This document shows positions 1 through 33,366 of a DNA stretch of 33,366 nt, piece after piece. Below the pieces are notes generated by a model. That model searched no databases. It was given only the letters and a program-made list of their open reading frames with translations, and was not told the DNA's origin. Both the position numbers and the translations under genes were made by a program. The DNA is from Bacteroidota bacterium. GTDB taxonomy: Bacteria > Bacteroidota > Bacteroidia > Chitinophagales > Chitinophagaceae. The stretch spans positions 1 to 33,366 of the forward strand of contig JAFDYA010000170.1 of the NCBI GenBank assembly GCA_018267675.1, given 5' to 3'. Positions within the stretch are counted from its first letter, which is position 1. Each line of letters begins with the position of its first letter.

Positions 1-690
1 CAATATGGCACCGTTTGTCATCTCTCAGAGCGCGACTGCTCCATCCAACGGCGACATCAAAAATTGGTGGAGGAATCTCCTTCTCCTTTCATGACCAAAG
101 AACTCCGGGAAGCAATGGGCAAAGCTGCTGTAGCGGCAGCCGCAGCAATCAATTATGAAAGCGTCGGCACTATTGAATTTTTGGTGGACAAACACCGTAA
201 TTTCTACTTCATGGAGATGAACACCCGCATCCAAGTGGAGCATGGTGTGACAGAAGAAGTAATTCAGTATGACCTTGTGAAGGAGCAAATTAAAATTGCC
301 GCAGGCATCAAGATATCCGGAAAAAACTACGAGCCTGAGATGCACGCCATTGAGTGCCGCATCAATGCAGAAGACCCTTATAACGATTTCCGCCCTTCAC
401 CCGGCACGATTACTAACTTGCACACACCGGGCGGCCATGGCGTGCGCGTAGATTCGCACATCTACGCCGGCTACACCATTCCTCCATTCTACGATTCTAT
501 GATTGCAAAGATTATTGCCGTAGCGCAAACCCGCGAAGAGGCCATCTGCACCATGGAACGCGCCCTGAACGAATACATCATTGAAGGGGTGAAAACCACG
601 ATTCCCTTCCACCAACAACTCATGAAAAACGAAGCTTTCAGAAAGGGAGAGTTCACAACAAAGTTTATTGAAAGCTTTGAGCTGAAATAG
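1..690 (+). CDS. accC: Biotin carboxylase subunit of acetyl-CoA carboxylase (3' part)
   Basis: The gene enters from the left edge; the frame is open from base 1 and the last 229 codons are present. The protein carboxylates biotin on the carrier protein using ATP and bicarbonate, the first half-reaction of acetyl-CoA carboxylase in fatty acid synthesis (cytoplasm). The visible part starts in the ATP-grasp domain ([15 protein letters not shown], a family signature), then carries the active-site strand [10 protein letters not shown] with the catalytic Glu, Asn and Arg, and ends with the biotin carboxylase C-terminal domain ([25 protein letters not shown]). The usual family length is about 450 residues, so roughly the first half lies outside the window. 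One oddity is EHG where most members have EHP after the catalytic strand. Propionyl- or other acyl-CoA carboxylase subunits are similar, but the ending right after the C-terminal domain fits a separate AccC subunit. Confidence 0.93.
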
Positions 691-852
691 CAAACCCTAA
701 GTTCAATTACCAGATGTAACGCAAGATTACATTCTTGGGCTGATGCAAGAGAAACTTTTGATTGGACTGATGCAGGCTATGGTGCAAATGGAGGAAGTGT
801 AGAAACAGCCGGAGAATACGCGCATATCCGCTTATTTACTTCAAAAATGTAA
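691..852 (+). pseudogene. Possible 3' remnant of an unrecognised gene
   Basis: Directly behind the accC stop, and in the same frame, 53 codons stay open up to a TAA at 850-852. They contain no start codon before the penultimate Met. The translated text (for example WADARETFDWTDAGYG and GEYAHIRLFTSK) has a varied, protein-like composition rather than the look of non-coding DNA. It reads like the C-terminus of a larger protein whose 5' part has been lost. I do not recognise the family. It sits at the edge of the accessory patch that also holds broken restriction genes, which supports decay. It could also be chance open frame. Confidence 0.25.
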
Positions 853-884
853 AAATAGATCGCTTCTGTTCTATTTATTTCTGC

Positions 885-892
885 TATATTTG
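885..892 (+). promoter_or_regulatory. Bacteroidota -7 promoter element before the ATPase gene
   Basis: TATATTTG matches the Bacteroidota housekeeping -7 consensus TAnnTTTG at all fixed positions and is followed by CA. It lies 66 bases before the ATG of the ATPase gene, so the leader would be about 60 nt. I see no convincing TTG at -33. Confidence 0.45.
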
Positions 893-958
893 CACTAATA
901 AGCAATATTATGGTCAATCTAGTGACAATTCTATCACTTACCATTAACCATTAAAACA

Positions 959-2407
959 ATGGCAGCATTACGACTTATTCCAGCCGAAAAAATTATCGAG
1001 CGATTGCGCTATGAAAACCCGTGGTGGGCAACGACGCAAGTGCCACAGGGTTATGGCTCGATGATAAAACGCCTTTATTTTAGCTTGTTTTATCCCTTCG
1101 TTTGCGAAATGCACGTACGTAGAGCCGTAGTGCTGATGGGGCCAAGGCGCGTGGGCAAAACCGTAATGCTTTTTCACGCTATACAGCAACTGATAGAAGA
1201 AAAAGTAAACCCACAAAAAATATTCTTTGTAGGTATTGATAATCCCATTTATGTACACCTGAGTTTAGAAGATATTCTACACCTCTGCAAAAATGCACTC
1301 AATCGAGCCGACCTAACAGGTTGCTTTGTTTTTTTTGACGAAATCCAATACCTCAAAGATTGGGAACGCCATCTTAAAGTGTTAGTTGACTCTTATCCCG
1401 AAACCAAATTTATTGTATCGGGTTCGGCGGCGGCAGCCCTCAAATGGCACAGCACTGAAAGTGGCGCAGGTAGGTTTACCGACTTTATGTTACCACCACT
1501 TACGTTTCAAGAGTACATTCATCTCAGACAAATGGATCACCTTGTTCACAACGGTACAATTGACTACGGACACAAACAACTGCCCTATTGCCTTACACAC
1601 GATATCAAAGCACTCAACAAAGAGTTTGTAAACTACCTCAATTTCGGCGGCTATCCCGAAGTAGTGCTTTCCGAAAAAATACAAAACGATCTGGGCAGAT
1701 ACGTTAAAAACGACATTGTGGATAAGGTGCTGTTGCATGATTTACCGAGTTTGTACGGTATAAAAGACGTGCAGGAACTCAACCGCTTTTTCAGCTACAT
1801 TGCCTATAATACAGGCAACGAGTTTAGCTACGAAACAATGAGTAAAGAAAGTGGCATACAAAAAGACACCTTGAAAAAGTATTTGGAATACTTGGAAGCT
1901 GCTTTCTTAATAAAAGTGCTGAACAAAATAGATGTAAATGCCAAACGCTTAAAACGAATAACAAGCTTTAAGGTGTATCTTACTAATCCATCATTGCGTA
2001 CAGCATTATTTTCACCAATTGGCGAGACCGACAGCGAAATGGGCAATATGGTAGAAACAGCAGTGCTTTCGCAATGGATGCACCGCGAAAAATTAGACTT
2101 GACGTATGCCCGTTGGAAAGAAGGTAGAACTGAAGGCGAAGTGGATTTGGTGTTGGTGGACGACAAAAAATACAAACCTATGTGGGGTGTAGAAATAAAA
2201 TGGAGTAACCGCTTTTTTGAAAAACCTAACGAACTTAAGAGTTTAATTCAGTTTTGCAAAGCCAACGGTTTAGAACAAGCATTGGTAACAAGTATCGACC
2301 AACAAGGTCTAAAAGTAATGGCAGATTTGGCGTTTACTTTTTTGCCCGCATCCGTGTATAGTTACAACATTGGCGATATTACGTTGAAAGAAAAAATCAG
2401 TAAATGA
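959..2407 (+). CDS. AAA_14-type ATPase with C-terminal DUF4143 domain
   Basis: A 482-residue protein of the AAA_14 plus DUF4143 family, common in accessory DNA; its cellular role is poorly known. Walker A is GPRRVGKT (residues 61-68), Walker B is CFVFFDE (122-128), and a sensor-like SGSAAAA follows at 154-160. GRFTDFMLPPLTFQEY (171-186) is the family's linker signature. A winged-helix-like stretch near 280-320 precedes a PD-(D/E)xK-like motif: EVD at 394-396 and EIK at 412-414, with the usual D, E and K in place. The start is an ATG with no good Shine-Dalgarno, as is common here. The stop overlaps the next start by 4 bases (ATGA), so it was once translationally coupled to an hsdR-like gene that is now broken. 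The gene looks richer in A and T than its neighbours, in line with transfer. It appears intact. Confidence 0.85.
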   Translation: MAALRLIPAEKIIERLRYENPWWATTQVPQGYGSMIKRLYFSLFYPFVCEMHVRRAVVLMGPRRVGKTVMLFHAIQQLIEEKVNPQKIFFVGIDNPIYVHLSLEDILHLCKNALNRADLTGCFVFFDEIQYLKDWERHLKVLVDSYPETKFIVSGSAAAALKWHSTESGAGRFTDFMLPPLTFQEYIHLRQMDHLVHNGTIDYGHKQLPYCLTHDIKALNKEFVNYLNFGGYPEVVLSEKIQNDLGRYVKNDIVDKVLLHDLPSLYGIKDVQELNRFFSYIAYNTGNEFSYETMSKESGIQKDTLKKYLEYLEAAFLIKVLNKIDVNAKRLKRITSFKVYLTNPSLRTALFSPIGETDSEMGNMVETAVLSQWMHREKLDLTYARWKEGRTEGEVDLVLVDDKKYKPMWGVEIKWSNRFFEKPNELKSLIQFCKANGLEQALVTSIDQQGLKVMADLAFTFLPASVYSYNIGDITLKEKISK

Positions 2408-2607
2408 CGAAATTCACCGAAGCTCAATCAGAAAGGGTATTTGCCGAGTTGTTAGGAAAGCAGGCATTACAAGGTATTTTTCTTTCTTCTCGGCATTCAG
2501 CTTTGCCCGATGTTCATCAAACTTGTCGCTGGCAAACTTTAAAAAAGCCAAACCCAATACTACATGCTTGTATTCGGCAGGTTCAACGCAGCCCCGTAAT
2601 TTGTTAA
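2404..2607 (+). pseudogene. Truncated 5' end of a type I restriction subunit R (hsdR-like) gene
   Basis: The first 18 codons ([18 protein letters not shown]) look like the N-terminus of Bacteroidota type I restriction endonuclease R subunits, which commonly begin M-[TA]-KFTEA-x-LE-x-[AV]F-x-ELL. Beyond about base 2457 the likeness stops, because the DNA is then the antisense of an hsdM fragment; the remaining 49 codons are meaningless read-through ending at 2607. A normal HsdR has around 1000 residues. The start codon overlaps the ATPase stop, so ATPase and hsdR probably formed one operon. Family assignment rests on my memory of the N-terminal pattern over only 18 residues. Confidence 0.5.
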
Positions 2608-2611
2608 ATAG
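2456..2611 (-). pseudogene. Inverted internal fragment of a type I DNA methyltransferase (hsdM) gene
   Basis: Read on the minus strand, 52 codons give an N-terminal HsdM segment: [19 protein letters not shown] followed by [14 protein letters not shown] and KYLVMPAF. This is the conserved helical region before the N6-adenine methylase core. Two TAG codons in a row stand just upstream (2612-2617), and the expected N-terminal Met and 15 or so residues are absent. The frame leaves the family right where the oppositely oriented hsdR start begins, then stops. No methylase motifs (NPPF etc.) remain, so it is non-functional. It was too short to stand out as a separate gene. Confidence 0.75.
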
Positions 2612-2760
2612 CTACTAGAATCTGATAAACACAAAGTAAGTTCTGAATTTTCTACAGATTAGACTACTTGAACTTCATAGCCCACTTGAGCGGAGCGGTA
2701 GGCTCGGTGCCCGAATCGAACTGCCTATTACTTTTTCTGCATGCTACACCTCCCAATACC

Positions 2761-3531
2761 CTACACTTCAACCGGCTCATCCGGCTCCCGTTCTTTATTC
2801 CATTCCAAAATAAAATTATTGCGGCCTTCTCCTGCCAAGATAAAGAGGTATCGTTGCTGCACCAGCTCCAACATACTGAGGAAGGTGAAGATGGCATGAA
2901 TCCGGTTTTCACTATTACCAAAAAGTACTTCAAAGCCCATTCGCCCTACTTTGCTCAGCTCATCGAGTAGATAAGAGCGTTGCCCGTCCATGCTGTAATT
3001 ATATTTCACCACGACATGTTGCGGCTTATTCGTCCGATCATGTAGCTTCTTTAGTACTTTTTCAAAGGCTTGCGCTAACTTAAATACTGTAATCGTCTGT
3101 ACTTCTGTACCCTCGCTATAGGTTTCGCTCAATTGGATCATTTCGTCCCGCACATTGCCTCTTTTCTGCATCAGGAGCCGCTCAGCCTCCATCTCAGCCA
3201 TTTGAAGCGATGCTTCTTTGAAGCGTTTGTACTCCAGGATTTTATCTACCAATTCCTGACGGGGGTCTATCTCATTTCCAGCAGCATCCAATTCCTTGCG
3301 CGGCAGCAGCATTTTAGACTTTATACGCATGAGGGTTGAGACGAAAAGAATAAACTCCGAAGCCTGTTCAATATCTAACTGTTCTAGTTCTTTAATAAAA
3401 GCCAAGAAATCTTGAATCAGCTTATTGATGGGGATGTTATAAATATCCAGTTCATCGCGTTCAATAAAGAAAAGAAGTAGATCAAAGGGACCTTCAAACT
3501 CCGGCAATTTAATCTGATACGGTGTGGACAT
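2761..3531 (-). CDS. scpA: Segregation and condensation protein A
   Basis: ScpA is the kleisin partner of SMC in the condensin complex that compacts and segregates the chromosome. The 256-residue protein has the kleisin N-terminus (LPEFEGPFDLLLFFIERDELDIYNIPI, seen in two parts around residues 9-37), the helix EFILFVSTLMRIKSKMLLP (64-82) that packs on the SMC neck, and a C-terminal winged helix (FTFLSMLELVQQR). The length is normal for the family. The start is an ATG. It is the last gene of a minus-strand run, 39 bases behind the sugar transferase; scpB is not in the window. Its 3' side abuts the accessory patch, and I see no clear terminator in the 150 bases beyond it. Confidence 0.93.
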   Translation of the reverse strand: MSTPYQIKLPEFEGPFDLLLFFIERDELDIYNIPINKLIQDFLAFIKELEQLDIEQASEFILFVSTLMRIKSKMLLPRKELDAAGNEIDPRQELVDKILEYKRFKEASLQMAEMEAERLLMQKRGNVRDEMIQLSETYSEGTEVQTITVFKLAQAFEKVLKKLHDRTNKPQHVVVKYNYSMDGQRSYLLDELSKVGRMGFEVLFGNSENRIHAIFTFLSMLELVQQRYLFILAGEGRNNFILEWNKEREPDEPVEV

Positions 3532-3570
3532 AGATACTATAAAATTCTAGAGGCAAGCACAAAGAAACAA

Positions 3571-4998
3571 CTACTTTCCTCTCCCCTGAAAAAGTACTAC
3601 AAAAGTGTACAAGATTATTTTTAAGTCTAAAGCCAGAGAGCAATTTTCAATATAGAGTAGGTCGTACTTCATCCGCTCCTTCATCTCTTCCACGTTTTCG
3701 GCATAGCCAAATTGCACCATACCCCAAGAGGTGAGGCCGGGTTTCACTTTATGAAGGTAGCGATAATGGGCTTGTGATTCGGAGATGAGCTTTATGAAAT
3801 AGTCCCGCTCCGGGCGGGGGCCAACAAGACTCATATCTCCCCGAAGGATATTGTAAAACTGAGGCAGCTCATCAATCCTCCATTTGCGCATCACCCTGCC
3901 CCAGCGGGTAATCCGTGGGTCATCTTCACTACTCAGCGCCGGACCATTAGGCTCAGCATTCTGCCGCATGGAGCGAAACTTAAAAATGGTGAATGGTGTA
4001 CCAAAACGTCCAATTCGTTCTTGTTGATAAAACACAGGTCCGGGAGATGAGTTCTTCACTTTTATTGCGGCAAACAAATAGAGTGGTGACAGAACAATCA
4101 TTGCTGCCGCCGAAACAATGACATCAATTACCCGCTTACAAACTCGTTGCCAATCCGCCATCAAGTCCGGATAGATATGGATCAATCCCACATCATACAC
4201 ATTACTTGTCTTCACAGAGCCGGAAACGATATCATATAAATCGGGCAGGATCTTAACTACTACAGGCCGATGGCTCAGGCGATTCAAAATTTGCTCCAAA
4301 AGATAGTGTTCGGAACTATCAACTGCTACTATGACTTCTTCTATATTGTATTGATCAATGATGGATTCTAACTCCGATATTTGCCCCAACTGCGGCAGAT
4401 AATTACTCATGCCGTTGCTCGCCTCCAAGCTGGAATATACAAAGCCGACAAACTGATTACCCAAGGCTCTTGGGCTATCAACAATCTGCTTGTAGATACC
4501 GATAGCTTGAGCATTACCACCAATAATAAGCGTCTTAAAACCCGCCTTACCCGTCTTCAGTTTATGCTTTACAGAATACAAAAGAAGGAAACGAACGAGT
4601 AAGGTCAATGCTGTATGAATCAACATATACCTACCGGTCATTTTTATAAACCAGGAATGGTCCGTTTGATCATCCGCAAATACAGTCAAAGAGATGATGA
4701 TTGTCCCGATGATGCAAGAGATGAGTGTCCGGTTCAGTTCGTGCAATCTTGATTTCCGATATAGATCAAAATAGGTTCCGGAAAGAGTGTATAAGCTCAC
4801 CCAGCTAAGTGGCACGAGGAGCAAGCCCATAACCCAATCCCTTAGGCCAAACACTTCAAAAACATGATGGAACGAGGAGTAGCCGAGCAGCCAATGTCGG
4901 TACATCCAAAAGAGCATCCAAGCCACCACCGCTGCTGCATAATCCAGCAGGAGCATTTCCGTAATGGCTCTTCTTTTCTTTGGATCGTTTAGCTTCAT
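3571..4998 (-). CDS. Polyprenyl glycosylphosphotransferase (undecaprenyl-phosphate sugar-1-phosphate transferase)
   Basis: An inner-membrane initiating transferase that places a sugar-1-phosphate on undecaprenyl phosphate, the first step of exopolysaccharide, capsule or O-antigen synthesis. The 475-residue protein has four hydrophobic segments in residues 12-140, a Rossmann-like CoA_binding_3 region (TLIIGGNAQAIGIYKQI, 156-172), a further hydrophobic segment at 291-315, and the bacterial sugar transferase domain at the C-terminus. Signatures there include PGPVFYQQERIGRFG (319-333), FKFRSMR (339-345), RIDELPQFYNILRGDMSLVGPRPE (374-397, key Asp-Glu and Arg-Pro-Glu) and KPGLTSWGMVQ. The architecture matches the WcaJ/WbaP-like polytopic class. 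The substrate sugar cannot be read from the sequence. It lies between a lipoprotein gene and scpA; no Wzx/Wzy or other glycan operon is next to it. Confidence 0.9.
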   Translation of the reverse strand: MKLNDPKKRRAITEMLLLDYAAAVVAWMLFWMYRHWLLGYSSFHHVFEVFGLRDWVMGLLLVPLSWVSLYTLSGTYFDLYRKSRLHELNRTLISCIIGTIIISLTVFADDQTDHSWFIKMTGRYMLIHTALTLLVRFLLLYSVKHKLKTGKAGFKTLIIGGNAQAIGIYKQIVDSPRALGNQFVGFVYSSLEASNGMSNYLPQLGQISELESIIDQYNIEEVIVAVDSSEHYLLEQILNRLSHRPVVVKILPDLYDIVSGSVKTSNVYDVGLIHIYPDLMADWQRVCKRVIDVIVSAAAMIVLSPLYLFAAIKVKNSSPGPVFYQQERIGRFGTPFTIFKFRSMRQNAEPNGPALSSEDDPRITRWGRVMRKWRIDELPQFYNILRGDMSLVGPRPERDYFIKLISESQAHYRYLHKVKPGLTSWGMVQFGYAENVEEMKERMKYDLLYIENCSLALDLKIILYTFVVLFQGRGK

Positions 4999-5025
4999 GC
5001 AGGCAGGCTCACTATTGAAAAAAAA

Positions 5026-5886
5026 TTAGAAACTAACCACTTTTACATTATCCAGAAATACCTTGCCGTCTGTCACTCCGCCGCCTTTCACCACTTGAAA
5101 CAAAATCTGATAGTTTATCCCTTGGTGATTGCCGACAAAATCTCTTAATCCCACGTAAATCTTTTTGTATTCCGTCTGCGGCTTCAGGGCTATTTGAAAC
5201 TCAGAATAGACCGGACCGCTGTTCAGCAAGACGCTCATCCCTATGGCCAGTGGGAGATTCCCTTTATAGTCAATTTCCAAATAGCTATTGACACTATAAT
5301 CCAGCCGCATCGGCAAGCTAGCAATGGTCGTAGAATCTTTGCCGGGTGGGAGGCTGATCAAGCCACTTCCATGCCCTTCAAACACATCACCAGGGGTTGT
5401 TATACTTCGGATATTCGTATCTCCTTTGGCATAAATACTAAAGGAATTGACCGTACCCGAACCGCTCTCAAAAGCCTCCAAGAAGGGAATCTTGACACCA
5501 GGCGCATAGGCAGATTGGGGGCGAAGGGAAATGATTTTACCGGGCTGTGCTTGGATCGTGAACGTATCATCCGTGTACATCGGGTAACTAACTTGATACC
5601 CCGTGAGGCCTTCAAAATCGATACCCGGGATGAGGGTTACTTTACCCGGCTTGTCCGTAATAATCGGGAAGGTGACCGGGAGGTCAAAAATCCCGACTGG
5701 CTGGCTGTCAAAATATGCATAGACATTTGTGATCTTATGGGACGACGAACCAAGTGTATCGCGGCTTTGGAAGGAAAAGGAATCTACCCGAATATAGGTA
5801 GGTGTCGGCTCAGTGGGATTGATAATATTACAACCCGGCAGTACCCATAAGAGGGCAATAAAAGTAAAGACGCTGATAATTCGCAT
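5026..5886 (-). CDS. Lipoprotein of unknown function, beta-sandwich-like
   Basis: A 286-residue predicted lipoprotein: the signal peptide ends in the lipobox LPGC with Cys19 as lipidation site, followed by a Pro/Thr-rich linker. The mature part is rich in beta-strand-type alternation. It seems to have two parts: an N-terminal immunoglobulin-like segment (about 30-120) and a C-terminal jelly-roll-like segment whose last strand, KVFLDNVKVV, resembles the closing strand of carbohydrate-binding folds. I do not recognise a named family. It lies 27 bases upstream of the sugar transferase and 48 bases behind the oxidoreductase, so the three may be co-transcribed; a link to surface polysaccharide is possible but only inferred from position. 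Confidence 0.75.
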   Translation of the reverse strand: MRIISVFTFIALLWVLPGCNIINPTEPTPTYIRVDSFSFQSRDTLGSSSHKITNVYAYFDSQPVGIFDLPVTFPIITDKPGKVTLIPGIDFEGLTGYQVSYPMYTDDTFTIQAQPGKIISLRPQSAYAPGVKIPFLEAFESGSGTVNSFSIYAKGDTNIRSITTPGDVFEGHGSGLISLPPGKDSTTIASLPMRLDYSVNSYLEIDYKGNLPLAIGMSVLLNSGPVYSEFQIALKPQTEYKKIYVGLRDFVGNHQGINYQILFQVVKGGGVTDGKVFLDNVKVVSF

Positions 5887-5934
5887 ACTGGCTATCGACT
5901 AGTAGAGATCTATTAATTGAAACGCAAAAGCCGC

Positions 5935-6921
5935 CTATGCATTGTGTAATTCACGGTGCGCGCTCATTTTTTTCAAAATTTGATGGGCTATATCCATGGC
6001 ATTATAGCCATCGTGTACGCTCACCCGGACTGGCTTATCCATTATGATTGCCTGAACAAATTCACTCAACTCTGCATTGATAGCATTGCTGGGCGCCACT
6101 TCGGGCATAGCCACCGAAATGATCTTCTTATCGCCATTGGCCAATTCAACTGGAAAGTCCAACATACCGCCCGGCATACCTTCCTCTTTAAGGCGGATGA
6201 CCTCCGTCTTCTTTTCCAGGAAATCAATACCGATATAAGCATCCCGCTGAAAGAGGCGGATCTTCCGCATTTTCTTTAGAGATAAACGGCTGGAAGTAAG
6301 ATTGGCAACACAGCCATTGTCAAACTCTATCCGTGCATTTGCAATATCCGCCGTATCACTCATCACCGATACCCCCGACGCAGAAATCCGCTTCACCGGG
6401 CTTTTTACCAAATGAAGTACCACATCTATATCATGAATCATCAGGTCCAGAATCACGGATACGTCTGTACCTCTAGGATTAAACTGCGCCAGCCGATGCG
6501 CTTCAATAAACATGGGTTGCAATGCCTGGCCTCCCAAGGCTAAAAATGCAGGATTGTACCGTTCCACATGCCCAACCTGACATTTCACACCGGCCTCAGC
6601 AACAAGAGTAACTAGCTCCTGAGCCTCCTCCATGGTATGCGCCAGTGGTTTCTCAATAAATAGATGCTTTCCCTTTTTCAACACCTGCTTTGCAATGGCA
6701 AAATGCGCTGTAGTAGAGGTAACCACATCTACAGCATCCACGGCATCTATTAGGGCATCCATGCTTTCAAAACGCGTCACCGGATATTGTGCCATTGCTT
6801 GTGCTGCGGCAGCATCATTCGGTTCATAAAAGCCAACAAACTGTGCTTGCTCCACCTGCAACCATTGCTGCATGTGAATTTTACCAAGATGGCCTGCGCC
6901 AAAAAGGCCTATTTTAATCAT
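5935..6921 (-). CDS. Gfo/Idh/MocA family NAD(P)-dependent oxidoreductase
   Basis: A cytoplasmic dehydrogenase or reductase of the Gfo/Idh/MocA family, which often acts on sugars or nucleotide sugars. Numbering from the chosen start (328 residues), the Rossmann motif GAGHLG is at residues 8-13, and the family EKP motif stands in HLFIEKPLAHT, the usual catalytic Lys. The His of MIHDIDVVLH is the likely catalytic general acid. The frame is open from an earlier ATG at 6945, which would add eight residues (MTIFSRNT) before the conserved first strand. I prefer the ATG at 6921 because MIKIGLFGAGHLG is the normal family beginning. The substrate is unknown. The gene is followed by a lipoprotein and a sugar transferase, so a nucleotide-sugar role is plausible. 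Confidence 0.88.
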   Translation of the reverse strand: MIKIGLFGAGHLGKIHMQQWLQVEQAQFVGFYEPNDAAAAQAMAQYPVTRFESMDALIDAVDAVDVVTSTTAHFAIAKQVLKKGKHLFIEKPLAHTMEEAQELVTLVAEAGVKCQVGHVERYNPAFLALGGQALQPMFIEAHRLAQFNPRGTDVSVILDLMIHDIDVVLHLVKSPVKRISASGVSVMSDTADIANARIEFDNGCVANLTSSRLSLKKMRKIRLFQRDAYIGIDFLEKKTEVIRLKEEGMPGGMLDFPVELANGDKKIISVAMPEVAPSNAINAELSEFVQAIIMDKPVRVSVHDGYNAMDIAHQILKKMSAHRELHNA

Positions 6922-6970
6922 AGTATTTCTTGAAAATATTGTCATTCACTGTGCGTGACGACATCGGGCT

Positions 6971-6978
6971 GCAAGATA
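6971..6978 (-). promoter_or_regulatory. Candidate -7 element before the Gfo/Idh/MocA gene
   Basis: On the minus strand TATCTTGC, followed by AG, lies about 50 bases upstream of the chosen start. It resembles the TATCTTCG elements found at several other genes here and is one base short of TAnnTTTG. The same 10-mer TATCTTGCAG recurs at 33132-33141. No -33 element is obvious. Confidence 0.25.
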
Positions 6979-7006
6979 CGTCTTGCCCGCGTTTCTTAGT
7001 GAAATA

Positions 7007-7696
7007 CTAATCCTCTACACTGTACACTCGTCCAGCGGCCACGATTAGATGATCTACCAATTGAATATCCATTAAGGCTGCTGCCTCTTTCAGCCGCTTC
7101 GTAATGTTCTTATCAGCTTGGCTGGGCACCGGATTCCCGGAGGGATGATTATGGGACAGTATCATCTTCACTGCCCCAAAGAGCAGTGCATTCTTCAGCA
7201 CCTTCCTAACGTCCACCACAGTACTGGTCAAGCCACCTACAGAGATGATTTCATGGCGAATCAGCATGTTTCCTTGATTAAGATACAGCACACAAAACGC
7301 TTCATGGTCTTTATCATTGAGCAAGGGAATCAGAATATCCGCTGCATCTTGTTGCTGCATTATCTTGGGCTTAGTCATGATATCGGCACTCTGCCGCCGC
7401 CTCCCCAACTCTAGTGCTGCTGCAATGGTGATTGCCCGCGCCTCCCCTATTCCGGGCAGCCGGGTAAACTCCTGAATACTGAGCCGCCCTAAATCCGAAA
7501 GGCTCCCATTTGCTTGCCCTAATACCAAACGTGCAATATCCAAAGCAGTCAACTTACGCGTACCACTATTAATTAGGATTGCCAAAAGCTCCGCATCCGT
7601 AAGCGCCTGGGGCCCTTTACTTGCCAGCTTTTCCCGAGGACGATCATCCACCGACCATTCCTTAATCGTTTGGCTACTACTATTGGGTTCACTCAT
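7007..7696 (-). CDS. radC: RadC family JAB/MPN-domain protein
   Basis: A 229-residue protein of the RadC (DUF2466) family. A helix-hairpin-helix segment (TRLPGIGEARAITI, about 78-91) is followed by a JAB1/MPN domain with the metal-binding motif SHNHPSGNPVPSQAD: His182, His184 and Asp195 are the expected zinc ligands. The N-terminus has the family pattern RPREKL and LTDAELLAILI. Length is normal. Despite the name, a direct role in DNA repair has been questioned and the biochemical activity is not settled. The start is an ATG. It is transcribed toward the oxidoreductase gene, with an 85-base gap. Confidence 0.93.
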   Translation of the reverse strand: MSEPNSSSQTIKEWSVDDRPREKLASKGPQALTDAELLAILINSGTRKLTALDIARLVLGQANGSLSDLGRLSIQEFTRLPGIGEARAITIAAALELGRRRQSADIMTKPKIMQQQDAADILIPLLNDKDHEAFCVLYLNQGNMLIRHEIISVGGLTSTVVDVRKVLKNALLFGAVKMILSHNHPSGNPVPSQADKNITKRLKEAAALMDIQLVDHLIVAAGRVYSVED

Positions 7697-8018
7697 GGTA
7701 TTGCCAATTTACTTCATCCTTTTCACAAAAAAAGAAACAAGGGGAAATAAACAAGAATCAAGCCAATATGGAGCACAGCAGGATTAAGTCAGCCAAATAG
7801 AGCCAGAACAAGGCTATTCATTTTTTTTTGGGGCGCATTTCCCGCTATACGTTCCAAGTCCCCTCACTCGTAGAGGAGGCCTGTCCTATAGCTTGTCGCG
7901 GCCTGCCCCCTCACTTGTTGAGGGGGGCTATCCACTACAATCGGGGCACCGGCAACACGCTGCGACAAGACCAATGATCCAGAAGAAAAAATCAAGGAAA
8001 CAGGAGGTTCCCGGGGAA
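7697..8018 (-). other. Intergenic stretch between radC and the TPM gene
   Basis: These 322 bases hold no credible gene. They form the 3' side of the lemA-TPM-TPM operon and the 5' side of radC (both minus). Visible features are a T-run at 7820-7829, the paired GC-rich hairpins and longer inverted repeat listed at 7859-7969, and a near-perfect palindrome at 8007-8019 (GTTCCC-G-GGGAAC) that touches the TPM stop codon. The TTTTTT run at the minus-strand equivalent of 7986-7991 could help end transcription, but it has no proper stem just before it. Confidence 0.6.
7859..7969. repeat. Clustered inverted repeats (two related hairpins within a wider inverted repeat)
   Basis: CCCCCTCA (7906-7913) and TGAGGGGG (7919-7926) form a perfect 8-bp stem with loop CTTGT. 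About 50 bases upstream a related unit, CCCCTCACTCGTAGAGGAGG (7860-7879), has the same spacing but a weaker stem, so the two look like imperfect copies of one short repeat. A second level of symmetry spans them: CTTGTCGC (7892-7899) is exactly inverted as GCGACAAG (7962-7969), and the likeness extends to about 12 of 14 positions. This could be a REP-like element or a structured 3' untranslated region of the TPM operon. Confidence 0.55.
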
Positions 8019-8831
8019 CTACCATCCACCACTGGCACCACCACCACCAAAGCTCCCTCCACCAAAGCCGCCGAAGCCACCACCACCACCAGAGCCGCCT
8101 CCCCAACCACCACTACCGCTTCCCCAGCCACTACCCATCATGCTCCCACCCAAGAAGCCGCCGCCAAAGCCACCCATACCGCCACGCCGACTCATATAAG
8201 TGCCGCTACCGCCGCCGCCATTGCCTTTCACGATAGCCACTAAGACAATTAGAATCACAAAGATGATAGCCAAGGTAACAAATGCACTCGTCGGGCTATT
8301 GTCCGACAGACTATCATTCAAGTATTCACCTTTTGTTGCCGCCATAACAGCGGTGAGGCCATTCCTAAAGCCTCGGTAATAATTTCCCTCCCGAAATGAA
8401 GGAGCCATTTCATTCCGAATGATTCGGCCACTTATCAAATCGGTCAAGGCTCCTTCCAGCCCTTTACCCACAGAAATATTGATCTTATGCTCCTTGATTG
8501 CGGCAAGGATGATCACGCCATTATTTCGCTTCTTTTGCCCGATGCCCCAGCGATTGCCCAACTGAGTTGCATAATCACTCACATCATAGTCGCCAATGCT
8601 CGTAATCGTAACTATTGAAATTTGGTTACTAGTGGAGTCGGCAAAAGCACGTGCTTTTTCTTCCAACATGGCTACTTCATCGGCACTCATTACGTGTGCT
8701 AGATCGTTCACCAAGCGCGGTGGCTGTGGCGTTGGGGGGAAATCACTGTCTTTCTGAGCAAATGCCCTAGGCGCCGCTAATAGCACCAACAGGAGTATTG
8801 CCCACCAAGCTTGCCTACAAAAGTTACTCAT
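8019..8831 (-). CDS. TPM-domain envelope protein with Gly-rich tail
   Basis: A 270-residue membrane-anchored protein of the TPM_phosphatase (YgcG-like) family. A signal peptide ends near AFA at residues 23-25. The TPM domain follows at about 36-160, with the conserved VNDLAHVMSADEV start and the NNGVIILAAIKEHKI core. There is a transmembrane helix at about 186-205, then a Gly/Ser-rich tail (FGGGSFGGGGASGGW at the very end) typical of this family. The domain faces the periplasm; some homologues have phosphatase activity, but the role is not settled and photosystem II homologues act in repair. The start overlaps the stop of the upstream TPM gene by 4 bases (ATGA), showing an operon with lemA. 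The Gly-rich tail makes strong spurious open frames on the other strand. Confidence 0.88.
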   Translation of the reverse strand: MSNFCRQAWWAILLLVLLAAPRAFAQKDSDFPPTPQPPRLVNDLAHVMSADEVAMLEEKARAFADSTSNQISIVTITSIGDYDVSDYATQLGNRWGIGQKKRNNGVIILAAIKEHKINISVGKGLEGALTDLISGRIIRNEMAPSFREGNYYRGFRNGLTAVMAATKGEYLNDSLSDNSPTSAFVTLAIIFVILIVLVAIVKGNGGGGSGTYMSRRGGMGGFGGGFLGGSMMGSGWGSGSGGWGGGSGGGGGFGGFGGGSFGGGGASGGW

Positions 8832-9280
8832 TTGCCAAATACAATTTCATCCGGTAGCTCATTCTTATCGATACCTACCTGATAAGGGAAGTGAGTGGCC
8901 AAAGCACTACCCAGCTCAGTAACACAGGCCACCAAGCCTTCCCCAATTTCATTAATGCTTAATTTCTCTTCCAACACTTTAGCAGCACGTTCCCAATAAG
9001 CCGCACCGCCCGTCCGCCGATATATCTCTTCATCTCCAAACAAGGCATATTGCTTATCCTTCAGGGCAATATAGATCAACACAGCATTTCGCTCGTCGGT
9101 ATGAGCCATTTGCAACTTTGCGAAGACTTGCTTTGCCCGATCCATCGCATCCATAAACTGGCAATGGCTTTCGACAAATACGCGAAGCTCCCCGCTTGTT
9201 TTGGCTTCAGAAGCCCTGATAGCAGCGACAACAGCAGCTTGTACTGAACTATCCAACAATGCCTTCTTCTGAAAAAACAT
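8828..9280 (-). CDS. TPM-domain protein, short cytoplasmic-type
   Basis: A 150-residue protein consisting almost only of a TPM domain (KTSGELRVFVESHCQ near the N-terminus, DERNAVLIYIALKDKQYALFGDEE in the middle). It has no signal peptide and no clear membrane helix. I chose the ATG at 9280 (MFFQKKALL) over an in-frame TTG six bases earlier because AAGGA lies seven bases before that ATG, one of the few good ribosome binding sites in the window. It lies between lemA and the long TPM protein and overlaps the latter by 4 bases. This three-gene order is common in Bacteroidota. The exact function is unknown; the module is thought to act at the envelope. Confidence 0.85.
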   Translation of the reverse strand: MFFQKKALLDSSVQAAVVAAIRASEAKTSGELRVFVESHCQFMDAMDRAKQVFAKLQMAHTDERNAVLIYIALKDKQYALFGDEEIYRRTGGAAYWERAAKVLEEKLSINEIGEGLVACVTELGSALATHFPYQVGIDKNELPDEIVFGK

Positions 9281-9312
9281 AAGCAAATCCTTGTGTAAAG
9301 CCTGGCGAGTGC

Positions 9313-9900
9313 CTAGAATTGAACTTTTGGCGCATTCTGAGCGCCGGCATCTGCTTGGAACATTGGCCGAGCTTTGAAGCCAAACATCCCGGCAAGAAGG
9401 TTGCCAGGGAAGTTGGTTACTTTCAGATTGTAAGCTTGCACGGCATCGTTAAACCCATTTCTACTTGTATTAATTCGGTTTTCAGTTCCTTCCAGTTGGT
9501 TTTGCAGATCGGAAAAATTCTGAGTTGCTCGAAGTTGTGGATAGGCTTCAACAGCAATATTGATTGCCGTGCGCATGGCTTGCCCGGCTTGTGCATTCGC
9601 TTGTTGTATCTGGGCCAACCTGTCGGCAGTTACTTGGTCTGCAGGTACGTTGGTGAGTTGATTCAATTGTCCGGACCGTGCTTGGGCCACTTGGATATAA
9701 GTATTCTTTTCAAAATCCGCAGCACCCTTCACCGTAGAAACAAGATTAGGGATCAAATCTGCCCGACGTTGATAGGCACTCTGTACCTGTGCCCAGGCTT
9801 TATCTACCTCAAGACGTTTCCCGTTCATGCCATTGTAGCTACAGCCGCCGATACCCACAAGTGCTAGAAGGATCAGAAGGATTGGTAATAACGTTTTCAT
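9313..9900 (-). CDS. lemA: LemA family lipoprotein
   Basis: A 195-residue LemA family protein. The chosen ATG at 9900 gives a clean lipoprotein signal (MKTLLPILLILLALVGIGGC) with Cys20 in the lipobox. An upstream in-frame TTG at 9981 would add 27 residues that look like leader DNA. The body is the LemA helical bundle with family signatures VDKAWAQVQSAYQRRADLIPNLV (in two parts), EAYPQLRATQNFSDLQ and ENRINTSRNGFNDAV. The function is unclear; homologues sit next to TPM proteins or metalloprotease HtpX. It is the first gene of the lemA-TPM-TPM operon. A weak -7-like TACATTTA lies on the minus strand at 9926-9933. Confidence 0.93.
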   Translation of the reverse strand: MKTLLPILLILLALVGIGGCSYNGMNGKRLEVDKAWAQVQSAYQRRADLIPNLVSTVKGAADFEKNTYIQVAQARSGQLNQLTNVPADQVTADRLAQIQQANAQAGQAMRTAINIAVEAYPQLRATQNFSDLQNQLEGTENRINTSRNGFNDAVQAYNLKVTNFPGNLLAGMFGFKARPMFQADAGAQNAPKVQF

Positions 9901-9999
9901 TCTTTTTGCTTTTTGTGTGAAACGGTAAATGTACACGGCCTGTCGGAAATTTATTAATTTTTCTAGTGTGCTTACCGACAATTTCCTAGGGCTTGCTGT

Positions 10000-10007
10000 T
10001 ACTTTTG
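10000..10007 (+). promoter_or_regulatory. -7 promoter element before kynU
   Basis: TACTTTTG, followed by C, matches TAnnTTTG fully and ends 26 bases before the TTG start of kynU, in the space between kynU and the divergent lemA. A transcript would carry a leader of about 20 nt. No clear -33 element is visible. Confidence 0.45.
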
Positions 10008-10033
10008 CGGTTCAAATAAAAAATTGAAACACC

Positions 10034-11302
10034 TTGACGCCGGATGTATTTGAAAACAGCTTAGCCTATGCTCAAGCTCAGGACAGTACCGATATACTCT
10101 ATTCCTTTAGGGAACGTTTCATCTTCCCACAACATCAGGGGAAGGACGTCCGCTATTTTTGCGGCAATTCGCTAGGTTTACAGCCCAAAAGTACCAGCTA
10201 CCTCATGCAGAAAGAACTGGACGACTGGGGTGCATTTGGCGTAGAAGGGCATACACAGGCCCGAAATCCCTGGCTTTATTATCACCACCTTTTTTCTGAA
10301 AGCCTAGCTAAAATAGTTGGCGCATTTCCGGACGAAGTAGTGGCTATGAACACGCTCACGGTCAATCTCCACCTACTATTAGTCAGCTTTTACCGACCGA
10401 CCAAACAGCGCTACAAAATCATCATGGAGGCGGGTGCATTCCCCTCCGACCAGTATGCGATCGAGACACAAGCGAAGCTTTGGGGCTTTGACCCTAACGA
10501 GGCCATAATTGAAGTAAGTCCACGAAGCGGTGAAGACACCATCCGTGAGGAGGATATTTTGAAAGCCATTGAAGATGCCGGCTCCAGCCTAGCACTTGTC
10601 TTGTTTGGTGGCGTAAACTATTACACCGGTCAGCTTTTCAACATGAAAGGCATCACAGAAGCGGCGCATCGTGTGGGTGCTTATGCAGGCTTTGACTTAG
10701 CTCATGCTGTCGGAAACGTGATCCTGAAACTCCATGATTGGGGCGTTGACTTTGCCTGCTGGTGTTCCTACAAATATCTAAATAGTGGCCCCGGTGGTGT
10801 AGGTGGTGCCTATGTACATCGGCATCATGGCGATAATCCAAAGGTATTTCGCCTTGCGGGATGGTGGGGCAATGAAGAAGCTACTCGCTTTAAAATGACT
10901 AAAGGCTTCTACCCGCAAAAAGGGGTGGCTAGTTGGCAAATGAGCAATGCGCCAGTATTTAATATGGTTGCGCATCGTGCCTCCCTCGATATTTTTGAAA
11001 AAGCGGGTATGGTCGCCCTTCGGGAAAAAAGCGACAGGCTGACAGCTTATTTAGAATATTTGCTCCTACAAGTAAATAATCTTTCGTTCAAGATTATTAC
11101 ACCTCAGGCAAAAGAAGCTCGCGGTGCCCAACTTTCCTTGCTTTTTGGGGATCGTGGACGAGAAGTATTTGATCGACTCAGTGATGCCGGCATCGTTGCG
11201 GACTGGCGGGAGCCCAATGTAATCCGAATTGCTCCAGTGCCCTTATACAATACGTTTGAAGACGTCTTTGCGTTTTATGAAATTTTGAATAGCATCGGAT
11301 AA
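10034..11302 (+). CDS. kynU: Kynureninase
   Basis: A PLP enzyme that cleaves kynurenine (and 3-hydroxykynurenine) to anthranilate (or 3-hydroxyanthranilate) and alanine in tryptophan breakdown; cytoplasmic. The 422-residue protein has the family N-terminal motif YFCGNSLGLQP (41-51), the cofactor region FDLAHAVGN (220-228, with the PLP-binding Asp221 and His224), and the Schiff-base Lys247 in CSYKYLNSGPGGVGG. Length is normal. The start must be TTG at 10034: an in-frame TGA stands at 10025-10027, and the first in-frame ATG is past the conserved N-terminal motif. No other kynurenine-pathway gene is in the window, so whether it serves NAD synthesis or catabolism cannot be told here. Confidence 0.93.
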   Translation: MTPDVFENSLAYAQAQDSTDILYSFRERFIFPQHQGKDVRYFCGNSLGLQPKSTSYLMQKELDDWGAFGVEGHTQARNPWLYYHHLFSESLAKIVGAFPDEVVAMNTLTVNLHLLLVSFYRPTKQRYKIIMEAGAFPSDQYAIETQAKLWGFDPNEAIIEVSPRSGEDTIREEDILKAIEDAGSSLALVLFGGVNYYTGQLFNMKGITEAAHRVGAYAGFDLAHAVGNVILKLHDWGVDFACWCSYKYLNSGPGGVGGAYVHRHHGDNPKVFRLAGWWGNEEATRFKMTKGFYPQKGVASWQMSNAPVFNMVAHRASLDIFEKAGMVALREKSDRLTAYLEYLLLQVNNLSFKIITPQAKEARGAQLSLLFGDRGREVFDRLSDAGIVADWREPNVIRIAPVPLYNTFEDVFAFYEILNSIG

Positions 11303-11355
11303 AGGAACTATCCGGCTTTAGAAATAAGCATTGTCCGTGACTTAGCGCCTATAAG

Positions 11356-13143
11356 CTAGGCCGAGACAGGACTCAACTGTAAGCGACTAAAGATTTCTTT
11401 TAGTTGGCCTTCAGCCTCGAACAACTCTGCTTTCATTTTGGCAAATGCAGCTTTTGATGTAGGTGTCATCTGAGGGAGAAGTTGCCGGTAATAGGCTATT
11501 CCTTCCACTAATTGCTCCTTGAATTTCTGGAAATACTTCAGCTTTTTATCGTTCAAATCTTTGAGGCTCATGCTAATTTCCTTCTTCACATAGGCAAGAT
11601 ACAAGTGCAGCTCATTGATAAAAACATGGGGGCGTAGTACTCCCTCCAGAAGATTCTGATGGCCATAAATATGCCTAACCATTTCATCCAGATTAAAGAC
11701 TCCTGAAAAATAGGCTGTATTTGGCCCTGGGCAAATAGCCACTGCATCCCGTTCTTTCGGCTTCAAGATATCATACTTGATATAGGCGGAAACCGCTAAA
11801 CCTTCACAAAGGCAGGCTTTCTCGGTAATATTTTCATAGGCCTCCCGATATTCCTCCGAGCTCAATTGCCTATCATCAAGTTGCTTGATTTTTAACTCTT
11901 GAAACTGGCGAGATGCTGTACAAATGGGTTCTGTAGTAAATTCAGTATTGGACACCAAAAGCTTTTTCACGCAAGGGCTACCCGGCCTCCCTTTGGAAAT
12001 CCTTTCTAGTCGCTGCTTTTCAATGCTACTCTTTCTGAAATTATTGAATGGCACACCCAATGGAGAGGAACCACTGATGTAAAAATCTTCTTTGGTAGCG
12101 GTGGCCAAATCGCTAAGCGTAGATTCGTCAACGGTTGTTGCTTCGGGAACCAACAGAAAGGGGCTTCCCCAGCCCGTGCCGTCCAGGCCATAGTATGCCA
12201 TCAGGAAATCATGCTCTTCCGCAGTCCCGATTCCTCCCTGATAGCAAATTCTTTGCTCCATAACCGGCAGTGTTCCTATCCCCTTTTCAGCTAAAGCTTT
12301 CTTGTAGATTTCCAATAAATCCTGCTTCATCTGCGCCCTATTATGCTTAAACTCCTCAAGAATTGGCCCTGCCAAAAGCCCCTCGGTAGCAAAGGCATGA
12401 CCACCACAATTCAACCCAGACTCTATTCGAAATTCGGAAATCCAAATCCCTTTTTTGGCTAAGAACTTTGCCTGAATCAACGCAGAGCGATAGTCACTCA
12501 CCTTAAGAATAATTCGCTTCTTGGGAGCTGCTCCAGCCTCGGGAAAAAAGTCTGGAAAGGACTCAATATAGCTGTACAATTTTGGGTTCATTCCCGCAGA
12601 GAGTACCACTGAAGAGTTGAGTTTACTCTCTGCAAATCCTTTCAGGGACTCCAAGGCATCACTATTGACGACATCCCCTGCTCCATTGCGATTCAGCTTA
12701 TCCACTTTAGCCATGATATTTACATCAATCGCTCCTGCACTCAGCTTATCCTTCAAAGTCTGTGCACTTACCTTTTCGTCGCCGGCAACAAACAATCGAT
12801 ACATCTTTTTTAGAGGCGCTTGCTCAGGAAGCAGCTCAAAGTAGCGCACCAATTCACCCTTTTTTTCAAAGCATTCCTTCTTCAACTGATCAATCTTTTC
12901 ATCCACCAATTCTTGAACCAGGTTCAAGTAAGCCGTTATCCTTTTGGAGCGGAACCCATGCTCTTTATCAGTAATCGGATGATAAGGTTGATTGGTCTGC
13001 TCCAAATAATATTTGCGCATCCGCTCAATCACCATATCATCCACGATTGATAGGACAGAATTTATGCCCAGATGAGCCACTTTTATTGGCGTGTCTATAG
13101 TAAATGCAATACCTAATACCGGAATGTGGAATGTATGTCCCAT
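11356..13143 (-). CDS. Uncharacterised protein with NMO/FabK-like FMN-barrel motifs and a Cys-rich C-terminal half
   Basis: A 595-residue protein I know only as a conserved hypothetical. Its N-terminal 350 residues carry features of the nitronate monooxygenase / FabK / PfaD group of FMN TIM barrels: the opening IPVLGIAFTIDTPIKVA (7-23), a GGH motif at 247-249 (the group's active-site His region), the phosphate-loop-like GGIGT at 303-307, and DGTGWGSPFLLVPEA at 321-335 where the barrel's last part should be. Insertions make it longer than normal family members. The C-terminal half has five cysteines (391, 408, 444, 446, 471; CLC and ICPGPN among them), which may bind metal or an Fe-S cluster, and ends in a helical stretch. 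There is no signal peptide. It stands alone, convergent with kynU (53 bases apart), and has 260 bases of non-coding DNA upstream. The oxidoreductase call is inference. Confidence 0.7.
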   Translation of the reverse strand: MGHTFHIPVLGIAFTIDTPIKVAHLGINSVLSIVDDMVIERMRKYYLEQTNQPYHPITDKEHGFRSKRITAYLNLVQELVDEKIDQLKKECFEKKGELVRYFELLPEQAPLKKMYRLFVAGDEKVSAQTLKDKLSAGAIDVNIMAKVDKLNRNGAGDVVNSDALESLKGFAESKLNSSVVLSAGMNPKLYSYIESFPDFFPEAGAAPKKRIILKVSDYRSALIQAKFLAKKGIWISEFRIESGLNCGGHAFATEGLLAGPILEEFKHNRAQMKQDLLEIYKKALAEKGIGTLPVMEQRICYQGGIGTAEEHDFLMAYYGLDGTGWGSPFLLVPEATTVDESTLSDLATATKEDFYISGSSPLGVPFNNFRKSSIEKQRLERISKGRPGSPCVKKLLVSNTEFTTEPICTASRQFQELKIKQLDDRQLSSEEYREAYENITEKACLCEGLAVSAYIKYDILKPKERDAVAICPGPNTAYFSGVFNLDEMVRHIYGHQNLLEGVLRPHVFINELHLYLAYVKKEISMSLKDLNDKKLKYFQKFKEQLVEGIAYYRQLLPQMTPTSKAAFAKMKAELFEAEGQLKEIFSRLQLSPVSA

Positions 13144-13405
13144 GTTGTGTTTTACTCAAGCAGAGTTGGGCAAAGAATCATTTTCTATACCGGAATAGTT
13201 GTGACTTTAGTCAGTCGGAATAATGACCTTATAGGGTTCGGCTGTTTTATAAAGGGAGGCAGCCATACCCCTACACTATATTCCTTGAGCTACATAAACC
13301 TTCGCCAAGACGATAATAATCATCTGCATCTATTTCGAAGCACTAAACAGAGTATTCCCTCCAAGATAAATGAGGGATGTGCCCAAATGGAAAAATTTGA
13401 CCGCG

Positions 13406-14011
13406 CTACTTGCTTATTAAGGCTAGCCCCAACAGATTAAAAAACCTTGCTTCTTCATATTCTTTTACTGCACCGCTTGCCAAATCGCCCAGTTCCAGTT
13501 GATCAATACTCAAACGGATCAAGCGATGGCAGGGATGCCGGACAGCCTGAAGCATTTTACGTACTTGTCGGAATTTGCCTTCAGTAAGCGTAAGCTCCAG
13601 CCAATCCTGAGCAATATCTTCCCGAAGCTCATGGCTAGCACGCGGGAGCCAGCCCGGACGAGCACATCGGGTTACTGCAGCAGATTTGGTGCAGTAAAGA
13701 GCACCGTCCGCCACTTTAATCTCAATACCTGAAGCAAGCGCAGCAATTGTAGCGTCGGTGACCTGTCGATACACATTGACCAAATACTTTCGTTGATGAC
13801 CGGCGGCAGGATTGAAAAGCAGCTTAGTAATTGCTTTATTTGTTGTGAGTAGCAATAAGCCCTCCGAGGTTGCATCCAAACGGCCCAATGCATGAGTCCC
13901 TTCGGGAAAGGGATAAGCTAAGTCCCCTAGCATACTTCGTTTTGGGTGCCCGCCAATAAATTGGGAGAGCATACCAAAGGGTTTGTTCAAGGCAAAATAA
14001 CGATGAGACAT
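13406..14011 (-). CDS. RluE/RsuA-family pseudouridine synthase
   Basis: This enzyme converts a specific uridine in rRNA to pseudouridine. With the ATG at 14011 it has 201 residues and begins with the family strand RYFALNKPFGMLSQF; the frame is open further up to a TTG at 14098, but those 29 residues match nothing in the family. The catalytic motif GRLDATSEGLLLLT holds the active-site Asp, and KYLVNVYRQV and EGKFRQVRKMLQAVRHPCHRLIRLSI (in part) are the remaining family motifs. There is no S4 RNA-binding domain, as in RluE, and the NKP-F-x-x-L-x-QF start is also RluE-like. The target would then be the 23S rRNA site of RluE, but RluB, RluF or RsuA-type specificity is not excluded. It lies divergently from miaB, another RNA modification gene. 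Confidence 0.88.
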   Translation of the reverse strand: MSHRYFALNKPFGMLSQFIGGHPKRSMLGDLAYPFPEGTHALGRLDATSEGLLLLTTNKAITKLLFNPAAGHQRKYLVNVYRQVTDATIAALASGIEIKVADGALYCTKSAAVTRCARPGWLPRASHELREDIAQDWLELTLTEGKFRQVRKMLQAVRHPCHRLIRLSIDQLELGDLASGAVKEYEEARFFNLLGLALISK

Positions 14012-14254
14012 AGGCTGGCCAATGTTACGCGATTTCAATAAAGCAATTGAAAACGTCGGCATTGCTTTTGGAATCTGAAAAATAATTTTAGGATACAAAC
14101 TTCTGTGCCATCAATTAGGTCTTAAATCATACTTGTCGAAAGCTGCTTTGCAGAAGCTAAAGTGGGTATCTGCCAATCAAAAAAAGTAAACATCCAAGTC
14201 TTCGAATCTTAAATGACACAGGGCATTTAGCATATCATTCCGCAAAGGTCTAAT

Positions 14255-14262
14255 TATCTTCG
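14255..14262 (+). promoter_or_regulatory. -7-like element directly before miaB
   Basis: TATCTTCG, followed by CGCC and the ATG, fits TAnnTTTG at all but one fixed position and is the same octamer found before the M1 peptidase and GT4 genes. It ends only four bases before the start codon, so a transcript from it would be leaderless or nearly so. No -33 element is clear. Confidence 0.4.
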
Positions 14263-14266
14263 CGCC

Positions 14267-15709
14267 ATGCTGCATGAAAATTTGGCAGAGATTCCAGTTA
14301 TAAAAAAGATCGACGAGACACGCCAGGGCGAAGTATTTCAGGCAATTGAATCTGAAACCCCAGTTTCTGGAAAGCACTTTTATATTGAAAGTTATGGCTG
14401 TGCCATGAATTTTTCGGACAGTGAAGTTGTAGCCGCAATACTTCAAACTGAAGGCTTCTCTGCGACAAAAAGTATAGAAGAAGCAGCACTAATATTTATC
14501 AATACCTGCTCGATTCGGGAAAAAGCGGAACAGACCGTTCGCCAAAGGCTAACGACTTTTCGAAAGGCAAAGGAAGCCAATCCAGGCTTGCTAATCGGAG
14601 TATTGGGTTGTATGGCGGAACGTTTAAAGACTAAATTCCTTGAAGAAGAGAAATTGGTAGATATCGTAGTGGGGCCGGATGCCTATCGGAGCCTACCTGC
14701 CGTGATTGCGGAGGCAAAAGGGGGACAGAAAAGCGTCAATGTTTTGCTAAGTCGGGAAGAAACCTATGCAGACCTATCCCCTGTACGGCTGGATAGCAAC
14801 GGCGTTTCTGCCTTTGTCAGCATCATGCGGGGTTGTAATAATATGTGTACTTTTTGTGTGGTGCCATTTACTAGAGGCCGAGAACGCAGTAGGAACGCAC
14901 ATTCTATCTTGAAAGAATGTCGGGAACTTTTTGAAAAAGGTTATCGGGAAGTAATTCTATTGGGGCAAAATGTAGATAGTTATTATTGGCAACCGGAAAA
15001 TCAGGACGAGAATCCCGTAACATTTGCTTCGTTATTGGAACAAGTAGCCGGTATCGCTCCCCTACTTCGGGTTCGTTTCTCCACCTCCCATCCCAAGGAT
15101 ATTACCGACGAAGTCTTGTGGACAATGGCGGCACATCACAATATTTGCAAAAATATTCATTTCCCTGTGCAAAGCGGGAGTACCAGAGTGTTGGAACGCA
15201 TGAACAGGACTTATACACGAGAGTGGTATATGCACCGCGTGCAGCGCATCCGGGAAATATTACCGGATTGTGGCTTGAGCACGGACGTAATTACCGGTTT
15301 CTGTGGAGAGACCGAGGAAGAACATGCAGACACGCTGAGCTTAATGAAAGAAATGTGCTTTGACTATGCTTATATGTACTTCTACAGTGAGCGTCCGGGC
15401 ACACTAGCAGCAAGACGATATACTGATGATGTGCCTGAGGATGTAAAAAAACGTCGCCTACAAGAGGTGATCGAAATACAAAATCAAAGTAGCCGTAGTG
15501 TCTATGCCGGAGATGTTGGAAAGGTATGGGAAGTATTGATTGAGGGAGAAAGTAAACGAAGTGCCGATGACTGGCATGGCCGGAATACACAAAACAAGAT
15601 GGTAGTTTTTGCGAAAGGAAATTTCGGACTCAAGAAGGGTGAATATGCACAGGTATTAATAGAGAAAGCAACGCAAGGCACTCTTATTGGCCGGATTGTT
15701 GACCAATAG
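14267..15709 (+). CDS. miaB: tRNA-2-methylthio-N6-dimethylallyladenosine synthase
   Basis: MiaB is a radical SAM enzyme that adds a methylthio group to i6A37 in tRNAs reading UNN codons. The 480-residue protein has the N-terminal MTTase domain with three cluster cysteines (Cys45 in SYGCAMNFSD, Cys81 in NTCSIRE, Cys115 in LGCMAER). The radical SAM cluster motif is RGCNNMCTFC (Cys190, 194, 197). A C-terminal TRAM domain begins near VGKVWEVLIEG. SYGCAMN with this set separates MiaB from RimO and MtaB. There is a non-conserved N-terminal extension of about 35 residues. The start is an ATG five bases after a likely -7 element. It begins a plus-strand run that leads, 56 bases on, to the sigma-54 activator. 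Confidence 0.96.
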   Translation: MLHENLAEIPVIKKIDETRQGEVFQAIESETPVSGKHFYIESYGCAMNFSDSEVVAAILQTEGFSATKSIEEAALIFINTCSIREKAEQTVRQRLTTFRKAKEANPGLLIGVLGCMAERLKTKFLEEEKLVDIVVGPDAYRSLPAVIAEAKGGQKSVNVLLSREETYADLSPVRLDSNGVSAFVSIMRGCNNMCTFCVVPFTRGRERSRNAHSILKECRELFEKGYREVILLGQNVDSYYWQPENQDENPVTFASLLEQVAGIAPLLRVRFSTSHPKDITDEVLWTMAAHHNICKNIHFPVQSGSTRVLERMNRTYTREWYMHRVQRIREILPDCGLSTDVITGFCGETEEEHADTLSLMKEMCFDYAYMYFYSERPGTLAARRYTDDVPEDVKKRRLQEVIEIQNQSSRSVYAGDVGKVWEVLIEGESKRSADDWHGRNTQNKMVVFAKGNFGLKKGEYAQVLIEKATQGTLIGRIVDQ

Positions 15710-15765
15710 CTCAAGTAAGAACAAAGCAACAAACCCAAAATTGTAAACAGCGCGACTGGAGAAAA

Positions 15766-17019
15766 ATGGATACACAAAGCATAAAAGCACGATTTGGAAT
15801 TATTGGCAACGCGCCGGCATTGAATCATGCATTGAATGTAGCGGAGCAGGTTTCTAGTACGGACCTCACCGTGCTCATCATGGGAGAAAGCGGTGTAGGT
15901 AAGGAAATCTTCTCCAATATTATCCATAGTCTTTCCGCTAGGAAGCACAATCCGTTCATTGCCGTCAACTGTGGTGCCATACCTGAAGGCACAATCGATA
16001 GTGAGCTTTTTGGTCATGAAAAGGGTTCGTTTACCGGTGCAGTAGATGCCCGGAAAGGCTATTTTGAAACGGTAAATGGTGGAACTATTTTTCTGGATGA
16101 AGTGGGCGAACTGCCTTTAGGCACACAAGCGCGTCTCCTTCGTGTACTAGAAACCGGAGAATTTATCCGTGTCGGCTCTTCAAAAACGCAAAAGACAAAT
16201 GTGCGCGTAATCGCGGCAACAAACCGAGAACTACTGGATCAAACTGGTGCTGGAAAATTTCGGGAAGACTTGTATTACCGACTTTCAACCGTACCGATTA
16301 GAGTACCCGCATTACGGGACAGGAAGGAAGACATTCCTTTATTATTTAGAAAGTTTGCCGGAGATTTTGCAGAGAAGTATCGAACCCAATCGGTGCAACT
16401 GGATGCCGGTGCCCAGCAACTTTTGGTCAATTATCCTTGGCCGGGAAATGTCCGGGAATTAAAAAATATAGCGGAGCAAGTTTCTGTTCTTTCCACAAAT
16501 AAAATGGTCAGTGCCGATGCGTTTGCTTCCTTCCTACCGCAACGAAGCAACAGCAATAATGGCTCCTCGCTCAATCTGCCCGCGGTATCACAATTCTCCG
16601 GAAACTATCAAGAAAACAGCACTACCGAGCGAGATATACTGTACAAGCTCTTCTTTGAATTGCGCAAAGACATGGGCGATATTAAATCTGCCTTGTTTGA
16701 ATTAGGTGGAGGCAGACCACTGCCTAATCGCCCTCCCGAAAATTACCCGGTAACGCCGGTTGCTCTCAATCGTGGTATGGAGGAGCAATATAATGGCGGC
16801 ACTTTTGGCAGTTTTAGTCCGGTGGTCGTAAAGCCAATCGCTGAGATGGACGCGCATGAAGAAGTAGAAGAATCGCTATCGCTCACCGAAAAGGAAAAGG
16901 AACTAATCGTAAAGTCGCTCAAAAAGCATAAAGGTCGTCGTAGAGATGCGGCAACAGAATTGGGTATTTCGGAACGAACACTCTACCGAAAAATAAAGGA
17001 ATATGATATTGAGGAGTAA
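15766..17019 (+). CDS. Sigma-54 interacting transcriptional activator without sensory domain
   Basis: A 417-residue enhancer-binding protein for RpoN-dependent promoters. It starts almost at once with the AAA+ domain: Walker A GESGVGKE (40-47), sigma-54 contact loop GSFTGA (87-92) in ELFGHEKGSFTGA, and Walker B TIFLDE (107-112). The sensor and arginine region lies in VIAATNRELL and FREDLYYRLS, and WPGNVREL marks the domain end. A low-complexity linker of about 110 residues precedes a C-terminal Fis-type helix-turn-helix (RRDAATELGISERTLYRKIKEY). There is no receiver, PAS or GAF domain, so regulation must come otherwise. The loop has Ser for the usual first Ala of GAFTGA. GGAG five bases before the ATG is a good ribosome binding site. 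The order activator, lptE, unknown gene, secG is kept widely in Bacteroidota. Confidence 0.92.
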   Translation: MDTQSIKARFGIIGNAPALNHALNVAEQVSSTDLTVLIMGESGVGKEIFSNIIHSLSARKHNPFIAVNCGAIPEGTIDSELFGHEKGSFTGAVDARKGYFETVNGGTIFLDEVGELPLGTQARLLRVLETGEFIRVGSSKTQKTNVRVIAATNRELLDQTGAGKFREDLYYRLSTVPIRVPALRDRKEDIPLLFRKFAGDFAEKYRTQSVQLDAGAQQLLVNYPWPGNVRELKNIAEQVSVLSTNKMVSADAFASFLPQRSNSNNGSSLNLPAVSQFSGNYQENSTTERDILYKLFFELRKDMGDIKSALFELGGGRPLPNRPPENYPVTPVALNRGMEEQYNGGTFGSFSPVVVKPIAEMDAHEEVEESLSLTEKEKELIVKSLKKHKGRRRDAATELGISERTLYRKIKEYDIEE

Positions 17020-17056
17020 GTCTCCAACTTCGCTCACCGTTTTTTAGTTAAAAATT

Positions 17057-17557
17057 TTGAAAGCCTCAATCCTTATTTTTCTCATTACAATTTGTCTCAA
17101 CCTAGGGGCCTGTGGTGTGTATTCTTTTAGTGGTGCATCAATTGAAGGAAAATCGATTCATTTTTCCACCCTGGACAATCATGCAAGCAATGTCGTCCCC
17201 ACGCTTTCTGCTTCATTGACAAATAAAATAAGAAGCCGAATACTTTCCCAAACAGGACTCACACCGCTCAACTCGGGCGATGCAGACTATGATGTGAGCG
17301 GCAGTATTACCAGCTATGTCGTCACCGTTTCTGCCTTGCAAAATACCCAAGTGGCTGCTCAAAACAGGTTAAGCATCACCATTAACATTGACTTCAAAAA
17401 TCGTGTAAATCCCAAGGCAAACTTTACCCAGGCCTTCACCCAATTCAGTGATTTCCCTGCTGCACAAAACTTACAACAAGTGCAAGACCGACTAATTGAC
17501 GATATTGGCACTAGACTTGCTGATGACGTGTTCAACAAAGCATTTGTAAATTGGTAG
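17057..17557 (+). CDS. lptE: LptE-like LPS-assembly lipoprotein
   Basis: A 166-residue outer-membrane lipoprotein, the plug partner of LptD in placing lipopolysaccharide in the outer leaflet. The signal peptide ends in the lipobox LGAC (Cys19), followed by GVYSFSGASI, typical of the LptE (DUF4136-like/LptE) family of Bacteroidota. The mature part has the expected alternating beta pattern, with GSITSYVVTVSA in the middle and a final helix (QDRLIDDIGTRLADDVFNKAF). The start has to be TTG at 17057: an in-frame TAG lies at 17045-17047, and no ATG or GTG occurs before the lipobox. It lies 37 bases behind the sigma-54 activator and eight before the next gene. LptE is assigned from lipobox, length and gene order. 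Confidence 0.82.
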   Translation: MKASILIFLITICLNLGACGVYSFSGASIEGKSIHFSTLDNHASNVVPTLSASLTNKIRSRILSQTGLTPLNSGDADYDVSGSITSYVVTVSALQNTQVAAQNRLSITINIDFKNRVNPKANFTQAFTQFSDFPAAQNLQQVQDRLIDDIGTRLADDVFNKAFVNW

Positions 17558-17565
17558 CCATAACT

Positions 17566-18390
17566 ATGTTGACTAAAGAGCAAATATCACAATGGATGCA
17601 AGCCGGCGACCCACTTCCCAGCTCGGAAAATATTGCTAAGACGCTGTGTATATGGCCATGGTTTGTACCGGCACGACTAATGGAAATTGCCGCATGCCAA
17701 CAGCAGGATCCAAACGAAGAACAAGCACGTCGGCTTCATTATCTATACTGTCCAAACCCCGTAAGCTTTGCTTACCTTAATCTTCGGAACAAAGTGGCGG
17801 AACCCATCATTTCCAGTTCTGTAGAGCCCGCGCAAAAGGATTTGGAACATCAAGAAACCAAAATTCAAGTAGCTGCCGCTAGCGAAAAGATAGTTCAGCG
17901 GCAACTGGATCAGTTCTATGCCGAGGCTTCAGAAGAGGATTATTTTGCCCACCAAGGCATCCAATTGCCGAGCCAAGAGGATGAAGATTACAATGTAACT
18001 ACTAGCCAAGAGAAACCAGGAGAGGACCCCAACACACTCATGGTGATGATGAGTTTTGCGGATTGGCTAAGCTATTTCAAGCAAAAAAACCAGAAGGAAG
18101 AGGAAGAAGAAAGAGAGAAAAGCGCCTTACGCTCCATGTGGCAACAACAAAAATTGGCTGCAGCACTGCAGGAAGAAACGGAGGAAATTCCGGAACAGGT
18201 TTTCACAATGGCGGTGAATTCCATCACCAAAGAAGAGGGCTTAATCTCGGAACCTTTAGCCAAAATTTTGGAAAAACAAGAGAAATGGGATGCCGCGGCA
18301 GAAATGTATCAAAAACTTGCCTTGAAAAATCCATCAAAAAGTACTTATTTTGCGTCCCGCGCGGAAGCCGCGAAAAAAAGACTCTATTAA
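17566..18390 (+). CDS. Conserved unknown protein of the lptE-secG cluster, TPR-like C-terminus
   Basis: A 274-residue soluble protein with no signal peptide. The first 80 residues are compact (SQWMQAGDPLPSSENI and a Trp/Pro-rich AKTLCIWPWFVPARLME). The middle is acidic and repetitive with many Gln and Glu, includes a short conserved-looking FADWLSYFKQK, and runs into a charged coiled-coil-like stretch. The C-terminus (EPLAKILEKQEKWDAAAEMY and KLALKNPSKSTYFASRA) resembles one and a half tetratricopeptide repeats. I took the ATG at 17566 rather than an in-frame TTG at 17551 that overlaps lptE. Its stop directly abuts the secG ATG. Position suggests a link with envelope biogenesis or Sec export, but no function is known to me. 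Confidence 0.78.
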   Translation: MLTKEQISQWMQAGDPLPSSENIAKTLCIWPWFVPARLMEIAACQQQDPNEEQARRLHYLYCPNPVSFAYLNLRNKVAEPIISSSVEPAQKDLEHQETKIQVAAASEKIVQRQLDQFYAEASEEDYFAHQGIQLPSQEDEDYNVTTSQEKPGEDPNTLMVMMSFADWLSYFKQKNQKEEEEEREKSALRSMWQQQKLAAALQEETEEIPEQVFTMAVNSITKEEGLISEPLAKILEKQEKWDAAAEMYQKLALKNPSKSTYFASRAEAAKKRLY

Positions 18391-18738
18391 ATGGTTATCC
18401 TAATTACAATCCTGATTATCCTTGCTTGCTTTGCTTTAGCATTTTTCATTCTCATCCAAGCCCCCAAAGGTGGCGGACTCACCGGTAATTTCGGCTCACT
18501 TTCTACCCAAGTGATGGGTGTAAAGCAAAGTACCAACGTGATGGAAAAAGGTGCATGGACCGCTATGGGTATTATTGCAGGGCTCTGCATCGTCACCGTA
18601 CTCTTTGTTGACAAACCTGCAGCAACCCAACAAAACTCAGGTAAAGCCAGCTCTAGCCAACCAGCAGCTCCCGCACAACCTACCCCTGCTGCTCCTGCCG
18701 CACCCGCAGCTCCTGCAGCTCCGACACCTGCTCAATAA
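18391..18738 (+). CDS. secG: Preprotein translocase subunit SecG
   Basis: SecG assists the SecYEG channel in protein export. The 115-residue protein has two membrane helices (about 2-23 and 56-74) around the conserved cytoplasmic loop, where QAPKGGGLTGNFG is the SecG signature. The rest is an Ala/Pro/Gln tail (PAAPAAPAAPAAPTPAQ) of low complexity, often found in Bacteroidota SecG. The ATG follows the preceding TAA with no gap, so it is co-translated with the unknown gene upstream. A strong terminator begins 22 bases after the stop, which makes it the last gene of the operon. Confidence 0.94.
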   Translation: MVILITILIILACFALAFFILIQAPKGGGLTGNFGSLSTQVMGVKQSTNVMEKGAWTAMGIIAGLCIVTVLFVDKPAATQQNSGKASSSQPAAPAQPTPAAPAAPAAPAAPTPAQ

Positions 18739-18760
18739 TTTTCCAACCAAAATTTTTTGA

Positions 18761-18788
18761 AACCTGCTTGACCTAAGCAGGTTTTTTT
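18761..18788 (+). terminator. Rho-independent terminator after secG
   Basis: AACCTGCTT (18761-18769) and AAGCAGGTT (18775-18783) form a perfect 9-bp stem with loop GACCT. The T-tract runs from 18782 to 18788. It closes the activator-lptE-unknown-secG operon and separates it from mltG. Confidence 0.93.
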
Positions 18789-18807
18789 ATGCCTAATTTT
18801 CAAAAAA

Positions 18808-18816
18808 TAAATTTTG
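18808..18816 (+). promoter_or_regulatory. Candidate -7 element before mltG
   Basis: TAAATTTTG, followed by CACC, is a TA-n-TTTG type sequence with one base more than the TAnnTTTG spacing. It lies just downstream of the secG terminator and 10 bases before the mltG ATG. A promoter is needed here because the terminator isolates mltG. Confidence 0.35.
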
Positions 18817-18826
18817 CACCAAAAGC

Positions 18827-19882
18827 ATGATGGCACACAGAAAGTCGAGTGGGAAACGCCGGAAAGGACAACGAAAAATACTTGCCTTCCTGGGCATAGC
18901 AGTACTGACGGTCGGCCTTATCGTGTCTTATTTCTTATTTGCTCCAATTACCGGATCGCTGACACAAGGGGAATATCTCTACATCCGCACTGGGAGCGAC
19001 TTTGAAAGTGTAAAAAAGGCGCTTGTTACTGGTGGCTTTGTGAAAGATACTAAACGATTTGAGCTATTGGCTAACGAAACTGACTACCCGAACAGAATCC
19101 GTGCGGGACGCTACCATATCAGCCCGGGAATGAGCAACTGGCAAATAGTACGGCTGCTCCGCAGTGGCAAACAGAGCCCTGTGAAACTCGTGATTACCAA
19201 GCTACGAACAAAAGCTGATTTTGTCCGACTCATTAGCACAAAATTGGAAGCCGACTCCACAGTCCTGCATCAGATGCTCCGAGACAATAATTATTTGGCA
19301 CAGTTTGGTCTCGACTCTAATACTGCCCTATGCGCTGTAATGCCGAATACTTATGAATTCTATTGGAACACATCTGCCGACAAGGCTTTCAGAAAAATTG
19401 AGGCTACCTATTCCGACTTCTGGAATAAGCAAAGACAAGCCGCTGCCCGAGCTTTAAACCTCAGCCCGCAACAAGCCATCACCCTAGCCTCCATTGTCAG
19501 TGAAGAAAGCAATAAGCGGGACGAGCAACCAAACATAGCCCGTGTCTATCTCAACCGTTTGGCCAAAGGCATGAAACTGCAAGCCGACCCCACAGCAAAA
19601 TTTGCATCGGGAGATTTTGCGCTGAAAAGAATTACTTCTGCACAGACTTCCATTCCCTCTGCCTACAACACTTATTATGTTACCGGCCTACCACCCGGCC
19701 CTATCTGCACACCTGATGGCCGAACCATTGACGCAGTTCTTGCTGCTCCCAAAAACGACTACTTGTACTTCTGTGCTAAAGCTGACTTCAGCGGCTATCA
19801 TAGCTTTGCAGCAACCTATGCCGAACATCTAACTAATGCTCAAGCTTACCAAAAAGCACTTAATGCCCAATCAATTCGCTAA
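18827..19882 (+). CDS. mltG: Endolytic peptidoglycan transglycosylase MltG (YceG-like)
   Basis: An inner-membrane lytic transglycosylase that cuts nascent glycan strands and is thought to set their length. The 351-residue protein has a basic cytoplasmic N-terminus (RKSSGKRRKGQRK), one membrane helix (about 18-38), and a LysM-like segment including RAGRYHISPGMS. The catalytic YceG domain follows: PNTYEFYW, LASIVSEESNK, VYLNRLAKGMKLQADPT, PSAYNTYYVTGLPPGPI and YLYFCA. In most members the third motif reads E-x-E; here it is SEES, so the first Glu is Ser while the second (Glu227) is kept. Two ATG codons stand side by side (18827 and 18830); either gives the same protein save one residue. Length is normal. 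Confidence 0.94.
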   Translation: MMAHRKSSGKRRKGQRKILAFLGIAVLTVGLIVSYFLFAPITGSLTQGEYLYIRTGSDFESVKKALVTGGFVKDTKRFELLANETDYPNRIRAGRYHISPGMSNWQIVRLLRSGKQSPVKLVITKLRTKADFVRLISTKLEADSTVLHQMLRDNNYLAQFGLDSNTALCAVMPNTYEFYWNTSADKAFRKIEATYSDFWNKQRQAAARALNLSPQQAITLASIVSEESNKRDEQPNIARVYLNRLAKGMKLQADPTAKFASGDFALKRITSAQTSIPSAYNTYYVTGLPPGPICTPDGRTIDAVLAAPKNDYLYFCAKADFSGYHSFAATYAEHLTNAQAYQKALNAQSIR

Positions 19883-19925
19883 AGCCCCTTGCCCCATATT
19901 CACATGTAACTAAGTCTCACTGCTC

Positions 19926-21311
19926 GTGTTCAAAAAAATCAAGTTACTCTGTTTATTCCTGCTGTTACTTGCTGTGCACTCAGTCCGGGCACAGATTGCG
20001 GAACAGGTTTGGCTGATAGCCAACTGGCAAGACACAAGTAACTGCCCTGCTCTACCCGGTGGCCAGCATTGGAATGACGTTTGGGGCTTTGTTGCTCATG
20101 GTCGGGAATATGCAGTGCTGGGTGGTACTAGTGGTGCCCATATAATTGATGTAGCGGCAGTGAAGGAAGTCGCCTTCCTTCCCGGAAAAGCGACAGGTGT
20201 CGTTCATCGGGATTACAAGACTTTTCGAAACTACCTCTATGCGGTGGCCGATGAGGGGATTGAAGCGCTTCAAGTCTATGACTTCAGTTATTTGCCGGAC
20301 TCGATACATTTAGTTTATCAAAGCGATCCTCGTGTTGTCTCCAATGCGCACAGCTTGTTTATTGATACGGCAACAGCCAAACTCTATCTCGCTGCGCCAA
20401 CAGCACTCGGTTTCGGAAAGCAAAAACTCCAGATCTTCTCGCTATCCGACCCGGAAAACCCAAGTCTGCTCTACACTTCAAATGATTTTGAGTATAGCCA
20501 TCATTTGTATGCTCGAAATGATACCGCATGGTGTAGCAATGGCTTTGGGGGATATCTAGTTCTGGATGTCAGCCAGCTACCGCAAATAAAAATTTTGGGT
20601 GGACTTAGTTTTTATCCCTACCAAGGTTACAATCATAGTAGTTGGGTAGGCTACGACAATATCGGAGTGATGACGGATGAAAATTTTGGTGCTCCTGTGA
20701 AGGTGGTGGACTGCAGGAATATGCAGGAGATAAAAGTTTTGAGCACCTTTAGCCCAAATGGCCTGGACAGTACGAGCGTGCCGCATAACCCCTTCCTGCT
20801 CGGCAAATATGCGCTAGTATCCTACTATCAAGATGGCTTGCAGATTTACGACATCTCTAATCCTGCACTTCCAAAACGTACCGGCTACTACGATTCCTAT
20901 CCAGGCCCAAGCAAGAAGCAATTCGCAGGTGCCTGGGGCTGCTATCCCTATTTACCCTCGGGAAAAGTATTGGTGAGCGACATGCAGCGTGGTCTTTTTA
21001 TTTTGGACATTTCAGCGGCAACTCCCAGCCTAAAATTACCGAAGGAACCTACAAAACTAGATTTTGAGCTGCTTCCTAATCCGGTTACTGATCGCTTTTT
21101 CCTCCGATTGCCGGTGCCTATCACCAGTAAAGTGGAACTCAGCTTGATCGACCTATTCGGACGGGTGATTTTTACGACAATGTACTCCCCTCCTTCCCCT
21201 CAAAATACCCTGTTGGAAGTATCTTTGCCGGCCAATATTTGTCCGGGTACTTATCAAATTCTATTCAAGCAAAATGGGAAAATGATGAGTAGCCGACTCA
21301 CAAAACAATAA
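19926..21311 (+). CDS. LVIVD-repeat (choice-of-anchor B type) surface protein with T9SS sorting domain
   Basis: A 461-residue exported protein. It has a signal peptide ending near VRAQ (residue 23) and a body of beta-propeller-like LVIVD repeats (for example GLQIYDISNPALPKRTGYY and RGLFILDISAATP). The opening QHWNDVWGFVAHGREYAVLGG is typical of choice-of-anchor B family proteins. The last 85 residues form a type A C-terminal sorting domain (FELLPNPVTDRFFLRLP, then LSLIDLFGRVI and CPGTYQILFKQNGK), which directs export through the type IX secretion system and surface attachment. The only usable start is GTG at 19926, since no ATG precedes the signal peptide. It lies directly before the porin gene (adjacent stop and start), so they are probably co-transcribed. 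The ligand or role is unknown. Confidence 0.88.
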   Translation: MFKKIKLLCLFLLLLAVHSVRAQIAEQVWLIANWQDTSNCPALPGGQHWNDVWGFVAHGREYAVLGGTSGAHIIDVAAVKEVAFLPGKATGVVHRDYKTFRNYLYAVADEGIEALQVYDFSYLPDSIHLVYQSDPRVVSNAHSLFIDTATAKLYLAAPTALGFGKQKLQIFSLSDPENPSLLYTSNDFEYSHHLYARNDTAWCSNGFGGYLVLDVSQLPQIKILGGLSFYPYQGYNHSSWVGYDNIGVMTDENFGAPVKVVDCRNMQEIKVLSTFSPNGLDSTSVPHNPFLLGKYALVSYYQDGLQIYDISNPALPKRTGYYDSYPGPSKKQFAGAWGCYPYLPSGKVLVSDMQRGLFILDISAATPSLKLPKEPTKLDFELLPNPVTDRFFLRLPVPITSKVELSLIDLFGRVIFTTMYSPPSPQNTLLEVSLPANICPGTYQILFKQNGKMMSSRLTKQ

Positions 21312-23342
21312 TTGCATTTGCGCTTTTTCTTCTGTCTTTTTTTGTTGCTTTCGCTGGCTATTTCACTTCCGGCGGTTGCTCAAATGCCCATCAATCCCAG
21401 CGATCCTGTAACCTTGCAGAATGCCCCACAGCGCGATACTACCAACAGAACAAATACAAAACATTGGCGTGATGAACCCGTGAGGATTTTCTACAAACGA
21501 GCGTTCAGTAATATTCAGCTAACTCCCGATACCGCATTACACAATTTTCAACGCCGCCCCTTCGTCCAGAATTGGTATCGCGATATAGGCAATCTGGGTA
21601 CACCACAAAACAACCAACTCTTCTTACCGGAAAACTTGGGCAATACCGGACTGAGCTTGGGCTACCACGTTTTTGACAAATATCGATTCAAGGCCGACAG
21701 CCTTTTGTATTATAACACTACCCGACCCTACACCGTATTTGACTATCAGCTCGGCTCCAAATTGGAGCAAACCCTTCGGCTATTACATACCCAGAACATC
21801 ACACCGGATTGGAATGTAGCCGTGCAATACCAAAAAATCGTCAGCCAAGGCTTTTATAAACTGCAACGCACGAACCATGATGCCGGTGCATTGAGTACCA
21901 ACTACAAAAGTGCTAATCAACACTATGAACTTTATGCCGCCATAGTGTACAACAAGGAACAGAGTGATGAAAATGGAGGAATATTAGGAGACAGTCTGCT
22001 GGATGAATCAAAATACAATGATCGCCTTACGATACCTGTTGCTTTAGACAATCCGTACTATAATGCTTCCAGCAGCGCTGGTCGCCGCTCCGCAATCACG
22101 AATGTGGATCGAGACTTTAATATCCTCCTGAATCACCAGTATATCATCGGCAGCCGTGACACAAGCTACAACTGGGATTCCACACAGTTTTCAGTGACCC
22201 TAGTTCCTAGATTTTCTATAAGACATCGGCTAGAACTCGGAGGAGAGAAACATACATTTAAAGATGTTGCTCCGGATTCGAGCTACTACGCATCCTTCTT
22301 CCAGCGCAGTTTTGGAAGCTCCGATTCTGTGTTTACACAACAGAACTGGCTTTGGGTGGACAACCAATTTTCCCTCCATGGTTTTCTAGGAAAAAAGGAA
22401 AGTCCATTTGCGGTGAGTGCCGGCATTGGCAATCGGGTTGACAATTTTTACACAGACTATATTGTCGGGAAAGAAACAAACAACAATATCACGAACTACC
22501 TATGTGGAAATATCAGTAAGGAAAGTATTGGAGAGCGTGCCTGGGGCTTTAGTGCCAATACAAAATTCGTTTTCTCCGGACCGGCAGTTGGCGATTTCCT
22601 ATTGAATGGTCAGGCATCTAAAGGGTTTGGAAACAGACTTGGACGGATTACTGTTGGCGCTACACAACAACTTAGCGCTGCACCTTATGCCTATACTATA
22701 TTTAGGAACCAATACTATTCCGAAACTTCCCACCTGAGCAAAGAGAGTATTACGCTTCTTTTTGGCAAAATCTCCAGTGCCAAATATGGTCTTGAGCTAG
22801 GGTTTAAGAACTACGTAATGGGCAACTATATCTACCTACAAGATTCCCTTGGAGGAGTATCGGATGGGCGATTAAAACCCCTCCAAGCAACCAGTCCGTT
22901 CAACCTTACACAGGTATCACTACACAAAGTCTTCCACTTTGGTCGTGTGGTATTGGACAATGATTTGGTCTATCAACAAGTGGCGGGAGCAGCACCGATA
23001 TCTGTACCTAGTTTGCTGGGGCGAAATGCACTTAGTTTTGAAAGTTATCTTTTCCGAAAGGCTTTAAAAATTGCGACCGGAGCTGAAATTCGCTACTACA
23101 CTTCGTATCAGGCAAACGGCTACAGCCCATTCTACAATCGTTTTTACTACCAAACCGCCTATAGTTCTAAAAGCAAGCCGGAGCTAAATCTGTTTTTCAA
23201 TTTCAAAGTAAAACGATTCCGTGCCTACCTGATGGCGGACCAGCTACAAACGCTCTGGTGGCGGAATACAGTGATACACCCCAACTATCCATCCCCGGAT
23301 CTCATGATCAGATTTGGGTTCAATTGGGTGATGGTCAACTAG
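21312..23342 (+). CDS. Putative outer-membrane porin (Porin_10 family)
   Basis: A 676-residue predicted outer-membrane beta-barrel. A signal peptide ends at AVAQ (residue 24). The mature protein is rich in aromatic and alternating residues, has GNLGTPQNNQLFLPE in its N-terminal part (a motif I associate with Bacteroidota putative porins), and ends in a typical barrel strand, LMIRFGFNWVMVN. The start is TTG at 21312, the codon right after the stop of the LVIVD gene; no ATG exists before the signal peptide. A TTG six bases later would also do. The substrate is unknown. It ends only 11 bases from the stop of the convergent ABC ATPase gene, leaving no room for a terminator between them. Confidence 0.85.
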   Translation: MHLRFFFCLFLLLSLAISLPAVAQMPINPSDPVTLQNAPQRDTTNRTNTKHWRDEPVRIFYKRAFSNIQLTPDTALHNFQRRPFVQNWYRDIGNLGTPQNNQLFLPENLGNTGLSLGYHVFDKYRFKADSLLYYNTTRPYTVFDYQLGSKLEQTLRLLHTQNITPDWNVAVQYQKIVSQGFYKLQRTNHDAGALSTNYKSANQHYELYAAIVYNKEQSDENGGILGDSLLDESKYNDRLTIPVALDNPYYNASSSAGRRSAITNVDRDFNILLNHQYIIGSRDTSYNWDSTQFSVTLVPRFSIRHRLELGGEKHTFKDVAPDSSYYASFFQRSFGSSDSVFTQQNWLWVDNQFSLHGFLGKKESPFAVSAGIGNRVDNFYTDYIVGKETNNNITNYLCGNISKESIGERAWGFSANTKFVFSGPAVGDFLLNGQASKGFGNRLGRITVGATQQLSAAPYAYTIFRNQYYSETSHLSKESITLLFGKISSAKYGLELGFKNYVMGNYIYLQDSLGGVSDGRLKPLQATSPFNLTQVSLHKVFHFGRVVLDNDLVYQQVAGAAPISVPSLLGRNALSFESYLFRKALKIATGAEIRYYTSYQANGYSPFYNRFYYQTAYSSKSKPELNLFFNFKVKRFRAYLMADQLQTLWWRNTVIHPNYPSPDLMIRFGFNWVMVN

Positions 23343-23353
23343 CGAAACAGCGA

Positions 23354-24115
23354 CTAGAATTCCCGAATTTCCTTTCCCGTAAGATGAATGAATACATCTT
23401 CTAGATTCGCTGCCTTCACGGGTTTAGGACGCGTGAAACCCGAATCCACCAACTTATCAATAAGCCCACCCGGAGTATTAATCGCAATAATTTCTCCGCT
23501 GTCCACAATAGCTACCCGATCACAAAGCTCTTCTGCTTCATCCATATAGTGCGTTGTTAGGACGATGGTAGTATTTCTGTCTCTCACCTGGCGGATCAAA
23601 TCCCAGAGGTTGCGCCGAGCTTGGGGATCAAGACCGGTTGTTGGTTCATCTAAAAAAATAATCTTCGGATTATTGATTAGGGTTGTTGCAATGGAAAATC
23701 GTTGTTTCTGGCCACCGCTTAGTGCCTTATACTTTGCCGTTGCTTTATCCCTCAAATTAACGGAATCCAGCAAAGCCATCACATCTACTTTCTGATTGTA
23801 CAAGCCGCCAAAAAGCACTAGTAATTGTTGAAGATTTAGGTTAGGGTAATAGCCTGCACTTTGAAGCTGCACGCCAATCACCTTTTTTATATCCTGTGCC
23901 GACTTATCTAAGTCCATCCCAGCCACAAGTACCGTCCCGGAAGTCTTGTCCCGCAAGGTTTCAATGATTTCTAGGGTAGTTGTTTTACCGGCACCATTAG
24001 GGCCAAGCAGACCAAAAATTTCACCTTCTTGCACATCGAAGGAGATCCCTTTAACCGCAGTAAAATCATCGTATTTCTTAACCAGATTGGATACCGAAAT
24101 AATAGGTGCTTTCAT
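23354..24115 (-). CDS. ABC transporter ATP-binding protein
   Basis: A 253-residue ATPase subunit of the CcmA/DrrA type, which powers an ABC exporter at the inner membrane. Walker A is GPNGAGKT (38-45), the signature is LSGGQKQR (132-139), Walker B is IIFLDEP (152-158) followed by TTGLDPQARR, and the H-loop His is in LTTHYMDEAEE. The C-terminus ends with NLEDVFIHLTGKEIREF, a DrrA-type pattern. No permease gene lies on either side in the same direction: downstream is the convergent porin and upstream an rRNA methyltransferase. The partner membrane protein must be elsewhere. Confidence 0.94.
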   Translation of the reverse strand: MKAPIISVSNLVKKYDDFTAVKGISFDVQEGEIFGLLGPNGAGKTTTLEIIETLRDKTSGTVLVAGMDLDKSAQDIKKVIGVQLQSAGYYPNLNLQQLLVLFGGLYNQKVDVMALLDSVNLRDKATAKYKALSGGQKQRFSIATTLINNPKIIFLDEPTTGLDPQARRNLWDLIRQVRDRNTTIVLTTHYMDEAEELCDRVAIVDSGEIIAINTPGGLIDKLVDSGFTRPKPVKAANLEDVFIHLTGKEIREF

Positions 24116-24119
24116 GGCT

Positions 24120-24152
24120 GCAAATTAGGGGATATTCAAAGGGTATTACAAA
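24120..24152 (-). promoter_or_regulatory. Candidate -33/-7 promoter for the ABC ATPase gene
   Basis: On the minus strand TTTG (24152-24149) is followed 21 bases later by TAATTTG (24127-24121) and C. This is close to the Bacteroidota TTTG / TAnnTTTG pair with proper spacing, though the second element is one base short. It ends five bases before the ATG, which would give a leaderless or nearly leaderless mRNA. Confidence 0.35.
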
Positions 24153-24153
24153 G

Positions 24154-25113
24154 TCAAGCTTGAATCAAATAGCATTTTCGCTGCAGCTTCCCGAAAAAGT
24201 CAAAGGGAGTAGTGGCAGCAGTAATGTCCTTAACTAGGGAAGCAGGCAGCTTTTCCCGTTCTAGTTCGAACCCGCGATAGTTGGTACTGAAATACAAGGT
24301 GCCGCCGGGGCTCAGGATGCGAAGAAGTGTTTTCAAAAGGCCAACATGGTCTCGTTGCACATCCCACTCATGCTCCATGCGTTTGCTATTTGAAAATGTT
24401 GGCGGGTCGCAAACGATAATGTCGTAACGCTCTGCCGGCACTTGTTTCACCCATTCTAAGACATCATCCTGGATGAAATCATGGCGGTCTGGCTGGTACA
24501 GCTTGTTGTACTGCATATTCCGTTTAGCCCAATTGATATAGGTGCGGCTCATATCCACAGAACAAACCTCGGCAGCACCACCCTTAGCAGCATACACGCT
24601 AAAGGAACCGGTGTAACAAAAAAGATTCAATACTCTTTTCCCTGCAGCTTTCTCGCGAACCATTCCCCTAGTGATGCGATGATCCAGGAATAAACCAGTA
24701 TCCAAATAATCACTCAAATTGATGATGAACCGTAAGTCCGTCTCCGGAACAATTCGCTCCGTACGTTCCATTCCAAACTTTTCATACTGTCCTTGACGCC
24801 CGGCTTTCCGCTGGCGCTCTTTCATAAAAATTTGCTCCAAGGGCACTTCGGTAACTTGGGCTATTATTTCCCGTGCTGCCAACAGCCAATCGGTATGCTC
24901 TTGGTCGTCCATACCGTGCCTGCGCTTATACTCTGCTGCATGGATCACCCCGTCATAAAATTCAATAGCAAAAGGTGCTTCGGGCAAATCATGATCATAA
25001 AAACGAAAACAGGCCAAGCCTTGTTTCTTCGCCGTTTTTGCAATATGCTTCCATACCTTCTGAAGCCTGTTTGAGAATGCTTCTAATTTAAGCCTACGAC
25101 TTTGATACTCCAT
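24154..25113 (-). CDS. Stand-alone RlmK-type 23S rRNA (guanine-N7)-methyltransferase
   Basis: A 319-residue class I SAM methyltransferase that matches the C-terminal RlmK half of E. coli RlmKL (the m7G2069 activity). FSNRLQKVWKHIAKTAKKQG at 13-32 is the start of that half. YLDTGLFLDHRITRGMV (136-152) and the SAM-binding LNLFCYTGSFSVYAA (162-176) follow, then VDMSRTYINWAKRN (186-199, the acidic SAM residue) and DPPTFSNSKRM (236-246). There is no THUMP domain and no RlmL (m2G2445) half. RlmI-type enzymes are related, but the SNSKRME and VDMSRTY texts fit RlmK better. The stop of the MORN-type gene upstream is only three bases from its ATG, so it belongs to that operon. Confidence 0.85.
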   Translation of the reverse strand: MEYQSRRLKLEAFSNRLQKVWKHIAKTAKKQGLACFRFYDHDLPEAPFAIEFYDGVIHAAEYKRRHGMDDQEHTDWLLAAREIIAQVTEVPLEQIFMKERQRKAGRQGQYEKFGMERTERIVPETDLRFIINLSDYLDTGLFLDHRITRGMVREKAAGKRVLNLFCYTGSFSVYAAKGGAAEVCSVDMSRTYINWAKRNMQYNKLYQPDRHDFIQDDVLEWVKQVPAERYDIIVCDPPTFSNSKRMEHEWDVQRDHVGLLKTLLRILSPGGTLYFSTNYRGFELEREKLPASLVKDITAATTPFDFFGKLQRKCYLIQA

Positions 25114-25116
25114 GCG

Positions 25117-25743
25117 TCAGCGAAAGTCGGTATAATTAAATTGTTTATCGCGGGGCGGCTTATAATAGGTTTTTTGGTGTAGCTGCATCTTAGCTTCCCT
25201 TTGTTTGAAATAGGCACTATCAACGGTGGCAATAGAAAAATCATGAGTGTAAATCACTTCACCAAGCAGGTATTCTAGCTCTCGGGTGAGCCGTCCACTA
25301 ACATTATCATAGTAGCGCCACATGCCATGTTTCACACTACCGCTTTCTGTAGGAAGAATTCGTTGATATTCCGCTCCAGTGACCGGGTCGGTAACTAAAA
25401 TGGTATCAAAAGCATAACGTGGGTTCAATCCACGAAAATGACCGACACATACCAAAGTACCATTCTCAAAATACTTAGCTTCTCCGTGTCGTTGTCCCTG
25501 GCTAAAGTGCTCCATTGCCGTTACTTGCCCATCATGGTCAAAGCGATACCAAGCGCCCACTTTCTTGCCATGATCATAGCTTCCCCACTCAGAAAAAGCC
25601 TCTTCGCCCATGTGCTCCGGATGTTTGACAATCCACTCCCCTTGAGGCCGGCCATGGCTATCCTGTAGATTATACATCCGGGGCTGTGCTTGCACGAACC
25701 AGCAAACAAAAACCAAGGCAATCGTCAAGAGGAATTTGGGCAT
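25117..25743 (-). CDS. Secreted MORN-type repeat protein
   Basis: A 208-residue exported protein. With the ATG at 25743 it begins with a signal peptide (MPKFLLTIALVFVCWFVQAQ); the frame runs up to a TTG at 25782 that overlaps the DUF2461 gene and is less likely. The mature part has MORN-like repeats of the YwqK type, such as SYDHGKKVGAWYRFDHDGQ and FSQGQRHGEAKYFENGTLV, with a further GMWRYYDN unit later. Such repeats are common in Bacteroidota periplasmic or surface proteins and say little about function. It is probably translated with the DUF2461 gene upstream (31-base gap) and the rRNA methyltransferase downstream (3-base gap). Confidence 0.82.
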   Translation of the reverse strand: MPKFLLTIALVFVCWFVQAQPRMYNLQDSHGRPQGEWIVKHPEHMGEEAFSEWGSYDHGKKVGAWYRFDHDGQVTAMEHFSQGQRHGEAKYFENGTLVCVGHFRGLNPRYAFDTILVTDPVTGAEYQRILPTESGSVKHGMWRYYDNVSGRLTRELEYLLGEVIYTHDFSIATVDSAYFKQREAKMQLHQKTYYKPPRDKQFNYTDFR

Positions 25744-25774
25744 GTTCACAAGATACAAAAGGAATATCGATAGC

Positions 25775-26431
25775 TTAATCAATGGCGCGGTTCAGAAAAT
25801 TAACTAAAGGAGCAAGGGTCTTGAATATCTCAAATACCTCACTACTCGCGGATTTAGTCAGAAGAACTTTATCAGGTACAGGACAGCGGCAGATAAAGCT
25901 TTTCATTTTTAAATACTCGATCGCCGGATTAGTAACATCATACCCTTTGGGCGGCTTTTGCAAGGTCTCCCCTTCAATACCATCAAAAGCCTTTTTGAAT
26001 TGTTTCCCTTGAATAATTTCCTGAAACTCCTTAAAATTATAGTCAATTTCCTGTCGCACATTCTTCAAGATTCCTGTAGCTGGCATCCACAAGCCACCAC
26101 CCACGAAAATGCTGCCCGGTTCCAAATGGCAATAATACCCTGCCCCCTCCCATTTCCTCCCGCCATGGGAGAAATAGGCGGACAGATAAGGCTTGTAGGG
26201 TGTTTTATCTTTAGAGAATCGAACATCACGGTAGATCCTATAAACACAATCTTTGGGGCTTTGCTCTGCAAATACTACATCCAATTCAAGCATCTTTTGC
26301 AAGACTTGTGCGACAAACGCTTCAAAGTTCATCTTTGCCATTGCAAACTCATTGCGGTGCTCTTCGAACCAAACTTTGTTATTGTTCTTCTTTAGCGCTT
26401 TAAGAAACTGAAAGGTACCTTCTTGAATCAT
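25775..26431 (-). CDS. DUF2461 family protein
   Basis: A 218-residue protein of the DUF2461 (TIGR02453) family, whose function is unknown. Family features are the N-terminal FLKALKKNNNKVWFEEHRNEF, DCVYRIYRDVRFSKDKTPYKP (in part the hallmark R-I-x-R-D-x-R-F-x-x-D-K-x-P-Y), and GGGLWMPA followed by VRQEIDYN. No signal peptide or membrane helix is present, so it should be cytoplasmic. The start is an ATG. It lies 26 bases behind the secreted protein gene upstream and before the MORN-type gene. Confidence 0.92.
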   Translation of the reverse strand: MIQEGTFQFLKALKKNNNKVWFEEHRNEFAMAKMNFEAFVAQVLQKMLELDVVFAEQSPKDCVYRIYRDVRFSKDKTPYKPYLSAYFSHGGRKWEGAGYYCHLEPGSIFVGGGLWMPATGILKNVRQEIDYNFKEFQEIIQGKQFKKAFDGIEGETLQKPPKGYDVTNPAIEYLKMKSFICRCPVPDKVLLTKSASSEVFEIFKTLAPLVNFLNRAID

Positions 26432-26457
26432 GATAAAAGGAAGAGGAGCTAAGTACG

Positions 26458-27324
26458 CTAGTCTAGGGAAAATTCCTGTTGCTTCATTACTTTGCCTGCT
26501 TCTGTGAGCCGAAGATAGTACAGTCCCTTTGGAGCATGCTCTGCTTTGAATTCGATATTGATTTTGTACTTACCCCGTTTCATCTCATTCTTTGCAAAGA
26601 CAGACTGGACAAGCTTTCCTTGCTCATTGAAAATGCCTAAATCCAAAATTGCAGTTTGTTCTTGCTGCCATTGCATCTGCGTAGCAATCTTCAAAACACG
26701 ATTTACAAAGGCAGCCTGCGCACCGCTGGTATCGATTCCATAAATCTTAAAAAACTTCGGTCGGCTTTGTCCTACCAATTTCTGCATAAAATCTAACAGT
26801 GCGAAGCTTTCCTTGGGACGATCAACATCAAACACCCCCTCCAGGTTATGAAAATCAGTCAATGCCCAGACGGCCTGCTGCCCCAGGAAATCCTGAAGTC
26901 GCTGGAGCCGGAGGTAATTCAAAAGCTGCTGCATGAGCGAATCTGCCTGGCCGATGTAATGAAACGGAATACTATCAGCTGGTGCAGCGGCATGAGCTTT
27001 GGCACAAAACGTGGCCAAATCAACCTCTTTGGTAGCATTTGCAGCAAGTGGAATAGTCTCATTACCTACACAGATCAGATCTTGGTAGTTGGTATCAATC
27101 GGACGGAAAAGCAAAGCTGGCTCCACTCGGATCAAGACCCCGCCTTTACTAAGATTGGTTAGCCTGACTTTCAAACCATTTCTCAAAAAAGACTGCCCAC
27201 TACCAATGGCCTCCAGCCTTACCAAACCCTCGCTGAGTGCTTGTTTCAACCCTCTTTTTTCGATAGCATTTCCGAAGTTGGGGCAGAGCAGCAAGAGAAA
27301 TATCAATACAAGGAAAAGGCGCAT
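26458..27324 (-). CDS. Secreted protein of unknown function with a C-terminal sorting-like domain
   Basis: A 288-residue exported protein. The signal peptide begins at the ATG at 27324 (MRLFLVLIFLLLLCPNFGNA). The frame is open far upstream, into the icd gene on the other strand, but that extension has no protein character; another ATG at 27378 is less likely. The central part has helical text (LMQQLLNYLRLQRLQDFLGQ). The last 60 residues (LDLGIFNEQGKLVQSV, then APKGLYYLRLTEAGKVMKQQ) resemble a type IX secretion C-terminal domain, though the usual YPNP start is missing. I do not recognise the main body. It is the first gene of a minus-strand operon and lies divergent from icd. Confidence 0.72.
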   Translation of the reverse strand: MRLFLVLIFLLLLCPNFGNAIEKRGLKQALSEGLVRLEAIGSGQSFLRNGLKVRLTNLSKGGVLIRVEPALLFRPIDTNYQDLICVGNETIPLAANATKEVDLATFCAKAHAAAPADSIPFHYIGQADSLMQQLLNYLRLQRLQDFLGQQAVWALTDFHNLEGVFDVDRPKESFALLDFMQKLVGQSRPKFFKIYGIDTSGAQAAFVNRVLKIATQMQWQQEQTAILDLGIFNEQGKLVQSVFAKNEMKRGKYKINIEFKAEHAPKGLYYLRLTEAGKVMKQQEFSLD

Positions 27325-27342
27325 GGCGTTATCGGCTTTTGA

Positions 27343-27350
27343 TAAATATA
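27343..27350 (-). promoter_or_regulatory. Candidate -7 element for the secreted-protein operon
   Basis: On the minus strand TATATTTA differs from TAnnTTTG only at the last position and lies 18 bases before the chosen ATG at 27324. It supports that start over the upstream ATG at 27378. Confidence 0.35.
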
Positions 27351-27353
27351 GCG

Positions 27354-27373
27354 TACCAAAGAAAACTTTGGTA
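27354..27373. promoter_or_regulatory. Perfect inverted repeat between divergent genes (possible operator)
   Basis: TACCAAAG (27354-27361) and CTTTGGTA (27366-27373) form a perfect 8-bp inverted repeat around AAAA. It lies in the 96-base gap between icd (+) and the secreted-protein operon (minus), just upstream of the minus -7 element. The symmetry and position fit a binding site for a dimeric regulator; there is no T-tract that would make it a terminator. Confidence 0.4.
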
Positions 27374-27403
27374 TTCATCAGTTTTTCAAAGGAAGCAAAA
27401 GCA

Positions 27404-27411
27404 TAAATTCG
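27404..27411 (+). promoter_or_regulatory. Candidate -7 element before icd
   Basis: TAAATTCG, followed by CGC, fits TAnnTTTG at all but one fixed position and ends nine bases before the icd ATG. The mRNA leader would be only a few bases long. Confidence 0.35.
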
Positions 27412-27420
27412 CGCACTTTT

Positions 27421-28692
27421 ATGAGCAACAAGATCACCATGGGGGCAGGTGGCCGCCTCAACGTTCCTAATCATCCAACAATCCCATTTATTGAAGGCGA
27501 CGGCATAGGGCCTGATGTCTGGAAAGCTACCAAAGCTGTACTCGACGATGCGGTGGAGACAGTGTACAAAGGACAAAGAAAGATTGATTGGGTAGAAATG
27601 CTTGCAGGAGAAAAGGCATTTAATGCTACCGGAGAATGGCTACCAGCAAAAACACTGGAGCTAGCGAAGGAATATCTTGTATCCATCAAAGGGCCTTTAA
27701 CGACACCGGTTGGCGGTGGTATTCGCTCGTTGAATGTGGCGCTACGTCAGGAATTGGATTTATACGTTTGCTTACGTCCGGTGCAATGGTTTCATGGTGT
27801 ACCCTCACCGGTTCGGCATCCGGAGCGTGTGAACATGGTTATCTTTCGGGAAAACACTGAGGATATCTATGCGGGAATTGAAGCACAGGAAGGCAGCGAG
27901 AAGGCTAAAAAATTGCTTCAGTTTTTACAGGACGAATGGGGCGAGGGTGGCAAAATAAGGTTCCCCGAGACTACCTCCTTCGGTATTAAGCCGGTAAGCA
28001 AGGATGGTAGCGAACGTTTGATTCGGGCGGCACTTCAGTATGCTGTGGAGAAAAAATTGCCCACTGTGAGCATTGTACACAAGGGGAATATCATGAAGTT
28101 TACTGAAGGTTCCTTTAAGAACTGGGGTTATGAATTGGCTGAGCGTGAATTTGGCGATAAAGTCTTCACTTGGGCGCAATGGGAAAAAATCAAAGCTGCT
28201 CAGGATGAAGATGCCGCTAACCAAGCATTAAAGCAAGCACAAGCCACTGGAAAGATTCTAGTAAATGATGTGATTGCCGATAATTTCTTGCAACAAATAC
28301 TGCTAGCCCCGCAAGATTTCTCTGTAGTAGCCACACTCAACCTCAACGGCGACTATATCTCTGATGCACTAGCTGCTGCTGTGGGGGGCATCGGCATTGC
28401 ACCGGGTGCAAATATCAACTACAGGACAGGCCACGCAGTCTTTGAGGCTACGCATGGCACAGCACCTCGTTTTGCCAATACGAATACCATGAACCCGAGT
28501 TCCCTAATCCTCAGTGGCGTGATGATGCTGGAATATATCGGATGGACTGAAGCTGCCGAAGTCATTCTAAAGGCTTTGAAAGAAGCAATCATGCGGAAAC
28601 GTGTAACCATAGATTTCTACAAACTGATGAATGATGCAACGCTACTGAAGACTAGTGAATTTGCCGAAGAATTAACTAAGAGCATCAAATAA
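27421..28692 (+). CDS. icd: Isocitrate dehydrogenase, E. coli-type homodimeric
   Basis: This enzyme oxidises isocitrate to 2-oxoglutarate and CO2 in the TCA cycle. The 423-residue protein has the family start [14 protein letters not shown], the substrate loop [13 protein letters not shown] (with the Ser that is phosphorylated in E. coli and the binding Arg residues), [13 protein letters not shown], the active-site [11 protein letters not shown], and the metal-binding [11 protein letters not shown] and [23 protein letters not shown] precedes the coenzyme pocket. Residues at the pocket differ from the E. coli NADP enzyme: Arg for Lys344, Phe for Tyr345, Met for Val351, Ile for Tyr391 and Lys for Arg395 (E. 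coli numbering). The NAD-type Asp is also absent, so NADP is likely but not proven. The start is an ATG. Confidence 0.95.
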
Positions 28693-28741
28693 TTTAGCTG
28701 TTTTAGTCGGCGTTCATTAAGCTGATGCCAACTTTATCCTG

Positions 28742-28758
28742 CTAGCTAATGAAGCTAG
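28742..28758. promoter_or_regulatory. Perfect inverted repeat next to the M1 peptidase promoter
   Basis: CTAGCT (28742-28747) and AGCTAG (28753-28758) are exact inverted copies around AATGA, ending three bases before the TATCTTCG element. It could be an operator or a short hairpin at the end of the icd transcript, but no T-tract follows. Confidence 0.3.
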
Positions 28759-28761
28759 AAA

Positions 28762-28769
28762 TATCTTCG
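28762..28769 (+). promoter_or_regulatory. -7-like element before the M1 peptidase gene
   Basis: TATCTTCG, the same octamer as before miaB and the GT4 gene, ends 25 bases before the TTG start of the peptidase. A leader of about 20 nt would result. Confidence 0.4.
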
Positions 28770-28794
28770 TAGCAAACAGTCCGAATAATTTCTT

Positions 28795-31700
28795 TTGAAA
28801 AAGACAGTCTGCTTGCTTTGGCTTTTGGGCATTTCATTGAATTGCCTCGGTAAAAAATACTTTCAACAGCATGTTGCGACCCAGCTCAATGTCCGACTGG
28901 ATGATCGCTTACATTTCCTTCATGGCTTTGAGCGTATTGTTTATACCAATAACGCCCCCGATACCCTTCATTACCTCTACTTCCACCTTTGGCCAAACGC
29001 CTATAGTAGCGACCGGACCACCTTTGCAGAGCAACAAGTAGCCCAGGGCAAAACGGACTTTTACTTTAGTCCGGCTGAAGACCGCGGCTATATTGACAGT
29101 CTAATTTTTGAAGTAAATGGCCGTCCGGTATCGGCTATTTCCGCACCTGGCATGCCGGATATCGCCAGGATTGATTTACCCAATGCGCTTGCCCCAAGCG
29201 CTTCTCTGGAAATAACTACCCCGTTCCGTGTTAAGATTCCAAAAGTCTTTTCCCGGATGGGTCATTCTAAACAGGCTTACTACATTTCGCAGTGGTTTCC
29301 TAAGCCGGCTGTTTACGACCAAAAGGGCTGGCACCCATTACCCTATTCGGACCAAGGAGAATTCTACAGCGAAATTGGTAGTTATGATGTACAGATCACC
29401 GTCCCCAAAAACTATGTTGTGTTGGCGACCGGCAATTGTCTGGACGAATCAGAAAACAAGTTTCTTGATAGCCTAAGTACCCTAAACTATAAAAATCTTG
29501 AAGAGCCAAAGTCTTTTTCAAAACGCTGGCGAGACAGTGTCAACCGCTTTCCCCAATCGTCCACTGAATTCAAAACGCTGCACTTCCGAGAAGATAATAT
29601 CCACGACTTTGCTTGGTTTGCAGACAAGCGGTATATCGTAAGGAAAGATACCGTCACACTGCCGGCCACAGCGGAATCTGGGGCACACAAAGTAACTATC
29701 TACACCGCTACGCTACCAGCTGATGCCTATTATTGGAAAGGAGCCACCGATGCGGTAAAGAAGACAATTAGCTATCTCAGTAATAAGGTCGGGCGCTATC
29801 CCTACAATACCGTAAAAGCTGTGGAAGGAGACATGAAAGCCGGTGGCGGCATGGAGTATCCAACAATCACGGTAATTGACCGGATGGCATCAAGAGCGTC
29901 CTTACAGCAAGTATTAGCACATGAAGTGGGGCACAACTGGTTTTATGGCATTTTGGCAAGCAATGAGCGAGATGATGCATGGATGGATGAAGGCATCAAT
30001 TCATTTTACGAACGCAAGATTACAACACAGCTAAAGGAGGAAACGGAACTTACAGAGCAACTCAATAATGCATTGATTGATGTTCTTTGTCTTAATGCGG
30101 GAGCTACTCATACCGACCAAGCATTATCCCTCACGGCTCATGAATATACCAAGGATAACTACGGCCTTGATGTGTACTACAAAACAGCTATGGTATTGCA
30201 ATGGTTGGAGGGATATATGGGGAAAGACAGCTTCAATAGCGCGATGCAAGCTTATTTCGATACTTGGAAGTTTCGCCACCCCTATCCCGAAGATTTTGCG
30301 CAGGTACTAAAGCAACATTCAGCCCGGCCATTGGACTGGTTTTTTGATGGTCTGCTCAAAAGCGACAAAGGGGTAGATTTTGGCCTGAAATCTGCCCGGA
30401 CAAAAGGCGGCCTTAGTTTCATTACAGTAAAAAACAATTCGGAATTTGCGGCACCGGTAAGAATTGACGCCTTCAAAAACGGGGTAAAAACGGACAGTAT
30501 TTGGTCGCTACCTTTCAAAGGAAAATCGACGCTTACATTTCCTGACAATGGTGCAGATTTTTGGCGCTTAGGCTCAGAAATACCGGACTATTACGGCTTC
30601 AACAACAAGCTTCGAACCTCCGGATTGTTTCGGAATGTCAGTTTCAAAATAAAGCCCGGAATAGGGCTAAGTAAAAAAGCAGATGCTGGACTCAATTTAC
30701 TTCCTGCAATCGGCTTTAATCTCTATGACGGCATGATGGCCGGAGCCTTGCTGCATAACCTATCCCTGCCACAACCACGCTTGCGCTATGCACTGGCTCC
30801 CCTGTATAGTTTTAGGGCAAAAGAGTTGGTGGGCGCCGGCTCCGTCGGCTATTGGTTCTATCCCTCAAGCCTTTTCCAGGAGATCATCCAGCAGCTCGAT
30901 TTTAAGTCCTTCCACTACGACAGTACCTCCCGGTTTATCAAGAGTACCCTGCGAGCGAGGTATATCAAGCTGGCACCTTCTATGTGCTTTGTTTTTAAGA
31001 ATGCATCCTTGCTTAGTCCTATCAGCCGTAGCTTACTTTTTAAATACTTTGCAATCTGGGAGAATGGATTTGACTTTAGGCTTGATGTCCGGGACAGCCT
31101 TTATAAACCTAGCCTTCGGAGCAATGAAGAAAGCAACTATGGTTTGGTTCGCTACAAATTTCGCAACGACCGAACCTTCAACCCCTACTCCTACACCCTG
31201 GAAGCCCAGCTAGGCAATACATTTTGCAAACTCAGTGCTGAGGGCCAAATCCGTATTGACTACAACAAAAAGAACAAAGCATTACAACTCCGCGCCTATA
31301 CCGGAAAATTCATTTCCATCCTGAATGATGATATAGCCAATTCGAGATACTGGCTAAGTTCAAGCTTTAACGCCAGCAATGACTATCTCTATGAAGGTAC
31401 TTGGATTGGACGAAGTGCTCGGGATGGCTTCGCCGCTCGTCAAATAGCCGTCCAGGAAGGTGGAAACAAAATCAGTACGCCCTACTATGGCTTCCCACTT
31501 GGGCGAAATGACGACTGGCTACTCGGATTCAACCTAAAATCTGATTTGCCCTTCGGGAAACTTCCGCTGCGCCTATACTTTGATTTGAGCACCTACGCTG
31601 ATGCAAAAAACATCAATCCTTCCGGCGATCGATGGCTGTATAGTGGCGGACTGGAAATCCATGCGCTTAAAGATGTATTACTCTTCCACATTCCCCTAGT

Positions 31701-31842
31701 AATGAGTCGCGACTATCAAGACTATTTCAATAGTATTTTCCCTGATAAAAAGCTAGCCAACAGCATATCCTTCTCCATTCAACTTCAGAATATCAACTGG
31801 CTCAAGACCACGACAAGCGGAATAAAATACTTCATGAACTAA
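28795..31842 (+). CDS. M1 family zinc metallopeptidase with C-terminal barrel-like domain
   Basis: A 1015-residue exported protein. The signal peptide is within residues 1-19. An aminopeptidase N-like beta domain follows, then a gluzincin catalytic domain with GGMEYP (351-356, the GAMEN-type exopeptidase motif) and HEVGH (376-380). The second zinc ligand is Glu399 in DEGINSFYE. A typical M1 enzyme ends near residue 600. Here another 400 residues follow that look like an outer-membrane beta-barrel: alternating aromatic strands, GFNLYDGMMAGALLHN and LFHIPLVMSRDYQ, and an end strand close to the C-terminus. The protein may therefore be a peptidase anchored in the outer membrane. The start must be TTG at 28795, since TAA is in frame at 28786-28788 and no ATG precedes the signal peptide. 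Confidence 0.87.
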   Translation: MKKTVCLLWLLGISLNCLGKKYFQQHVATQLNVRLDDRLHFLHGFERIVYTNNAPDTLHYLYFHLWPNAYSSDRTTFAEQQVAQGKTDFYFSPAEDRGYIDSLIFEVNGRPVSAISAPGMPDIARIDLPNALAPSASLEITTPFRVKIPKVFSRMGHSKQAYYISQWFPKPAVYDQKGWHPLPYSDQGEFYSEIGSYDVQITVPKNYVVLATGNCLDESENKFLDSLSTLNYKNLEEPKSFSKRWRDSVNRFPQSSTEFKTLHFREDNIHDFAWFADKRYIVRKDTVTLPATAESGAHKVTIYTATLPADAYYWKGATDAVKKTISYLSNKVGRYPYNTVKAVEGDMKAGGGMEYPTITVIDRMASRASLQQVLAHEVGHNWFYGILASNERDDAWMDEGINSFYERKITTQLKEETELTEQLNNALIDVLCLNAGATHTDQALSLTAHEYTKDNYGLDVYYKTAMVLQWLEGYMGKDSFNSAMQAYFDTWKFRHPYPEDFAQVLKQHSARPLDWFFDGLLKSDKGVDFGLKSARTKGGLSFITVKNNSEFAAPVRIDAFKNGVKTDSIWSLPFKGKSTLTFPDNGADFWRLGSEIPDYYGFNNKLRTSGLFRNVSFKIKPGIGLSKKADAGLNLLPAIGFNLYDGMMAGALLHNLSLPQPRLRYALAPLYSFRAKELVGAGSVGYWFYPSSLFQEIIQQLDFKSFHYDSTSRFIKSTLRARYIKLAPSMCFVFKNASLLSPISRSLLFKYFAIWENGFDFRLDVRDSLYKPSLRSNEESNYGLVRYKFRNDRTFNPYSYTLEAQLGNTFCKLSAEGQIRIDYNKKNKALQLRAYTGKFISILNDDIANSRYWLSSSFNASNDYLYEGTWIGRSARDGFAARQIAVQEGGNKISTPYYGFPLGRNDDWLLGFNLKSDLPFGKLPLRLYFDLSTYADAKNINPSGDRWLYSGGLEIHALKDVLLFHIPLVMSRDYQDYFNSIFPDKKLANSISFSIQLQNINWLKTTTSGIKYFMN

Positions 31843-31882
31843 GGGCGCTAGCACCACCAAGTGCACAATAGCCAAGGGGCAA

Positions 31883-31890
31883 TATCTTCG
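31883..31890 (+). promoter_or_regulatory. -7-like element before the GT4 gene
   Basis: TATCTTCG, followed by C, is the third exact copy of this octamer upstream of a plus-strand gene. It lies in the 71-base gap after the M1 peptidase stop and ends 23 bases before the TTG start of the glycosyltransferase. Confidence 0.4.
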
Positions 31891-31913
31891 CAAAAAGGCT
31901 CAACACCGTACCA

Positions 31914-33107
31914 TTGAAATCCATCCTTTTCCACGTCAACTCATTCCTGGCCGGAGGTATAGAGAAAGTACTGATCGAATTGCTCCGAGCAATGGATCCA
32001 AGCAAGTACGACATCCACCTGTCGATTGCGTACAATTTTGAAGAACAAGAGGTATTACTATCAGACATCCCGGCCAATGTGCAGGTGCACCATTTGCTCA
32101 ACGAAACCTGGTTGATGCAAGCACAAAAGAAGAAAAAGACCGGCAAGATTAGCTTGTTTGAAAAGCTATTTTCAGAACTAATCCTTCCTCCCTTTCGGAA
32201 ACGTGCACAGGCAAAGGCATTGAGAGAACTTTTAAAGACAATGGACATCGTCATTGACTTTGACACCACCTTGGGTCCGTTCTATAAACTATTCCAAAAC
32301 AAGAAAACTGCTGCATATTGCCATTTTAGTTTTGGGCAAAATTGGAACGGCAACAAGCGAAAATTGGACAAGCTAGCTGCTCGTCTGATGCACTACAATC
32401 GCGTGGTGATGCTTTGCAAAGAGATGCAGGATGAGACAGCCTTGCTCTATCCGCCTCTAGCACCTAAACTAGTCACTATCTACAACGCCCTCGACAAGGA
32501 TAGGATTCTCGAATTGGCCAAAGAACCTATTGACCAGAGTCAACTCCAAGGCAGGCCTTACATCGTATCCGTGGGTCGGCTGCATGAAGCACAGAAAGAC
32601 TTCACAACATTAGTGAAGGCCTATATTGACGCGGTACAACGCTTTCAGATTGAAGAGTACCTTGTGCTTGTTGGCTATGGCTCGGCAAGAGAAAGCCTTG
32701 AGCAACTAGCGCAGGATGCCGGACTTGCTGATCGGATCATCTTTACCGGTTTTCAGACCAACCCCTATAAGTGGATTGCTAACTCCAGCCTATTTCTATT
32801 CAGCTCAAAATATGAAGGGCTCCCTACCGTATTGATTGAAGCAATGATCCTGGATAAGCCCATCATCGCAACAGCCTGCCCTACGGGTGTAAAAGAACTG
32901 TTGATGAATGGTGCAGCCGGGATACTTACCCCCGTAGGTGATAGAATCGCGATGGCAAATGCCCTGAACGAACTCTTAAAAAATGAGCGATTACAAATTA
33001 AATTCAGCGAGGCAAGAGCAGCATTTCTACAGCATTTTGAGCCCAAATACATGGTCAGTAGAGTGGAATCATTATTGATTGAAAACAGTGAGGTACTGCA
33101 ATCTTAA
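31914..33107 (+). CDS. Glycosyltransferase family 4 protein
   Basis: A 397-residue GT-B fold transferase that moves a sugar from an activated donor to a growing glycan, probably at the cytoplasmic face of the inner membrane. The N-terminal Rossmann domain begins SILFHVNSFLAGGIEKVLIELL, typical of the family. The C-terminal donor domain starts near YIVSVGRLHEAQKDFTTLV and contains VGYGSARESLEQLA, IIFTGFQTNPYKW and the EX7E-type motif EGLPTVLIEA with the donor-binding Glu residues. Donor and acceptor are unknown. The start is TTG at 31914: the text matches the family beginning from there, and the first in-frame ATG would remove the first strand and helix. It could act in exopolysaccharide or LPS synthesis. 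Confidence 0.91.
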   Translation: MKSILFHVNSFLAGGIEKVLIELLRAMDPSKYDIHLSIAYNFEEQEVLLSDIPANVQVHHLLNETWLMQAQKKKKTGKISLFEKLFSELILPPFRKRAQAKALRELLKTMDIVIDFDTTLGPFYKLFQNKKTAAYCHFSFGQNWNGNKRKLDKLAARLMHYNRVVMLCKEMQDETALLYPPLAPKLVTIYNALDKDRILELAKEPIDQSQLQGRPYIVSVGRLHEAQKDFTTLVKAYIDAVQRFQIEEYLVLVGYGSARESLEQLAQDAGLADRIIFTGFQTNPYKWIANSSLFLFSSKYEGLPTVLIEAMILDKPIIATACPTGVKELLMNGAAGILTPVGDRIAMANALNELLKNERLQIKFSEARAAFLQHFEPKYMVSRVESLLIENSEVLQS

Positions 33108-33131
33108 CACTGGCTTAGGTTAGTTGGCCTA

Positions 33132-33139
33132 TATCTTGC
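33132..33139 (+). promoter_or_regulatory. Candidate -7 element before the last gene
   Basis: TATCTTGC, in the 10-mer TATCTTGCAG, lies 16 bases before the ATG of the partial gene. The same 10-mer occurs on the minus strand at 6969-6978 before the Gfo/Idh/MocA gene. It is one base short of TAnnTTTG. Confidence 0.25.
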
Positions 33140-33154
33140 AGGCATCATTTCGGG

Positions 33155-33366
33155 ATGCGAGTTCAACGCCATTTTTTTCAGGTCATGTCAATCCTGATCC
33201 TGCTTGCAGGAGCGGCGGCTTTCCAAATTCATTCGCATAAATTAAAAAAAGTTCGAACCACGGCCATCTCAACGGCCTGTACTTTGGAAGAACATTACCA
33301 ACATGACAGCTCACCGGTAGCCAAGACGGCATCCCACCAGAAGCAGCCTTTCGGGAAGCAACAATC
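33155..33366 (+). CDS. Small secreted or membrane protein of unknown function (5' part, cut by window end)
   Basis: The frame opens with an ATG at 33155 and stays open for 70 codons to the edge. It begins with a short basic segment (MRVQRHFFQ) and a hydrophobic stretch (VMSILILLAGAAAFQI) fitting a signal peptide or membrane anchor, then a polar, His- and Lys-rich region with one Cys. A second ATG at 33185 (MSILILL) could also start it. I do not recognise the family. It lies 47 bases behind the glycosyltransferase with a -7-like element between them, so it probably has its own promoter. Partial length makes the call tentative. Confidence 0.5.
   Translation, partial: MRVQRHFFQVMSILILLAGAAAFQIHSHKLKKVRTTAISTACTLEEHYQHDSSPVAKTASHQKQPFGKQQ

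Follow-up and report, generated by a model that had tools for sequence, protein, structure and literature searches.

The protein encoded on the minus strand at positions 11356-13143 of the analysed window, a stretch of 33,366 nucleotides from a member of Chitinophagaceae, very probably belongs to the FabX branch of the nitronate monooxygenase (NMO) flavoprotein superfamily, as a distant relative of unusual length, with flavin/Fe-S oxidoreductase as its predicted class. An earlier sequence-only reading of the same DNA had arrived at an oxidoreductase with flavin and a metal or Fe-S; this is supported and can be sharpened to the FabX branch, the cofactors being predicted ones. As the best overall explanation of its role we propose a FabX-branch acyl-thioester enzyme serving unsaturated fatty acid synthesis at low oxygen, to which we give an even chance. 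The gene itself, for which the earlier reading had left out the strand, is real: the minus strand contains a single open reading frame of 595 amino acids (ATG at 13143, stop at 11356), and the plus strand of the interval is not open and has many stops. The protein and its homologues of similar length are called the long form below, and its features are collected in Table 1.

Table 1. Features of the long-form gene and of its upstream region, in window coordinates.
Feature	Position	Strand	Basis
CTGACTAAAGTCAC, a CRP/FNR-like palindrome lying 58-71 nt before the ATG	13201-13214	-	One of just two TGAYN4RTCA cores present in the 33 kb window
Whole gene, long-form FabX-like protein of 595 aa (P0001)	11356-13143	-	Open reading frame; homologues with 55-62% identity over nearly full length; 142/395 phylum genomes
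Insertion of helices after the first strand and before the main barrel (residues about 36-132)	12748-13038	-	AlphaFold2 secondary structure
Main TIM-barrel part, residues about 137-365	12049-12735	-	AlphaFold2; Foldseek/VIA-align; profile of 1-365 against FabX branch
VNIM (141-144); N142 aligned with FabX FMN ligand N99	12712-12723	-	Profile alignment; role of N99 from PMC8626469
Helix 218-230 with invariant R219, K226, K230; putative counterpart of FabX ACP-binding helix alpha7	12454-12492	-	Conservation; AlphaFold2
NCGGH (245-249) with putative catalytic H249 (FabX H182) and invariant C246	12397-12411	-	Conservation; profile alignment
Loop GGIGT (303-307) of flavin-phosphate type, paired with FabX GG220-221	12223-12237	-	Profile alignment; FabX contacts from PMC8626469
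GWGSPF (324-329), aligned with FabX flavin motif QMATRF	12157-12174	-	Profile alignment
Cys region, residues about 371-495	11659-12033	-	FabX match stops at 495 (VIA-align)
C391	11971-11973	-	Invariant; aligned with C319 of Bacteroidales FabX-like family
C408	11920-11922	-	Invariant; aligned with C332 of Bacteroidales FabX-like family
C444-L-C446	11806-11814	-	Invariant; aligned with C358-L-C360 of Bacteroidales FabX-like family
C471 in ICPGPN	11731-11733	-	Invariant; aligns without clear counterpart in relatives
C-terminal helices, residues 507-586, absent from FabX	11386-11625	-	AlphaFold2 models

FabX of Helicobacter pylori (HP0773) is an acyl-ACP dehydrogenase/isomerase. It contains FMN, a catalytic histidine (H182) and a [4Fe-4S] cluster held by C300, C304, C308 and C320, binds ACP by a positive helix, and passes its electrons in vitro to oxygen as the final acceptor (PMC8626469). 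Its Neisseria homologue, NGO1024, is needed for anaerobic synthesis of unsaturated fatty acids, with an acceptor that PMC11300592 describes as unknown. In the same paper a Parabacteroides gene is called FabX, and overexpression of a Bacteroidales homologue is reported to lead to ceftriaxone tolerance (PMC11300592).

The AlphaFold2 model of the long form, built on a 67-sequence alignment (pLDDT 88, pTM 0.90), contains the TIM barrel on which the earlier reading depended, and comparison by Foldseek and VIA-align shows it to be of the NMO/FabK/PfaD/FabX kind. The best Foldseek match in PDB is H. pylori FabX (E 1e-10), followed by the PfaD family (3.5e-8) and then by FabK and nitronate monooxygenases. 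VIA-align also puts FabX on top (Z 22.2, 326 residues aligned, rmsd 3.1, 17% identity), with residues 1-495 of the model superposed on FabX 7-363. Because FabK (Z 21.0) follows only about one Z unit below, comparison of folds cannot by itself pick out FabX. This closeness, together with the Z of 18.6 for PfaD, counts in favour of an alternative in which the enzyme is of the NMO/FabK/PfaD type with flavin alone, and the cysteines bind zinc or are structural. FabK shares with the long form an NMO-type TIM barrel with FMN and a histidine, but has neither Fe-S cysteines nor profile similarity to it. PfaD and trans-acting enoyl reductases, compared by fold and NCBIfam, are of similar length and also have a barrel with extra helices, but their fold similarity is lower.

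Comparison of profiles makes the flavin-only enzyme improbable. A deep profile of the long form matched the combined FabX branch with a score of 83.8 (prob 96.6, E 5e-10), against 22.4 for FabK/NMO, at most 27.2 for decoys (unrelated neighbour families) and at most 22.9 for 30 column shuffles; the similarity of the FabK/NMO set to the long form is therefore no better than that of decoys. Residues 1-365 alone recover the FabX branch at E 1.9e-7 and the Cys half alone at E 4e-4 to 6e-4, the latter over 15 residues around the CLC motif. The significance came only with deeper alignments: a shallow first comparison with six sequences was collinear and insignificant (prob 1%), and against only three short FabX-type sequences the long-form profile reached E 8e-4 with prob 24. 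A FabX-like protein of 420 amino acids from the same phylum matches PDB FabX at 2.6e-27, and the long form is aligned collinearly with the Bacteroidales FabX-like family over 272 columns. In these alignments the cysteines of the long form coincide with the Cys region in FabX-like proteins, and both share CLC, which also argues against a flavin-only enzyme. The kinship to NMO, FabK and PfaD suggested by the sequence-only reading holds as to the kind of barrel, but FabX comes first in both structure and profile.

The protein is too distant from H. pylori FabX for any Pfam or NCBIfam model, and models of PHROGs and PADLOC do not match it either. PF03060 (nitronate monooxygenase) is not matched even at E 10, although the fold superfamily is common to both, and TIGR03151 (the FabK equivalog of NCBIfam) is not matched. 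Pfam applied to 67 family members gave no consistent family, with PF03060 absent among the families shown, and a sequence search of PDB returned only coiled-coil noise originating in the C-terminal helices.

The features shared by the long form and H. pylori FabX are the best fold match, an aligned catalytic histidine, a Cys-rich part following the barrel and a low-oxygen setting. The long form differs in its length (595 versus 363 residues), in the helical insertion and C-terminal helices, and in the number and spacing of its cysteines. The FabX spacing Cx3Cx3Cx11C is absent from it, though its five cysteines of this region are invariant. On account of the different spacing we place it in the FabX branch at some distance and do not call it FabX itself, and with five cysteines in place of four the ligands of the cluster are ambiguous. 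The earlier assignment of the cysteines to an extra domain can be refined: residues 366 onward, modelled alone, give no confident fold (pLDDT 61, to which a shallower alignment may have contributed), and so look like a FabX-type subdomain packing on the barrel and not like a free domain. The long family itself is widespread and unnamed, with a low-oxygen link in part of its range.

The sequence-only reading had correctly named the motifs GGH (residues 247-249), GGIGT (303-307) and DGTGWGSPFLLVPEA (321-335), as well as cysteines 391, 408, 444, 446 and 471. These five, whose conservation it had left to be checked, never vary in full-length homologues (143/143), even where identity falls to 41%. 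The same is true of C246, which had been overlooked and lies inside N-C-G-G-H249 beside the flavin motif. The wider alignment comprises 144 sequences, and its sole gap at an invariant cysteine is due to a truncated contig; all six cysteines are also without variation in a smaller alignment of 81 sequences. Besides C246 the long form has two other cysteines outside the list, C91 and C300, which are hardly ever conserved in either alignment. Conservation among the 144 sequences reaches 97% or more at 105 residues. H249 is invariant in the long form and pairs with H204 of the Bacteroidales FabX-like family and with the position of FabX H182.

When 84,980 species genomes were scanned, 135 relatives of the protein came up, the best 80 of which are all recorded as Bacteroidota and have 55-62% identity over almost the full length. 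A homologue is encoded in 142 of 395 sampled Bacteroidota genomes. Such conservation and spread lie far beyond chance. Mobile or viral origin of the gene was considered and dropped, as searches of phages, plasmids and viral contigs gave zero matches; nor did Foldseek find a match of the model among viral structures. One genome (G152) has two intact copies of the gene. Another (G095) has, besides an intact copy elsewhere, a second, degraded one with in-frame TGA stops (contig C1, 4371179-4372474).

The 420-aa FabX-like form was found in 83 genomes of the phylum sample and the long form in 142, with no genome carrying both. It is restricted to few families, so that this mutual exclusion may simply mirror ancestry; its carriers would be gut-type Bacteroidales. 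Counterparts of long-form H249, C391, C408 and CLC are all present in the Bacteroidales FabX-like proteins. The long form exceeds them by about 170 residues; it has ICPGPN and no CWTCG motif. The Cys pattern of the 420-aa proteins likewise departs from H. pylori FabX spacing. Six loci with NMO-family proteins of this form (L146, L147, L148, L150, L151, L152), mostly from one family, show the arrangement NC..KC..CLC..CWTCG.

Gene context suggests that the long-form gene works when oxygen is scarce. In Sphingobacteriaceae its common neighbours are a PAS histidine kinase, a fusion of response regulator and Crp-type domain, and HemN, and further an LdhA-type D-2-hydroxyacid dehydrogenase, CcoI and the operon of cbb3 oxidase; universal stress proteins (Usp) or a protein of the acetyl-CoA hydrolase/transferase family also adjoin. 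Outside Sphingobacteriaceae the neighbourhood is highly variable; a regulator of the Rrf2 kind and RIC, a protein of Fe-S repair, recur in distant lineages. Co-occurrence with CcoN (cbb3) across genomes is not strict. The genome of the window has cbb3 genes, and it also has two FA_desaturase genes. FA_desaturases are a class of enzymes that require oxygen, which leaves room for an oxygen-sparing route.

A CRP/FNR-like box points in the same direction. Of 109 homologues, 70 have the core TGAYN4RTCA in the 300 nt before the gene, usually at a distance of 48-114 nt from its start, and 39 lack it; in random 300-mers its frequency is 4.9%. For the box of E. coli type, TTGAYN4RTCAA, only near-matches were found upstream of homologues, and the looser core was picked after seeing the data and then retested on other genes. 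It precedes 50/60 long-form copies led by an intergenic region versus 51/230 other genes of these loci, low-oxygen genes being part of that background. In the genome of the window, the same core stands upstream of both a CcoNO fusion gene and a CcoI gene (boxes at 4244 and 6859; contig C192, locus L217, 1780-6781). Since the more divergent homologues are mostly without the box (seven loci carry one among L153-L192), the support for such regulation extends to just a part of the family. The other core in the window, TTGACCAGAGTCAA at 32530-32543, is a perfect FNR consensus of E. coli type and probably a chance occurrence, as it lies inside the open reading frame 31914-33107.

The frequent adjacency, on the same strand, of the PAS histidine kinase and the response regulator-Crp fusion could also mean that the protein is a non-catalytic redox or oxygen sensor using its Fe-S/flavin barrel as a switch. 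Invariance of the putative catalytic histidine and flavin motifs, as well as the strong variation of the neighbourhood beyond Sphingobacteriaceae, speak against a sensor, and we consider it very improbable.

A FabX-branch enzyme with FMN and [4Fe-4S] may instead act on another low-oxygen substrate and make no unsaturated fatty acids for the membrane. It could, for example, convert an acyl-CoA or enoyl-CoA during fermentation or the turnover of lipids, or else an intermediate of the quinone or carotenoid type. The neighbours agree with this, being genes of fermentation and respiration (LdhA-type dehydrogenase, acetyl-CoA hydrolase/transferase family, cbb3); no fatty acid synthesis genes are among the conserved ones. 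FadH, an FMN/Fe-S barrel, reduces acyl-CoAs (PMC12691678), and the helical insertion and extra C-terminal bundle are both lacking in FabX. Yet the nearest homology is to acyl-ACP enzymes, and the basic helix that carries the invariant residues R219, K226 and K230 appears to occupy the position where ACP docks on FabX. We regard another substrate as a distinctly possible alternative, at less than even chances; by analogy with FabX, acyl-ACP as substrate and an unsaturated fatty acid as product at low oxygen come only slightly short of an even chance.

For the fatty acid role we propose the following mechanism. FMN would be bound in the TIM barrel beside H249, and a [4Fe-4S] cluster near the flavin would be held by four of the cysteines C391, C408, C444, C446 and C471. 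An acyl thioester, probably acyl-ACP, would enter over the flavin and, as in FabX, be dehydrogenated by flavin and H249. Isomerisation, with a tunnel favouring the cis form, would then give a cis-enoyl product to be elongated by fatty acid synthesis, again by analogy with FabX. Electrons would leave one at a time via the cluster, and their acceptor would not have to be oxygen. Expression would occur at low oxygen under a regulator of CRP/FNR type, when oxygen-dependent desaturases would fail. We infer FMN, the cluster with its ligands and the redox chemistry; the acyl-ACP substrate, the unsaturated fatty acid product and the electron acceptor are put forward more weakly. The complete proposal, in which a widespread, unnamed long FabX-branch family with a differently liganded cluster and a non-oxygen acceptor makes unsaturated fatty acids in aerobic and facultative Bacteroidota short of oxygen, replacing the shorter FabX-like protein of other members of the phylum, is tentative and less likely than not.

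No domain library names this family, although 142/395 genomes sampled from a major phylum encode it and about a hundred of its residues are nearly invariant. If our assignment is true, it would explain how many Bacteroidota could adjust their membranes without oxygen-dependent desaturases, and FabX-type chemistry would gain a new set of ligands and a far wider distribution. It would also offer a case for settling whether oxygen is needed as acceptor, a point on which H. pylori FabX, with its use of oxygen in vitro, can be set against the Neisseria homologue, which works anaerobically (PMC11300592).

In the window, the long-form gene is flanked by genes for kynureninase and a pseudouridine synthase, i.e. 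by no low-oxygen genes. The kynureninase gene (PF22580; 10034-11302, plus strand) is convergent with it. Kynureninase is also found within few genes of the long-form homologue in three other loci (L178, L181 and L189), so that the linkage of the two genes may recur.

Follow-up and report, generated by a model that had tools for sequence, protein, structure and literature searches.

A single gene of the window, by which the whole 33,366-nucleotide stretch of DNA analysed is meant, encodes an M1 peptidase that is joined through an Ig-like domain to a predicted outer-membrane barrel of the Omp85 type (Table 1). The open reading frame (28795-31842) is intact, with 1015 codons and zero internal stops, and the order of the domains within this one frame is observed; their folds are predicted. 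Relatives sharing 31-56% identity keep the M1 half and the barrel half in one frame, and hence the fusion is more than chance. An initial annotation had proposed that the protein's own barrel holds the peptidase at the outer membrane. The analysis confirmed an M1 peptidase and a predicted barrel in one chain, and this interpretation is supported by the predicted models, insertion into the outer membrane being suggested by the barrel fold together with the probable signal peptide. We consider it probable that the protein functions as a barrel-anchored M1 domain that would face the periplasm, be active in the window's lineage, and serve a scaffold role beyond catalysis.

Table 1. Features of the gene encoding the M1-barrel protein, in coordinates of the window.
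Feature	Coordinates	Strand	Remarks
Whole gene	28795..31842	+	TTG start; 1015 aa, stop included; M1 peptidase, Ig-like domain, Omp85-type barrel (predicted)
Probable signal peptide	28795..28854	+	Residues 1-~20; helix 2-17 in model; N-termini judged by eye
M1 N-terminal beta domain	28858..29694	+	Residues ~22-300; secondary structure from model; M1 fold matches begin at 22-25
M1 catalytic (thermolysin-like) domain	29695..30360	+	Residues ~301-522; Pfam 319-518; VIA-align Z 26.9-30.7
GGMEYP	29845..29862	+	Residues 351-356
HEVGH zinc motif	29920..29934	+	Residues 376-380
E399, third zinc ligand	29989..29991	+	HEXXH-X18-E spacing
Y461, probable catalytic tyrosine	30175..30177	+	Conserved in 78/78
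Ig-like domain, all-beta	30379..30570	+	Residues 529-592; resembles M1 domain III
Predicted 16-strand Omp85-type barrel	30685..31803	+	Residues 631-~1003; models and fold searches
66-residue loop between strands 11 and 12	31318..31515	+	Model and alignment

The N-terminal half has the HEXXH-X18-E zinc site of the M1 family and, on the predicted model, the M1 fold, fold and site together covering residues ~22-522. Pfam family Peptidase_M1 (PF01433) matched residues 319-518 (E 1e-21), VIA-align matched the model to M1 structures with Z 26.9-30.7 over 388-508 aligned residues, and M1 peptidases were among the matches listed by Foldseek and VIA-align for the full-length model. The catalytic motifs of the initial annotation, viz. 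HEVGH (376-380), Glu399, and GGMEYP (351-356), were recovered as given, but its placement of the end of the catalytic part near residue 600 needs revision; the domain ends near 522 and is followed by the Ig-like domain (529-592), with the barrel beginning near 631. The M1 helical C-domain is absent from the protein as modelled. The M1 structures 6koy (Deinococcus radiodurans) and F3 (1z1w) share the fold and zinc site but are soluble and barrel-less; F3 presumably contains domain III. A lipoprotein was considered and rejected, as C17 of the leader lacks a good lipobox and none is seen in most relatives, with N-termini judged by eye.

Six residues, H376, E377, H380, E399, E354, and Y461, were found to be identical in 28/28 sequences of alignment A1, collected without a motif pattern, and in 78/78 of alignment A2, window included; A2 was drawn from a contig scan whose two patterns span E399 and Q166-V173, and thus the conservation of those stretches in A2 is partly selected. 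The role of Y461 as catalytic tyrosine is assumed from M1 enzymes. Within GGMEYP, the Met and Glu are kept in 78/78 sequences and the usual Asn of the GXMEN motif is Tyr in 78/78; given that GXMEN thereby reads GGMEY, an aminopeptidase specificity is not certain. Judged by its sequence, the enzyme of the window's lineage very probably works as a zinc exopeptidase.

AlphaFold2, supplied with the 78-sequence alignment, modelled the full-length protein with a mean pLDDT of 92.0 and pTM of 0.89, values that suggest the two halves are placed in a defined manner, and residues 600-1015 alone with a pLDDT of 91.5 and pTM of 0.88. Within residues 631-995, 16 strands were counted by eye on the model, with a hairpin at 759-774 taken as a loop and the last strand being short. 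Thus, the description of the C-terminal part as barrel-like in the initial annotation stands, and the structure prediction proposed there returned in two confident models a barrel that is neither helical nor a soluble beta fold. With the barrel alone as query, 49 of the 50 best Foldseek rows were Omp85-superfamily proteins by their titles (best E 3.3e-7), led by BamA, Sam50, CdiB, and TamA; the exception (row 49, 4n4r) is presumably LptD. The structures matched included BamA, Sam50, TamA, and FhaC. By VIA-align, all 50 best rows were of the superfamily, counting two plant TOC rows and 5ayw, which we take to belong to it, with Z from 18.3 to 14.8, 256-300 residues aligned, and rmsd of 4.3-6.7. 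The aligned ranges run almost end to end in both barrels, the best match being 7e4h_A (Z 18.3, rmsd 6.5, 299 residues) and the BamA proteins of Bacteroidota scoring Z 16.0 (9hiv_A) and 15.4 (9n2f_A). This likeness is one of fold only, with identity of ~10%, Foldseek TM-scores mostly of 0.38-0.46 by query length, and large rmsd.

The comparison with BamA-like barrels suggested earlier therefore held for the fold, which matches the Omp85 superfamily, but not for curated profiles: at E 0.1, 14 Pfam families had a match in one or more of the 78 members, and none of these is an Omp85 family (DUF5686 was found in 2/78, best 1.9e-4). Residues 536-1015 had no match in NCBIfam or PHROGs and two Pfam rows, both under cut-offs, and the barrel found no match in a viral fold library at E 0.001 (best row E 4.7e-3). 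No POTRA was found, residues 523-630 lacking a POTRA helix pair in the model and 529-592 being all beta. The 66-residue loop between strands 11 and 12 lies at what we take to be the position of loop 6 in BamA. It carries D863, R873, and Q883, identical in 78/78 sequences; a [D/E]GGFK-like stretch is conserved at 888-892 (EGGNK in the window protein), and polar residues are conserved both within the barrel and within loop 6. The Omp85 motif VRGF/Y of loop 6 (PMC12611786, as excerpted) was absent from this loop in all 78 sequences (0/78); seven [LVIA]RG[YFW] matches in the family were rejected as candidates because they align with residue 833 in strand 11, outside loop 6. Given the predicted 16-strand fold and the lack of POTRA, loop-6 VRGF/Y, and a curated sequence profile, the barrel is named Omp85-type by its fold and the protein is not filed as a canonical Omp85 member.

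Some match was present in all 59 genomes of a search for relatives, many of them with the whole protein in one frame of ~1000 codons. A contig scan with two patterns, QW[YF]PKPAV and NERxx[PA]W[ML]DE, returned at least 593 stretches, and 589 of those listed encode a relative; since the patterns require the motif, motif-less copies could not turn up in it. The best 80 of the at least 593 stretches were kept, such that their full-length coverage and the pattern stretches (E399 included) are partly selected. A matching frame was present in 80/80 of these, which by their labels span many groups of Bacteroidota, e.g., Chitinophagaceae, Saprospiraceae, Flavobacteriales, Bacteroidales, and Hymenobacter, and include two labelled Chlorobiota. 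The 78 alignment rows are these 80 minus four cut by contig ends, with one locus providing two tandem copies, plus the window.

A profile of the barrel matched 34 of 198 genomes of the phylum at E 0.001, all 34 within the window's class or closer by their listed kinship. At the same threshold, it did not match 15 listed genomes of the class or the other 149 of the phylum (5 listed and 144 unlisted, the latter placed outside the class by list order). The 35 barrel matches lie in frames of 927-1055 codons, with the exception of a broken gene (frame of 501, one stop). The barrel gene was present in 79/80 genomes of family f24 and 32/40 of family f23, which we guess to be Flavobacteriaceae and Weeksellaceae, respectively, with one match per genome except for two f24 genomes with two. 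On these sequence matches, the M1-barrel architecture is common across the window's order and class. Neither this breadth nor the existence of a large clade with a dead active site had been foreseen in the initial annotation.

Among 30 loci of the phylum search, 12 retain HEXXH-X18-E, 17 do not, and one is the broken gene; the M1 region is still alignable in the 17. Of 35 regions retrieved with flanks, eight were active, 26 intact without any HEXXH, and one broken. All 20 regions drawn from family f24 were dead, and the other six dead copies comprise four from f24 and two from f23; the motif was thus read in a sample of copies, namely 24 f24 and 2 f23 flanked regions plus the shorter loci of the phylum search. 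At the positions of the window protein, H376, E377, and Y461 are kept in 0 of the 26 dead copies, E354 and E399 in 1 each, and H380 in 3; 19 copies have Asp in place of E399. Comparison of the profiles of the dead and active sets gave E 5.5e-123 over 901 columns, indicating full-length homology, and Pfam M1 matched 13/26 dead copies at E 0.01 (best 4.7e-7). A tree of the barrel only, with 69 rows (26 dead and 43 active, being the window, 34 drawn at random from the 77 other rows of alignment A3, and eight flanked active copies; the broken copy was excluded), had the dead set all on one side of a branch with SH-aLRT 100, this being a quick tree with several long branches flagged. By sequence, the dead set is one clade of pseudopeptidase-barrel proteins. 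The active site is ancestral in M1, and loss is consequently the natural direction for this clade. The strongest hint of a scaffold function beyond cutting is that this clade keeps the entire protein although catalysis is lost.

The preferred reading, that of a periplasm-facing M1 domain with a scaffold role, would have the protein sit in the outer membrane through its 16-strand Omp85-type barrel, with the M1 metallopeptidase N-terminal to the barrel and the Ig-like domain joining the two in place of both POTRA and the M1 helical C-domain. If the topology of BamA is shared, the N-terminal end of the barrel is periplasmic, and the M1 domain would thus hang from the outer membrane on its periplasmic side. 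The active enzyme of the window's lineage would then trim the N-termini of peptides or unfolded polypeptides beside the barrel. The conserved role probably includes the binding of peptides or proteins at this location, as the near-universal retention of a protein with an erased active site in a whole clade suggests, with catalysis being kept in some lineages only. The near-universal occurrence of the gene in f24, its frequency in f23, and the natural series of active and dead forms offer a clean test of cutting versus holding polypeptides, and the genes of many genomes without known function gain a concrete hypothesis, a barrel-bound M1 fold at the outer membrane.

Alternatively, the barrel may do no more than anchor, or form a pore for, an enzyme that scavenges peptides in the periplasm, with the dead clade having been recruited for an unrelated use. 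An active site kept without exception throughout the active set (78/78 and 28/28) would fit such an enzyme, as would the existence of M1 proteins of barrel-less length (frames of ~614-698 aa) that match residues ~18-570 in related genomes, and of M1 matches without the barrel part in other phyla (a plasmid collection, partial M1 matches only). We regard this as rather unlikely, given that both the polar residues conserved in the barrel and in loop 6 and the survival of the full protein after the loss of catalysis suggest a barrel that is more than an anchor.

Most of the Omp85 barrels characterised so far serve to build outer membranes or to carry proteins across them, and the protein could have retained such a job as an accessory factor for outer-membrane protein (OMP) assembly or quality control, with the M1 fold acting as receptor for polypeptides instead of POTRA and with trimming only where the active site is present. 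The predicted Omp85 fold of the barrel, the conservation of loop 6 residues in both active and dead sets (the R873 position is Arg in 23/26 dead copies), and the near-universal, nearly always single-copy occurrence in f24 together with its frequency in f23 would agree with this. So would the gene neighbourhood of the active set, in which a PF00149 gene, by our own reading LpxH of lipid A synthesis, lies downstream at 23/81 loci, within 1.5 kb at 20 of them; upstream is a gene for a redoxin/DUF4369 lipoprotein (25/81 loci, 23 within 1.5 kb). The dead set is instead flanked by uvrA (named by our own reading) and a PF03641 gene, at 22/27 loci each; these counts are lowered by the many loci that stop at contig edges. 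Since the neighbours differ between the clades, there is no common operon, and the linkage to LpxH may be mere synteny. Retention of an assembly function is unlikely on balance, as POTRA is missing, loop 6 is without VRGF/Y, and the Omp85 scaffold of PlpD serves another function (PMC11116518, as excerpted). An extension of it, by which M1-Omp85-type proteins would form a separate class of outer-membrane factors for OMP assembly or quality control within the window's class of Bacteroidota, with the M1 fold replacing POTRA as polypeptide receptor and peptidase activity being dispensable, is quite unlikely; were it true, one large clade would run the system with a pseudopeptidase.

The main rival on placement is a surface location as in AaaA, a protein that we take not to combine M1 with Omp85. 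The M1 domain would then reside on the cell surface, having passed through or beside its own barrel or been brought there by another exporter, and digest outside peptides for nutrition; many Chitinophagaceae do secrete hydrolases. The available excerpts describe AaaA of Pseudomonas aeruginosa as an autotransporter, a surface-tethered, arginine-specific aminopeptidase (PMC3426542), which is like the predicted window protein in having a barrel of its own that tethers it to the outer membrane and differs in its surface position, and a 2019 review, in the part available, still classes PlpD-type proteins as autotransporters (PMC6555100). However, the surface model of PlpD was contradicted by later experiments, which placed the enzyme domain preceding the Omp85 barrel on the periplasmic side (PMC11116518, as excerpted). 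The barrel of the window protein resembles those of Omp85 proteins, whose N-terminal domains are periplasmic, and a clade that has lost catalysis would be of no use for nutrition. The T9SS signal is also missing: neither TIGR04183 nor PF18962, the C-terminal sorting domain, matched the window protein at E 1 in NCBIfam or Pfam, though the T9SS component SprA is encoded in the same genome. This absence agrees with the distinction from T9SS-borne enzymes drawn initially and led us to drop a reading as T9SS cargo. A surface location is, on this evidence, improbable. That there is no barrel, the C-terminal 400 residues instead being the helical C-domain of M1 or folding as soluble beta domains, as the want of any matching Pfam, NCBIfam, or PHROGs barrel family might allow, is exceedingly improbable given the long barrel strands of two confident models and the outer-membrane barrels returned by the fold searches.

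The closest known design is that of PlpD, which likewise places an enzyme domain ahead of a 16-strand Omp85 barrel (excerpts of PMC11116518 and PMC4104836) but carries a patatin-like domain and one POTRA where the window protein has M1 and an Ig-like linker; with M1 replacing the patatin domain and POTRA missing, according to Pfam and the model, the window protein does not fall within type Vd. The 'Metallo' subfamily of Omp85 proteins is alike in having a metal-enzyme domain and no POTRA, but this domain is PF00149, the calcineurin-like phosphoesterase of Pfam (PMC4104836, as excerpted). BamA, Sam50, and TamA share the barrel fold and a long loop between strands 11 and 12, and have the POTRA and VRGF/Y that the window protein is without. 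In the excerpts available, the barrel is called the defining feature of the superfamily, with some subfamilies lacking POTRA (PMC4104836), whereas others ascribe to its members at least one POTRA domain (PMC11116518) or, for at least 12 members, one to seven (a 2026 review, PMC13067283). An M1-fused barrel is not among the ten bacterial subfamilies in the available part of the 2014 survey (PMC4104836), where words beginning with peptidase or aminopeptidase number 0, and the accessible text of PMC9874225 has only Peptidase M16 and no M1 fusion. Enzyme-plus-Omp85-barrel proteins are thus known; the M1 version, its dead branch, and experiments on the family did not turn up in the literature searched, in which subscription papers are sparsely covered, an absence that is weak evidence.

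Within the same genome, a 91% identical copy on contig C161 was considered as a second paralogue and rejected; it matches 27348-33366 of the window, with the match opening on base 1 of C161 and closing on the window's final base, has the same neighbours, and is therefore likelier a strain-variant contig than a duplication. Contig C2 encodes another M1 protein (L119:2764-6072:-, 1103 aa) that also has a long C-terminal extension. Its C-terminal part carries LRGY, found in 20/24 related sequences, and FADAG, which we assume to be motifs of Omp85 barrels, and by our own reading of the sequence looks like an Omp85 barrel. It shares the M1 domain with the window protein and differs in keeping LRGY and in being only weakly similar in its barrel profile (a local match of 40 columns, E 0.0079, probability 5%); searches of both barrel profiles against PDB sequences gave nothing useful. 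With the Omp85-like motifs of this protein, the combination of M1 with an Omp85-type barrel may exist in two forms.

Orthologues of the M1-barrel gene at L160-L163, L165, L167-L175, L177-L179, L183-L203, L212-L214, L216 and L217 lack the HEXXH zinc motif while retaining the same barrel, and they are putative pseudopeptidases. Nearly all genomes of one sampled Bacteroidota family (f24) carry the barrel gene, which is also common in another (f23). In Phaeodactylibacter xiamenensis, the M1-barrel gene occurs in two tandem copies. One copy from another genome, L215 (G052:C45)/L164, is broken, and its barrel part forms a frame of its own of 376 aa. Positions 27348-33366 of the window align at 91% identity with another contig of the same assembly (G000:C161:1-6018; L118); the gene has probably not been duplicated, and the second contig would be a strain variant present in the MAG.

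In the active loci, a redoxin/DUF4369 lipoprotein gene lies upstream (25/81) and a PF00149 gene, which we read as LpxH-like, downstream (23/81), often within a few bases. PF00149 is also the domain defining the Omp85 'metalloprotease' subfamily (PMC4104836, section 10), a label recurring in a portion of PMC11116518; Pfam names this domain calcineurin-like phosphoesterase, and the label may be a misnomer.

A second M1 protein of the genome, conserved among relatives (L121-L142), carries LRGY and FADAG in its long C-terminal part, perhaps an Omp85 barrel with the canonical motif. The Porin_10 ORF is a further predicted outer-membrane barrel encoded in the window.

Coordinates of associated features
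Feature	Location	Strand	Pfam match
Tandem M1-barrel copy	L058:3002-5974	+	
Tandem M1-barrel copy	L058:5986-9030	+	
Example neighbour (redoxin/DUF4369 or PF00149)	L057:4841-5962	+	
Example neighbour (redoxin/DUF4369 or PF00149)	L069:9021-9770	+	
676-aa ORF	window 21312-23342	+	Porin_10 (PF14121), E 5e-93
ORF, weak T9SS sorting-domain match	window 26458-27576	-	PF18962, E 0.0015, below cut-off
Second M1 protein, long C-terminal part	L119:2764-6072 (G000 contig C2)	-
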